Part shown: piece by piece, positions 1 through 53,698 of the stretch | Numbering within the stretch: the stretch's first letter is position 1 | Layout of the letters: each line of letters opens with the position of its first letter | DNA from: Rhabdothermincola sediminis | Lineage (GTDB): Bacteria; Actinomycetota; Acidimicrobiia; Acidimicrobiales; Acidimicrobilacustridaceae | Assembly (NCBI RefSeq): GCF_014805525.1 | Contig: NZ_JACFSZ010000021.1 | Span: 1-53,698 of the forward strand | Direction: 5' to 3' | DNA length: 53,698 bases | Translations under genes and position numbers: made by a program | Notes under the pieces: model-generated | The model's database searches: none | The model's input: the letters and a program-made list of their open reading frames with translations, nothing else | Told to the model about the DNA's origin: nothing

Positions 1-146
1 CCCCACCACCTCCGCCGGGCGCGGCTACGCCGCCCCCACCACCTCCGCCGGGCGCGGCTACGCCGCCCCCACCACCTCCGCCGGGCGCGGCTACGCCGCC
101 CCCACCACCTCCGCCGGGCGCGGCTACGCCGCCCCCACCACCTCCG
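1..146. repeat. 33-bp tandem repeat, four copies plus a partial fifth
   Basis: Identical 33-bp units begin at 1, 34, 67, 100 and 133; the last is cut after 14 bases. The period is a multiple of three, so all three + strand frames stay open. They read PPPPPGAATPP, PTTSAGRGYAA or PHHLRRARLRR. The minus strand carries a TAG in every unit, and one of these stops ends the restored frame of the adjacent exporter. The array is cut by the window edge, so the true copy number is unknown. Confidence 0.95.
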
Positions 147-236
147 TCCGCTGCTGGAGCGGTGCCCCCTCCTCCGCCTCCGGCGGGGCTGGTGACCCCG
201 GAGCAGGAGGCCGACCAGCCTCAGCCCGGGTCGTGA
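3..236 (+). CDS. possible C-terminal end of a proline-rich protein (partial)
   Basis: The + frame beginning at base 3 is open from the window edge to TGA at 234-236. It would encode PPPPPGAATPP repeats followed by a Pro/Ala tail ending PQPGS. Proline-rich tails of this kind occur on actinobacterial surface or regulatory proteins. Codon third positions are not strongly G/C in this frame, and the other two + frames are also open through the repeat, so coding is uncertain. It would overlap the 3' end of the convergent exporter gene. It may be only a by-product of the repeat. Confidence 0.22.
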   Translation, partial: PPPPPGAATPPPPPPPGAATPPPPPPPGAATPPPPPPPGAATPPPPPPSAAGAVPPPPPPAGLVTPEQEADQPQPGS

Positions 237-1447
237 TGGCGGCGCGCTCCAGCGAACGCCAGCCGATCAACGCCGAGACCAGCGCGGCGAGCCCACCGAT
301 CGCGAGCGCGGCGCGCGCCGAGGGTCTCACCCAGCCAGCCGACGATGGGCCCACCGATCGGGGTGCTCCCGAGGAACGCCACGCCGTAGAGCGCGATCAC
401 CCGGGCCCGCATCTGCGGGTCTGCCGTGAGCTGCAACGTGGCGTTGGTGAGGGTGATCACGGCGATGCTCGCCGCGCCGACGAGCGGCATGACCACCGCG
501 GTGGTCGTCAGCGTCGGCATCCCGGACGCCAGCAGCACGAGCAGCCCGAACGCGGCCGCCGCCCGCCCCACGCCTCGATGGGAGGGGGTCATCCGTCCGG
601 CGAGCACCAGGCCACCGATGACCGCGCCGGCGCTCATCGCCGAGAGGAGGGCGCCGTAGCCTTCGGCGCCGGCGCCGAAGGTGAAGGTGGCGAGGATCGG
701 CAGGCTGACCTGGAACTCGTAGGTCAGGGTCCCGATGACCGCCAGCATCAGCAACGGGGTGCGTAGCGCCGGCGTGACCCACACGTATCGCAGGCCCTCC
801 AGGAGCTGGCCGTGTTGCCGGGCCACCGGTTCGGTCCGGTGGAGTTCCCCGGCCCGCATGGCTGCCAGCGCAGCGAGCACCGCGGCGTAGCTGAGCGCGT
901 TCAAGAGGAAGCACGTGGCGAGGCCCAGGGTGGCGATCACCACGCCACCCACGGCCGGGCCGACCAGGCGGCCGGCGTTCATCACCGTACTGTTGAGCCC
1001 GACCGCGTTGGTGAGGTGCTCGGGCCCCACCATCTCGTAGACGAACGACTGGCGTGCCGGCATGTCGAAGGCGTTGACCAGACCGAGGCCCAGCGCGAGC
1101 AGGAAGACCATCCAGAGCTGCACCGCACCGGTCGCGGTCAGCACCCCGAGGACCAGGGCGAGCGAGCCGGCCGCGCTCTGGGTGGCCAGCAGGAGCCGCC
1201 GCTTGTCGGACCGGTCCGCGATCACCCCCGCCCAGGGACCGAGCACGAGCATGGGGAGGAACTGCAGGGCGGTGGTGACCCCCAAGGCCACGCCGCTGCC
1301 GGTGAGCCGGAGCACCAGCCATGCCTGAGCCACGGTCTGCATCCAGGTCCCGCTGACCGACACGACCTGGCGGGCGATGTACAGGCGGTAGTTGCGCGCG
1401 CTGAGGGCCCGGAACGTGTGCCGAGTGGCTCGCTCCACCCGGGTCAT
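124..1447 (-). CDS. MFS exporter (DHA3/EntS-like), frameshifted near the 3' end
   Basis: A 12-helix major facilitator, probably a small-molecule or drug exporter in the cytoplasmic membrane. The protein starts MTRVERATRHTF and carries the loop 2-3 motif GVIADRSDKRR. The ATG at 1447 overlaps the TGA of the upstream MarR gene (ATGA), so the two are cotranscribed. The frame holds to GWLGETLGAR and then turns into Arg-rich nonsense ending at 221. One base forward, the last helix (AALAIGGLAALVSALIGW) continues and ends at the TAG at 124. The break lies in a GCGCGC run near 308-318, so either one extra base or two missing bases. It could be a sequencing error or a real lesion. Confidence 0.82.
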
Positions 1448-1872
1448 GGGGTCTCCTCGTCGAGGAGTTGTTCCAGGGCGGGCAGCGCGGCCAGGAGGTG
1501 GTTCCGGTCGCCAGTGGAGAGTGTCGCCAGGCGGTTGGCGAGCCAGGTGTTGCGTTCCTCCCGGATCTGCTCGAGCTCCCGCCGGGCCGCGGGGGTCGCC
1601 CGCACCAGCGAGATCCGGCGGTCGCGCTCGTTGCTGGTGCGCTCGACCCACCCTTCGCCCTCCAGCGCGCCGACGATGCGGGAGATGGTGGGTGGTTGCA
1701 CGTTCTCGATCGCGGCTAGCTCGCCGAGGGTGAGCGGCCCTCGCTTGGCGATGGTGACCAGCGCGGAGAGCTGCGAGGGGGTGATGCCACTGTTGACCTG
1801 CTGGCGGAGGCGCCGAGCGAGGCGGAGCAGGATCATCCGCAGCCGGCTGACGTCGTCCTCCGCGGCAGCCAT
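1444..1872 (-). CDS. MarR-family transcriptional regulator
   Basis: A 142-residue winged-helix repressor of the usual MarR length. Helix-turn-helix and wing are recognisable: a scaffold helix near residues 25-45, LTLGELAAIENVQPPTISR as recognition region, then the wing ERTSNERDRRISLVRAT, whose DxR pattern is typical of the family. It precedes the MFS exporter with a 4-base ATGA overlap. The usual logic for such pairs is that the repressor controls its own operon and is released by a compound the exporter removes. The ligand is not evident. The upstream AT-rich region holds repeated GCTA/TAGC half-sites, a likely operator. Confidence 0.9.
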   Translation of the reverse strand: MAAAEDDVSRLRMILLRLARRLRQQVNSGITPSQLSALVTIAKRGPLTLGELAAIENVQPPTISRIVGALEGEGWVERTSNERDRRISLVRATPAARRELEQIREERNTWLANRLATLSTGDRNHLLAALPALEQLLDEETP

Positions 1873-1906
1873 CGTCGCTCCCTTCCCTTCCAGATCGTTT
1901 TGTTTT

Positions 1907-1926
1907 GCTAACCAATAGCCTAGCTA
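1907..1926. promoter_or_regulatory. candidate MarR operator in the divergent intergenic region
   Basis: In the 121-bp gap between the MarR start (1872) and the dehydrogenase start (1994) an AT-rich island contains GCTA (1907-1910), TAGC (1916-1919) and GCTA (1923-1926). This gives two overlapping inverted repeats with 5-bp and 3-bp spacers. Such dyads just upstream of a marR gene usually bind its product. Binding is inferred, not shown. Confidence 0.45.
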
Positions 1927-1993
1927 AATACATCCCGAATGCCACCCCGAGGAGTGGGGCGCAGGGCGCCGGGCCTGCAGGCAGACTGGCGAC

Positions 1994-2944
1994 GTGGCGG
2001 CCGTTCGCGTCCTCAGCCATCTGGGTTCCTCCGGCGTGTTCGCACTGCCTCCGGACCTCGCCGGCGAGGTGGAGCTGGTGCCCGTGCCCACCCGGGGCGA
2101 CCTCGACCCCGCGCTGCGGGGGGAGGTCCTCGTCACCCTGCCCTGGGAAGTCGAGACGCTCGCCGAGACGCTCCGGAGAGGGGTGCGGTGGGTGCACGTC
2201 ACCGGGACCGGGGTGGACGCCTTCCCGCTCCAGCTGATCGGTGAGGGTGTGGTGCTGACCAACTCCCGTGGTGCCAGCGCGGTGCCGATCTCCGAGTGGG
2301 TCCTCGCCACGATGCTGGCGTTCGAGAAGCGGCTGCCGGAGTCGTGGGAGACCCGTTCCCCCGAGGATTGGCGGCGGGGGCAGCTCCGCGATCTCGGCAC
2401 CCTGGCCGGCAAGCGGCTCGCCCTCGTCGGCCTGGGTGACATCGGCTCGGCGACCGCCACGCGGGCCTTGGCGTTCGACATGCAGGTGCGGGCCTTGCGT
2501 CGCCGGGACCGGCCGTCACCCGTGCCCGAAGTGGAGACGGTCCGCTCGCTGGCGGCATTGCTCGACGGCGCGGATCACGTCGTGCTCGCCGCGCCACTGA
2601 CCCCCGAGACCCGAGGCCTCATCGGGCGCGATGCGTTCGGGGCGATGAAGCCCGGGGTGCACCTGGTGAACGTGGCCCGGGGGGCATTGGTCGACCAGGA
2701 CGCGCTGCGAGCGGCGCTCGATGACGGGACGGTGTCGATGGCGTCGCTCGACGCGGTCGACCCTGAGCCGTTGCCGGAGGGGCACTGGCTCTACACCCAC
2801 TCCAAGGTGCGCTTGTCCCCCCACCTGTCCTGGTCCGCGCCGGGAGCGCTCGAGCTGCTGGCCCAGATGTTCATCGAGAACCTCCGGCGCTTCGTGGCCG
2901 GCGAGCCGCTCCAGCACGTGGTCGATCTCGACGCCGGATACTGA
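1994..2944 (+). CDS. D-isomer-specific 2-hydroxyacid dehydrogenase
   Basis: NAD(P)-dependent oxidoreductase that interconverts 2-hydroxy and 2-keto acids; 316 residues, normal for the family. The Rossmann fingerprint GLGDIG lies near residue 148. The catalytic Arg is in NVARGALVD, the Glu in DPEPLPEGH and the His in SPHLSWSAP, all in the conserved order. The GTG at 1994 is chosen because MAAVRVLSHLG begins directly with the first beta strand. It is divergent from marR and its stop overlaps the next start by one base (TGATG). The substrate cannot be read from the sequence; glyoxylate/hydroxypyruvate or phosphoglycerate-like acids are possible. Confidence 0.88.
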   Translation: MAAVRVLSHLGSSGVFALPPDLAGEVELVPVPTRGDLDPALRGEVLVTLPWEVETLAETLRRGVRWVHVTGTGVDAFPLQLIGEGVVLTNSRGASAVPISEWVLATMLAFEKRLPESWETRSPEDWRRGQLRDLGTLAGKRLALVGLGDIGSATATRALAFDMQVRALRRRDRPSPVPEVETVRSLAALLDGADHVVLAAPLTPETRGLIGRDAFGAMKPGVHLVNVARGALVDQDALRAALDDGTVSMASLDAVDPEPLPEGHWLYTHSKVRLSPHLSWSAPGALELLAQMFIENLRRFVAGEPLQHVVDLDAGY

Positions 2945-3855
2945 TGGGTGTCCCGCCCGCCTTGGCTCCGGGCGACGAGGGCTGGCACCCGCCGGGTCCG
3001 GAGCCGCGGTGGAGCGAATGGTGGTACTTCGACTTCGCCTCCCCCGACGGGTCCGTCGGAGGGTACGTGCGGGTCGGTCGCTATCCGAACCTCGGGGTCG
3101 TGTGGTACTGGGCGTGCCTGGCCGGTCCCCGTCGACCGGCGGTGATGGTCATCGACCACGAGGTCCGCCCACCCGTGCGGGAGGGCTCGCTCGAATTGCG
3201 GGCCAGTGGTCTGTGGGCGGACCACAACTGCGAGACCCCCTTCGAGCACTGGAGCGTCGGGCTCGAAGCGTCCGCCGTGAGCCTCGACGACCCGCTGGAT
3301 GCCTATCGGGGCTCGCTCGGCCAACCGGTTCCCCTCGGCTTCGACCTGGAGTGGGAGACCGACGGGGAGGTCTTCGCCCACCCGCCGCCCCTCGACGGCT
3401 ACGAGGTGCCGTGCCGGGTGCACGGTGAGGTGCTCGTCGGGCGCGAGCGCCTCGAGCTCGACGGGGTGGGTCAGCGGAACCACGCCTGGGGCGGGGACGA
3501 CCGGTGGGCGGGGACCTGGTGCTGGACCGCCTTCCACGTCGAGGGCGGCAGTCACCACCTGCTCGAGGTGGCCCCGGGCTCATCGCGGGCCATCGGCTAT
3601 CGCCAGCTTCCCGGTTCAGGCCCGGTGGAGGTGCTCGAGGGCTCGGTGGCGTGGACCGAAGGGCGGGAGCGGCTGCCCCGGCAGATCGATCTCACGGCGG
3701 CCGGCGAGCGCATCGGGGTCACCCCGCTGGTGTGGGCGCCGGTCCTCGTCGAGGGGCCCGGCGGCCGGCGGACCCGCCTCCCGCGGGCCCTGGCCCGCTT
3801 CGAGGGAGCCGCCGGCCCTGGTGTGGGGTGGGTCGAGGTCAACCAGCCGGAGTGA
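2944..3855 (+). CDS. uncharacterised lipocalin/CrtC-like protein
   Basis: A 303-residue soluble protein without signal peptide or membrane segment. The N-terminus has a Trp/Tyr-rich stretch (PRWSEWWYFDF) and the middle has GVGQRNHAWGGDDRW. Both resemble proteins of the hydroxyneurosporene-hydratase-like (CrtC/AttH) double-lipocalin group and related actinobacterial DUF7064/7065 families. I recognise the style rather than a specific member, so the function is open; a hydrophobic ligand or lipid is likely from the fold. It starts within the stop codon of the 2-hydroxyacid dehydrogenase gene, implying coexpression and perhaps a shared pathway. Confidence 0.6.
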   Translation: MGVPPALAPGDEGWHPPGPEPRWSEWWYFDFASPDGSVGGYVRVGRYPNLGVVWYWACLAGPRRPAVMVIDHEVRPPVREGSLELRASGLWADHNCETPFEHWSVGLEASAVSLDDPLDAYRGSLGQPVPLGFDLEWETDGEVFAHPPPLDGYEVPCRVHGEVLVGRERLELDGVGQRNHAWGGDDRWAGTWCWTAFHVEGGSHHLLEVAPGSSRAIGYRQLPGSGPVEVLEGSVAWTEGRERLPRQIDLTAAGERIGVTPLVWAPVLVEGPGGRRTRLPRALARFEGAAGPGVGWVEVNQPE

Positions 3856-3884
3856 GCGGCCGGCGAGCGCGGATCAGGCCGCTC
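3854..3884. terminator. hairpin between convergent genes
   Basis: GAGCGGCC (3854-3861) and GGCCGCTC (3877-3884) form a perfect 8-bp stem with a 15-base loop. It spans the stop codons of the convergent lipocalin-like and DUF368 genes. No U-tract follows, which is common in high-GC actinobacteria. It could serve both strands. Confidence 0.45.
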
Positions 3885-4764
3885 GCTCGGCGGCGCGCTC
3901 CACACGGAACGCCACCGCAGCGAAGCCCGCCACCACGACGAAACCGGTCACCGCCAGCAGGATCGGCACCACCACATCGTCCTGGGGCATGGTCATGGTG
4001 GTCCCCGCGGTCCCCTCGGGCCACGGCCACAGCACTCGCAGCGAGCCGAGCATCAGGCCGATGAGCCCCGCCACCACCGTGTCGTGGTGGTGGTGCAGGG
4101 CCCAGTGCAGCACCTGCGAGAACAGCATGAGCCCGATCGCGCAGCCGGTGGCGAACACCGCGACGGTGGCGAGCTGGCGGTCGTTCACCGCCCCGAGGAC
4201 CAGGTCGTACATGCCGAGCATGAGGAGGATGAACGAGCCGGAGATCCCCGGGAGGATCATGGCGCAGATGGCGATCGCGCCGGCCAGGAAGAAGGCCCAC
4301 AGCGGCGGATCGGCTACCCCGGAGGAGCGGAAGCCGAGCAGGAAGAACGCGGCCACGCCGACGAGGAGGAGGACGACGGCGCGCACGCCGTCCCATTGCT
4401 TGACCCGCGGGAGTGCCGCGGCGACCGAGCCGGCGACCAGGCCGAAGAACAACCCGGCCATGCGGACCGGTTCCGTGTCGAGCAGGTGCTCGATGGCACG
4501 GGCCAGCGAAAGCAGCGCCAGCAGGATGCCCGCTCCCAGCGGGAGGATGAACAGCCAGCGGATCTCACGCAACCGGTCCCGGGTGCCGACCAGGTCGAGC
4601 TTCAGGAGGTGACCTGCCGTTGCGGCGAAGAGGCTGACCGTGTCGATGAGCTCCTCGTAGATACCGGTGACCAGGGCGACGGTCCCGCCCGAGACGCCTG
4701 GGACGATGTCGGCGCTGCCCATGAGGAAGCCGCGCGCGAAGACGGAAGCAGGCTTGTGGGGCAC
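3874..4764 (-). CDS. DUF368 membrane protein, putative undecaprenyl-phosphate translocase (PopT-like)
   Basis: A polytopic membrane protein of 296 residues with about eight helices. The family signature MGSADIVPGVSGGTVALVTGIYE lies near the N-terminus and the partner loop MILPGISGSFILLMLG in the middle; these two re-entrant-like PGxSG motifs define DUF368. The family was recently identified as a translocase that returns undecaprenyl phosphate to the inner leaflet for peptidoglycan and glycan synthesis. GTG at 4764 is chosen because the protein then starts just before the conserved region; upstream in-frame starts would overlap the divergent DedA gene. The DedA gene, whose family has the same proposed role, starts 67 bp away on the other strand. 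Confidence 0.86.
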   Translation of the reverse strand: MPHKPASVFARGFLMGSADIVPGVSGGTVALVTGIYEELIDTVSLFAATAGHLLKLDLVGTRDRLREIRWLFILPLGAGILLALLSLARAIEHLLDTEPVRMAGLFFGLVAGSVAAALPRVKQWDGVRAVVLLLVGVAAFFLLGFRSSGVADPPLWAFFLAGAIAICAMILPGISGSFILLMLGMYDLVLGAVNDRQLATVAVFATGCAIGLMLFSQVLHWALHHHHDTVVAGLIGLMLGSLRVLWPWPEGTAGTTMTMPQDDVVVPILLAVTGFVVVAGFAAVAFRVERAAERAA

Positions 4765-4831
4765 GGCTGTGATGGTACGGCAACGGGGGGCGTGACCCGC
4801 AACCACGCGCGAGCGCCGGTACGCTTCGCCG

Positions 4832-5494
4832 GTGCTCGTTGTCTCCACGTTGATCCTCGGTCTCGGCGTCGACCCTCAGCGCCTCCTGCACGCCGTCGGG
4901 CTGATCGGCCTGCTGCTCGCGGTGTTCGCCGAGTCCGGCATGATGGTGGGCTTCTTCCTCCCCGGCGACTCGCTGTTGTTCGCCGCCGGCCTGCTCACCT
5001 ATCGGGGTGACCTGGCAGCCGGTCAGGTGTGGCTGGTGACGGTGGGCTGCGTCGTCGCGGCGGTGGTGGGCGACCAGGTGGGCTACGGGGTCGGGCGCAA
5101 GCTCGGTCCCAGACTCGCGGACCGGGAGCGCTCGCGGTTCCCCAAGGACGAGCACCTCGCGAAGGCGCAGGCGTTCTTCGACCACCACGGCCCGAAGGCG
5201 ATCGCGCTCTCGAGGTTCGTGCCGATCGTGCGCACGTTCTGCCCCGTCGTGGCCGGGGTGAGCCGCATGGACCACCGGGTCTTCACCCGGTGGAACGTGA
5301 TCGGTGGGGTGGTGTGGGCGGTCGGGCTGATCCAGCTCGGGTACTGGCTGGGACGGATCGCCCCAGGAATCGGCGACCGCATGGAGCTGGTGGTCGTGGC
5401 GATCGTGGTCTTCTCGCTCATCCCCATCGGGGTGGAGCTGATCCGCTCGCACCCGGAGCGGATCAGCTCACCTACGGGAAAACCTGGCCGATGA
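4832..5494 (+). CDS. DedA-family membrane protein (UptA-like)
   Basis: DedA/SNARE-associated family protein of 220 residues. The hallmark [19 protein letters not shown] covers the first re-entrant loop, and the second is [23 protein letters not shown] with the conserved Arg residues, followed by a Gly-rich helix ([18 protein letters not shown]). DedA proteins transport lipid phosphates; some members (UptA) recycle undecaprenyl phosphate. The start is GTG at 4832. Its 3' end overlaps the convergent sdhB by 23 bp. It sits divergently from a DUF368 gene, the other undecaprenyl-phosphate translocase family, which supports a lipid-carrier role here. Confidence 0.9.
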
Positions 5495-6239
5495 GCTTGC
5501 GGTTCTTCAGCTTCGCCTTGAGGTAGTCGCGGTTCATCAAGGCGATGAAGTCGATGGGGATCTCCTTCGGGCAGGCTTCCTGGCATTCGCCGTAGTTCGT
5601 ACAGGAACCGAAGTACTGCTCCATGGTTTCGACCATGTCCTCGGTGCGCTGCCACCGCTCCGCTTGACCCTGGGGGAGCAGGTTGAGGTGGGCCAACTTG
5701 GCGGAGGTGAACAACTGTGCTGCTCCGTTGGGGCAGGCGGCGACGCACGCCCCGCAACCGATGCAGGCAGCGGCGTCCATGGCCGTGTCGGCTGCCGGCT
5801 TGGGCACCGGGATCTGGTTGCCGTCGGGAGCCGCACCCGTGTTCGCCGTGATGAACCCGCCCGCGGCGACAATGGCGTCGAAAGCGGACCGGTCGACCAT
5901 CAGGTCCTTGATGACCGGGAAGGCCGCGGCTCGCCAGGGCTCGATCACGATCTCATCCCCGTCGCGGAAGCTGCGCATGTGGAGCTGGCAGGTGGCCGTG
6001 CCGCGCATCGGGCCGTGAGCCTGGCCGTTGATCATCACTCCACAGGTCCCGCAGATCCCTTCCCGGCAGTCGCTGTCGAAGGTGATCGGCTCGCGACCGG
6101 ACTCGATCAGCCGCTCGTTCACCACGTCGAGCATCTCGAGGAACGACATCTCCTCCTTCACGTCGTCGGCCTCGTAGGTCTCGAAGCGGCCCTCGGCCCG
6201 GGGGCCGTCCTGGCGCCACACCTTGAGCGTGAGCTTCAT
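5472..6239 (-). CDS. sdhB: succinate dehydrogenase/fumarate reductase iron-sulfur subunit
   Basis: Electron-transfer subunit of complex II, 255 residues. The N-terminal plant-type ferredoxin domain carries the [2Fe-2S] ligands in [11 protein letters not shown] plus a later Cys in TATCQLH. The C-terminal helical domain binds [4Fe-4S] through [14 protein letters not shown] and [3Fe-4S] through [18 protein letters not shown]. It is the last gene of sdhC-sdhA-sdhB; the gap to sdhA is 13 bp. The 3' end runs 23 bp into the convergent dedA gene, so the two transcripts are antisense there. Confidence 0.96.
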
Positions 6240-6252
6240 CTCGGTCCTCGTC

Positions 6253-8178
<1,926 letters not shown>

Positions 8179-8198
8179 TCGATGCGGTCTCCTCGGGC

Positions 8199-8972
8199 TC
8201 AGCCGACGACGCCGGTGAGCACGGCGATCGGGAACGAGATGTTGGGCCCCACCACCAGGATCGTGAAGCCCGCCGCGGCAGCTCGCCGCAACGGGTTGTG
8301 GCGGGGATTGAAGCGCGGACTCATCGACCCCATGGTCTGGAACAGGCTCCAGACGCCGTGGTACAGGTGCACGCCGAGAGCCAGGTTGGCCAGCACGTAG
8401 AAGAGCGCCACCGGCCAGCGTTCGAACGACGCCACCACGTTCGCGTACACGTCACCGGCCGTGAAGTCGGGGTTGGCCCAGCCGGTGGTGAGGTCGGCGA
8501 GGTGGAACAGCACGAAGAGGGCGACGATCACACCGCTCCAGCGCATGGTCCGGGCTGCCCAGCTGGCGGCGATGTAGTCGCGAGGTGAGGCATACCGCTG
8601 CGGGCGAGCTCGACGGTTGAGCATCGTGAGCGAGTAGGCCGCGTGGATGTGGTATCCGACGGCCACGATCAGCACGATCCGCATGCCCCACAGTGCGACA
8701 TGCTCCGGAAGGATCGGTACCAGCAGCCCGGTTCGGAGCCACTCGGCGTACTCGCGGTAGTGGGTCGGGCCGAGGTACATCTTCAGGTTGCCGACCATGT
8801 GGGCGAACACGAAGCCCATCAGCACCAGGCCGGTGATGGCCATCACCCACTTCTTGCCCACCGCGGTCCGGTAGAAGCCCGCCATGGGGAGCCGCCCTCG
8901 CCGAATCGGTGTCCGGATCGGGGGGGACGTGACGTTCGGGGTGGTAGCAGGGGCTTGTCGGGTTGCGGTCAC
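8199..8972 (-). CDS. sdhC: succinate dehydrogenase cytochrome b subunit
   Basis: Membrane anchor of complex II of the single-subunit, five-helix type (b558-like), which normally carries two haems and reduces menaquinone. Histidines in helices, for example in [27 protein letters not shown] and GVHLYHGVW, are candidate haem ligands. The GTG at 8972 has GGAGG seven bases upstream and gives 257 residues with a 29-residue soluble leader. The ATG at 8885 lacks as good a site, though it would fit the fold exactly. It is first in the sdhCAB operon; the promoter should lie in the 157-bp gap 8973-9129. Confidence 0.93.
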
Positions 8973-9129
8973 GAACGTGCCTCCACGTGCAGCTCCTCCG
9001 ATCGGCGTGGGTTGCGGCGCGACACCGGGTGCGAGAGGCCCGAACCTCACCGGGATCCGGCCCGTGACGACGCTACCCATGACGGGTCGTCAGGTGCTAG
9101 CTGGCAGCGGCCGCCCGGGTTGGGGCGGG

Positions 9130-11400
9130 CTAGGGCTGTGACGCCGCATCCCGCCGGCGTGCCCGCTCGACCGTCGTGGTGTACCGGTTGCTGGCCAGGA
9201 TGCTCCCCCGCGCCGGCGCGTCCGCCAGCTCCAGGCGGAGGCTCAGCTCCCCCTCGGCGTCGGGCACGATGCTCTCCATCGTCGCCACGTAGGTGGCGGC
9301 GTCCGCCTCCACCTCGCCCTGCCACGACCACCGCAACGACCGTGAACGCCCCGCACCGTCTCGCCATTCGAGATGGGCGGTGACGACCACATCGGCGAGG
9401 GTGATCCTGAGGTCGCTCACGACGTGGATGGCTGCCCGCAGCGGCTCCGCGGGCCGGACGATCCGCGGCAACCGATCAGCGACCACGATCAGCGGGCGGC
9501 AGGCGGCGGCCAGGGCGTGGAGCGCCGCTTTCGGCTGGCGGTCGTGGCCGAGCACCGACCAGGTGACCGAGGGATAGCCATCGGCGAAGCAGAACTGGGC
9601 GAAGCCTCCCGTCGGCCGGTACTTGAGTCGGCGGAGCGTCTCCACGTGGTGCTTGACCAGTTCCGCCTGGTAACGCTGGGTCGCCTCCCTCCACTGGTCG
9701 AAGGTGGGGTGAGCGGCGGGTGGGACGTACCGGTCGAAGAACGTCTTTTGCAGCGCGTGCACGCGGTGGGCCCGATCCCAATCCAGCGCAGGCCAGCGGT
9801 CGGGCTCGAGGAACCCGGCATCGGCCGGGACCGCCTGGGCGCCGAACTCGGTGACGAACCGGGCCAACTTGGGCCACCAGCGCAGCAGCCGTGGGAGGTC
9901 CCGCTCGTCACCCAGGTACCAGCCGAGGTAGAGGTGGGTGTCGGTGCCGTCGAGCTTCGGGGGATGCGGGAGCACACCGCTGTGAGGCACCACGGGCCGC
10001 GAACCGTCGTTGCGCTCGAGCACGGAGCTGATCGAGTGGTCCAGCACGCTCTTGTTCCACGTCGGGAGCACCTGTGCGGCGATCGCCTTGGCGGCGAGTC
10101 GAGCACGGCGGCGAGGGTCGTCGAGCGTGGCGGGCTCGATGTCGATCGCCATCGGCTCGTTGTGCGCGCACCAGATGGCGATCGACGGGTGGTGCCCGAG
10201 GAGGTCCACCGCCTCACGGGCCTGGCGGCGAGCCTGGCGACGGACACCGCGCGCGTAGCCCCACTGCAGCGGCATGTCCTGCCAGAGCAGCACGCCCTGT
10301 TCGTCGGCGGCCTGGTACAGCTCGGGGCGGCTGATGTGCCCGTGCACCCGCATCAGGTCGAGCCCCGCCTCTCGCACCCTCCTCACGTCGCCGGTGAGGA
10401 GGTCGGGTGAGGCATCCGCCAGCGCCACCCGGCTCGGTCCCTGGTTGGTGCCCTTGAGGAAGAGGCGCTCACCGTTCACGGAGAAGATCCAGTTGTCGAG
10501 CGCCACCCGGCGCAGGCCGACCGAGCGGCGTACGCGATCGCTGATCCGATCACCGGTCAGCACGTCGAGCTCGATGATGTAGAGCGGCTGGTCCCCGAGC
10601 GACCAGGGCCACCACAGGGCCGGATCGGGAACGGTGACTGTCCACTCCAGCCGGTTCTCCCCGGTCGCGACCGGCTGGTCGCGGACCATCTCGACGACCT
10701 CGCGACCTCGATGGTCCACGACCCGGGTACGGATCGTCGCGAGCGCCGGGTCGGCCGCGTCGAGCACGGCGCGCAGAGACACGGAAGCTGCGTCCTCGCG
10801 GGCATCGCGGCAGACGATGCGGCTGTGCTTGATGCGCAGCGGGCCGCTGGTCTCGAGTCGCACCGGACGCCAGATGCCACCCGGGTTGAAGCTCTGGTCG
10901 AGGAGGTCCCAGTGCTGGAACACGCCGGTGAGGTTGCGCTTGCGGGTCCGCTCCCGCTGCCGCGCGCAGGCCACCTCGACGGCCAGCACGTGCTCGGAGC
11001 GAGCGGCCAGCTCCCTGGTGATCTCGAAAGCGTGGGGGAAGAAGTAGCCCTCGGTGTCCCCGAGGTAGGTGCCGTCGAGCCACACGTCGCTCGTGTAGAA
11101 GACCCCGTCGAGCACCAGCCAGTGGCGCTGCTGCGCCGGCTGCTCACCCCAGGCCGGGGTCGCGGTGGCATCGAGCTCGAAGCGGCGGCGCACCAGCAGT
11201 GGTCCGTCCGACTCGGAGAAGGCGGGCGTGGAGCGCCAGTGGCCGGGGACCGGGAGGTCCTCCCACGCCGAGTCGTCGAACTCGGGGTCGGGGTAGGCCC
11301 GACGGAGGCTCTCGTCGGCCACCGCCGCCCGCCAGGTGCCCTCGAGGCTCACGCCCGCCCGATCGGGGAGGATCCTCTCGGGTGCCGGTCCCCCGTCCAT
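9130..11400 (-). CDS. glycoside hydrolase family 2 protein (beta-mannosidase/glucuronidase-like)
   Basis: A 756-residue GH2 enzyme. It has an N-terminal jelly-roll (residues about 20-200, with GVFYTSDVWLDGTYLGDTEG), an immunoglobulin-like domain, and a TIM barrel. The acid/base Glu is in WCAHNEPMAID and the nucleophile Glu probably in ARFVTEFGAQAVP. No signal peptide is seen, so it is cytoplasmic. The ATG at 11400 is used because the upstream in-frame part is low-quality coding sequence over the divergent promoter. Substrate is unknown: sequence around NEP and the WQDMPLQW strand looks closest to beta-mannosidase-type members. It is divergent from the GGDEF/EAL gene and lies 157 bp upstream of sdhC on the same strand. 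Confidence 0.87.
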   Translation of the reverse strand: MDGGPAPERILPDRAGVSLEGTWRAAVADESLRRAYPDPEFDDSAWEDLPVPGHWRSTPAFSESDGPLLVRRRFELDATATPAWGEQPAQQRHWLVLDGVFYTSDVWLDGTYLGDTEGYFFPHAFEITRELAARSEHVLAVEVACARQRERTRKRNLTGVFQHWDLLDQSFNPGGIWRPVRLETSGPLRIKHSRIVCRDAREDAASVSLRAVLDAADPALATIRTRVVDHRGREVVEMVRDQPVATGENRLEWTVTVPDPALWWPWSLGDQPLYIIELDVLTGDRISDRVRRSVGLRRVALDNWIFSVNGERLFLKGTNQGPSRVALADASPDLLTGDVRRVREAGLDLMRVHGHISRPELYQAADEQGVLLWQDMPLQWGYARGVRRQARRQAREAVDLLGHHPSIAIWCAHNEPMAIDIEPATLDDPRRRARLAAKAIAAQVLPTWNKSVLDHSISSVLERNDGSRPVVPHSGVLPHPPKLDGTDTHLYLGWYLGDERDLPRLLRWWPKLARFVTEFGAQAVPADAGFLEPDRWPALDWDRAHRVHALQKTFFDRYVPPAAHPTFDQWREATQRYQAELVKHHVETLRRLKYRPTGGFAQFCFADGYPSVTWSVLGHDRQPKAALHALAAACRPLIVVADRLPRIVRPAEPLRAAIHVVSDLRITLADVVVTAHLEWRDGAGRSRSLRWSWQGEVEADAATYVATMESIVPDAEGELSLRLELADAPARGSILASNRYTTTVERARRRDAASQP

Positions 11401-11512
11401 CGGCGGGGACGCTACCGGACCACGCCACCGGTCGATCGCTGGAGGCCTCGACCGGGAACGCTTCGACAGGCATCTACTAGAGTGAGAGGTCATCGACACG
11501 GGGGGGTCGGAA

Positions 11513-14500
11513 GTGGCCGAGACGACCGCCGAGGGCGAGGCCGGGATCCGCCAGCCGGTCGACGAGCGAGCGCAGCCCGGCACCCGGCGCGAGGGTGGCG
11601 ACCTCCCTCGTGCTGCTCTCGACTGGTTGCTCGACCGCTCCGCGGAGGTGGTCGTCCTCGTCGACGACGGCGGGATGGTGGCCTACGTGAACCCGACGGT
11701 CCGGCGGATGCTCGGCTTCGACGCCCGGAGCCTGGTGGGTCGATCGCTCACCGAGCTGCTCGGTCCGGAGTCGGTGACGGAGCTCGACGGGATGCTCCCG
11801 GTCGCCACCGGTGGAGCAGGTTGGAGGGAGTCCCAGCGGGGTGGTCCGCTGCTCCTGGCTGTCCGTGACGCGGAGGGCCGGACGTGCCAGCTGCTCGCGG
11901 AGGTCTCCTCCGAGGCGCCCATCGGTGGTCGCCCGTTCACGGCACTGCGGCTGTCCGCCGTCCGGGGCGACGGGCGCCGGACCATCGACGCGCTGGGCCG
12001 CCGGCTGGCCTTCGAGGATCTGCTCACCCGGCTGGCGTCGTCGTTCGTCCTGCTCCCCGCCCCCGAGATCGACGAGGGGATCACCCGGGCTCTCGCGGAC
12101 ATCGGCACGTTCAGTGAGGTCGACCGGGCCTACGTGTGCATGCTCGACGACGACCGGGGGACCATCGAGAACACCCATGCGTGGGCCAGCCCCTCCAGGC
12201 TTCAGGCGGGGTCCCGGGCGTCGACCGTCGCCCAGGACGCCGTGCCCGCGTGGATGGCCACCCTCCGCGCGTTGGAGCCCGTCTACATCGCACGGGTCGC
12301 AGACCTCGACGACCGGTGGGCCCGCGAGCGATCCCTGCTGGCCGCGCACGGCGTGCGCTCGGCGCTCGCCGTCCCACTCGCCACGGAAGGGCGTCTCGTC
12401 GGCTTCATCGGGTTCGAGTCGATCGGGACCGAGCGGCTCTGGTCGGACGACCACCTAGCCGTCCTGAGCGCCGCTGCCGGCATCATCTCGCAAGCCCTCG
12501 CTCGGTCGGCTGCCGAAGAGCGGTTCGTCACCGCCTTCACCGGGGCGCCCCTCGGGATGGCCCTGCACGGGCCCGACGGTCGGCACCTGCAGGTCAACCG
12601 GACCTACTGCGAGCTGGTGGGTCGATCGGAGGACGAGCTCATCGGACGGCCGGTCATCGAGGTCGTGCACCCCGACGACCAGGACGAGCTGCTCGACCGG
12701 TACGCGGACCTGCTGGCCGGCCGGGCAGCGCGGATCTCCCACGACGTGCGGGCGTGGAAGGGTGACGGGGAGCTCAGCTGGTTCCGGGCCCACAGCGCGG
12801 CGGTCCGTACCAGCGAGGGGGTGCTCCAGTACCTCGTCACCCACCTGGAGGACATCACCGAGCGCCACCAGCAGGAACAGGAGCTCCGACTCAGCGAGGA
12901 GCGGTACCGCACGCTCGTCGAGAACTCGCCGGCGCTGGTCACCCGGTTCGATCGCGAGGGCCGGATGGTGTACGTGAGCCCGGCGATCCGGGAACTGGCC
13001 TCCGTCGAGCCCCACGAGGTGACCGGTCGGACCAGCGCGGTGTTCACCGACGACGAGCGTGAGTACCGCAAGTGGGTGGCGTCATTGCACCGGGTCTTCG
13101 AGACCGGCCAACGCCTCGACACGGAGTGGGAGATCCCCGTCGCCGGGGGCTCGCGGTGGTTCCAGAGCCGGGCCGTGCCCGAGTTCGGCCCCGACGGCCA
13201 GGTGGAGCACGTGCTGGTGATGAACACCGACATCACCGCGGTCAAGCGCAGCGAGGCCGAGCTCGCTCGCCAGGCCCTCCACGATCCGCTCACCGGGCTC
13301 GCCAACCGGGCACTCTTCCTCGACCATCTCGCTCTGGCGCTGGCCCGGTGCCGCCGGCGGGAGGAGCGGCTGGCGGTCCTCTTCCTCGACCTGGACCGTT
13401 TCAAGGTGGTGAACGACTCGCTGGGGCACTCGGCCGGCGACGAGCTGCTGATCGTCGTCGGCCACCGCCTCCAGGAGGTCCTGCGGGCCGGGGACACCGT
13501 CGCCCGGCTCGGTGGCGACGAGTTCGTGGTGCTCCTGCCCGATGTCGCCGGCGGCGAGGAGGTCGTGGAGATCGCGGAACGGGTGCTGCACGCGCTGCGC
13601 CGTCCGGTCCGGGTCGGAGCCGACGAGGTGTTCCCCACCGGGAGCATCGGCATCGCCCTGGCCCCGGGGACCGCCGGGACCGATGAGCCGATCACCGCCG
13701 AGGGTCTGCTGCGGGACGCGGATGCCGCCATGTACCGGGCGAAGGCCCGGGGCCGAGACCGCTTCGAGATGTTCGACGAGAACCTGCGTACCCAGGCCAT
13801 GGCTCGCCTGCACCTGGAGAGCTTCCTGCGCCGGGCCATCGACCTCGACGAGCTGGAGGTGCACTTCCAGCCGGAGGTCTCGCTCACCACCGGAGCGATC
13901 GTGGGCTGCGAGGCGCTCGTGCGGTGGCGTCACCCTGTGGACGGGCTGCTCGATGCGGGCTCGTTCATCTCCGTCGCCGAGGAGTCGGGCCTGATCGTCG
14001 ACGTGGGCTCATGGGTGCTCCGTGAGGCGTGCCGTCTCGCCAGCCAGTGGCTCACGGGCGATCGGGCCATCGAGACCGTGCGGGTGAATCTCGCGGCTCG
14101 CCAGATCGCCCATCCCGACCTGGTGCCCCTGGTGGTCGAGGCACTCGAGGAGAGCGGGCTCGACGCGTCGATGCTCTGCCTGGAGATCACCGAGACCACC
14201 GTGATGGCCGATCCCGCGGCCAGCCTGGAGGTGCTCGGCCGCCTGCGGGCCCTCGGCGTCCAGCTGGCCATCGACGATTTCGGGACCGGGTACTCGTCGC
14301 TCGCAACCCTCAAGCAGCTCCCGGTGGACATCTTGAAGATCGACCGCTCCTTCGTCGACGGACTGGGCGTGGACCCCGACGACACCGCCATCGTCGACGC
14401 CATCGTGAGCCTCGGCCGTGCGCTGGGCCTGGGGATCGTCGCTGAGGGGGTGGAGACCTCGACGCAGCTCCGAGAGCTCCGGGGGCTCGGCTGTGATCGG

Positions 14501-14590
14501 GCCCAGGGCTTCCTCTTCGCGCCGGCGGTCCCCGCCGATCGGTTCTGGGACGCGTGCGCGCTCGCTCACCAACCGGAGGCCGCGAGCTGA
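11513..14590 (+). CDS. PAS-GAF-PAS-PAS-GGDEF-EAL cyclic-di-GMP signalling protein
   Basis: A 1025-residue soluble sensor. Domain order: PAS (about 40-110), GAF (about 172-325), PAS (about 335-450), PAS (about 465-585), GGDEF (about 590-755), EAL (about 765-1010). The GGDEF motif is intact near residue 667 and is preceded by an RAGD inhibitory I-site five residues upstream. The EAL domain also keeps EALVRW near 800, LEITET, DDFGTGYSSL and AEGVET. Both synthase and phosphodiesterase activities are therefore possible, presumably switched by the sensor domains. GTG at 11513 follows a G-rich stretch. No membrane segment is seen. A hydrolase gene faces it divergently, with a 112-bp gap. Confidence 0.93.
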   Translation: MAETTAEGEAGIRQPVDERAQPGTRREGGDLPRAALDWLLDRSAEVVVLVDDGGMVAYVNPTVRRMLGFDARSLVGRSLTELLGPESVTELDGMLPVATGGAGWRESQRGGPLLLAVRDAEGRTCQLLAEVSSEAPIGGRPFTALRLSAVRGDGRRTIDALGRRLAFEDLLTRLASSFVLLPAPEIDEGITRALADIGTFSEVDRAYVCMLDDDRGTIENTHAWASPSRLQAGSRASTVAQDAVPAWMATLRALEPVYIARVADLDDRWARERSLLAAHGVRSALAVPLATEGRLVGFIGFESIGTERLWSDDHLAVLSAAAGIISQALARSAAEERFVTAFTGAPLGMALHGPDGRHLQVNRTYCELVGRSEDELIGRPVIEVVHPDDQDELLDRYADLLAGRAARISHDVRAWKGDGELSWFRAHSAAVRTSEGVLQYLVTHLEDITERHQQEQELRLSEERYRTLVENSPALVTRFDREGRMVYVSPAIRELASVEPHEVTGRTSAVFTDDEREYRKWVASLHRVFETGQRLDTEWEIPVAGGSRWFQSRAVPEFGPDGQVEHVLVMNTDITAVKRSEAELARQALHDPLTGLANRALFLDHLALALARCRRREERLAVLFLDLDRFKVVNDSLGHSAGDELLIVVGHRLQEVLRAGDTVARLGGDEFVVLLPDVAGGEEVVEIAERVLHALRRPVRVGADEVFPTGSIGIALAPGTAGTDEPITAEGLLRDADAAMYRAKARGRDRFEMFDENLRTQAMARLHLESFLRRAIDLDELEVHFQPEVSLTTGAIVGCEALVRWRHPVDGLLDAGSFISVAEESGLIVDVGSWVLREACRLASQWLTGDRAIETVRVNLAARQIAHPDLVPLVVEALEESGLDASMLCLEITETTVMADPAASLEVLGRLRALGVQLAIDDFGTGYSSLATLKQLPVDILKIDRSFVDGLGVDPDDTAIVDAIVSLGRALGLGIVAEGVETSTQLRELRGLGCDRAQGFLFAPAVPADRFWDACALAHQPEAAS

Positions 14591-14678
14591 GGCAGCCCAG
14601 CGCCCGCGGCCGCCGCCGCGCCCACCGGGCGCCTCGCCGAACTGCCGCCCCGCGAAGGGCGGCGATAGCGTGGCTTCC

Positions 14679-16094
14679 ATGCCGTCTCCCAGCACCCGAC
14701 CAGAGACCATCGGCGCCCTGCGGCGCTCCGGCTGGGTGTCCCGCCCGGTCAAGGAGGAGATCCGCCAGAACGCGGTGGCCCGCATCCGAGCAGGGGAGCC
14801 GCTCTTCCCGGGCGTGCTCGGCTACGACGACACCGTGCTACCGCAACTCGAGAACGCCCTGCTCGCCGGCCACGACGTGATCTTCCTCGGTGAGCGGGGC
14901 CAGGCCAAGACCCGCATGATCCGTTCCCTCACCGGCTTGCTGGACGAATGGATGCCGATCGTCGCCGGCTCCGAGATCAACGACGACCCGTATCATCCGG
15001 TGTCACGCCACGCCCGCGACCTCGTCGCCGCGGAAGGTGACGACACCCCGGTCGAGTGGGTGCACCGGGACGACCGCTTCGGCGAGAAGCTGGCCACCCC
15101 GGACACGTCCATCGCCGATCTGATCGGCGAGGTCGATCCGATCAAGGTGGCCGAAGGGCGCTATCTGTCCGACGAGCTGACGCTCCACTACGGCCTCGTG
15201 CCCCGTACCAACCGGGGCATCTTCGCCATCAACGAGTTGCCCGACCTGGCGGAGCGCATCCAGGTCGGCCTCCTCAACGTGCTCGAAGAGCGCGACGTGC
15301 AGATCCGGGGGTACAAGATCCGCCTGCCGCTCGACGTCCTGCTGCTCGCATCCGCCAACCCCGAGGACTATACGAACCGCGGCCGCATCATCACCCCTTT
15401 GAAGGATCGCTTCGGCAGCCAGATCCGGACCCACTACCCGCTCGACGTGGAGACCGAGGTCGCCATCGCCCGCCAGGAAGCCCGACCGCTCGAAGCCGAT
15501 GGGCTGCGGGTGGTGGTCCCCGACTACATGGCGGAGGCCGTGGCCGAGCTGAGCCAGCTCGCTCGCCAGAGCCCCCACATCAACCAGCGTTCAGGGGTGT
15601 CGGTGCGGCTCACGGTGTCCAACATCGAGACGCTGGTGGCCAACGCCGCCCGCCGGGCCCTGGTCCACGGCGAGACCGACGTCGTGCCCCGGGTGAGCGA
15701 CCTCGACGCCCTGGCCTCGTCGACGGCCGGCAAGGTCGAGATCGACTCGATCGAGGGAGGGCGCGACGAGCAGATCATCGAGCATCTGCTCAAGGCAGCC
15801 GTCCTGTCGGTGTTCCGTGACCACCTGCCCATCGAAGACCTGCGGCCGGTGATCGACGCGTTCGACGGCAGCCGTGTGGTCCACGTCGGTGAGGACGTGC
15901 TGTCGGCCGACTACGTGGGGCTGATCACCGAGATCCCCGAGCTACGCGAGCCGGTGCGCCGGTTGACCGGCGGCGACGAGTCGGCCGCATCGGTGGCGGC
16001 GGCCGTCGAGTTCGTCCTCGAGGGGCTGCATCTGTCGAAGCGGCTCAACAAGGAGACGGTCGGGGCTCGCGCCCAGTACCGGGGCCGGGGCTGA
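14679..16094 (+). CDS. MoxR/magnesium-chelatase-like AAA+ ATPase
   Basis: A 471-residue AAA+ protein of the ChlI/MoxR clade. Walker A is GERGQAKTR, Walker B lies around IFAINELPD, and the sensor-1 segment is LLASANPEDYTNRG. The start is the ATG at 14679, just ahead of the conserved N-terminal helix. Such ATPases act with von Willebrand factor A partners as chaperone- or chelatase-like machines. The matching VWA gene (18101-20116) is on the same strand but 2 kb downstream, beyond rpiA and a GH1 gene. By length and content the pair resembles M. tuberculosis Rv0958/Rv0959, as I recall it. The substrate is unknown. Confidence 0.9.
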   Translation: MPSPSTRPETIGALRRSGWVSRPVKEEIRQNAVARIRAGEPLFPGVLGYDDTVLPQLENALLAGHDVIFLGERGQAKTRMIRSLTGLLDEWMPIVAGSEINDDPYHPVSRHARDLVAAEGDDTPVEWVHRDDRFGEKLATPDTSIADLIGEVDPIKVAEGRYLSDELTLHYGLVPRTNRGIFAINELPDLAERIQVGLLNVLEERDVQIRGYKIRLPLDVLLLASANPEDYTNRGRIITPLKDRFGSQIRTHYPLDVETEVAIARQEARPLEADGLRVVVPDYMAEAVAELSQLARQSPHINQRSGVSVRLTVSNIETLVANAARRALVHGETDVVPRVSDLDALASSTAGKVEIDSIEGGRDEQIIEHLLKAAVLSVFRDHLPIEDLRPVIDAFDGSRVVHVGEDVLSADYVGLITEIPELREPVRRLTGGDESAASVAAAVEFVLEGLHLSKRLNKETVGARAQYRGRG

Positions 16095-16115
16095 TCGCGG
16101 GTTGCGACGCGCCGG

Positions 16116-16799
16116 TCAGCGGTCGTTGACCAGCTCGTGGACGCCGCCGTCGCCCGCGACCACCACCCGCTCCACCATCTCGCCGAGGAAGATCCCGTGC
16201 TCCACCACGCCCGGGATGGCATCGAGACTGGCGGCGAGCCCCCGGGGATCGTCGATCAGACCGAAGCGGGCGTCGGCGAGCAGGTTGCCGTTGTCGCTCC
16301 CACCGGGACGGATCGACACGGAGCTGGCCCCCAGCGCCTCGACCCGCGACGCCACGACCCCGGGGGCGAAGGGGAGGATCTCCAGCGGGGTGCCGAAGTC
16401 GCCGAGCTGATCGACCAGTTTGTGCTCGTCGACCACCACGATCCATCGCTCGCACATCTGGCCCACGATCTTCTCCCGGGTGAGCGCACCACCTCCTCCC
16501 TTCGTGAGGTTGAAGTCGGGGTCGACCTCGTCGGCGCCGTCGATCCCCACGTCGAGCCGGCCGAGGTCGTCGGGAGGGACCACCTGCAACCCGAGGGACC
16601 GAGCCAGCTGCTCGGTCTGGGTCGAGGTGGCGGTGCACGCGATGTCGAGGCGGCGCTCCCCGAGGGCCACGATCGTCCAGTGGACCGTCGAGCCGGTGCC
16701 GAGCCCGACCCGCATCCCGTCCTCGACGTAGGTGGCGGCGTGGCGGCCCGCTGCTTCCTTCTGGGCCAGTCGCGGATCGTGGTGCTCGGCGCTGCTCAT
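16116..16799 (-). CDS. rpiA: ribose-5-phosphate isomerase A
   Basis: Interconverts ribose 5-phosphate and ribulose 5-phosphate in the pentose phosphate pathway; 227 residues, normal for RpiA. Characteristic motifs in order: GLGTGSTVHWTI, DGADEVD with the catalytic region, and KGGGGALTREKIV. The ATG at 16799 overlaps the TGA of the upstream GH1 gene (ATGA), so the two genes form a minus-strand pair. A sugar hydrolase coupled to a pentose isomerase is metabolically plausible but may be just gene packing. Confidence 0.96.
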   Translation of the reverse strand: MSSAEHHDPRLAQKEAAGRHAATYVEDGMRVGLGTGSTVHWTIVALGERRLDIACTATSTQTEQLARSLGLQVVPPDDLGRLDVGIDGADEVDPDFNLTKGGGGALTREKIVGQMCERWIVVVDEHKLVDQLGDFGTPLEILPFAPGVVASRVEALGASSVSIRPGGSDNGNLLADARFGLIDDPRGLAASLDAIPGVVEHGIFLGEMVERVVVAGDGGVHELVNDR

Positions 16800-18031
16800 A
16801 CTGCCATCGTCGCGTAGCGGCGAGCGAGATCGGCGCTGCGCTTGGGGTTGCGGTCCCGGTCGAACAGCCCGAACTCGACGTCGAAGCCGTGCAGCCATTC
16901 GTAGTTGTCGACCGCGGTCCAGTGGAAGAACCCGCGGACGTCGATGCCGTCCTCGATCGCATCGGAGACGATGCCGATGCACTCATCCACGTAGCGGACC
17001 CTGGTCTCGTCGTCCGTGCCCACCCCGGAGGTGCCCAGCCCGCACTCGGCGACCAGCAGGGCCCGCCCGGGCAACTCGTCGGCGAGACGCCGCAGCACGA
17101 TTCCCAGCCCCTCCGGCCAGGGCGCGTAGCCCATGGCGGTGACCGACGCGTCGACCGGGTAGGGCCCGGTCGTCGCGTCGGCGTAGACGGTCTGGGCGGC
17201 GTAGTAGGAGAAGCCGATCAGGTCGAACGAGCCCGCCATGTCGGGCCGTTCCTCCTCGACCGTGCCAGGCACGGCCAGCACCCCGTCGCGCAGGGCGCGG
17301 ATCCACGAGGTCCAGTAGACGTCGTCGAAGGCCCGGGCCATGGCTCGTGCCTGTTCCCGTTCCGCGGGGTCCCGGGATCGGGTGCCGGGATAGATCGGCG
17401 AGAGGTTCATGATCGTCGCCACCGGCTTGCCGCCGCTGCGCAGCAGGCGCCACGCCTCGTGGTTGGCGAGGTGCGTCGCTCGCAAGGCGTGGCCGAAGTC
17501 CTCGAGGCTCCTCCGCCCGGGGGGATGGGTGCCGAGCAGCCATCCCGCCCCCGCGAAGGCGACCGGCTCGTTGATCGGCTTCCATCCGGTCACCAAGTCG
17601 CCGAAGGTCTCGCCCATCCAGTCGACGTGCCGGGCCCAGTGCCCCGAGCGCGCCCGGTCGTCGAGGAAGCCGCCCAGGTCGTCGCTGAACCACCCCGGCA
17701 ACGTGAAGTGGTGCAGACACACCCAGATCTCGATGCCGGCGTCGCGTGCCGCCTGCAGCATGGCGGTGTAGTGCTCGACCGCGGCGGGATCGTGGTGGCC
17801 AGGCCGGGGCTCGAGCCGGGCCCACTCGAGGGAGAGGCGGTGGTGGGTGAGGCCGTGCTCGGCGAGCAGGCGGAAGTCCTCGGCGTAGCGGGTGGCGAAG
17901 CCGTTGCCGTCGCGGGATCGGGGGGCGCGTCCGAGATCCTCCCACCGCTTCCAGTCGGCGCGGGGCGCCGCACCCTCCGTCTGCGTGGACGAGGCCGCCG
18001 TACCCCACCAGAACCCCTCCGGGAACCCCAT
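16796..18031 (-). CDS. glycoside hydrolase family 1 (beta-glucosidase-like)
   Basis: A 411-residue GH1 TIM barrel, near the short end of the family range. It opens with GFPEGFWWGTAASSTQTEG, the GH1 N-terminal signature. The acid/base Glu is in KPINEPVAF. The nucleophile Glu is in LLVAECGLGT, where most members read TENG, so the Cys-Gly following the Glu is atypical. The C-terminal FFHWTAVDNYEWLHGF motif contributes the aglycone and glycone sites. No signal peptide, so cytoplasmic. ATG at 18031. It is divergent from the VWA gene (69-bp gap) and overlaps rpiA by four bases. Confidence 0.92.
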   Translation of the reverse strand: MGFPEGFWWGTAASSTQTEGAAPRADWKRWEDLGRAPRSRDGNGFATRYAEDFRLLAEHGLTHHRLSLEWARLEPRPGHHDPAAVEHYTAMLQAARDAGIEIWVCLHHFTLPGWFSDDLGGFLDDRARSGHWARHVDWMGETFGDLVTGWKPINEPVAFAGAGWLLGTHPPGRRSLEDFGHALRATHLANHEAWRLLRSGGKPVATIMNLSPIYPGTRSRDPAEREQARAMARAFDDVYWTSWIRALRDGVLAVPGTVEEERPDMAGSFDLIGFSYYAAQTVYADATTGPYPVDASVTAMGYAPWPEGLGIVLRRLADELPGRALLVAECGLGTSGVGTDDETRVRYVDECIGIVSDAIEDGIDVRGFFHWTAVDNYEWLHGFDVEFGLFDRDRNPKRSADLARRYATMAV

Positions 18032-18100
18032 GACCGCATTCTGCCCCGCGCCGGTTCCACTGCCGGCGCGACCGTGGAGGGCGGCGGGTACCCTCGGCAC

Positions 18101-20116
18101 ATGGCCAAGGGACGTCGGGCTGCGTACTCCCGCTGGGACGGCACCCAGGTCGGCTTCGAGCTCGATGCGTTCGACGTCTTCGAGGAGATGACCGACGACC
18201 TCCTCTACCACGGCGACATCAACGCCGCGCTCCGGCGGATGCTGCAGTCAGGGTTCCGGGACCGTAACGGGGAGCGACTCCAAGGCCTTCGCGAGATGCT
18301 CGAGAAGCTCCGGCGCTCCCGCCGGGAACGGCTTGAGCAGTACGACCTCGGCGGGGTGTACGACGACATCGCGCAGGAGTTGCGTGAGGTCGTGGACACC
18401 GAGCGGCGATCGCTCGAGGACCTGGTTCGTGAAGCACGAGAGTCGGGTGATGTGCGCCGCCAGGAGATCACCGAGCAGGTGGCGCAGGAGCGGCAGATGC
18501 AGCTCGACATGCTGTCGCCCGATCTCGCGGGCATGGTGCGCGACCTGCAGCGCTACGAGTTCACCTCGTCCGAGGCCCGGCAGCGGTTCGACGAGTTGCT
18601 CGACCAGCTCCGCCAGCAGCTGGTGCAGAGCTACGTGAACCAGATGGCCGGCGCCATGAGCAACGTCAGCCTCGAGCAGATGCAGCGGATGAAGGACATG
18701 CTCGCCGAGTTGAACCGCATGCTCGAGCAGCGCCAGCGCGACGAGGAGCCTGACTTCGAGGGGTTCATGGAGCGGTACGGCGACTTCTTCCCCGAGAACC
18801 CGCGCAATCTCGATGAGCTGCTCGAGGTGATGGCCCAGCGGATGGCGGCGATGCAGGCCCTGCTCAACTCGATGACCCCCGAGCAGCGCGCCCAGCTCCA
18901 GGGCCTGGCGGAGCAGCTGCTCGAGGACATGGACCTGCGGTGGCAGGTCGATCAGCTCGGCGAGAACCTCCGGTCGATGTTCCCCGACCTCGGCTGGAAC
19001 CGCCGCTACGACTTCAGCGGCCAGGACCCGCTCTCGTTCGCCGAGGCCGCGTCGATGCTGCAGGAGCTCGGTGACATCGATCAGTTGGAGAACCTGCTTC
19101 GCGGCGCCACGAACCCGGGCGCGCTGGCGGAGGTCGACCTCGACCGGGCGCGCGACCTGCTCGGTGACGACGCGGCCCGCAGCCTTGAGCGGATGGCCGA
19201 GCTGGCCCGGCTCCTGGAGGAGGCGGGGCTGATCGAGAACAAGGAGGGCCATCTGCAGCTCACGCCTCGAGGCATCCGCCGGGTGGGGCAGAACGCTCTC
19301 AGCGACCTCTTCCGCAAGATGACCGACGACCAGTTCGGTCGTCACGAGCTGCGACGTACGGGCGTCGGCCACGAGCGCGACTTCGACACGAAGCCCTACG
19401 AGTTCGGCGATCCGTTCAACCTGCACATCGGGCGCACGATCCGCAACGCGATCCAGCGCGCGGGCGGGGGCATCCCCGTGGCGCTCGCACCCGACGACTT
19501 CGAGGTCGAGCGCACCGAGCAGCTCGTGCGATCGAGCACCGTGCTCATGCTGGATCTCTCCCTGTCGATGCCGATGCGCGACAACTTCCTGCCCGCCAAG
19601 AAGGTGGCCATGGCGTTGCACGCTCTGATCTCCTCGCAGTTCCCGCGTGACTACCTGGGCATCGTGGGCTTCAGTGAGGTGGCCCGGGAGCTCAAGCCCG
19701 AGCAACTACCCGAGGTCTCCTGGGATTTCGTCTACGGCACGAACATGCAGCACGCGTTCCAGATCAGCCGCCGGCTGCTGGCCCGCCAGAGCGGCACGAA
19801 GCAGATCATCATGATCACCGACGGCGAGCCGACGGCTCACATCACCCCATCCGGCGACGTGTTCTTCAACTACCCCCCGGTGCACGAGACCGTCGACGCG
19901 ACCCTGCGGGAGGTGGGCCGCTGCACGCGGGAAGGCATCCGTATCAACACCTTCATGCTCGATCCCACCCCGCACCTGCGGGCGTTCGTGGAGAAGCTGA
20001 GCGAGCTCAACCGTGGGCGGGCGTTCTTCACCACACCGGAGACGCTCGGCGACTACGTGCTCGTGGACTTCATCGAGCAGCGGCGGCAGCTGCTCAAGGG
20101 GCGGCGGGCGAGTTGA
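18101..20116 (+). CDS. VWA-domain protein, partner of the MoxR-like ATPase
   Basis: A 671-residue soluble protein. The first 450 residues are Glu/Arg/Gln-rich helical or coiled-coil sequence. The C-terminal VWA domain (about 480-665) has an intact MIDAS: LDLSLSM (DxSxS), a Thr in VYGTNMQ and ITDGEP. Such proteins work as metal-dependent adaptors for MoxR-type AAA+ ATPases; the likely ATPase is at 14679-16094. The length matches what I recall of the Rv0959 family. The 3' end overlaps the convergent macrodomain gene by 23 bp. The machine's client is unknown. Confidence 0.88.
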
Positions 20117-20600
20117 GGAGCCGCTCGTAGCAGGTGGCGGTCTCGGCGTCGAAGGCCACGAGCAGGACCTGCTCCACCTCGGTGGGCGTGGCGCGCACGG
20201 TGTCGACCGCGATCCTCGCCGCCTCCTCGGGCGGGTAGCCGAAGATCCCCGTCGAGATCGCGGGGAACGCTACCGAGCGGGCCCTGAGCTCGTCGGCGAC
20301 CTCCAGCGACCGCCGGTAGCAGGAGGCGAGCAGGCCGGCCTCTCCGTGCCCTCCACCTCGCCAGACCGGCCCGACGGTGTGGATGATCCACCGGGCGGGG
20401 AGGGCGAAGCCGTCGGTGGCGACGGCGTCACCGGTCGCGCAGTGGCCGATCGCGGCGCACGCGGCCTCGAGCCCGGGGCCGGCGGCAGCGAAGATCGCAC
20501 CGCACACCCCGCCACCTCTCCGGAGCTCCTCGTTGGCCGCGTTGACGATCGCGTCGACCTGGAGGGTGGTGATGTCAGCGCGTGTCGCCTGCAGGCGCAT
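20094..20600 (-). CDS. macrodomain protein (O-acetyl-ADP-ribose deacetylase-like)
   Basis: A single macrodomain of 168 residues that binds ADP-ribose. Family motifs are complete: [22 protein letters not shown] (substrate loop 1 with the catalytic-region Asn), [22 protein letters not shown], and [15 protein letters not shown] (loop 2). This resembles YmdB/MacroD proteins that hydrolyse O-acetyl-ADP-ribose or remove mono-ADP-ribose. ATG at 20600 starts at the first beta strand. No ADP-ribosyltransferase gene is nearby, so a housekeeping role is more likely than a toxin-antitoxin role. It is convergent with and overlaps the VWA gene. Confidence 0.92.
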
Positions 20601-20673
20601 CGCCCGTCTCTCGGGCGTCGAAGCCCAACTTCCGCTTGCGTTTCCGGGCACTCGCGGTCATGATCACACCAAT

Positions 20674-20693
20674 GTAATTACACATGTGGTAAT
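20674..20693. promoter_or_regulatory. AT-rich palindromic element upstream of whiB-like gene
   Basis: In otherwise GC-rich DNA, 20674-20681 is the palindrome GTAATTAC and 20681-20688 is the palindrome CACATGTG, flanked by ATTA on the left and TAAT on the right. The layered dyad lies about 135 bp before the WhiB start and 75 bp before the macrodomain start on the other strand. It looks like a regulator site or promoter core for one or both genes. Which protein binds is unknown. Confidence 0.45.
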
Positions 20694-20828
20694 GCGCTGT
20701 CGCCTCGGGTGGAGCCGGAACTGCCGATCAGGGGCAGGAGGGGACGCATTCCGCAGGACCGGAACACGTCGAGCTCCCTACCCGCGAGGGGCCTGGCGCC
20801 TGCCAGGGCGGGGAGGAGGAGGCCGGAG

Positions 20829-21110
20829 ATGCTGTACGCAACCGCCGAATCGAGTGCTGTGGACAAGTCCTGGCAGGACTTCGCGAACTGCCTGGGGGTC
20901 GATCCGGACCTCTTCTTCCCGGAGCGGGGCGCGTCCACCCGGGAGGCGAAAGAGGTCTGCCGTGGCTGCGTGGTGCGCGAGGAGTGCCTCGAGTACGCGC
21001 TGGCCAACGGCGAGAAGTTCGGGATCTGGGGTGGCATGAGCGAGCGCGAGCGGCGACGCATCCGCCGCCAGCGGTCGCTCGCCCGAGCGGCCACCAACGC
21101 CGCCGGCTGA
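20829..21110 (+). CDS. WhiB-family Fe-S transcription factor
   Basis: A 93-residue WhiB-like protein. Four cluster cysteines are present: one in FANCLGVDP, a CxxC pair in EVCRGCVV, and one in EECLEYAL; GIWGGMSERERRRIRR gives the Gly-Trp turn and basic tail. Such proteins bind a redox- or NO-sensitive [4Fe-4S] cluster and act with the housekeeping sigma factor. ATG at 20829 has a strong GGAGGAGG about 10 bases upstream; an in-frame GTG/ATG further upstream is unlikely. It is convergent with the formiminotransferase gene, with a single base between stops. Specific WhiB class is not assigned. Confidence 0.94.
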   Translation: MLYATAESSAVDKSWQDFANCLGVDPDLFFPERGASTREAKEVCRGCVVREECLEYALANGEKFGIWGGMSERERRRIRRQRSLARAATNAAG

Positions 21111-21111
21111 G

Positions 21112-21930
21112 CTAGCCGCCGGTTCCCGCGGGCCCGTCGAGGTCGAGGCCGCGAGCTGCGGCCCGAGCTTCGATGGTGCGCTCGAGGCTCAGGTCGAGTT
21201 CGTCCCATCTCGCGGGGTCGATGGCGTCCAGCACGGCTCGTGGCGCGAGGCCGACGAGCTCTGCCCGCTCGATCGGTGCCTGCTCGGCAACGGCGTCGAA
21301 CACCGCCTCGGGCCCGACCTTGTTGGGATCGACGAGGTTGATCGAGACCTGCACGTGGGCGCCGACCTGCAGGCCGAGGGCGCGCACCGCCGGCCCGCGC
21401 AGCGACGCCGCGATGCGTCTCGCCCGCTCGACGTCACCGTCCGCGAGCCACAGGTTGTAGGCGACCAGCACCGGCCGGGCGCCGACCGCGCAGGCCCCCG
21501 CCGTCGGGTGGGGAGTGGCAGGGCCGATGTCGGGTGGCAGGGAGCCGAAGGCGTGCCGCCGAACGTCGGGCAAGCTTCGCTCCGGGCCGTAGAGGAAGCA
21601 CGGGACGGCGAGCTCCTTGGCCAGCCAGCGAGCGAAGCGGTCGCGCGCTCCGAGGGCGTCATCGAGGGAGGAGGAGCCGAGCGGGACGAAGGGCACGACG
21701 TCGACCACACCGAAGCGAGGGTGCACTCCTTGGTGTGGGCGGAGGTCGAGCGCCAGCACGGCCGCCGCAGCCACCGCCCGCGCTGCTGCCTCGCCGATGA
21801 CCGTGATGACCGCTCGGTTGTGGTGGGGGTCGGTGTGGACGTCGAGCAACGAGTCCCCGGCGTGCCGAGCGATGAACTCGACCGTGGCCACGCTTCGACC
21901 CTCACTGACGTTGATGACGCACTCCAGCAT
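21112..21930 (-). CDS. glutamate formiminotransferase (FTCD N-terminal-domain type)
   Basis: A 272-residue protein covering the N and middle subdomains of formiminotransferase. It starts LECVINVSEGRS, has HTDPHHNRAVITVIG with the catalytic-site His region, and HPRFGVVDVVPFVPLG. The enzyme moves a formimino (or formyl) group between glutamate and tetrahydrofolate in histidine breakdown. The cyclodeaminase domain is absent and no other hut genes are in the window. It may therefore serve one-carbon metabolism generally. Its stop almost touches that of the convergent whiB-like gene. Confidence 0.9.
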   Translation of the reverse strand: MLECVINVSEGRSVATVEFIARHAGDSLLDVHTDPHHNRAVITVIGEAAARAVAAAAVLALDLRPHQGVHPRFGVVDVVPFVPLGSSSLDDALGARDRFARWLAKELAVPCFLYGPERSLPDVRRHAFGSLPPDIGPATPHPTAGACAVGARPVLVAYNLWLADGDVERARRIAASLRGPAVRALGLQVGAHVQVSINLVDPNKVGPEAVFDAVAEQAPIERAELVGLAPRAVLDAIDPARWDELDLSLERTIEARAAARGLDLDGPAGTGG

Positions 21931-21988
21931 GCTTCCCTCACGACGAGCCCGACGAGGTTCCCTGGCCCGAGATGGCTAAGCTTCGAAC

Positions 21989-22165
21989 ATGAACCTCGGT
22001 GGGCCCGAAATCCTGCTGATCGCAGTGGTGGTGCTGCTGCTGTTCGGCGGTACCCAACTGCCCAAGCTCGCCCGCTCTCTCGGCGAGGCCCAGAAGGAGT
22101 TCAAGAAGGGCCTCCGAGAGGGAACCAGCGACGCCCCCGACGAAGGCAAGGGCCAGACGGCCTGA
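21989..22165 (+). CDS. tatA: Sec-independent translocase protein TatA
   Basis: A 58-residue protein. MNLGGPEILLIAVVVLLLFG is the single N-terminal membrane helix ending in the conserved Phe-Gly hinge. It is followed by the amphipathic helix LPKLARSLGEAQKEFKKGL and a short charged tail. TatA forms the pore-like assembly of the twin-arginine pathway. TatB and TatC are not in the window, so it is a solitary tatA. It is divergent from the formiminotransferase gene and convergent with the second whiB-like gene, with a hairpin between. Confidence 0.93.
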   Translation: MNLGGPEILLIAVVVLLLFGGTQLPKLARSLGEAQKEFKKGLREGTSDAPDEGKGQTA

Positions 22166-22174
22166 GCCCCCGGC

Positions 22175-22193
22175 GACCGCCGGGCTGGCGGTC
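22175..22193. terminator. hairpin between tatA and whiB-like gene
   Basis: GACCGCC (22175-22181) pairs with GGCGGTC (22187-22193) across a five-base loop. It sits between the convergent stops of tatA (22165) and the whiB-like gene (22201). No U-tract is visible. Probably a bidirectional terminator. Confidence 0.5.
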
Positions 22194-22200
22194 CAAGGGC

Positions 22201-22455
22201 CTACAGGACGCTGCTGACCAGTGGGGCGGGCGACAACTTGCGCTTCTTGAGGATCCGGCGCCGCTGGCGCTCGGACGTCCCGCCCCAGACCCCGTGGTCG
22301 ATGCGATGCTCCAGCGCGTACTCGAGGCACGGCTCCTTCACCGGGCACGACGCGCAGATGCGCTTGGCCGTCTCGACGCCGACCCCGTCGCTGGGGAAGA
22401 AGGTGGAGGGTGGCTCGAACCGGCACAGGCCCTGAGCCATCCATGAAGTGTCCAT
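22201..22455 (-). CDS. WhiB-family Fe-S transcription factor
   Basis: An 84-residue WhiB-like protein, close in size to the WhiB1/WhiD type. Cysteines lie in QGLCRFEP, RICASCPV and EPCLEYAL, followed by HGVWGGTSERQRRRILKKRK. The ATG at 22455 has GGAGG seven bases upstream. It is the second WhiB paralogue within 1.4 kb and on the opposite strand from the first; the sequences differ clearly outside the cluster motifs, so this is not a recent duplication. It is divergent from the HtrA gene across a 200-bp gap that holds an AT-richer patch near 22595-22620, a likely promoter zone. Confidence 0.94.
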   Translation of the reverse strand: MDTSWMAQGLCRFEPPSTFFPSDGVGVETAKRICASCPVKEPCLEYALEHRIDHGVWGGTSERQRRRILKKRKLSPAPLVSSVL

Positions 22456-22655
22456 CTCGCCTCCGTTGATCTCCCAGGTGGCACGGGGGCCGAGGCCCGG
22501 TGGCTCCCAGCTTCCGATCCGAGGCCCGGGACGTCCACGAGGGTACCGTCGCCGAGCCGGGGATTCCGCACCTCGCCGGTAGAGTGCAGGAATCGACGTA
22601 ATCTCGTCATAAAGCCCCGAACAAGGCCCCGACATTGCTCGACCGAGGAGCGAGG

Positions 22656-24110
22656 GTGGAGCAGGACCTCTCCACGCCCCGGCCGGCCCATCAGCCGGTC
22701 CTGCCACCGCCACCACCCACCGACGCACATGTCGGCCCCTTCGCCCCTCCGCCGGCCCCCCACGCACCATCGTGGCCTCCTCCTCCCACGAAGGCGCCCC
22801 GGGAGCTCCCGGCCCAGCCCTCGCCGGGCTCCGGGCCACCTCCTCCGCCGCTTCCTCCCCCGCGGGAGCTCGGAGGGGGCTCCGGCGCGCCGGGGGGCGC
22901 GGACACGACCTGGGCAGAGGGGGAGCCGACGTTCCCCAGCGCGCCGCCGCTGCACGGCCAGCCCACCCTCCCCCCACCGATCCCGCTGCCGCCCCTGCCC
23001 GGCGACCGGGCACCGGTGGCCGCCCCGGCGCGATCGGCGAGCCTGGCGACCGTGGTGGTCGTGGCGCTCGCGAGCGCGCTGCTCGCCGCGCTGGTCACCG
23101 CGGGCCTGCTGCAGGTCTTCGACCGCGACTCGGGGCAGCCTGGCACCTCTCGGAGCACGCTGGGATCGGGAGCCGCGCTCGACATCCAGGCGCTGCTCCG
23201 CAAGGCCCAACCGTCGGTGGTCACGGTCCACACGGACACCGCCTCGTCGTCGGGGCTCTACGGCGGTGCCGGCACCGGGGTGGTGGTCGGGGAGGACGGC
23301 TACATCCTCACCAACTGGCACGTCATCGGCGGCGCGTCATCGGTGCGGGTCACCCTCCATGACGGCACCGAGCACGAGGCGACCCTGGTGGGAGGGTTCC
23401 CGAACGACGACATCGCGCTGATCAGGGTCGTCGACGGCCCGTCCCTGGTCCCCGCGGAGTTGGGAAGCTCCAGCTCGATCCAGGTCGGCGACGAGGTGGT
23501 CGCCATCGGCAACGCCCTCAACCTGGGTGGGCCGCCAAGCGTGACGCGAGGGATCGTGTCGGCCACCGACCGCACGATCCAGACCCCCGAGATCACCTTG
23601 CGTGGTCTCATCCAGACCGATGCCGCCATCAACCCGGGCAACTCCGGTGGACCTCTCCTCGACGTGCAGGGCCGGGTGATCGGCATCAACACCGCGATCA
23701 TCAGCGACGCCCAGAACATCGGCTTCGCCATCCCGATCGACGCGGTGAAGCCGTTGATCGACGAGCTCAAGCAAGGCCGGGGGACGATCACCCCGTCCTC
23801 GGCCTTCCTCGGGGTGGTCACCGAGTCCGTGGACTCCGTGCCCGATGCGGTGCTCGACCAGTACGACGTCAGCGCGTCCAACGGCGCCCTGATCACCGAG
23901 GTACAGCCGGGCACGGCGGCGGATCGTTCCGGCCTGCAGATCGGCGACGTCATCACCCGCATCGACGGCCAGCGGGTGCGATCCCGTGAGGACGTGCTCG
24001 CCATCATCCGGTCTCACGACGCCGGTGACGAGATCACCGTCGAGATCGAGCGGGCCGGTCGCAAGACCGAGATCACCGTGGAGCTGGGGAGCCGGCTCGG
24101 CGGCAACTGA
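22656..24110 (+). CDS. HtrA/DegP-like serine protease with one PDZ domain
   Basis: A 484-residue membrane-anchored protease. Residues 1-120 are a Pro/Gly-rich cytoplasmic region with several polyproline tracts. One membrane helix follows (about 125-147), then an extracytoplasmic trypsin-like domain. The triad is complete: His222 in TNWHVIG, Asp252 in NDDIALI and Ser330 in NPGNSGGPL. A PDZ domain ends the protein (GTAADRSGLQIGDVITRI). It likely degrades or senses misfolded envelope proteins. GTG at 22656 is preferred over the upstream TTG because GAGGAG precedes it. An inactive paralogue lies at 35172-36410. Confidence 0.93.
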   Translation: MEQDLSTPRPAHQPVLPPPPPTDAHVGPFAPPPAPHAPSWPPPPTKAPRELPAQPSPGSGPPPPPLPPPRELGGGSGAPGGADTTWAEGEPTFPSAPPLHGQPTLPPPIPLPPLPGDRAPVAAPARSASLATVVVVALASALLAALVTAGLLQVFDRDSGQPGTSRSTLGSGAALDIQALLRKAQPSVVTVHTDTASSSGLYGGAGTGVVVGEDGYILTNWHVIGGASSVRVTLHDGTEHEATLVGGFPNDDIALIRVVDGPSLVPAELGSSSSIQVGDEVVAIGNALNLGGPPSVTRGIVSATDRTIQTPEITLRGLIQTDAAINPGNSGGPLLDVQGRVIGINTAIISDAQNIGFAIPIDAVKPLIDELKQGRGTITPSSAFLGVVTESVDSVPDAVLDQYDVSASNGALITEVQPGTAADRSGLQIGDVITRIDGQRVRSREDVLAIIRSHDAGDEITVEIERAGRKTEITVELGSRLGGN

Positions 24111-24183
24111 GCGCGCCGGGAACCATGCTGGCCGGGAGCGGGTACGCTCGCGGTCCCGATCGAGGCAGAGAGGCCACCATTCC

Positions 24184-24465
24184 ATGACGAGCGTCGAACC
24201 AGAGGAACCCCCGCGGGGAGCCGTGAAGATCGTCTACCTCGGTCCGGTCGCGCCCCACTGGGAGGTGCGTTCGGAGTTCGGTGACCGAGCGGTCATCGAC
24301 GCGTTCCGTGACCGGGCGATGGCCCGGCTGTTGTTGCTCCCCCCGCACGATCCGCAGTTCCGCCGGAACCGGGAGCGAGTGGCGCGCGACGCCGAGCGTG
24401 AGCACCTCATCCTCGAGTGGGATCTGGGCTTCCCCGAGGACGAGGAGCTGGTCTCTGCTCGCTGA
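24184..24465 (+). CDS. hypothetical protein upstream of ppk1
   Basis: A 93-residue soluble protein I do not recognise. The N-terminal half has beta-like sequence (VKIVYLGPVAPHWEVRSEFG); the second half is helical and rich in Arg (DAFRDRAMARLLLL, RRNRERVARDAE). The acidic C-terminus ends DEELVSAR. ATG at 24184 follows a purine-rich AGAGAGG region. It lies 73 bp after htrA and 39 bp before ppk1 on the same strand, so it could be cotranscribed with ppk1. GC3 is consistent with a real gene. Confidence 0.7.
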   Translation: MTSVEPEEPPRGAVKIVYLGPVAPHWEVRSEFGDRAVIDAFRDRAMARLLLLPPHDPQFRRNRERVARDAEREHLILEWDLGFPEDEELVSAR

Positions 24466-24504
24466 GCCCGGCCTGCGCCGGCGGTCCACCGCTACTGTGG
24501 ATCC

Positions 24505-26643
24505 GTGTCCGGCTCGCCTCCCGTGATCACCACGAACACGATCGGCGCGCCGCTCGAGGTCCCGCCGGCCGAGGCGCTCGCCGCGAGCCCGGCGCGGTTC
24601 CTCAACCGTGAGCTCTCGTGGCTCGACTTCAACGCCCGGGTGCTGCACCTGGCGGAGGACCCCAACGTCCCCCTGCTCGAACGGGTCAAGTTCCTGGCGA
24701 TCTTTAGCCAGAACCTCGACGAGTTCTTCCAGGTGCGCGTCGCCGGACTGAAGGACCAGGTCGCAGCCGGGGTCTCCACGCCCACGCCCGACGGCCGGAC
24801 GGCCGCCCAGCAGCTCCTCGACATCCGCGATCGGGTCGACGCGCTCTGCCGCCACCAGCAGGACGTCTTCTTGACCCAGGTCGTGCCGGCACTGGCGGAG
24901 AAGGGGATCGTCTTCTCGGGCTACGACGAGCTCGACGACGACGACCGCAAGCATCTCGACGAGGTCTTCGAGGGGCGGATCTTCCCGGTGCTCACCCCGC
25001 TCGCCGTCGACCCCGGGCACCCCTTCCCGTACATCTCGGATCTCTCGCTCAACCTGGCGGTGATCGTCCACGATCCCCAGACGGGCTCGCTCCGTTTCGC
25101 TCGGGTGAAGGTCCCGAACCTGCTCCCACGATTCGTGGTGATGCCCGACGGGGAGCGGTTCGTGCCCCTCGAGCAGGTGATCGCCGCCCACCTCGGCTCG
25201 CTCTTCCCCGGCATGGAGATCGGCGCGCACCATTCCTTCCGAGTGACTCGCAACGCGGACCTCACGCTCGAGGAGGAAGAGGCCGACGACCTGCTCGCGG
25301 CGGTGGAGATGGAGCTGCGCCGCCGCCGCTTCGGTCGTGCCGTCCGCCTCGAGGTCGACCACGAGATCTCCGGCGAGATCCTCGACCTGCTCCGGCGGGA
25401 GCTCGACGTCGAGGAGGAAGACGTCTACCGGCAGGCGGGGCCGCTCGACCTGGGCGGCCTGTGGTCGGTGCACGCGCTCGATCGTCCGGACCTCAAGGAC
25501 CCGGTGTGGGTGCCGATCACCGAGGGGCGGCTGGCGAGCCGGGAAGAGCGCGGGGTGAGCTTCTTCAACGTCATCCGCTCCGGCGACGTGCTCGTCCACC
25601 ACCCCTACACGAGCTTCGGTACCTCGGTGGAGGAGTTCATCCGCCAGGCCTCGAACGATCCGAAGGTCCTCGCCATCAAGATCACCCTCTACCGCACGTC
25701 GGGCGACAGCTCGATCATCCAGTCGCTGATCCGTGCCGCCGAGCGGGGCAAGCAGGTCGCCGCGCTCGTCGAGCTCAAGGCCCGCTTCGACGAGGAGAAG
25801 AACATCGTGTGGGCCCGAGAGCTGGAGAAGGCGGGGGTCCATGTCGTGTACGGGCTGGTGGGCTTGAAGATCCACACCAAGACCACGCTGGTGGTCAGGG
25901 AGGAGAGCGAGGGGATCCGTCGCTATTGCCACATCGGGACCGGCAACTACAACCCGCGCACCGCCCGCCTCTACGAGGACCTGGGCCTGCTGACCTGCGA
26001 TCCCGACATCGGCTCCGACCTGACGCAGTTGTTCAACCTGTTGACCGGCTATGCCCGGGAACCCGAGTTCAAGAAGCTCCTGGTGGCCCCGAGTGACCTG
26101 CGGGGTGCGATCCGCTCCCTCATCGAGCGCGAGGAGCGCGCCGGCGTGGCGGGGCGGATCACCATGAAGATGAACAGCCTGGTCGACGCCGAGATGATCG
26201 ATGCGCTCTATGCCGCTTCGCGAGCTGGTGTCCGCATCGATCTGCTGGTACGAGGCATCTGCAGCCTTCGACCAGGGGTGCCGGGGTTGTCGGACACGAT
26301 CCGAGTCCGCTCGATCGTGGGCCGCTACCTCGAGCACTCGCGCATCTTCCGCTTCGAGCATGGCGGGTCTTCTCTGGGTGACGCCGGCGATGCGCCCGCT
26401 TACTACATCGGCTCCGCCGACCTCATGCCACGCAACCTGGACCGGCGGGTGGAGGCCCTCGTTCCGGTCGAGGCCCCGGCGTTGCGGGCCCAGCTCGACG
26501 AGATCCTCGCGGTATCTTTCGCTGACGACACGCTCGCCTGGGAGCTGTGCCCCGACGGGACGTGGCGACACGTGGAGGGCGCCGGTCAGGTCGAGACGCA
26601 CCGCCGCTTGCAGGAGCTGGCACTGGCGCGACGGACGGCATGA
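24505..26643 (+). CDS. ppk1: polyphosphate kinase 1
   Basis: A 712-residue PPK1, full length for the family. It makes long-chain polyphosphate from ATP through a phospho-histidine. The N-terminal domain begins with RFLNRELSWLDFNARVL; the head follows; the two PLD-like catalytic domains contain GLKIHTKTTLVVRE with the autophosphorylated His and the second His in RIFRFEHGG. GTG at 24505 is the natural start. The stop overlaps the Nudix start (ATGA). The phoU-senX3-regX3 genes lie 1.8 kb downstream, so phosphate storage and phosphate sensing are neighbours here. Confidence 0.97.
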   Translation: MSGSPPVITTNTIGAPLEVPPAEALAASPARFLNRELSWLDFNARVLHLAEDPNVPLLERVKFLAIFSQNLDEFFQVRVAGLKDQVAAGVSTPTPDGRTAAQQLLDIRDRVDALCRHQQDVFLTQVVPALAEKGIVFSGYDELDDDDRKHLDEVFEGRIFPVLTPLAVDPGHPFPYISDLSLNLAVIVHDPQTGSLRFARVKVPNLLPRFVVMPDGERFVPLEQVIAAHLGSLFPGMEIGAHHSFRVTRNADLTLEEEEADDLLAAVEMELRRRRFGRAVRLEVDHEISGEILDLLRRELDVEEEDVYRQAGPLDLGGLWSVHALDRPDLKDPVWVPITEGRLASREERGVSFFNVIRSGDVLVHHPYTSFGTSVEEFIRQASNDPKVLAIKITLYRTSGDSSIIQSLIRAAERGKQVAALVELKARFDEEKNIVWARELEKAGVHVVYGLVGLKIHTKTTLVVREESEGIRRYCHIGTGNYNPRTARLYEDLGLLTCDPDIGSDLTQLFNLLTGYAREPEFKKLLVAPSDLRGAIRSLIEREERAGVAGRITMKMNSLVDAEMIDALYAASRAGVRIDLLVRGICSLRPGVPGLSDTIRVRSIVGRYLEHSRIFRFEHGGSSLGDAGDAPAYYIGSADLMPRNLDRRVEALVPVEAPALRAQLDEILAVSFADDTLAWELCPDGTWRHVEGAGQVETHRRLQELALARRTA

Positions 26644-27116
26644 CCGATATGGGTCGAATCGGGCCGGTGGGTGGTGATCGGCAGGTGGACGTCGCGGCTC
26701 GTGCGAGTGCAGGCGAGGACGGTACCTACGAGGTCGAGGCTGCGGGAGGTGTGGTCTGCCGCCTCCACGGCGGCGGGTGGCAGGTGGCACTCGTCCATCG
26801 CCCCAAGTACGACGACTGGACCTTCCCCAAGGGCAAGCTCGAGCCCGGCGAGCTGGCGGAGCAAGCTGCCCTACGAGAGGTCGAGGAGGAGACCGGCTTG
26901 GTGTGCCGGCTCGGTGAGGAGCTGCTCCCGGTCAGCTACCTCGACCAGCAGCGGCGTCGCAAGCGGGTGCGTTACTGGGTCATGACCGTGGAGGGAGGGG
27001 CATTCGAACCCAACACCGAGGTCGACGAGCTGCGATGGCTGGACCTCGAGACGGCGCACGACCAGCTCACCTACCCCCATGACCGGGCCGTCCTGGAGTC
27101 GTTCACCTGCTCGTAA
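26640..27116 (+). CDS. Nudix hydrolase (MutT1-like, catalytic domain only)
   Basis: A 158-residue Nudix protein with the complete box: G in GKLEPGE, then REVEEETGL, matching GX5EX7REUXEEXGU. It hydrolyses nucleoside diphosphates linked to another group; candidates are oxidised nucleotides or diadenosine polyphosphates. The ATG overlaps the ppk1 stop, so the two are translationally coupled. In mycobacteria ppk1 is next to mutT1, which carries a C-terminal histidine-phosphatase domain; that domain is missing here. About 30 residues precede the fold and look unstructured. Placement with ppk1 suggests polyphosphate or nucleotide clean-up. Confidence 0.92.
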   Translation: MTDMGRIGPVGGDRQVDVAARASAGEDGTYEVEAAGGVVCRLHGGGWQVALVHRPKYDDWTFPKGKLEPGELAEQAALREVEEETGLVCRLGEELLPVSYLDQQRRRKRVRYWVMTVEGGAFEPNTEVDELRWLDLETAHDQLTYPHDRAVLESFTCS

Positions 27117-27257
27117 CCCATCGTTCGGCTCTCACTCATCTCGGGAGGTCGATCGCGTTACCTGGTGTCCGTACGATCCGGATCAGAGCGAGGCACGGAT
27201 GGCCCCGTGAAGGCGATCCTGTGCGCATCCGTTCCGAACCCACCAAGGAGAAGCTGC

Positions 27258-27509
27258 GTGCGATCGAACAGACGACCCGGGTCGGCGATCTCGATCAAGG
27301 ACAAGGAGGGCAGCTTCATCGGCCCGACGCCCGCGACGATCGCCGACGGCACCTACCCCCTTTCCCGCTCGCTGTATGTCTACGTGAACAAGAGTAAGGC
27401 GGATACCAACGCTGCGGTCGCGGACTACATCGACTTCCACCTCTCCGACGACGGCCTGAAGGCGGTCGAGGAGGCGGGCCACATCTCGTTGCCGGTGGAG
27501 CAGATCTGA
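27258..27509 (+). pseudogene. pstS: pstS remnant, interior deleted in frame
   Basis: A GTG at 27258 has AAGGAG seven bases upstream. The first about ten residues (RSNRRPGSA) look like the start of a signal peptide. The frame then jumps to the C-terminal end of a phosphate-binding protein: SFIGPTPATIADGTYPLSRSLYVYV and DYIDFHLSDDGLKAVEEAG, ending at 27509. Total 83 residues instead of about 350, so the hydrophobic leader, lipobox and phosphate site are gone. The frame is kept across the join. It cannot bind phosphate as it stands. The cause is either true deletion or an assembly gap. Confidence 0.82.
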
Positions 27510-27511
27510 CG

Positions 27512-27727
27512 GTGAGGGCGAAGAAGCCCAGTACCACGCTGGGGATCCAGGCGAGGATCTCGAGCGAGGGCTTCAGCAACCGCCGCACCCTGGGGCGAGC
27601 GTACGTGGCAGGGGAGGGCCTCGCCTTCCAGAGCCTGTTCTTCATCGGCCCCCTGCTGTTCTTCACCACCCTGCTGCTTAACCTGGTAGCCGACCGGTTC
27701 GTCCGGAAGGTCCGTCATGCATACTGA
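27512..27727 (+). pseudogene. pstC: pstC remnant, interior deleted in frame
   Basis: Begins with GTG two bases after the pstS stop, the normal operon spacing. About 35 polar residues (ARISSEGFSNRRTLGRAYV) resemble a permease N-terminus. They join directly to the final helix and tail of PstC (SLFFIGPLLFFTTLLLNLVA, then DRFVRKVRHAY). Only 71 residues remain of about 310; the permease core and ABC-coupling loop are absent. Its stop overlaps the start of pstA. Confidence 0.78.
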
Positions 27728-28206
27728 GGTTCGTGCCATGGCGCTCGTGACCACCATCGGGCGGGGAGGCCAGGCAGCGGCCGCCTCGGTTCGCGCCGAG
27801 CTGACCGGACGGCGCACCGACGTGTCGGGCGTGGTGTTCAGGGCTGCCCTGCTGAGCGGGATCGCGCTCTCGGTGGGCGTCCTGGTGGTGCTGCTGACCA
27901 GCCAGGTGGTCGCGGGGTGGCCCGTGCTGTCCGGTCGGCTGAGTGACTTCCTCACGGCGACGACGAACTCCAACCCGGATCGTGCGGGGATCGCCCAAGC
28001 GTTGAAGGGCTCGTTCTGGATCGGCTTGATCGTGGTGGCGGTCGCGTTCCCCATCGGCATCGGCACGGCCGTGTACCTCGAGGAGTACGCCGTCCACAAC
28101 CGGATGACCTGGGTTCCGGGCAGACACCGCGGCGGCGATCGTGGTCATGCTGGTGATCGTGCTTCTCGCTAACGCGGGTGCCATCGTGTTGCGCAACCGG
28201 TACCGC
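27717..28206 (+). pseudogene. pstA: pstA remnant, interior deleted with frameshift
   Basis: The first about 130 residues are a believable PstA N-terminus: helix FRAALLSGIALSVGVLVVLL, then ALKGSFWIGLIVVAVAF and IGIGTAVYLEEYAVHNRMTW. Near 28113-28122 the frame breaks. One base on, the C-terminal end of PstA appears ([20 protein letters not shown], then NRY). The coupling loop and middle helices are missing. The fragment runs into pstB without a stop or start, sharing only ACCGC at 28202-28206, a possible microhomology join. Confidence 0.82.
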
Positions 28207-28441
28207 TCGCATCGAGGACCCCATGCAAGAGATGAAGCGCGAGTACACGATCGTGATCGTCACCCACAACATGCAGCAGGCCTCCCGCGTCAGTGACCGA
28301 ACGGCCTTCTTCACCACCGAGGTCAGCGCCGACGGTGACGCCCGGACCGGGTTACTGGTGGAATACGACCTCACCCAGACCATCTTCGCCAATCCCCAGG
28401 ATGAGCGGATCGAGAACTACGTCACCGGCCGGTTCGGCTGA
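28202..28441 (+). pseudogene. pstB: pstB 3' remnant
   Basis: The sequence [20 protein letters not shown] then [17 protein letters not shown] and the tail [10 protein letters not shown] are the C-terminal 80 residues of the phosphate ABC ATPase PstB, including the switch His (THN). Walker A, the signature and Walker B are gone, so it cannot hydrolyse ATP. There is no proper start. The TGA at 28439-28441 is followed 17 bp later by phoU, the standard gene order. Confidence 0.87.
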
Positions 28442-28458
28442 GTGCTGAGGAGGTTGGC

Positions 28459-29205
28459 ATGCAGGAACAGCGCAAGACGTTCCACCAGGAGCTCGATGCC
28501 ATCCGTGACGACATCGTCAAGCTGGCGGCGCTCGTCACCGAGTTCATCCCCCGGGGCACGGAGGTGCTGCTCAACAACGATCTGCAGGGTGCCCAGCAAC
28601 TGATCGAGGACGACGACATCCTCGACGAGCTGGCGGTGGACATCGAGGACCGCTGTTACCACATCCTGGCTCTCAAGCAGCCCATGGCGAGCGATCTGCG
28701 CTCGATCGTGACGGCCATCCGTCTGGCCTCGGAGCTGGAGCGCTCCGGCGACCTGATGGTCAACGTCGCCAAAGGGGCTCGCCGGATCTATGGCGCGCAG
28801 TTCGACCCCAAGCTCCGTGGGCTCATCGAACGGATGAGCGAAGAAGCCCAAAGGCTGTTCCGGTTGGCCATCGACGCCTACGTCGAGCACAACGCTGGGC
28901 TGGCAGCGGCGCTCGACGATATGGACGACCAGCTCGATGCCCTCCACAAGGACTACATCCAGGCCATCTTCGAATCCCATCACACCGGCTCGATCGATCT
29001 CGAAGCGGCGGTGCAGCTCGCGCTGATTGGCCGGTACTACGAGCGCATCGGCGACCATGCCGTCAACATCGGCACCCGGGTGCAGTACATGGTGACGGGC
29101 TGGCTACCCGAGCATGGTGGTGCGGCACGGGCCAAAGCTCGTGCCGCTGCCCGGCAGGCGCTGGGTTCGGACGAGGTCGCTGAGGCTGACGGCGACGGAC
29201 CATGA
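28459..29205 (+). CDS. phoU: phosphate transport regulator PhoU
   Basis: A 248-residue all-helical protein made of two PhoU repeats. The metal-binding type motifs are present: first repeat ASELERSGDLMVNVAKGARR, second repeat GRYYERIGDHAVNIGTRVQY. PhoU normally couples the Pst transporter to the sensor kinase and represses the Pho response when phosphate is ample. ATG at 28459 has GAGGAGG eight bases upstream. It is complete although the pst genes before it are broken. The stop overlaps the kinase start (ATGA). Confidence 0.96.
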   Translation: MQEQRKTFHQELDAIRDDIVKLAALVTEFIPRGTEVLLNNDLQGAQQLIEDDDILDELAVDIEDRCYHILALKQPMASDLRSIVTAIRLASELERSGDLMVNVAKGARRIYGAQFDPKLRGLIERMSEEAQRLFRLAIDAYVEHNAGLAAALDDMDDQLDALHKDYIQAIFESHHTGSIDLEAAVQLALIGRYYERIGDHAVNIGTRVQYMVTGWLPEHGGAARAKARAAARQALGSDEVAEADGDGP

Positions 29206-30482
29206 CCGCCTTCGTGTTCGGTTGTCTCGCGGGGCTGCTCACGGGGGCGACGCTGACTTGGCTCCTCGTCGCCAAGGGGCGGGAGCGGCGGATGAGCGTT
29301 GCGTTGGAAGCAGCCATCGATCGCCTGGCAGGTGGCCCACCGTCAGCGCCGGCGGAGCGCGGCCTGCCTGGCGCCATGGGCAGGCTGAACCGAGCAGTTG
29401 AGGAGGCACTGGCGGTGCTCGACGAGGCTGCTGACTTGCAGAGCACGCTGGAACGAGCGCTCGACGCCATCCCCCAAGGGGTGGTGATCGCGGACGAGAC
29501 GGGCGGGCTGGTCTTCCAGAACGAGGTGGCGTCCGCGTTCGCAGGGGCGCGCCACGCGGACGCCCTCGTGCAGGCCGCGGTCGACGAGCTGGTCGCCGAG
29601 GCGATGGCCGGTCGGGGCGGCAATCGGGTCCTGGACCTGTTCGGGCCACCTCGGCGGACGCTGGCTATCGAGGCCGTCCCGCTCCCGTCCATGCGCGGGA
29701 TCGGCGCATTGGCGGTGATCGAGGACATCTCCGAACGGCGACGTCTCGAGGCCGTGCGGCGCGACTTCGTCGCCAACATTAGCCACGAGCTCAAGACCCC
29801 CGTCGGTGCCTTGGGCTTGCTGGCCGAGACGCTGCTCTCGGAGGAGGATCCAGCCGTCCGCCAGCGCCTCGCGGAGCGGATCCAGACCGAAGCGTTACGG
29901 GTCGGGCGCACGATCGAGGACTTGCTCGAGCTCAGCCGGATCGAGAGCAGTGAGTTGCCGCACCGCCATCCGGTGCCTGTCCACCTGGTGCTGGCCGAAG
30001 CGGTCGAGCGCATCCGCCCCGCGGCCGAGCAGGCCGGCATCGGCATCCATGTCGAGGAGCCGTCCCATCGGCTCGCCGTCCTCGGGGATCGCCGCCAGCT
30101 CGTGTCTGCGCTCTACAACCTGCTCGACAACGCGGTGAAGTACTCCGATCGGGGCTCGACGGTGGAGGTGTGGGCCGGCACGGACGGCATCGACGTGGAG
30201 ATCGCCGTCCGTGACCACGGCATTGGGATCCCCGCGGGCGACCTCGAGCGGGTGTTCGAGCGCTTCTACCGGGTCGACCACGCGCGCAGCCGCCAGACTG
30301 GGGGTACCGGCCTCGGGTTGGCGATCGTCCGCCACGTGGTCAACAACCACGCGGGATCGGTGCACGTCGAGTCGCGGTTGGGGGAGGGCTCCACGTTCAC
30401 GCTCCGCTTGCCGACCGCGAGCGGGCCCGTGGCCCTCGATCCCCCTCGTGATGGTGCAGACGACCGGGCGGAGGTCGGATGA
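29202..30482 (+). CDS. senX3: phosphate-sensing sensor histidine kinase (SenX3/PhoR-like)
   Basis: A 426-residue kinase with one N-terminal membrane helix (about 4-23), a PAS domain (about 90-180) and a complete catalytic core. The H-box is FVANISHELKTPVGAL with the phospho-His near 195. The N-box is LYNLLDNAVKYS, and the G boxes are DHGIGIP and GGTGLGLAIV. The large periplasmic loop of typical PhoR is missing, as in SenX3, which senses via PhoU/Pst. The start overlaps the phoU stop. With pst broken, the input signal is unclear. Confidence 0.92.
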   Translation: MTAFVFGCLAGLLTGATLTWLLVAKGRERRMSVALEAAIDRLAGGPPSAPAERGLPGAMGRLNRAVEEALAVLDEAADLQSTLERALDAIPQGVVIADETGGLVFQNEVASAFAGARHADALVQAAVDELVAEAMAGRGGNRVLDLFGPPRRTLAIEAVPLPSMRGIGALAVIEDISERRRLEAVRRDFVANISHELKTPVGALGLLAETLLSEEDPAVRQRLAERIQTEALRVGRTIEDLLELSRIESSELPHRHPVPVHLVLAEAVERIRPAAEQAGIGIHVEEPSHRLAVLGDRRQLVSALYNLLDNAVKYSDRGSTVEVWAGTDGIDVEIAVRDHGIGIPAGDLERVFERFYRVDHARSRQTGGTGLGLAIVRHVVNNHAGSVHVESRLGEGSTFTLRLPTASGPVALDPPRDGADDRAEVG

Positions 30483-30548
30483 CCGCCCGGGTGGGCTGCG
30501 CGGACGACCCGATGAGCGACCGTTGAGCAGAGAGGTGGACAGGTAGAG

Positions 30549-31268
30549 ATGGGTCGGGCAACGTCGGTCCTGCTGGTCGAGGACGAGGATTCCTTCGTCG
30601 AGGCCTTGACCATCGGGCTCAGTCGGGAAGGCTTCGAGGTCAGCGTCGCCCGCGACGGGGCCGAGGCGCTGGACATGTTCGACGACCTCAAGCCCGATCT
30701 GGTGCTGCTCGACGTGATGCTGCCCAAGGTGTCCGGCGTCGACGTCTGCCGCGAGCTGCGGTCGCGTTCGGACGTCCCGATCATCATGGTGACCGCGAAG
30801 GGCGCGGAGATCGACACGGTGGTCGGGCTGGAGGTGGGCGCCGACGACTACGTCAGCAAGCCCTACCGCCTGCGGGAGCTGGTGGCCCGTATGCGGGCCG
30901 TGCTGCGGAGGCGCAGCGGCGTCGACCTCCCTCGCCTGCTCCCGGGGGAGGAGGGCGAGGACGTCGTCTCGGTGGGTGACGTCACCGTCGATCACCTGCG
31001 TCACGAGGTGACGGTTCGGGGCCAGGAGGTACGCCTCCCACTCAAGGAGTTCGAGCTGCTCTCGCTCCTCCTCGAGAATGCCGGCCGGGTGCTCACCCGG
31101 GACGTGTTGATCGACCGGGTCTGGGGGACCGACTACGTCGGTGACACCAAGACCCTCGACGTGCACATCAAGCGCTTGCGATCGAAGATCGAGGAGGACC
31201 CGGCGCACCCCGTCAGGATCGTGACGATCCGTGGGCTCGGGTACAAGTACGAGGCCCCGCGGAGCTGA
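30549..31268 (+). CDS. regX3: OmpR/PhoB-family response regulator (RegX3-like)
   Basis: A 239-residue regulator. The receiver domain (1-120) has the acidic pocket EDEDSF, phospho-Asp in LVLLDVMLPK, the conserved Thr in IIMVTAKG and Lys in SKPYRLRE. The C-terminal winged helix (about 140-235) contains KEFELLSLLLENAGRVLTRD and VDVHIKRL-like recognition (LDVHIKRLRSKI). It is 66 bp after the kinase gene and almost certainly its partner. It should activate phosphate-starvation genes; I could not see a clear repeated Pho box ahead of the pst remnant. Confidence 0.95.
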   Translation: MGRATSVLLVEDEDSFVEALTIGLSREGFEVSVARDGAEALDMFDDLKPDLVLLDVMLPKVSGVDVCRELRSRSDVPIIMVTAKGAEIDTVVGLEVGADDYVSKPYRLRELVARMRAVLRRRSGVDLPRLLPGEEGEDVVSVGDVTVDHLRHEVTVRGQEVRLPLKEFELLSLLLENAGRVLTRDVLIDRVWGTDYVGDTKTLDVHIKRLRSKIEEDPAHPVRIVTIRGLGYKYEAPRS

Positions 31269-31281
31269 CGCCGCTCCTACG

Positions 31282-32883
31282 ATGGGTCGAGTGACGGCCC
31301 TGCCTGGCTCCGCGATCCCCGGTTCGCGGGACCCGCGCCGCCCGTTCGCGACCTCACCCTTCGCTCGGCTGGCCCGCACCCATGCCCTCGGGGTGGCGGG
31401 CGACGCGCTCTTCGCCATCGCCTTGGCCGGGTCGGTGTTCTTCGCCCTCGATTTCAGCGCCGCCCGGTACCGGGTCGCGCTCTACCTGCTGCTCACGATC
31501 GCTCCCTTCGCGGTGGCCGCCCCCCTCATCGGGCCCGCACTGGACCGGGTGCGGGGTGGCCGGCGCTGGGTGATCGTGGGCTCCATGGTGGCGCGGGCAG
31601 TCCTGTGCTTCCTGGTCATCCGCCACCTCGACAGCATCCTGTTCTACCCAGAGGCCTTCCTGATGCTGGTGCTGGGCAAGGCCTACACGATCTCCAAGAG
31701 CGCGGTGGTGCCCACCACCGTCCGGTCCGACCGCGAGCTGGTGGAGGCCAACTCGAAGTTGACAGTGCTCTCGGCCATCGCTGTGGTGGTCGCGGTGCTG
31801 CCGGGGGGGCTGCTGTTCAAGCTGGGAGGCCCCGGCTGGACGCTCGGTCTCGCGCTCATCGCGTTCGCCGCGGCGACGGCGATGGCCTTGCAGTTGCCGC
31901 CCGCCAAGGTCGCGCTGGAACCACCCGGCGAGATCGAGCGGATGGAGCTGCGAAGCGCGGCCATCTTCCTGGCGTCGGTCGCGATGGGGGCCGTGCGGGG
32001 CATCGTCGGCTTCCTGGTCTTCATGCTGGCCTTCGACTTCAAGAACCAGGGGGCGCCGGCATGGCATCTGGGCCTGGCTGCCGCGGCCGCCCAGCTCGGC
32101 TTCTTCCTCGGCGCGGTCGCCGCGCCCCGCTTGCGGAAGCTGGCCGACGAGGAGCAGATCCTCGCGGCCAGCCTCGTCGTCACCAGTATCGGTGGGCTGC
32201 TGTGCGCGTTCATCGGAGGGGTGCCGGCGGCGGCACTGCTCCCCATGATCGTCGGCGCCGCGTCGAGCGCGGCGAAGCAGGCGTTCGACGCGATCATCCA
32301 GCGGGACGCCCCGGACGCCAACCGCGGACGGTCCTTCGCCCGCTTCGAGACCCGCTTCCAGCTCTACTGGGTGATCGGCGCCCTGGTCCCGATCGTGATT
32401 CCCATCCCCGCGAGGTTGGGCTTCGTGCTGGTGGGCCTGGCAGCCGGTGGAGCCGTGGTCTGGTACGTGGTCGGGCTGTGGCGGGTGAGGCACGGGCACG
32501 TCTCGCCCCGCCGACGGGGGGTCCCCCCCAGCCGCGGCCGCGCGCCGTCGACCCCTGGCGAGGTCCCCGACGACCGGACCCGAGCGGGCGAACGGCGGGG
32601 CCGCCCGTGGAAGCGGACGCCTCCGGACCAGCCCCCGAGCTGGGAGCCGCCTCCCGGCTTCGTGTCCCGGCGTCTCGACGACCCTGACGTGGAGGAACCG
32701 GCCCGGCTCGGGGCTGGTGTCGCGGCGGAGGGCGCGCGGCCGAGCACGTCGGCTCCGGGCCTCCCCGGGACGGACCAGGGTCCCTCGATGGTGCAGCCAC
32801 CGCTGCCTCTCGACGAGGCCTTCGACTACCCCGAGCCTCCCTGGCGCGAGCCTGAGGAGCGACCCGCACCCTCGAAGGACTGA
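31282..32883 (+). CDS. MFS-like transporter with long proline-rich C-terminal tail
   Basis: A 533-residue protein. Residues about 30-400 form a 12-helix MFS fold with the loop motif PALDRVRGGRRW in place of the classical GxxxDRxGRR. The final 130 residues are polar and Pro/Arg-rich (SPRRRGVPPSRGRAP, PPDQPPSWEPPPGF), predicted cytoplasmic and disordered. Start ATG 31282 or GTG 31291; neither has a strong ribosome site. It lies 13 bp after the response regulator, so it may be in the same transcript. Substrate unknown; no drug-pump motif is obvious. Confidence 0.8.
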   Translation: MGRVTALPGSAIPGSRDPRRPFATSPFARLARTHALGVAGDALFAIALAGSVFFALDFSAARYRVALYLLLTIAPFAVAAPLIGPALDRVRGGRRWVIVGSMVARAVLCFLVIRHLDSILFYPEAFLMLVLGKAYTISKSAVVPTTVRSDRELVEANSKLTVLSAIAVVVAVLPGGLLFKLGGPGWTLGLALIAFAAATAMALQLPPAKVALEPPGEIERMELRSAAIFLASVAMGAVRGIVGFLVFMLAFDFKNQGAPAWHLGLAAAAAQLGFFLGAVAAPRLRKLADEEQILAASLVVTSIGGLLCAFIGGVPAAALLPMIVGAASSAAKQAFDAIIQRDAPDANRGRSFARFETRFQLYWVIGALVPIVIPIPARLGFVLVGLAAGGAVVWYVVGLWRVRHGHVSPRRRGVPPSRGRAPSTPGEVPDDRTRAGERRGRPWKRTPPDQPPSWEPPPGFVSRRLDDPDVEEPARLGAGVAAEGARPSTSAPGLPGTDQGPSMVQPPLPLDEAFDYPEPPWREPEERPAPSKD

Positions 32884-32902
32884 GAGGGGCGGGTCGCGGA
32901 GG

Positions 32903-34111
32903 TCAGTTCGCGTCGGGGAGCTCGATGCGCGCCAACCAGAGGCCCGGCGCGTCGATCTCGGCGGGAGTGGGCAGCGTGCGCTCCGACTCCCACAGCCGGG
33001 CCAGGCCCGAGGGGCCGGCCCGCTCCAGCACGCCCTCCACGAACCGCTCGCCGCGCTCGTACTGCGCCTGCGTGAGCTCGAGGCCGAAGAGCCGCTCCAC
33101 GAACCGATCGGACGGGCGGGCTTCCACCCGGTGCCGTCGCAGCGCCTCGGTGAGCCGGTGGTAGTCGGCGATGAGCTTCGCTCCCACCTCGTCCATCACA
33201 TGGTCGACGTAGCCCACGATCGCGGCCAGCAACGCCTCGAGCTGGGGCAGCATCGCTCGTTGTGCCGGGGACTGGATGGCCCCCAGGAGGACCTCAGGAT
33301 CGCTGAAGAGCGCCTGCAGCTCACCGAGCTGGGAGGGGTCGCTGAGCTCCAGGCCGCCGAGGCGTTCCTCGATCCCACCCTCACTGCCCTCGAAGCCCGA
33401 GAGGTACTGGTGGAGCAGCTCCTCCAGGCGTGAGCGTACGTGCCGGACACCGAGCACCGCATGGTGGGCGACCTCCGACAGACAGACCCAGAGCCGCAGG
33501 TCGTCACGCTGCAAGCTCCAGGCGTCACCGAACGCGTCGAGGTTGGCAGGCACCACCATCAACTCGTCGCTCGCCGGGCGGGGGATGGGCAGCTCGTACT
33601 GGCCGAACGCCCGTCGAGCCAGGTGGCCGACCATGCTGCCCGCGGTCATGCCGAGCATCATCGGACCGATCATCTGCATGAGCGGTGCCATCCACGCCAT
33701 GGGATCGCCGGTCTCGATCGGGTCCGTGGCCGGCTCGTGGTGCTCGTGGTCCAGCGAGCCGGCGAGCTCCTCGAACAGCGGCCGGTAGGCCTCCAGGGTG
33801 CGGAGCGCCCACTGGGCTCGGGTGACCGGCACGATCGCCAGACCCGTGCCGGTCACCGAGGTCGGCAGCCCGGTGGCATCGGCCACGTGCAGCTCCGCGA
33901 CCCGGGCCAGCTGCTCGATGCTGATCCGATCGATCGGATCGACGTTCGGCTCCGGCTCGCCGCCGGTGGCGATCGACACCGCGAGCTGGCGAGCCGCCTC
34001 CCAGGCGACGGGGCCCTGCTGCTGGAACAGCCGCGCGAGATCACCGAAGATCGGCAAGCCCCGGAACGGGTCGCCGCTGCCGAACGGGCTGTCGTCGCGT
34101 GATCCGCTCAC
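32903..34111 (-). CDS. DUF2342 / zincin-like putative hydrolase (TIGR03624 type)
   Basis: A 402-residue protein of the actinobacterial DUF2342 family. It opens with SGDPFRGLPIFGDLARLF, has the Met/Gly-rich segment QMIGPMMLGMTAGSMVGHLA, and the region LWVCLSEVAHHAVLGVRHVR. That last region corresponds to the HExxH zincin helix, but the first His is Ser here. One subgroup is known, as I recall, to lack the first His, so this may be normal and the protein non-catalytic. GTG at 34111 begins SGSRDDSPFG. It is divergent from the SDR gene with a 37-bp gap. In mycobacteria the family lies near PDZ-Lon and UPF0182 genes, which are 11-15 kb away here. Confidence 0.85.
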   Translation of the reverse strand: MSGSRDDSPFGSGDPFRGLPIFGDLARLFQQQGPVAWEAARQLAVSIATGGEPEPNVDPIDRISIEQLARVAELHVADATGLPTSVTGTGLAIVPVTRAQWALRTLEAYRPLFEELAGSLDHEHHEPATDPIETGDPMAWMAPLMQMIGPMMLGMTAGSMVGHLARRAFGQYELPIPRPASDELMVVPANLDAFGDAWSLQRDDLRLWVCLSEVAHHAVLGVRHVRSRLEELLHQYLSGFEGSEGGIEERLGGLELSDPSQLGELQALFSDPEVLLGAIQSPAQRAMLPQLEALLAAIVGYVDHVMDEVGAKLIADYHRLTEALRRHRVEARPSDRFVERLFGLELTQAQYERGERFVEGVLERAGPSGLARLWESERTLPTPAEIDAPGLWLARIELPDAN

Positions 34112-34148
34112 AAGGGCATCGTAGGCGGGTGCAGGGCATGATTGACGC

Positions 34149-35168
34149 GTGACCGCCCCGGTTTCCGTGCTCGATCCGCCCACCATGCCTACCGTCATCC
34201 TCGGTGGGGGCAGCGTGATCGGACAGCGCCTGCTGAGCCGCCTGTCCGCGGGCAGCGTCGATCTGCGGACGATGCGTGACGGCGCCGTGGATGAGGCGGC
34301 CTTCGCCGGTGCGGGGACGCTCATCGTGCTCGGAGCGGGTCGGGGCCCGGATCTGGACGGACGGGGTGGAGCTGAGTTCGATCTCGCCACCGTCCGCGCT
34401 GCGCTGGGGGCGGCGACGAAGGCAGGGGTCCGGCAGGTGGTCGTGCTGTCGTCGGCGATGATGTACGGGGCGTGGCCCGACAACCCGGTGCCCCTGACCG
34501 AGGACGCGCCTCTGCGGCCCGACCCGCGCCTTCCTGCGGTGACGTCGATGGCGGAGCTCGAGCGCCTGGCTGCGTCCTGGCGCGACGACAACCCGGGCGT
34601 GTCGGTCGCGATCCTGCGTCCAGTGGTCATGGTCTCGGCCGAGACGGCCACCTGGTTCCGTCGGTCGCTGTGGCGGAGTGGTGGCCTGCAGGTCGGTGAC
34701 GCCGATCCCCCTCGCCAGTTCGTGCACGTCGAGGACGTGGTGACGGCACTCGAGGTGGCCTGGCGCGGGCGCCTCGACGGCCCGTTCAACGTCGCCCCGG
34801 ACGGGTGGCTCACCGCGGAGGTGTGGCACGACCTCGGTGGCTCCACGCCGCGGCTGCGGTTGCCTGCCGGCGCGGTGCGTTGGTTGCGGCGCGTGGGGCT
34901 CCGCGCCGGGCTCGGCGATGCACCGCCCGAGTTGCTCTCCTACGCGGTCCACCCGTGGGTCGTCGCGAACGACCGGTTGCGTGCTGCTGGCTGGAAGCCG
35001 GCGTTCACCAACGAGGAGGCCTACATCGCCGCGGACCGGGCAGGGCCTCTGCGCTCGATGAGCCCCCGCACTCGCCAGGAGCTGTCGCTGGCCGGTGCCG
35101 GCTTGGTGCTCGCCGGGACGGTCCTCGGTCTGGGGTGGCTCCTGCGCCAGCGGCACCGACGTCGGTGA
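34149..35168 (+). CDS. SDR-type NAD-dependent epimerase/dehydratase-like protein, membrane-anchored, atypical
   Basis: A 339-residue extended-SDR-like protein. The nucleotide motif is ILGGGSVIGQRLL and the strand before the active site reads VVVLSSAMMYGAW. The usual YxxxK is not found: the matching stretch is VTSMAELERLA, with neither Tyr nor Lys. ILRPVVM and the substrate part (RQFVHVEDVVTALE) are retained. A C-terminal helix (LSLAGAGLVLAGTVLGLGWL) followed by RQRHRRR predicts a membrane anchor. It may bind NAD without being a classical dehydrogenase. GTG at 34149. Confidence 0.8.
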   Translation: MTAPVSVLDPPTMPTVILGGGSVIGQRLLSRLSAGSVDLRTMRDGAVDEAAFAGAGTLIVLGAGRGPDLDGRGGAEFDLATVRAALGAATKAGVRQVVVLSSAMMYGAWPDNPVPLTEDAPLRPDPRLPAVTSMAELERLAASWRDDNPGVSVAILRPVVMVSAETATWFRRSLWRSGGLQVGDADPPRQFVHVEDVVTALEVAWRGRLDGPFNVAPDGWLTAEVWHDLGGSTPRLRLPAGAVRWLRRVGLRAGLGDAPPELLSYAVHPWVVANDRLRAAGWKPAFTNEEAYIAADRAGPLRSMSPRTRQELSLAGAGLVLAGTVLGLGWLLRQRHRRR

Positions 35169-35171
35169 GGA

Positions 35172-36410
35172 TCACGGGCTCTTTGTCGTGAGGGTGACCA
35201 GCGTGACGTCCTGCTCGCCGCCTCGCAGGAACGCCAACCGCACGGTGTCCCCGGCGTGGTGAGACCGCACCTCGACGATCAGCTCCGAGATGGTGGTGAT
35301 CGGCCGGTCGTCGATCCTGGTGACGACGTCGCCGGGGGCCAGGCCGGCCTGCGATGCAGGCGACCCGTCGCTCACCCGGGCCACCTTCACGCCACCGCGG
35401 CCGAGCGCGTCGATCTCGGAGTCGGTGAGATCCGTACCTTCGATGCCGAGCCACACCGGCGACACCCGGCCGGTGAGCAGGATCTCGTCCGAAAGGCGCT
35501 TCGCCCAGTCGATCGGGGTGGCGAACCGCACCTCGAGACGCTGGCCACGGTCGGTCGAGCCGCCGGAGCGGTTCTCGCCATCGACCTTCCCACCGGATCC
35601 TGAGGCGCCGCGCTTGGTCACCACTCCCACGACCGCGCCCGATTCGTCGATGAGGGGTGCCCCCGTGGCCTCCTCCGGGATGCGGAGGTTCGCACGGATC
35701 ATCCCGTGCATCGAGTCACCGCCGGGTAGGTCCACCCGCTCGCCCAGCCCGCTCACCAGACCGACGCCAACCAACGGCGAGCCCGGCTGGCCGGCGACGG
35801 TGGAGATGGCCATGGCCCGCTCGCCGAGCTCGAGCGAACCGGGTTGGCCGATGGTCGCGGTCGGGAGATCACCCCGCTCGACCTTCACCACCGCGATGTC
35901 GTTCTCGTGGTCGAGCCCCACCAGGGTGCCGTCCAGCACCTGGTGGTCACTGAAGGTCACCGTGATCGCGTCGGCGCCGTCGACCGCGTCGGCCGAGGTC
36001 AGCAGCACACCATCGGTGCGGATCACTACCCCGGTGCCGCCACGACTGCCGGCCGGGGAGCGAGTGTCGATCCGTGCCACGGCGGGAAGGACCTGCTCAG
36101 CCAGCGCGAGGTCGTCCGCACCGGGGTTCTTGGGGACGGGTAGGGCGATGGTCTCGACAGCCGGTGGGCTCGGGTGATCGTCGAAGGCCCCGGAGACCTC
36201 GAGCGCCGCCAGGGTGGCCGCCGCGCCGAGCAGGAAGGCCACCACGCCGACCAGCCAGGTACGGGTCGGGGCACGAGGCCGTTCCACGATGGTGATCGGC
36301 TGGCGGGCACCGGCCGGTCCCAGCTCCGATGGGTGGCGCCACAGCCGGTCCTCCGGGGGCAGTGGAGGCTGGAACCCGAGCGACTCGTCGGGCTCGTCGT
36401 CGTGCGCCAT
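35172..36410 (-). CDS. HtrA-like PDZ protein with inactive protease domain
   Basis: A 412-residue HtrA relative. It has a cytoplasmic N-terminus, one membrane helix (about 50-70, TWLVGVVAFLLGAAATLAAL), a trypsin-like domain and a C-terminal PDZ (SPASQAGLAPGDVVTRIDDR). The catalytic His position reads TSADAV (Asp141) instead of TNxHV. The Ser position reads EEATGAPL (Thr249) instead of GNSGGPL. The Asp in ENDIAVV is kept. It therefore looks like a pseudoprotease that may bind envelope proteins or regulate the active HtrA at 22656-24110. ATG at 36410. It is convergent with the SDR gene, with three bases between. Confidence 0.88.
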   Translation of the reverse strand: MAHDDEPDESLGFQPPLPPEDRLWRHPSELGPAGARQPITIVERPRAPTRTWLVGVVAFLLGAAATLAALEVSGAFDDHPSPPAVETIALPVPKNPGADDLALAEQVLPAVARIDTRSPAGSRGGTGVVIRTDGVLLTSADAVDGADAITVTFSDHQVLDGTLVGLDHENDIAVVKVERGDLPTATIGQPGSLELGERAMAISTVAGQPGSPLVGVGLVSGLGERVDLPGGDSMHGMIRANLRIPEEATGAPLIDESGAVVGVVTKRGASGSGGKVDGENRSGGSTDRGQRLEVRFATPIDWAKRLSDEILLTGRVSPVWLGIEGTDLTDSEIDALGRGGVKVARVSDGSPASQAGLAPGDVVTRIDDRPITTISELIVEVRSHHAGDTVRLAFLRGGEQDVTLVTLTTKSP

Positions 36411-36520
36411 GAGGGCGAGGATAGTGACGCTCCCTCAGGCGCCGGCCGCGGCTCGACCGCCGCGATTGCGCAGGCGCCGGCTCCTCGACGAATCGAGTGC
36501 CGCGCGGTGCGGTCACTACC

Positions 36521-37057
36521 ATGACCACCGTGGACGTGCCCCTCAGCCCCACCGGCGCGGTCGTGCCACCTGCCGATCGCGACGAGTGGATCGGCCTCAC
36601 CACCCAGCCGTTGCCGGTCGGAGCGGCGACCGACTGGGCGGTGCTGCCACGGTGCGGGGCGGTCGTGCTGTTCAGTGGCACGGTGCGCGATCACGCACCC
36701 GGTCGCCACGACGTCACGGCCATCGACTACGAGGTGTACGAGGAGCACGCCGGTCCGAAGCTCGCGGCCATCGCTCGCGAGATGCGCGCCCGGTGGCCGG
36801 ACGTCGGTCGGGTGGTGCTGCTGCACCGGGTCGGGCACGTGCCCGTCGGTGAGTCGTCGGTGGTCGTGGTCGTGTCCGCGCCGCACCGGCGTGAGGCGTT
36901 CGACGCCGCCAGGTTCGGGATCGACACCCTGAAGTCATCGGTGCCGATCTGGAAGCGTGAGATCTGGGAGGGCGGTTCCCGCTGGGGCGTCGATGCCCAG
37001 GACATCGAGCCGACCGGCGCCGCGCCGTCCGGCGGGGCCACGAGGGGAGGCGGTTAG
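36521..37057 (+). CDS. moaE: molybdopterin synthase catalytic subunit
   Basis: A 178-residue MoaE. It adds two sulfurs, carried by MoaD, to precursor Z to form molybdopterin. Family motifs: GAVVLFSGTVRDHAPG, IDYEVYEEHA, LLHRVGHVPVGE, and the lysines in TLKSSVPIWKRE. The N-terminal 35 residues are an extension and the C-terminus has a Gly-rich tail. No moaD or other Mo genes are in the window. ATG at 36521. It is only two bases before a small membrane protein gene and starts the run into mreB. Confidence 0.94.
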   Translation: MTTVDVPLSPTGAVVPPADRDEWIGLTTQPLPVGAATDWAVLPRCGAVVLFSGTVRDHAPGRHDVTAIDYEVYEEHAGPKLAAIAREMRARWPDVGRVVLLHRVGHVPVGESSVVVVVSAPHRREAFDAARFGIDTLKSSVPIWKREIWEGGSRWGVDAQDIEPTGAAPSGGATRGGG

Positions 37058-37059
37058 CC

Positions 37060-37287
37060 ATGGGCAACGCCGTTTTCCTGCTCGTGGCGATCGTCGTCAG
37101 CATCCTCGGGTCTCTCATCATCTGGTACCGGCAACGTCGGCCGAAGACCTTCATGTCGAGCATCGAGGAGTTCCAGCGGGAGATGAAGGCGCTCGGGCGC
37201 GATCCGGGTCGCGACTCGCCGCGGTGGCACACGTCGCGCTCCCGCCGGTACGCGTCCCGGCAGCCCCACGACGGCGAAAGGCACTGA
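37060..37287 (+). CDS. small single-pass membrane protein preceding mreB
   Basis: A 75-residue protein. GNAVFLLVAIVVSILGSLIIWY forms an N-terminal membrane helix; then comes RQRRPKTFMSSIEEFQREMKALG and a basic tail. I do not recognise a family, but the IEEFQREMKAL helix after the anchor is common in small actinobacterial membrane proteins. It is two bases after moaE, and its TGA is two bases before the apparent CTG start of mreB, suggesting coupled translation. A role in the cell-shape machinery is only inferred from position. Confidence 0.75.
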   Translation: MGNAVFLLVAIVVSILGSLIIWYRQRRPKTFMSSIEEFQREMKALGRDPGRDSPRWHTSRSRRYASRQPHDGERH

Positions 37288-37289
37288 AG

Positions 37290-38294
37290 CTGGCTCGCGA
37301 TCTCGCCATCGACCTCGGGACTGCGAACACGCTCGTCTACGCGAGGGGTGAGGGAATCGTCTTGAACGAGCCCTCTGTCATCGCGCTCAACAGCCGCACG
37401 CAGGACGTGCTCGCGATGGGGCACGAGGCCTGGCAGATGATCGGACGCACACCGAGCTACATCGTCGCGGTCCGCCCGTTGCGTCAGGGTGCGATCACCG
37501 ACTTCGACATCACCCAGCGCATGATCCGGCTGCTCCTCCAGCGGGTCGGGGTGAATCGGTGGAACCGCCCACGGGTCGTGATCTGCGTTCCCTCGGCCAT
37601 CACCGCGGTGGAGCGCCGGGCGGTGATCGAGGCCGCCAAGCGGGCCGGCGCGTCCGAAGCCCACCTCATCGAGCAGCCGATGGCCGCGGCGATCGGCGCG
37701 GGGCTGCCGATCAACGAGCCCCTCGGCAACATGGTGGTCGACATCGGTGGCGGCACGTCCGAGGTGGCGTTGATCTCGTTGGGGGGCGTCGTGGCTCTGG
37801 AGGCCGTCCGGGTGGGCTCGTTCGACATCGACGCCGCCCTGCAGATCTACATCCGCCGCGAATACGGGATCGCAATCGGTGAGCGCACCGCCGAGGAGAT
37901 CAAGGTGACGATCGGCTCCGCGTGGCCTACCGAGAACGAGTTCGCGGCCGAGGTGCGGGGCCGGGAGCTGATGAGCGGCCTGCCCAAGACCGTGATCCTC
38001 TCCGCGGAGGAGGTGCGAGAGGCCATCGATGAACCGGTCTCGGCGATGGTCGACACGGTCATCACCTGCCTCGGTCAGGCACCACCGGAGCTGGCGCAGG
38101 ACCTGATCGAGCAGGGGATCCACCTGGTGGGGGGCGGTGGCATGCTCCGCGGACTCGACCTGCGCTTGGAGCAGGAGACCGACATCCCGGTCCACCTGGT
38201 CGACGCCCCTCTAGAGTGCGTGGTGCTCGGTGCCGGTCATTGCATCGAGGCATTCGACGATTTGAAGGTCATGTTCATGGACGAGAGGGTCTGA
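37290..38294 (+). CDS. mreB: rod-shape-determining protein MreB, likely CTG start
   Basis: A 334-residue bacterial actin that organises lateral wall synthesis at the membrane. Nucleotide motifs are complete: AIDLGTANTLVY, VVDIGGGTSEVALIS and LVGGGGMLRGLD. No ATG, GTG or TTG lies just ahead of the conserved start. The codon CTG at 37290 gives LARDLAIDLG, aligning with MreB N-termini (MARDLAIDLG), and has AAAGG eight bases upstream. The next in-frame alternative, GTG near 37222, would add about 23 basic residues and overlap the small ORF. mreC and mreD do not follow; instead the TGA overlaps the ATG of a LivG gene. Confidence 0.93.
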   Translation: MARDLAIDLGTANTLVYARGEGIVLNEPSVIALNSRTQDVLAMGHEAWQMIGRTPSYIVAVRPLRQGAITDFDITQRMIRLLLQRVGVNRWNRPRVVICVPSAITAVERRAVIEAAKRAGASEAHLIEQPMAAAIGAGLPINEPLGNMVVDIGGGTSEVALISLGGVVALEAVRVGSFDIDAALQIYIRREYGIAIGERTAEEIKVTIGSAWPTENEFAAEVRGRELMSGLPKTVILSAEEVREAIDEPVSAMVDTVITCLGQAPPELAQDLIEQGIHLVGGGGMLRGLDLRLEQETDIPVHLVDAPLECVVLGAGHCIEAFDDLKVMFMDERV

Positions 38295-39079
38295 TGGCAG
38301 CCGCGGACGCGCCCGCTCGGGCACTGCTCGAGGTCGGCGACGTGAGCGTCCGCTTCGGTGGTCTGGTCGCGCTTGACGGGCTCAGCTTCACCATCGACGA
38401 GGGGCAGATCTGTGCCCTGATCGGCCCCAACGGTGCGGGCAAGACCACGTTCTTCAACGTCGTCAGCCGCATATACCTGCCGACCGAGGGGTCCATCACC
38501 TTCGACGGTCACGATCTGCTGGCGGTCCCCCCGCACGACATCGCACGGCTCGGGGTCACTCGCACCTTCCAGAACCTCGCGCTCTTCCCGGGCCTGTCGG
38601 TGCTCGACAACGTGCGGGTGGGGGCGCACGCCCGGAGCACGGGCGGTCTCGGCACGAGCCCGTGGTACGTGATTCGGCGGAGGGAGGAGAAGCGCCTGCG
38701 GGACGAAGCCATGGCGATCCTGGAGCGGCTGGGTCTGGAAGCGATCGCCGGCCGTCCGCCGGTGGGCCTGCCCTATGGCACGCTCAAGCGCATCGAGCTG
38801 GCTCGTGCTCTGGCCTCTCGCCCGAGGCTCCTCATGCTGGACGAACCGGCGAGCGGCCTGACGCACCAGGAGGTGGCGGTGCTCGGCGAGCTCATCCAGA
38901 CGCTCCGCGACGACTTCGGTCTCACGATCCTGCTCGTCGAGCACCACATGAACATGGTGATGAGCATCTCCGAGAAGATCGTGGTCATGGAGTTCGGTCG
39001 CAAGATCGCCGAGGGCCCCCCTGCGCAGGTCGCGCAGGACCAGCGGGTGATCGAGGCCTACCTGGGGACACCTGCGTGA
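38294..39079 (+). CDS. livG: branched-chain amino acid-type ABC transporter ATP-binding protein LivG
   Basis: A 261-residue ABC ATPase. Walker A is GPNGAGKTT, the Q-loop TRTFQNLALFPGLSVLDN, Walker B LLMLDEPASGL, and the switch His is in LLVEHHMN. The signature region reads LPYGTLKRIE rather than LSGGQ, as commonly seen in LivG. It pairs with LivF to power uptake. Its ATG shares a base with the mreB stop (TGATG), and its own stop overlaps the livF start (GTGA). Confidence 0.94.
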   Translation: MAAADAPARALLEVGDVSVRFGGLVALDGLSFTIDEGQICALIGPNGAGKTTFFNVVSRIYLPTEGSITFDGHDLLAVPPHDIARLGVTRTFQNLALFPGLSVLDNVRVGAHARSTGGLGTSPWYVIRRREEKRLRDEAMAILERLGLEAIAGRPPVGLPYGTLKRIELARALASRPRLLMLDEPASGLTHQEVAVLGELIQTLRDDFGLTILLVEHHMNMVMSISEKIVVMEFGRKIAEGPPAQVAQDQRVIEAYLGTPA

Positions 39080-39786
39080 CCACCATGTTGCGGGTGAGTG
39101 GGCTGGTCGCCGGGTACGGGCCGGTGAGCGTGCTGCACGGCCTCGACTTCGAGCTCGCCGAGGGAGAGGTGGTGGTGATCCTCGGCGCCAACGGCGCAGG
39201 GAAGACCACCACCCTGCGGGCGCTGAGCGGGATGATCCAGGTGCAGGGCACTGTCGAGCTCGCTGGCGTGCCGATCGTCGGCAAGAAGGTCGAGGAGATC
39301 GTCCGGCTCGGCATGGCCCATGTGCCGCAGGGCCGGGGCACGATCGCGGACCTCACCGTGGAGGAGAACCTGCGGGCCGGGGCTTTCGTGCGCAAGGACC
39401 GGGAGGTCGACGCCGACATCGCGCGCTGGTACGAGACTTTTCCCCGCCTCGCGGAGCGCCGCGGTCAGGCCGCGGGGAGCATGAGCGGTGGCGAGCAGCA
39501 GATGCTGGCGATCGCTCGGGCGCTGATGTCCCGACCTCGGCTCCTGCTCCTCGACGAGCCTTCGCTGGGCCTGGCTCCGCTGGTCACGCGTGAGTTGTTC
39601 GAGCGCCTACGTGAGATCAACCGGGAAATGGGCACCACGATGCTCGTCGTGGAGCAGAACGCCAACCTGGCCTTGGAGATCGCATCGAGGGGTTACGTGC
39701 TCGAAGCCGGTCGCATCGCCACATCGGGCAGCTCGAGCGAGCTGATGAGCGACGAGGCCGTCCGCAAGGCCTACCTGGGGTACTGA
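39076..39786 (+). CDS. livF: branched-chain amino acid-type ABC transporter ATP-binding protein LivF
   Basis: A 236-residue ABC ATPase and partner of LivG. Walker A is GANGAGKTT, the signature SMSGGEQQMLAIARAL, Walker B LLLLDEPSLGLAP, and the switch region VVEQNAN, with Gln before Asn as in other LivF proteins. GTG at 39076 overlaps the livG stop. Two bases separate its stop from the livH start. Confidence 0.95.
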   Translation: MTTMLRVSGLVAGYGPVSVLHGLDFELAEGEVVVILGANGAGKTTTLRALSGMIQVQGTVELAGVPIVGKKVEEIVRLGMAHVPQGRGTIADLTVEENLRAGAFVRKDREVDADIARWYETFPRLAERRGQAAGSMSGGEQQMLAIARALMSRPRLLLLDEPSLGLAPLVTRELFERLREINREMGTTMLVVEQNANLALEIASRGYVLEAGRIATSGSSSELMSDEAVRKAYLGY

Positions 39787-39788
39787 CC

Positions 39789-40685
39789 ATGGACTACGCG
39801 CTGTTCTTCCAACGGTTGGTTGACGGCTTGGGTCAGGGGGCGATCTACGCGTCGTTGGCGCTGGCGCTCGTGCTGATCTACCGGGCGACCGGTCTGATCA
39901 ACTTCGCCCAAGGTGAGATGGCGCTGTTCGCCACCTACGTCACCTGGATGTTCTGGGACCAGGGCTGGCCGGTCGTGGCCGCGATCGCCGCATCGATGGT
40001 GCTGTCGTTCGTGGGCGGCGCGGCGATCGAACGCCTCATCATCAGACCGGTAGGCGAGGTGCGTTCGCACGCCCTGCCGATCGTCATCGTCACCATCGGG
40101 CTCCTGCTCGCGCTCAACGAGCTCGCGGGTTGGATCTGGGGTTCTGAGGGCCGCACCTTCCCACGGATCTTCGGCACCGGTGCCTTCACCGTCGGCGACG
40201 TGGCGGTCACCTACCAGACCGTCGGCGTGCTCTGCGTGCTCGCGGTCGAGGTCTTCCTCCTCTTCCTGCTCTTCCAGCGCACGAAGCTGGGCCTGGCGAT
40301 GCGGGCAGTGACGTCCAATGCCGAGTCCAGCCGGCTCGTCGGCATCCGGTTCGGTCGGGTGCTCATGTTTGGCTGGGGGCTGGCTGCGGCGGTCGGCGCT
40401 CTCGCGGGATCGTTGTACTCATCGCAGCTCGCCACCCTCGATCGGGCCATCATGCTGCAGCTCCTCGTGTACGCCTTCGCCTCGGCGACACTCGGGGGCT
40501 TCGACAGCCCGCTCGGAGCGGTGGTCGGGGGCCTGGTCGTAGGGGTGGTCACCGTGATGGCGGGCGGCTACGTGAGCTGGGTCGGCGACGACCTGAAGCT
40601 GGCGGCGGCGTTCGTGCTGATCCTGGTGGTGCTCCTGGTCAGGCCCCAAGGGCTGTTCGGACGGCCACAGGTGGAACGGGTATGA
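39789..40685 (+). CDS. livH: branched-chain amino acid-type ABC permease LivH
   Basis: A 298-residue membrane permease with about eight helices. It shows the family start VDGLGQGAIYASLALALVLI and YRATGLINFAQGEMALFATY, and the C-terminal DSPLGAVVGGLVVGVV loop that contacts the ATPases. It forms the channel with LivM. Its stop overlaps the livM start (ATGA). Confidence 0.95.
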   Translation: MDYALFFQRLVDGLGQGAIYASLALALVLIYRATGLINFAQGEMALFATYVTWMFWDQGWPVVAAIAASMVLSFVGGAAIERLIIRPVGEVRSHALPIVIVTIGLLLALNELAGWIWGSEGRTFPRIFGTGAFTVGDVAVTYQTVGVLCVLAVEVFLLFLLFQRTKLGLAMRAVTSNAESSRLVGIRFGRVLMFGWGLAAAVGALAGSLYSSQLATLDRAIMLQLLVYAFASATLGGFDSPLGAVVGGLVVGVVTVMAGGYVSWVGDDLKLAAAFVLILVVLLVRPQGLFGRPQVERV

Positions 40686-41710
40686 GGCGGGGCACGGGGT
40701 GGTGGATCGGGCGGGTCGTCGCCATCGCGACGCTCGGTGGGCTGCTGCTCTGGTTGCCCCAGTACTACCCGGCGTTCCGGGTGAACCAGTTCAACCTGGT
40801 GATCACCTACGCCATTGCTGCGCTGGGCTTGAACCTGCTGACCGGCTACAACGGGCAGATCTCGATTGGTCACGGCGCGTTCTTCGGGGTGGGCGCCTAC
40901 ACGGTGGTGATCCTGGTGGCCGATCACGGTTGGCCGCACTTCGGTGCCCTCGCGATGGCCATGGTGATCACGTTCGCGCTCGGTCTGGTGGTGGGGTTGC
41001 CCGCCCTGCGCATCCACGGGTTGTACCTGGCCCTGGTGACCCTCGCGCTGGCCACCGTCTTCCCCCAGATCGTCGTGCGCTTCCGTGATGTCACCGGTGG
41101 TACGCAGGGCAAGCGGATCCCGCGATCAGACGAGTTCGTCGCGCCCAGCTGGAGTGGGATGGCCAACGACCAGTGGCGGTACTACGTGCTGCTGGCGTTC
41201 GCGGTGGCCGCGTTCGTCCTGGTGCGCAACCTGGTCCACAGCCGGGCCGGCCGGGCGATCATCGCCATCCGTGACAATGAGACCGCGGCGGTGACGCTGG
41301 GGGTGCAGCACCGGGCGTACAAGGTGCTGGTGTTCGGCGTCAGCGCGATGCTGGCCGGGATGGCCGGCGGGCTGGCCAAGTTCTACGACCCCTTCGTCAG
41401 CTCGGGCCAGTACACCATCAACCTGTCGATCATCCTGCTGGTGGCGGTGGTGGTCGGCGGAACGGCCCGGATCCTCGGCCCGGCCATCGGTGCGTTCCTG
41501 GTCGTGTTCATCCCCGTCTGGCTCCCGCAGGGGTATCCGCAGCTCTCGGGCGTGCTGTTCGGTGCATCGCTGATCGTGCTCATGATGGTGGCACCGGGCG
41601 GCATCCTGGGCTTGGGCACGCGTCTGCGGCTCTGGGCCGGTCAGCAGTGGCGATCTCGCCGGCTCGGTCCGACATCGGCCGGACCGGGGGCGGTAGCGTC
41701 TGGGTCGTAG
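40682..41710 (+). CDS. livM: branched-chain amino acid-type ABC permease LivM
   Basis: A 342-residue permease. It has AIAALGLNLLTGYNGQISIG then HGAFFGVGAYT, a middle helix-rich region, and IAIRDNETAAVTLGVQHRAYK, the coupling segment typical of LivM. It completes the LivHM channel. The ATG at 40682 overlaps livH. The binding-protein gene follows after 81 bp, a gap that could hold a separate promoter or processing site to raise binding-protein expression. Confidence 0.95.
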   Translation: MRRGTGWWIGRVVAIATLGGLLLWLPQYYPAFRVNQFNLVITYAIAALGLNLLTGYNGQISIGHGAFFGVGAYTVVILVADHGWPHFGALAMAMVITFALGLVVGLPALRIHGLYLALVTLALATVFPQIVVRFRDVTGGTQGKRIPRSDEFVAPSWSGMANDQWRYYVLLAFAVAAFVLVRNLVHSRAGRAIIAIRDNETAAVTLGVQHRAYKVLVFGVSAMLAGMAGGLAKFYDPFVSSGQYTINLSIILLVAVVVGGTARILGPAIGAFLVVFIPVWLPQGYPQLSGVLFGASLIVLMMVAPGGILGLGTRLRLWAGQQWRSRRLGPTSAGPGAVASGS

Positions 41711-41791
41711 GGGCCGGACCATTTTGGGTAGGGGGTAGCCCGTCCTCGCATGGCGTCGGTCCTGTCCAGTGGCTCGAGACAGGAGTCCAGT

Positions 41792-43126
41792 ATGCAGAAA
41801 CCATCTCCCGGTAGAGCAGCGACCGCGCTGGTGCTCGTCCTGGCGCTCGTGGCCGCCGCGTGCAACGGCGGTCGAGACGAGGGGCAGACCCCCACGACCG
41901 GCCCCAGCGGTACCGCAGGCGAGCAGGAGGGCGCCTTCACCATCGACACCGCCAACTGCGAGAGCTACAAGCCCACCCAGGGCATCACGGAGGACTCGAT
42001 CACCTTCGGTTCCAGCTTCCCGCAGTCGGGCCTGTACGCGGCGTTCGCCAAGATCTCGGTGGGCTACGAGGCGTACTTCCGCTACCTGAACGCGACCGAA
42101 GGCGGGGTCGGCGGCAAGCAGATCAAGGTCATCACCCGCAACGACGAGTACCTCCCTGACCGCACGCTCACCAACACCCAAGAGCTGGTGCAGAACGAGG
42201 GCGTGTTCGCGATGTTCAACGTGGTCGGCACACCGAACAACCTCGCCATCCGCGACGAGCTGGCCGACCAGTGCGTGCCGAACCTGTTCGTGGCCACCGG
42301 CTCACCGCTGTGGGGCGAGGTCGACGCCTACCCGTGGCTGATCGGGTCGATCCCCTCCTACGCCACGGAGTCGGCGATCTTCGCCGACTACCTGAAGAAG
42401 AACAAGCCGAACGCCAAGGTGGCGGTGCTCTACCAGAACGACGACTTCGGTGAGTCCTATCTGACCGCCTTCCGGGCGGCGATCGAGGGAACCGACATCG
42501 AGGTCGTCCAGACCGCGTCGTACAACCCCACCGATCCGGAGCCCCGCGATCAGATCACCACGCTGGCGGCGTCGGGAGCTGACACCGCGTTGCTGGCCGC
42601 GACCGCGCTGAAGTGCCCGCAGTCGCTCAACCTCATCCGGGAGTCGAACTGGAACCCGACCATCTACATCTCGGCTACCTGCACCTCCAACACCGTGGTG
42701 GGCTTGGCGCAGCCCGGTGCGAACGACGGGGTGCTCAGCTCGATCTACCTCAAGGATCCATCGGATCCGCAGTGGGCCGATGATCCGGCCATGCAGCAGT
42801 TCCAGCAGTACGGCGCCCAGTACGGCATCTCGCAGGAGGACCTCCGCAACGGGATCGTGGGCTACGGCTGGACGATGGGGGCGCTCTTGGCCGAGACGCT
42901 GAGGCGCTCACCGGAGCTCACCCGCCAAGCGGTGATGCAGACCGCGTACTCGCTGCAGGACGTGCAGGTCGGCCTGCTCCTGCCCGGCATCACGATCAAC
43001 ACGAACGGCGCGCAGGACCCGTTCCCGATCGAGCAGATGCAGATCGGCCAGTACAACGGGCAGTACTGGGATCTGCAGGGCGAGCTCACCAGCTTCGAGG
43101 GAACGAGCGGGCAGTTCGTCAAGTAG
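41792..43126 (+). CDS. ABC transporter substrate-binding lipoprotein (LivK-like, Peripla_BP_6)
   Basis: A 444-residue type I periplasmic-binding-fold lipoprotein. The signal peptide ATALVLVLALVAAAC ends in a lipobox with Cys at about 24. A polar linker precedes the fold, which contains ITFGSSFPQSGLYAAF and the hinge region VAVLYQNDDFGESYL. It should deliver ligand to LivHM. The ligand is uncertain: this family also binds amides, urea, aromatic acids and short acids. The ATG at 41792 has AGGAG eight bases upstream. A strong hairpin follows the gene. Confidence 0.92.
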   Translation: MQKPSPGRAATALVLVLALVAAACNGGRDEGQTPTTGPSGTAGEQEGAFTIDTANCESYKPTQGITEDSITFGSSFPQSGLYAAFAKISVGYEAYFRYLNATEGGVGGKQIKVITRNDEYLPDRTLTNTQELVQNEGVFAMFNVVGTPNNLAIRDELADQCVPNLFVATGSPLWGEVDAYPWLIGSIPSYATESAIFADYLKKNKPNAKVAVLYQNDDFGESYLTAFRAAIEGTDIEVVQTASYNPTDPEPRDQITTLAASGADTALLAATALKCPQSLNLIRESNWNPTIYISATCTSNTVVGLAQPGANDGVLSSIYLKDPSDPQWADDPAMQQFQQYGAQYGISQEDLRNGIVGYGWTMGALLAETLRRSPELTRQAVMQTAYSLQDVQVGLLLPGITINTNGAQDPFPIEQMQIGQYNGQYWDLQGELTSFEGTSGQFVK

Positions 43127-43149
43127 GTGATCCGGCTCGAGGATGTGTG

Positions 43150-43173
43150 GCGGCCGGCCTCCGGGCCGGCCGC
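43150..43173. terminator. strong hairpin after the liv operon
   Basis: GCGGCCGGCC (43150-43159) and GGCCGGCCGC (43164-43173) form a perfect 10-bp stem with a TCCG loop, 24 bp after the binding-protein stop. There is no long U-tract (CCCCGTCG follows). It probably ends the transcript that may begin as far up as moaE or mreB. Confidence 0.75.
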
Positions 43174-43202
43174 CCCCGTCGTGGGCCGCTACAACGGGAA
43201 CC

Positions 43203-43979
43203 ATGGACCACGAGTGCCTCACCGTCGAGCGTGACGGCCCCTTCGTCACGATCACCATGAACCGGCCGGAGCGCCGCAACGCGCTCTCGCTCCGACATCT
43301 CGAGGAGCTGCGGGCAGCCTTCCGTGAGGTCGGCGAGAGCGATGCGCTCGGCGTGGTGCTCGCCGGTCGGGGCCCGGTGTTCAGCGCGGGTCACGACTTC
43401 ACGGAGATCGCCGGAGCGGACCTGGCGGCGATGCGGCGGCTCCTGTGGACCTGTACCGAGGTGATGCAAGCCATGCAGTCGATCCCGCAGGTGGTGGTGG
43501 CCAAGGTCCACGCGCTGGCCACCGCGGCGGGCTGCCAGCTGGTGGCCAGCGCGGATCTGGCGGTGGCCGCCGAGTCGGCAGCGTTCGCCGCGCCGGGAGG
43601 CAAAGGCGGGTGGTTCTGCACCACCCCGATGGTGGCCATCGGCCGGTCGGTGTCACGCAAGCGAGCCTTGGAGCTGGCGCTGACCGGTGACCCGATCGAC
43701 GCTCGCACCGCGCTCGAGTGGGGTCTGGTCAACGCCGTGGTGCCCGACGACCAGCTCGACGCGGCCACCCTCGATCTCCTGCGGCGGGCGACCCGGGGCA
43801 GCGCGGCTTCCAAGGCCCTCGGCAAGCAGGCCTTCTACACCCAGATCGAGCTCGATCAGCAGAAGGCGTACGCGTACGCGGTCGAGGTCATGGCCGCGGC
43901 CAGCCAGCTCCCCGATGCCCGGGAAGGGGTGGCGGCGTTCCTCGAGAAGCGACCCCCGCGTTTCGGCGAGCGGCGCTGA
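43203..43979 (+). CDS. crotonase-superfamily protein, ECHDC3-like, lacking both hydratase glutamates
   Basis: A 258-residue crotonase fold. The oxyanion loops are present (SAGHDFTE; ATAAGCQLVASADLAVA). The two catalytic Glu of enoyl-CoA hydratase are replaced: GGCEL is AGCQL here, and the QPE position reads APGGKGG. The pattern, including FCTTPMVAIGRSV, closely resembles human ECHDC3-type proteins. It therefore probably binds an acyl-CoA but is not a normal hydratase. ATG at 43203. It follows the liv operon terminator and is convergent with the HEAT gene nine bases later. Confidence 0.88.
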   Translation: MDHECLTVERDGPFVTITMNRPERRNALSLRHLEELRAAFREVGESDALGVVLAGRGPVFSAGHDFTEIAGADLAAMRRLLWTCTEVMQAMQSIPQVVVAKVHALATAAGCQLVASADLAVAAESAAFAAPGGKGGWFCTTPMVAIGRSVSRKRALELALTGDPIDARTALEWGLVNAVVPDDQLDAATLDLLRRATRGSAASKALGKQAFYTQIELDQQKAYAYAVEVMAAASQLPDAREGVAAFLEKRPPRFGERR

Positions 43980-43988
43980 CTCTCGGCC

Positions 43989-44639
43989 TCACGGGGCGAG
44001 CAGGTCCTCCGCGGCTTGGCGGACCTGCCAGTCCCGGTCTGACCGGGCGCGCTCGAGTGCCTCGTCCACCTCGGGGCCCTCGAACGGGGCCAGAGCCAGC
44101 ACCGCCCGGCGGCGCACCGTGGCCCGGTCGTGCATGGCCTGCAGGATCGCGGGGAGGGCCCGCCGGTCGCCGATCGAGCCGAGCGAGGCCACCGCGGCTT
44201 CGCGAACCAGAGCGTCGCGGTGACCGGTGGCCAGCTCGGCCAGGCGCTCGACCACACCTTCCTCCGGAGGTAGTCGCTCGCCGGCAGCCCAGGCCGCCAT
44301 CTCGAGGGTCGAGGGGTCGTCGTCCGCGAGCAGGCCGAGCAGGCTGGCGGGCTCGTCCGCCTGACCGGTCTGGCCGGCCTCCCAGGTGGCGAGCACCTCG
44401 GCGGCGGCGCGGCGCACGACCGGATCCGGATCGCTGGACGCGGCCATGATCTCTGACGCCGGGAGGTCGCGGCAGCGGGCCAGGGCCCGCAGAGCCGTGG
44501 CCCGGACGACGGGATCGCCGTCGTGGAGGTGCGAGCGGGCGACGTGCGGCTCGCCCCGATGGCCGGCCAGCGCGACGAGCCGGCGCTTGGCCACCGTCTC
44601 GGCCAGCGGGCGGCCGGGCCGGGGCTGGTCTCCGCCCAT
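43989..44639 (-). CDS. HEAT-repeat protein
   Basis: A 216-residue helical-repeat protein. Repeats recur about every 30 residues with the typical DPVVRATALRALA, DPVVRRAAAEVLA, DALVREAAVASLG, ATVRRRAVLALA and DWQVRQAAEDLLA patterns, so about six HEAT or PBS-lyase-like units. These act as protein-binding scaffolds. The ATG at 44639 has GAGGGAG five bases upstream, better than the ATG at 44663. A small membrane protein gene lies 101 bp upstream on the same strand and may be cotranscribed. Partner unknown. Confidence 0.82.
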   Translation of the reverse strand: MGGDQPRPGRPLAETVAKRRLVALAGHRGEPHVARSHLHDGDPVVRATALRALARCRDLPASEIMAASSDPDPVVRRAAAEVLATWEAGQTGQADEPASLLGLLADDDPSTLEMAAWAAGERLPPEEGVVERLAELATGHRDALVREAAVASLGSIGDRRALPAILQAMHDRATVRRRAVLALAPFEGPEVDEALERARSDRDWQVRQAAEDLLAP

Positions 44640-44740
44640 GGCTCCCTCGGGGATGCGGCCCATGGTGCTAGTGCAGCACGGACGGTCGTCCACCGCCCAA
44701 CGGCGGAGACGAGCGGGCCGAGCGTCGGCCACGCCCGCGG

Positions 44741-44962
44741 TCAGTTCACCGCGCTGGAGACGATCATGCCCGCCACCACGAGCAGTGCGCCCACCAGCAG
44801 CGCAGCCGCGACCCCGAGCACGACGGTGAGGCCGCCGAGGGTCAACGCGGCCCGCAAGCGGGATGCGGGGGTGAGCTGTATCGCGGGGCCGACGAGCACG
44901 GGATACCGTGCCGCCACGCGGTGGGAACCCTCGCCCTCCGTGGCAGGCTGTCGATCTCCCAT
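44741..44962 (-). CDS. small hydrophobic membrane protein
   Basis: A 73-residue protein. The first 35 residues are polar; the rest (RAALTLGGLTVVLGVAAALL then VGALLVVAGMIVSSAVN) is hydrophobic and could form one long or two short helices. I do not recognise a family. ATG at 44962 lies 21 bp from the preferred start of the divergent PDZ-Lon gene, so the two would share a very compact promoter region. It may form a unit with the HEAT protein downstream. Confidence 0.6.
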   Translation of the reverse strand: MGDRQPATEGEGSHRVAARYPVLVGPAIQLTPASRLRAALTLGGLTVVLGVAAALLVGALLVVAGMIVSSAVN

Positions 44963-44983
44963 CGCAACCCCCCCCCGGAACCC

Positions 44984-46111
44984 GTGGACCTCGACGACGC
45001 GATCGTACCCCCACCGTCTCCCGCCGAGCCTGGCCGCGTGGGCGCGCCCCGACCTCGCCGGGCGCGTGTGGTGCGGATCTGGATCGCGGTGGGGGTGGTG
45101 GTCTCGATGCTCGTGGCGGGCACCGTGGCCGCGGCGTTCGTCCAGGTCCCCTACTACCTGATCTCGCCCGGAGCGGCTCGGGCCACCGAGCCGCTCATCT
45201 CCGTCGACGGGGCCACGACCTACCCCAGCGACGGCTCGATCGACTTCACCACGGTCTCGCTGCGGCGCGCTTCGGCCCTGGAAGCGCTCATGGGGTGGCT
45301 GGATCCGACGGTCGACGTGGTGGACGAGGAGCAGATCCTGGGCGGCCAGACCGAGCAGGAGAACCGGGAGGCGACCCAGCAGGAGATGAGCGACTCCAAG
45401 CAGGTCGCCAGCGCGGTGGCGCTCGAGGCGCTGGGCTACGACGTGATCCGCGGCACGGGCGCGGTGGTGCGCGGCATCGTCGAGGGATCACCCGCGGCGG
45501 GCGCGCTGCAGGTGGGCGACGTGATCGTCGCCGCTGGTGATCAGCCGATCACCCTGTCGAGTGACCTGGCTCGCGTCACCCGCAGCATGAAGCCGGGCGA
45601 GCCGCTGGGTCTGCTGGTCCAACGGGGCGGGGAAGGTGACGCCCAGGCACTGAGCCTCGTGCTCGCGCCGCGACCGGAGGAGCCCGACAAGGGGTTCCTC
45701 GGGGTGAGCACCACGACCCGTGATCTGTCCTTCCAGTTCCCCTTCAGCGTCCAGATCGATTCGGGCTCGGTGGGTGGTCCCTCCGCGGGACTGGCGTTCA
45801 CCCTGGGCATCATCGACGTGCTCACCCCGGGCAGCCTCACCGCCGGCAAGCGGGTCGCGGTCACGGGCACGATCGACCCCAACGGCTTCGTCGGCCCGGT
45901 GGGCGGGGTCGAGCAGAAGACCGTCGCGGTCCGCCGTTCGGGAGCGGAGCTGTTCCTGGTGCCGACCAGCGAGGTCGACCTGGCGCGGAAGTACGCGGGA
46001 GACGTGCGGGTCGAGGGCGTGGACACGCTGGATCAGGCGCTGCGGGTGCTCGCGAGCGTCGGCGGCGACGTGCACGGCCTCGCCCAGGGCTCCTCCTCTC
46101 CGGGGCGCTGA
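44984..46111 (+). CDS. PDZ-Lon (YlbL-like) membrane protease, family S16
   Basis: A 375-residue membrane-anchored protease. One helix near residue 25-50 (VRIWIAVGVVVSMLVAGTVA) is followed by an extracytoplasmic region, a PDZ domain (VEGSPAAGALQVGDVIVAAG) and a Lon-type proteolytic domain. The Ser-Lys dyad is visible: Ser267 in GGPSAGLAF and Lys312 in GGVEQKTVAV, 45 residues apart as in Lon. The start is uncertain: GTG 44984 is preferred, but GTG 44921 would add 21 residues over the divergent gene. It precedes the DivIVA-domain and UPF0182 genes, presumably in one operon. In mycobacteria the PDZ-Lon gene also neighbours UPF0182. Confidence 0.92.
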   Translation: MDLDDAIVPPPSPAEPGRVGAPRPRRARVVRIWIAVGVVVSMLVAGTVAAAFVQVPYYLISPGAARATEPLISVDGATTYPSDGSIDFTTVSLRRASALEALMGWLDPTVDVVDEEQILGGQTEQENREATQQEMSDSKQVASAVALEALGYDVIRGTGAVVRGIVEGSPAAGALQVGDVIVAAGDQPITLSSDLARVTRSMKPGEPLGLLVQRGGEGDAQALSLVLAPRPEEPDKGFLGVSTTTRDLSFQFPFSVQIDSGSVGGPSAGLAFTLGIIDVLTPGSLTAGKRVAVTGTIDPNGFVGPVGGVEQKTVAVRRSGAELFLVPTSEVDLARKYAGDVRVEGVDTLDQALRVLASVGGDVHGLAQGSSSPGR

Positions 46112-46125
46112 GTACGATCGGCGCG

Positions 46126-47829
46126 GTGCCGCCCGACGTCAGCCCGATCGATCCCGACGCGATCCTGCGCCAACCGTTCACCTCGGTGAAGCGGGGCTAC
46201 GACCCCTTGGAGGTGCAGACCTTCCTCATGGCCCTGGCGGGGGAGCTGCGGGCGGCACGGGATCGCAGCCGTGAGCTGGAGCGCGCGGTCGCGGAAGCCG
46301 AGCGGCAGCTCGCCGAGCTGCGAGAGCCCTCGCCGAGTCGCCTGACCGCCTTGGTGGGCGAGGAGACGGCCCGGGTGCTCGAAGCCGCCAACGCCGCCGC
46401 CGCGGACATCCGTACCAAGGCCGAGCAGGCCGCGGCGCAGGAGCTCGAGGATGTCCGCGCGGAAGCCGCCCGCATCCGCGAGGAGGCACGGGCTGCGGCG
46501 GAGGCGGAGCGAGCGGAGGCGGAGCGGGTCGCAGCCGAGATCCGCCAGCAGGTCGAAGGCCTGTTGGAGCAGGCCCGGTCCGATGCGGAGCGAGAGGTCG
46601 AGGCCGGGCGCCAGCAGGGTCGGGAGATGGTGGCTGAAGCCCAGCAGGTCAGGGAGCGGATGCTGCGGGATCTGGCCCGCCGCCGCAAGGCGCTGCGCCA
46701 GCAGATCGAGCAGCTCCAAGCGGGTCGTGAGCGGCTGCTCGCCGCGTACGAGGTCGTGCGCCGGCACCTCGACGAGGTCACCGAGGAGCTGACCGTCGCC
46801 CTGCCGGAGGCCCGCCAGGCGGCCGAGGCGTTGGCCGGCCGCGACCGTGTGGTGGAGGATGACGACACGCTCGAGCGCGAGCTGGGTGAGCTGGCCGTCG
46901 AGGCCGGCATCGAGCTCGGCACCGTGGAGGAGCCCGAAGCCCCGGCGGGTGACGAGCTCCGGGCCGAGGCGAGCACGCCCGATGCGCCGGGTCCCCGAGC
47001 CCCCGACCCGGTCGAGGGCCGCAAGTCCTCTGCGGTGAACGTCATCCGCACCGGCGGCGGTGAGCCCGACGAGCTGCTGGAGGATGGGGAGGAGCCCGAG
47101 GAGGCGGGACAGCCCGAGAAGGCGGTGGGACCCGGGGACGCCATGGAGCCCGTGGAGCCTGGGGAGGGCGCGGCCGCAGGCTCGGGTGCCAGGGTCGCGG
47201 GGCTCTTCGCTCGCATCAAGGAAGAAGCCGCGCAGCTCGACGCCGCGGGATCGGCGATCGACCCCGATCGGCCCGACGCCGGTGGCGACGCTGAGGCGGT
47301 GGCGACCGGTGAGTCCGTGGACCCGGCGGAGCAGCAGGAAGCGGCGACCGCGACCATCGAGCGCGACCTGGCGAGGCGTCTCAAGCGGGAGTTGTCCGAG
47401 GAGCAGAACGAGTTGCTCGACGCCCTCCGCCGTGAGCGCGGAGTGCCGGCGCTCGACGCGGTCCTGCCGGCTCCCGAGGCACACGTCGAGCGGTTCGCGT
47501 CGGCCACGCTGGCGGGGCTGGCCGCAGCCCGCGGCGCGGGGAGCGGGGCCGGCCTCGGGCGGGATGCCGGCGCGCCCGGGGCGGGCAGCGGGCGCGTCGA
47601 CGAGCTGGCGGCCGAGCTGGCCGCGGAGCTGGTGGGGCCGCTTCGCGACCGGCTCCAGCGGTGCTTCACGGAAGCCGGCGACGATCCCGACGACCTCGCC
47701 GAGCGGGTGCGGAGCTGCTACCGGGAATGCCGGACGCAGGCCATCGACGAGCTGGTGTCCGCCGCGGTGCGCTCGGCGTCCGGAGCGGGCCCGGTGGAGC
47801 CGCTGGGAGAGGGCTCCGGAGCTCGTTGA
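46126..47829 (+). CDS. large DivIVA-domain coiled-coil protein
   Basis: A 567-residue protein. The N-terminal DivIVA motif is ILRQPFTSVKRGYDPLEVQT, which in DivIVA/Wag31 binds curved membranes. A long Glu/Ala/Arg coiled coil runs to about residue 220. An acidic Pro/Glu-rich linker (about 260-390) follows, then a C-terminal helical domain (about 400-567) I do not recognise. It is larger than Wag31 (about 260 residues). Placed 14 bp after the PDZ-Lon gene and 52 bp before UPF0182, it may organise envelope proteins at poles or septa; that is inference. GTG at 46126. Confidence 0.86.
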   Translation: MPPDVSPIDPDAILRQPFTSVKRGYDPLEVQTFLMALAGELRAARDRSRELERAVAEAERQLAELREPSPSRLTALVGEETARVLEAANAAAADIRTKAEQAAAQELEDVRAEAARIREEARAAAEAERAEAERVAAEIRQQVEGLLEQARSDAEREVEAGRQQGREMVAEAQQVRERMLRDLARRRKALRQQIEQLQAGRERLLAAYEVVRRHLDEVTEELTVALPEARQAAEALAGRDRVVEDDDTLERELGELAVEAGIELGTVEEPEAPAGDELRAEASTPDAPGPRAPDPVEGRKSSAVNVIRTGGGEPDELLEDGEEPEEAGQPEKAVGPGDAMEPVEPGEGAAAGSGARVAGLFARIKEEAAQLDAAGSAIDPDRPDAGGDAEAVATGESVDPAEQQEAATATIERDLARRLKRELSEEQNELLDALRRERGVPALDAVLPAPEAHVERFASATLAGLAAARGAGSGAGLGRDAGAPGAGSGRVDELAAELAAELVGPLRDRLQRCFTEAGDDPDDLAERVRSCYRECRTQAIDELVSAAVRSASGAGPVEPLGEGSGAR

Positions 47830-47881
47830 GGCCTGGCCGGCGCGCCCGGCGAGGACGGATCGTCCCGTAGGCTGAGCACCC

Positions 47882-50800
47882 ATGCGCGCCCCCGACGACA
47901 TGCCGAAGCGCCGCTTCCGCGGGACCGGGGTCCCCGGTCGCGGTCGGGTGATCCTGCTCGTCGCCGCGGCGGTGCTGTTCGTGCTGTTGATGTCGTTGCG
48001 AGGATTGGCTCGCTTCTACACCGACTACCTCTGGTTCGACAGCCTCGGCTTGTCGCAGGTGTGGTCGGGGATCCTCGGCACCAAGTGGGCGTTGGGAGTG
48101 GCCTTCTCCCTGGTGTTCGCGGTGATGTGCTTCGCCAGCCTCACGGTGGCGGATCGGATCGCGCCGAAGTTCCGGCCCACCGGTCCCGAGGACGACCTGC
48201 TCACCCGTTACCACCAGGTGGTCGACCGGCGCGCCGGCTGGGTGAGGCTCGGCGTCTCGCTGTTCTTCGGGGTGATCGCGGGCGCTGGCGTGTCGGCCCA
48301 GTGGAACCAGTGGATCCTGTTCCGCAACGGAGGCGATTTCGGGGTGCGCGACCGCACCTTCGACACCGACATCGGTTTCTACGTGTTCAAGCTGCCGTTC
48401 ATCACCACGGTGATCGACTGGTTCTTCGCCTCCCTGGTGATCATCCTGCTCATCACCCTGGTGGCCCACTACCTCAACGGCGGCATCCGGATGCAGGCAC
48501 CGTTCCAGCGGGTCACCCCGCAGGTGAAGGCGCACCTGTCGGTGCTGCTGGCACTTCTGGCCCTGGTGAAGGCCGTCGACTACTGGTTCGGCCGTTACGA
48601 GCTGACCTACTCGACCCGTGGTGTGGTGGACGGCGCCACCTACACCGAGGTGAAGGCCCAGCTACCTGCGACCTACCTGCTGTTGCTCATCTCACTGCTG
48701 TCGTGCGCCCTGTTCATCGTGAACATCTGGCGGCGCGGATGGGTGCTGCCCGTGATGGCGGTCGGGCTGTGGGGGTTCGTGCAGATCATCGCCGGGGCCG
48801 CCTACCCGACGTTCATCCAGCGGGTGGTCGTGGAGCCCCAGGAGTCCGACCGGGAACAGGCCTACATCGAGCACAACATCGAAGCGACCAGGCAGGCACT
48901 CGGGCTCGAGAACGTGGAGACGGAGCCGTTCCCGTACTCCGCTGACCGCGACGTCGGCAAGTGGGCTGCCGAGCTGAACCGGGAGACGATCCGCAACATC
49001 CGTCTACTCGACCCGAAGGTGGTCGCCCCCACCTACCAGAACCTGCAGTCGCTGCGAACCTTCTACCAGTTCAACGATCTGGACGTGGACCGCTACCAGA
49101 TCCGGCGGTCCGACGGCACGTTCACCACCACCCAAGTGGTGCTCGCCAACCGTGACCTCAACGTGAGTGGCATCCCCCAGCCGTCCTGGGAGGGCCGGCA
49201 CATCGCGTACACCCACGGGTACGGGCTGGCCATGGCCGCCGCGAACGCCACCACCGAATCGGGCAGCCCGGACTTCATCGTCAAGGACGTGCCGACGCGC
49301 ATCAACAAAGACGAGATCCAGCTCGACATCGAGCAGCCGCAGGTCTACTTCGGTGAGCGGCTGCCGGGCTACAGCATCGTCGGTACCACCCGCGACGAGG
49401 TCGACTACCTCGCCGAGGACGGCACCCTGGTTACCAACCCCTACACCGGCCGGGGCGGGGTCAGCCTCGACTCGCCGATCCGACGGGCGGCGTTCTTCCT
49501 CCGGTTCAACTTCGAGTGGAACCTGCTGCTGTCGGACTTCGTGACCAGCGATTCGCGCATCCTCTACCTGCGGGACGTGCGGGAGCGGGTGCAGGAGGTG
49601 GCGCCGTTCCTGCAGTTCGACGCCGACCCCTACCCGGTGGTGATCGGCGGGCACATCGTCTACCTGATCGACGCGTACACCACCACCGACCGCTACCCCA
49701 ACGCGCAGCGCGCCGACGCGTCGGGCTTGTCGCGCGGCAGCGGCCTGGAGGGGCACCGCTTCAACTACGTGCGAAACTCGGTGAAGGCGGTGGTCGACGC
49801 CTACGACGGGACGGTCAAGCTGTACGTCGTCGACCCGCAGGACCCGATCATCAAGGCCTACGACAAGGCGTTCCCCGATCTGTTCGAGCCGGTCGACGCC
49901 ATGCCCAGCGAGCTGCGCGACCACTGGCGGTACCCGGAGGATCTGTTCCGGGTGCAGACCAACATGTGGGGCCAGTACCACATCACCGACCCCCGCAGCT
50001 TCTACGACAAGACCAACGGTTGGGCGGTGGCGCAGGACCCGGGCACCGCGGTGGCTACCGGCACCCCGGCGCAGAACCAGCCGGCGGTCACCACCCCGAC
50101 CGGCCAGTTCGCCCGCACCCTGGCGCCGCGCATCGAGCCCTACTACCTGCTGATGCGCCTGCCCGGCGAGCAGCAGGAGAGCTTCTTGATGCTGCGCCCG
50201 TTCGTCCCGTACTCGGAGGACGACAGCAAACGCCAGCTCACAGCGTTCATGGTGGGTAAGAGCGATCCTGACGACTACGGCAAGCTCGTGGTCTACGAGA
50301 TGCCGAGCGGCCAGTTGCCCGATGGCCCGGCGGTGATCAACGCCCGCATCCAGGCCGACACGGAGGTCTCCCGCCAGATCTCCCTGCTCGACCAGAAGGG
50401 CTCGACGGTCACCTACGGCGACCTGTTGCTCATCCCCATCGACAACACCATCCTCTACGTCCGGCCGCTGTACGTGTCGTCGCAGGGCTCCACGGAGGTG
50501 CGCGAGCTCAAGGCGGTGATAGCGGTGTTCGGCGGCCAGGTGGTGATGCGCCCGACCTTGCGTGAAGCGCTCGTCGATCTGTTGGGCATCGAGGCGGAGA
50601 CCTTCGAACGGCAGGTGGGCGTCGAGCTCACCCCGGGCGGTCAGGGCGAGCCCGCGCCTCCCGGTGGCGGGACGACCACCACCACGCCGGGTGCGAGCCC
50701 GCCGGCGGGTGAGCCCGGCGACGTGGCCGCGCTGCTGGCCGATGCCGAGCGGCTGTTCCGTGAAGCGGACGACGCGCTGCGCAGCGGGGGTGCGTCGGGC

Positions 50801-50920
50801 CTCGCCACCTACCAGGAGAAGGTCACCCAGGCGGCGGAGAAGGTGCGCCAGGCCCAGCAGCAGTTGGGCGCCACGACCACGACCACGACGAGCACCACCC
50901 AACCCCAAGCCGAGGCGTAG
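47882..50920 (+). CDS. UPF0182 family membrane protein
   Basis: A 1012-residue protein. About seven membrane helices fill residues 20-310, beginning RVILLVAAAVLFVLLMSLRG and followed by FYTDYLWFDSLGL, a family hallmark. A very large extracytoplasmic domain follows (YTHGYGLAMA, LRFNFEWNLLLSD, VYEMPSGQLPDGP). It ends with a Thr-rich linker (GGGTTTTTPG), a helical segment (LADAERLFREADDAL) and another Thr tract. Such proteins are widespread in Actinobacteria and function is unknown. ATG at 47882. Downstream DNA is decayed, so this is the last intact gene of the cluster. Confidence 0.95.
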   Translation: MRAPDDMPKRRFRGTGVPGRGRVILLVAAAVLFVLLMSLRGLARFYTDYLWFDSLGLSQVWSGILGTKWALGVAFSLVFAVMCFASLTVADRIAPKFRPTGPEDDLLTRYHQVVDRRAGWVRLGVSLFFGVIAGAGVSAQWNQWILFRNGGDFGVRDRTFDTDIGFYVFKLPFITTVIDWFFASLVIILLITLVAHYLNGGIRMQAPFQRVTPQVKAHLSVLLALLALVKAVDYWFGRYELTYSTRGVVDGATYTEVKAQLPATYLLLLISLLSCALFIVNIWRRGWVLPVMAVGLWGFVQIIAGAAYPTFIQRVVVEPQESDREQAYIEHNIEATRQALGLENVETEPFPYSADRDVGKWAAELNRETIRNIRLLDPKVVAPTYQNLQSLRTFYQFNDLDVDRYQIRRSDGTFTTTQVVLANRDLNVSGIPQPSWEGRHIAYTHGYGLAMAAANATTESGSPDFIVKDVPTRINKDEIQLDIEQPQVYFGERLPGYSIVGTTRDEVDYLAEDGTLVTNPYTGRGGVSLDSPIRRAAFFLRFNFEWNLLLSDFVTSDSRILYLRDVRERVQEVAPFLQFDADPYPVVIGGHIVYLIDAYTTTDRYPNAQRADASGLSRGSGLEGHRFNYVRNSVKAVVDAYDGTVKLYVVDPQDPIIKAYDKAFPDLFEPVDAMPSELRDHWRYPEDLFRVQTNMWGQYHITDPRSFYDKTNGWAVAQDPGTAVATGTPAQNQPAVTTPTGQFARTLAPRIEPYYLLMRLPGEQQESFLMLRPFVPYSEDDSKRQLTAFMVGKSDPDDYGKLVVYEMPSGQLPDGPAVINARIQADTEVSRQISLLDQKGSTVTYGDLLLIPIDNTILYVRPLYVSSQGSTEVRELKAVIAVFGGQVVMRPTLREALVDLLGIEAETFERQVGVELTPGGQGEPAPPGGGTTTTTPGASPPAGEPGDVAALLADAERLFREADDALRSGGASGLATYQEKVTQAAEKVRQAQQQLGATTTTTTSTTQPQAEA

Positions 50921-50949
50921 CTCCGACCGATGGCGGCCGCGCCGAGCGC

Positions 50950-51694
50950 TCCGGGGTAGAGGTCACGGTGGGGGGGGCGGTCGTGGTGGTGGCGGGGCTC
51001 ACGTAGGGCCTCGCGAGCTTCGACCTCTTCGCGGTGACGGTGGCCCTCCCGCGGATGGCGGTGGACCTGGGCGCGACGACCATCGACCTGCACTGGGTGG
51101 TCAGCGGGTTCGCGATCGGGTTGGCCGGGTGCGTCATCCCGGGTGGTCGGCTGGGTGAGCGGTTCGGGCACCGGTGGATGCTGGTCGGGGTATCGGGGTG
51201 TTCGGCGTGGGGCACTGCTCGCCGGGGCTGGCGATCACGCCGACGGCCGTGCTGGCGGCCCGGGTCCTGCAAGGTGGCGGTGCCGGGCTCGCGCTGGCGG
51301 TGAGCGTCGCGTGCCTGTGCCGGGGCGTGCGGTCCGAGGATCGGGGTGGGTGGGCTTCGTGTCGGCGCTCGCCGCCTGCGGATTGGGGATGGGGATGGTG
51401 TGGGCGTTTATCGTCGCCTCGCTGGCGATCGGGCCGGGGGAGCGCGAGGTGGAGGCGTGGGAGGTCGTGGTGTCACTGCTGCTGGGCGTGGCGGGTGTGG
51501 CGGTGGCAGCGACCGAGTGGGCGGTCGAGGAGCTGTTCGGTCGGGGCCGGTCCCTAGCCGGGTCGATCGAGCTCGGGCTACGGGCCTGGGCGGTGGTGAG
51601 CGTCGCCGGTGCCCTGCTCGTGGCGGTCGGTGGTCCCCGGGCGGGGCTGCCAGCGCCACTGGCAAGGTCTGCCGAGGTTGGCGACATGCGCTGA
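50950..51694 (+). pseudogene. EmrB/QacA-type MFS transporter, decayed
   Basis: Pieces of a 14-helix drug-exporter-type MFS protein appear in order in different frames. The N-terminal helix is broken by TAG at 51004-51006, then ALPRMAVDLGATTIDLHWVV and PGGRLGERFGHRWMLVGV follow. A frame change leads to AVLAARVLQGGGAGLALAVS. A further change gives GFVSALAACGLGMGMVWAFI with the polar tail ending at 51694. About 240 residues survive of an expected 450 or more, so much of the middle is lost. It cannot make a working transporter. Confidence 0.72.
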
Positions 51695-51822
51695 CCGCCC
51701 TTGGACGCAGGCATGTGACTACGCTCGTCTCGCCCCGCAACCCGGCGGGCACCGATGGGTGGGGGGTCCGGTGAAGCACGCGGGAGACGAGAGCTACCTG
51801 CAGGAGGCGGCCAGGGAGGCAC

Positions 51823-51972
51823 GTGTACGTCTCGCGCTTGGGTCTGTCTCGGGTGGTGAAGCTGCACGATGCCGAGAGCGGCGAGACGTTCGCGCTGGAC
51901 GGCACCGCGGCACCGTTCCTGGCCCAGGCGAAAGCCGACAAGGTCGTGATGCACCTGTTCAGCGCAGGCTGA
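51823..51972 (+). CDS. small hypothetical ORF (49 residues) in decayed DNA
   Basis: GTG at 51823 follows GGGAGG by about three bases. The product reads VYVSRLGLSRVVKLHDAESG then ETFALDGTAAPFLAQAKAD and ends VVMHLFSAG, with good codon use. It looks like a small beta-rich protein or the tail of a larger lost one; I do not recognise it. It lies between the decayed MFS gene and the initiator tRNA. The 128 bp before it show no clear gene. Confidence 0.35.
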   Translation: MYVSRLGLSRVVKLHDAESGETFALDGTAAPFLAQAKADKVVMHLFSAG

Positions 51973-52046
51973 GCGGAAGGTGGGGCCGGCTGGCGGGCGG
52001 GCCCGGTTGGTGCGCGGCGCGGTGGGGAGTAGAGTGTCCGGCACGC

Positions 52047-52123
<77 letters not shown>

Positions 52124-52139
52124 TCGAAACCGCAGGTCA

Positions 52140-52163
52140 GGGCCCATCCGAGAGGATGGGCCC
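52140..52163. terminator. hairpin after initiator tRNA
   Basis: GGGCCCATCC (52140-52149) pairs perfectly with GGATGGGCCC (52154-52163) around a GAGA loop, followed by TCCTCGT. It is positioned to end the tRNA transcript and also lies just beyond the stop of the minus-strand IS fragment. Confidence 0.8.
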
Positions 52164-52184
52164 TCCTCGTGCCCAGCCCGACTT

Positions 52185-52514
52185 CTAATGGGGCTCTTCG
52201 CGATGAAGGCTGGGGGCGTGTCGTGAGTTGGGCCGGCTGATGAGGTTGACGTGGACCCCGTCGGCGTTGTCGGTCCAGGCCGTTCGGGTCTGTAGGGTCC
52301 GCCGGGTCTGGGCGACTTCGGCGGGTGTTCGGTAGCCGATCCCGGAGTGGGGTCGATGGTGGTAGTGGTCGATGTAGGCGGTGATCGCTTTTCGCGCCCG
52401 GTGGATGGATTCCCATTCGGCGCGCGAGGCGCAGCGCTTCTCGAACTGGCCGAACCATGACTCGATGAATGCCTGGGACTCGGGGTCGCGGTAGCCGCTA
52501 CGACGATGCGTCAC
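52185..52514 (-). pseudogene. IS3-family transposase C-terminal fragment
   Basis: A 109-residue reading frame on the minus strand. DPESQAFIESWFGQFEKRC holds the last catalytic Glu region of a DDE integrase core, followed by AYIDHYHHRPHSGIGYRTPA, the conserved end of IS3 OrfB proteins. The two catalytic Asp and everything before them are missing. The C-terminal stretch after about residue 75 is probably read-through. Its sequence does not complete the OrfB at 52885, so it belongs to a different IS3 element. Confidence 0.8.
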
Positions 52515-52576
52515 TCCACGAGCGGAGAGGTGTGAGGATCCCCCCTCTGACCGGTCACCTCGAATAGGAGGTAATC

Positions 52577-52888
52577 ATGTCAGTGATGGAGGAGAAGTCG
52601 CCCCGAACGCGGCGCAGCTTCACCGACGAGTTCAAGCGTGACGCTGTGGCGATGGTGCTCGACGATGGCAACAAGATCGTCGATGTGGCCGAGCGCCTCG
52701 GTGTCGGTGAGGGCACGCTCGGGAACTGGGTGCGCCAGGCCCGTGTGGACCGCGGTGAGCGCGCCGGGGTGAGCACGACCGAGCGCCAGGAGCTCGTGGA
52801 GTTGCGCCGGGAGAACGCCCGGTTGCGGATGGAACGAGATCTGCTCAAACGAGCGACGGCCTTCTGGGTGAAGGAGTCGGGACAGTGA
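52577..52888 (+). CDS. IS3-family transposase OrfA
   Basis: A 103-residue DNA-binding subunit. The helix-turn-helix is FTDEFKRDAVAMVLDDGNKI then VDVAERLGVGEGTLGNWVRQ, and the leucine-zipper-like tail is LVELRRENARLRMERDLLKR. ATG at 52577 has AGGAGG about six bases upstream. Its stop overlaps the orfB start (GTGA), so orfB may be made by re-initiation as well as by frameshifting; no classic A6G slippery run is visible. Confidence 0.93.
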   Translation: MSVMEEKSPRTRRSFTDEFKRDAVAMVLDDGNKIVDVAERLGVGEGTLGNWVRQARVDRGERAGVSTTERQELVELRRENARLRMERDLLKRATAFWVKESGQ

Positions 52889-53610
52889 CCCGCTATCGCT
52901 GGGTCGCTGCCCGGGGGGCCGAGGGTTTCCCGATCACGATGGCGGCCAAGGTCGCTGAGGTGTCCCGTCAGGCGTTCTATGACTGGCGTCAGCGCACCGC
53001 TGCTGGGCCGACCGCAGCGGAGCTGGCCGAGGTGGAGTTGGTCGAGTTGATGCGTGAGATCCACGCCGAGCACGACGGCACCTACGGGGTTCCCCGGATG
53101 ACCGTCGAGCTCGCCCGTCGCGGCCAGCATGTGAACCGCAAGCGGGTTGAGCGGTTGATGCGAGCCCACGGCATCGTCGGGGTGCACAAGCCAGCGAAGG
53201 TGCGCACCACGATCCCCGCCGAGGAGAACCCGCCGATGCCCGACCTGATCGGCCGGCGGTTCGCTCCGGCCGCGCCCGATGTCGCCTGGTGTGGCGACAT
53301 CACCTACATCCCAACAGGGGAAGGCTGGCTCTACCTCGCGTCGGTGCTCGACCTCGGCAGTCGACGCCTGGTCGGCTACTCGATGGCCGAGCACATGCGC
53401 ACCGAGCTGGTCGCCGACGCGCTCACCATGGCCGCCGGAGCGAGGGGCGGACAGACCGCCGGGATCATCTTCCACGGCGACCGCGGGAGCCAATACATGT
53501 CCGGCGACTACCGGGCCCAGATCGCCGAGCTGGAGATGGTGCAGTCGGTCGGTCGCACCGGGGTGTGCTGGGACTGCGATGATCCTGGTGTGCTGCTCCG
53601 GTCGGCCTGA
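52885..53610 (+). pseudogene. IS3-family transposase OrfB, truncated before the catalytic Glu
   Basis: A 241-residue frame. The N-terminal HTH_21-like region contains HDGTYGVPRMTVELARRGQ. The rve core shows the first Asp in WCGDITYIPT and the second in FHGDRGSQY. After VGRTGVCWD the expected NA-xES-F motif with the catalytic Glu is replaced by CDDPGVLLRSA and a stop. About 60 residues are lost, so the enzyme should be inactive. Upstream, orfA is intact. Confidence 0.9.
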
Positions 53611-53665
53611 CCCTTGCTATGACCGGCCTCGTGCCCTTGCGTTGACATGTCGTCCGGCCGGAGCA
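53594..53665. repeat. inverted repeat at the break in orfB
   Basis: TGCTCCGGTCGG (53594-53605) and CCGGCCGGAGCA (53654-53665) match as a 12-bp inverted repeat with one mismatch, separated by 48 bp. It begins about 20 bp after orfB loses homology. It may be the end of another mobile element inserted there, or a structured remnant. The window stops 33 bp later; those last bases show no recognisable gene. Confidence 0.5.
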
Positions 53666-53698
53666 ACACCCGACATCCGAGGCTGCCCGCCAGCCGGA

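Follow-up and report, generated by a model that had tools for sequence, protein, structure and literature searches.

The 53,698-nt contig of Rhabdothermincola sediminis analysed here (the window) contains two intact genes, one of the DUF368 family and one of the DedA family, which lie back to back across a 67-bp gap, as the initial annotation had described (Table 1). The pair is positioned between sdhCAB on one side, where the 3′ end of the DedA gene overlaps sdhB over 23 bp, and DUF7065 and 2-hydroxyacid dehydrogenase (2HADH) genes on the other. sdhB, and often one of the latter two genes, recur as flanks through the order Acidimicrobiales, and we denote the position beside sdhB as the slot. 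The DUF7065/DUF7064 gene recurs near sdhCAB across many families of the order. The window genome (G000) as a whole contains one DUF368 gene, two DedA-family genes and one BacA/UppP gene.

Table 1 Features of the DUF368–DedA locus, in window coordinates
Feature	Position	Strand	Details
2HADH gene, flank in the window's family	1994..2944	+	profile match, synteny
DUF7065/DUF7064 gene, other flank, convergent with DUF368	2944..3855	+	profile match, synteny
DUF368 / PopT-type gene (PF04018, VCA0040-like, putative undecaprenyl-phosphate translocase)	3874..4764	-	GTG start, 296 aa, intact
Intergenic region, 67 bp, two putative back-to-back leaderless promoters	4765..4831	.	sequence reading
Putative -10 box TACCAT	4772..4777	-	7 nt before DUF368 GTG; weak -35 TTGCGG, 19-nt spacer
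Putative -10 box TACGCT	4820..4825	+	6 nt before DedA GTG; no clear -35
DedA gene, COG0586/UptA-like (PF09335)	4832..5494	+	GTG start, 220 aa, intact
sdhC-sdhA-sdhB, one flank of the slot	5472..9080	-	sdhB 5472-6239, sdhA 6253-8178, sdhC 8199-9080; profile matches, synteny

The DUF368 protein of the window contains a full-length domain matching PF04018 (262.3 bits, profile positions 1–239 of 246), and its best NCBIfam match is PlprenPhTpVIBCH, the Vibrio cholerae-type polyprenyl-phosphate transporter (248 bits). In both respects it resembles PopT (VCA0040 and SAOUHSC_00846; PF04018). It differs from PopT in scoring below the equivalog level (248 and 112 bits, where each cut-off requires 400), for which reason we call it a member of the family and not an equivalog, and in belonging to a gene that in many Acidimicrobiales lies less than 3 kb from sdhB. 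On the basis of these matches, the protein is probably an undecaprenyl-phosphate (UndP) translocase. A longer, mechanically called reading frame that extends to 4848 is unlikely to be the gene, because profile matches begin at residues 8–9 and the start position recurs in relatives: among the 28 slot loci that contain the GxxDxVPGVSG motif, 10 (the window being one of them) have a start codon 15 codons ahead of it, and in 6 others the start is displaced by one codon. Literature searches on DUF368 in Acidimicrobiia or beside succinate dehydrogenase found nothing apparently relevant, and searches for solved structures found none for DUF368 and none that was convincing for DedA.

The DedA protein of the window matches PF09335 with 75.7 bits (cut-off 33.9) and, among NCBIfam models, PRK10847 DedA with 154.6 bits, below the equivalog cut-off. 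The eight DedA-family proteins of Escherichia coli K-12 served as the reference for typing; the nearest of them is E. coli DedA (39% identity), with which the window protein groups, apart from ydjX and ydjZ (in two trees) and from yqaA (in the first comparison only). UndP-type DedAs are described as having two acidic residues at the first re-entrant tip (YghB E39 and D51) and two arginines at the second (R130 and R136) (PMC10127716), and the window DedA has E, D, R and R at the equivalent positions. It thus shares all four key residues with the UptA-type DedAs (COG0586; E. coli DedA, YghB and YqjA). In contrast to these, it is known here from its sequence, and its scores against the equivalog-level UptA models are 56.4 and 50.4 bits, under the cut-offs of 250 and 300, with only 56 bits to the Bacillus-type model. 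From residues and grouping, we classify it as UndP-type, COG0586-like rather than COG0398 or COG1238, and UndP would be its likely substrate.

Judged by their profile matches, both proteins are members of known families. The assignment of the pair to the PopT (DUF368) and UptA (DedA) families, made in the initial annotation, is supported by the PF04018 and PF09335 matches, the four residues and the grouping with E. coli DedA. Because the DedA is COG0586-like, carries the four residues and groups with the E. coli protein, it is also not placed in a clade with a different lipid substrate, the placement that had been named as damaging to this reading. The second DedA-family gene of the window genome (contig C23 27306-27614, L140) is divergent and carries not one of the four UndP residues. 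In 36 of 37 genomes of the window's family there is a weakly scoring DedA match, so this divergent type may be conserved with another substrate. The DedA of a further genome (G079) belongs to a different COG0586-like branch. DedAs were searched with an iterated profile, since a phmmer search with the window DedA as the sole query had overlooked distant members; weak DedA-like matches antisense to the DUF368 start (L069, L073, L150/L189 and L159; E about 5e-4) are probably due to chance similarity on the opposite strand and do not enter the counts.

To describe occupancy of the slot, each genome read in Acidimicrobiales was counted once, with a distance to sdhB of less than 3 kb. DUF368 alone occupies the slot in 27 genomes, which represent 14 families, and invariably shares the strand of sdhB; an UndP-type DedA alone occupies it in 17 genomes, of which 16 belong to the window's family (13 to one genus) and one (G181) to another family, f15. 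Both genes are present in the window genome and in G378. In G220 the slot holds DUF368 and a COG0398-like DedA in divergent order. The DedAs of the 17 DedA-only genomes, of the window and of G378, 19 in all, have E, D, R and R at the key positions. The far flank (DUF7065 or 2HADH) is found in all 17 DedA-only loci versus 12 of the 27 DUF368-only loci, so that in the remaining loci the slot is defined by sdhB alone, and alternation bounded by shared genes on both sides applies to part of the set. Left out of the count were six further genomes of the family with DedA beside 2HADH or DUF7065 and no sdhB in the fetched stretch, and two (G258 and G377) in which sdhB lies about 5 kb from DedA. As many loci were fetched for holding DUF368 or DedA, these counts are evidence of alternation rather than a measure of how often slots in general contain either gene. 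The unbiased figure comes from a sample of 99 genomes of the order: 37 contain DUF368, 36 of these have an sdhB match, and in 20 of the 36 DUF368 and sdhB share a strand and lie less than 3 kb apart. With the two genes so close, one may ask whether respiration and the recycling of the carrier lipid are linked, since the proton motive force is the proposed drive of transport by COG0586 DedAs (PMC10127716).

We followed the history of the slot in trees. In an SdhA+B+C tree of 52 genomes, family f18, whose slot holds DUF368, adjoins the window's family, f1 (support 87). Within f1, both genes occupy the slot in G378 and the window genome, DUF368 in G375, G380 and G382, and DedA in G384, G374, G373, G362 and G291; G079, G383 and G023 have neither gene in the slot, and their DUF368 genes lie elsewhere and group with those of other families. 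Read by eye on this tree, the most economical course within f1 has DedA arriving once by the time of the f1 ancestor, slot DUF368 being lost three times and slot DedA likewise three times, or four should G369, whose contig stops at this point, be without DedA. Across all 52 rows of the tree, slot DUF368 needs at least 12 changes and slot DedA, with three rows set aside, at least 5.

The slot DedAs, including that of the window, form one group (94/92). The slot DedA of G181 falls inside the DedAs of f1, beside the window's (85/77), so it is likely either that some transfer took place or that the gene is older and was lost more often. For DUF368, free tree searches placed the window gene outside the slot clade of its family, hinting at a recent foreign arrival. 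The AU tests do not support such an arrival: constraining the window DUF368 to the family's slot group improved on the free search by 2.35 log units (p-AU 0.54), and by 9.3 log units with f18 added (p-AU 0.65). These results permit vertical descent of the window DUF368, p values above 0.05 being no proof of a clade. Between G378 and the window, the strands of DUF368 and DedA are the same and the gene order is exchanged. Taken together, the trees are compatible with both genes having been present in the f1 ancestor and with either of them having been lost afterwards.

The two families also tend to exclude each other at the level of whole genomes. In a sample of 296 genomes of the class Acidimicrobiia (the class sample), DUF368 occurs in 136 and the DedA family in 161, with 34 genomes having both, 102 DUF368 only, 127 DedA only and 33 neither; the Fisher p of 2e-21 ignores phylogeny and counts DedAs of any type, and a single genus supplies 36 of the 102 DUF368-only genomes. 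Within the window's family the exclusion is weak: among 37 genomes (the family sample), a strongly scoring DedA is found in 6 of 11 with DUF368 versus 22 of 26 others (Fisher p 0.09), a count that includes the DedA of G079, of the different COG0586-like branch, and that of G381, which lies outside the slot. In a genus of another family (f29/g65; L004-L033), the genomes are small (0.6–1.1 Mb) and partly incomplete, and DUF368 is present in all 36 sampled and a DedA match in none of the 36, so DUF368 may be the sole UndP translocase there. Of the 33 genomes of the class with neither family, some may be incomplete and others may use a third translocase.

Comparable distributions have been reported from other bacteria. 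COG0586 DedAs are less common where a genome has DUF368 (PMC10127716). In Pseudomonas, DedA (PA4029) and DUF368 are reported to be mutually exclusive, and the DUF368 protein of P. stutzeri replaces PA4029 in P. aeruginosa (PMC12893004). The either-or distribution is the same as here, with functional replacement demonstrated in Pseudomonas; in contrast to the genome-level alternation described there, that in Acidimicrobiales concerns one chromosomal position, with two genomes that have both genes.

We propose that the slot downstream of sdhCAB in Acidimicrobiales holds UndP translocases that are interchangeable. DUF368, of the PopT type, would be the older occupant, joined by a COG0586 DedA of the UptA type by the time of the f1 ancestor. 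Most descendants would have kept one gene because either, on this proposal, can carry UndP to the cytoplasmic face, and the window genome and G378 would have kept both. The order exchanged relative to G378 might have arisen through tandem duplication of the pair and loss of the two outer copies, a guess that would account for the 67-bp divergent junction. Interchangeability is suggested by the many relatives that hold one gene or the other at the position where the window has both. This account, with an ancestral pair, loss of either gene and duplication as the route to the window order, is the simplest, and is favoured by the alternation at the slot (27, 17 and 2 genomes) and by trees compatible with an ancestral pair; we assign it a probability of roughly 0.6. 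The initial annotation had read the divergent pair as genomic support for a common function of the two families. Such support does exist, but it comes more from the shared slot beside sdhB than from the pair. In a stronger form, the slot could be regarded as a natural complementation experiment, in which an ancestor had both genes, loss occurred repeatedly, and the interchangeability of the two families in vivo can be read from gene position alone, with the window as one of two double-occupancy states found. We hold this form tentatively, at slightly worse than even odds.

As far as the literature searched showed, what is new here is a single locus that holds either of two unrelated translocase families, both of them in the window genome; a search on DedA, undecaprenyl and non-orthologous replacement found nothing. 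In the literature seen here, a handful of model bacteria have provided the demonstration that DedA and DUF368 do the same job. Their alternation at a single chromosomal site adds independent gene-order evidence, in an order known mostly from metagenomes, and the genomes with one, both or neither gene are now named, opening the way to asking which translocase is kept under which conditions.

One answer to that question is also the most probable of the alternatives to interchangeability. The two families might be complementary, DUF368 serving alkaline or sodium-rich conditions and DedA acidic ones, with each genome keeping what fits its habitat. Synthetic lethality and pH dependence have been reported in V. 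cholerae, and pH- and sodium-dependent contributions there and in Staphylococcus aureus (PMC9876793). These observations fit complementary roles, a reading that is compatible with the account preferred here, and we consider complementarity a reasonable possibility that is nonetheless the less probable reading.

The stretch beside sdhB could conceivably also take up inserted genes of any kind, its turnover having no functional meaning and DedA having come to lie there by chance. Unrelated genes do occur in this stretch in other genomes, replacing the translocases or beside them. In 14 loci, we scanned 20 open frames, some from both strands of one stretch, of which nine could be assigned to a Pfam family: multicopper oxidase, MgtE (two), PG_binding_1, acyl-CoA dehydrogenase, ACPS, P450, short-chain dehydrogenase and alpha/beta hydrolase. 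What speaks against chance is that DUF368 and DedA are frequent there and mostly occur singly (although many loci were fetched for holding one of them), that DedA-family genes of two subfamilies reached the slot, and that the two families exclude each other at the class level. Turnover without functional meaning is thus an unlikely explanation, and we retain interchangeable translocases as the preferred one.

Further UndP genes, such as phosphatases or flippases, were considered as the other occupants of the slot: none of the 20 frames matches PF04018, PF09335, BacA or PAP2, and eleven have no match. In two genomes (G023 and G263) the stretch beside sdhB is nearly empty. Genes for multicopper oxidase, MgtE or peptidoglycan-binding proteins lie between sdhB and DUF7065 in four loci (L227, L219, L222 and L242), which marks this stretch as one where gene content turns over frequently.

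Direct adjacency of the two genes is rare. Of the 136 DUF368 loci in the class sample, 129 were read: 98 with up to about 4 kb per side (less at contig ends), 30 of one genus (f29/g65) with shorter flanks, and the window; the other seven were those of six f29 genomes and of G259, whose match is below the family cut-off. DUF368 and DedA lie side by side in three of these genomes, the window, G106 (in tandem) and G220 (divergent), versus about 0.035 expected from random gene order by a rough estimate. The family sample added a fourth, G378, in which the genes are convergent. Among the matches listed, the best 80 DUF368 loci, from several phyla and read up to 6 kb on each side, include none with a DedA anywhere in the stretch read; sdhB is present in 8 of them, and some of these loci are from the same genomes as the class and family samples. 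The statement in the initial annotation that the two families are unlinked in most genomes therefore holds for the genomes sampled, and the survey of Acidimicrobiia that it had called for finds the adjacency in relatives but rarely, in four genomes including the window. The DedA of G220 is COG0398-like, with only R130 of the four UndP residues, and adjacency alone is accordingly weak evidence for UndP.

The initial annotation had seen in the divergent pair a sign of shared regulation, that is, a functional module with a co-regulated promoter region for lipid-carrier recycling. The 67-bp gap does contain putative -10 boxes facing both ways, and the DUF368–DedA order is also divergent in G220. 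However, G378, of the same family as the window, is convergent and G106 is tandem, and the DedA of G220 belongs to another subfamily, so the divergent layout is not conserved among relatives.

The boxes themselves lead in the same direction. No Shine–Dalgarno-like run is visible in the 67-bp gap, where the matches to -35 elements are poor, and TANNNT ending 5–8 nt upstream occurs at 0.19% of window positions, for a range chosen after the boxes had been seen. Such promoters have been described for leaderless genes of actinobacteria. All 19 DedA genes compared (many of them from one genus) have TANNNT no more than 16 nt from the aligned start, versus 0 of 23 other start-like codons listed alongside. 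Among the slot DUF368 genes, it lies 5–9 nt upstream in 17 of the 22 with a start candidate (from 27 slot loci with the motif) versus 3 of 730 internal start-like codons. The boxes, as putative promoters, follow the genes and not the divergent layout, recurring by each gene where DUF368 and DedA are not neighbours, and each gene is probably read from its own leaderless promoter. With a layout that is not conserved and an own -10 box for each gene in relatives with other layouts, shared regulation or a shared promoter finds no support, and we regard a divergent module as very improbable. The same TANNNT signal, 5–9 nt upstream, is present at 57 of 102 other DUF368 genes versus 36 of 2,124 internal start-like codons.
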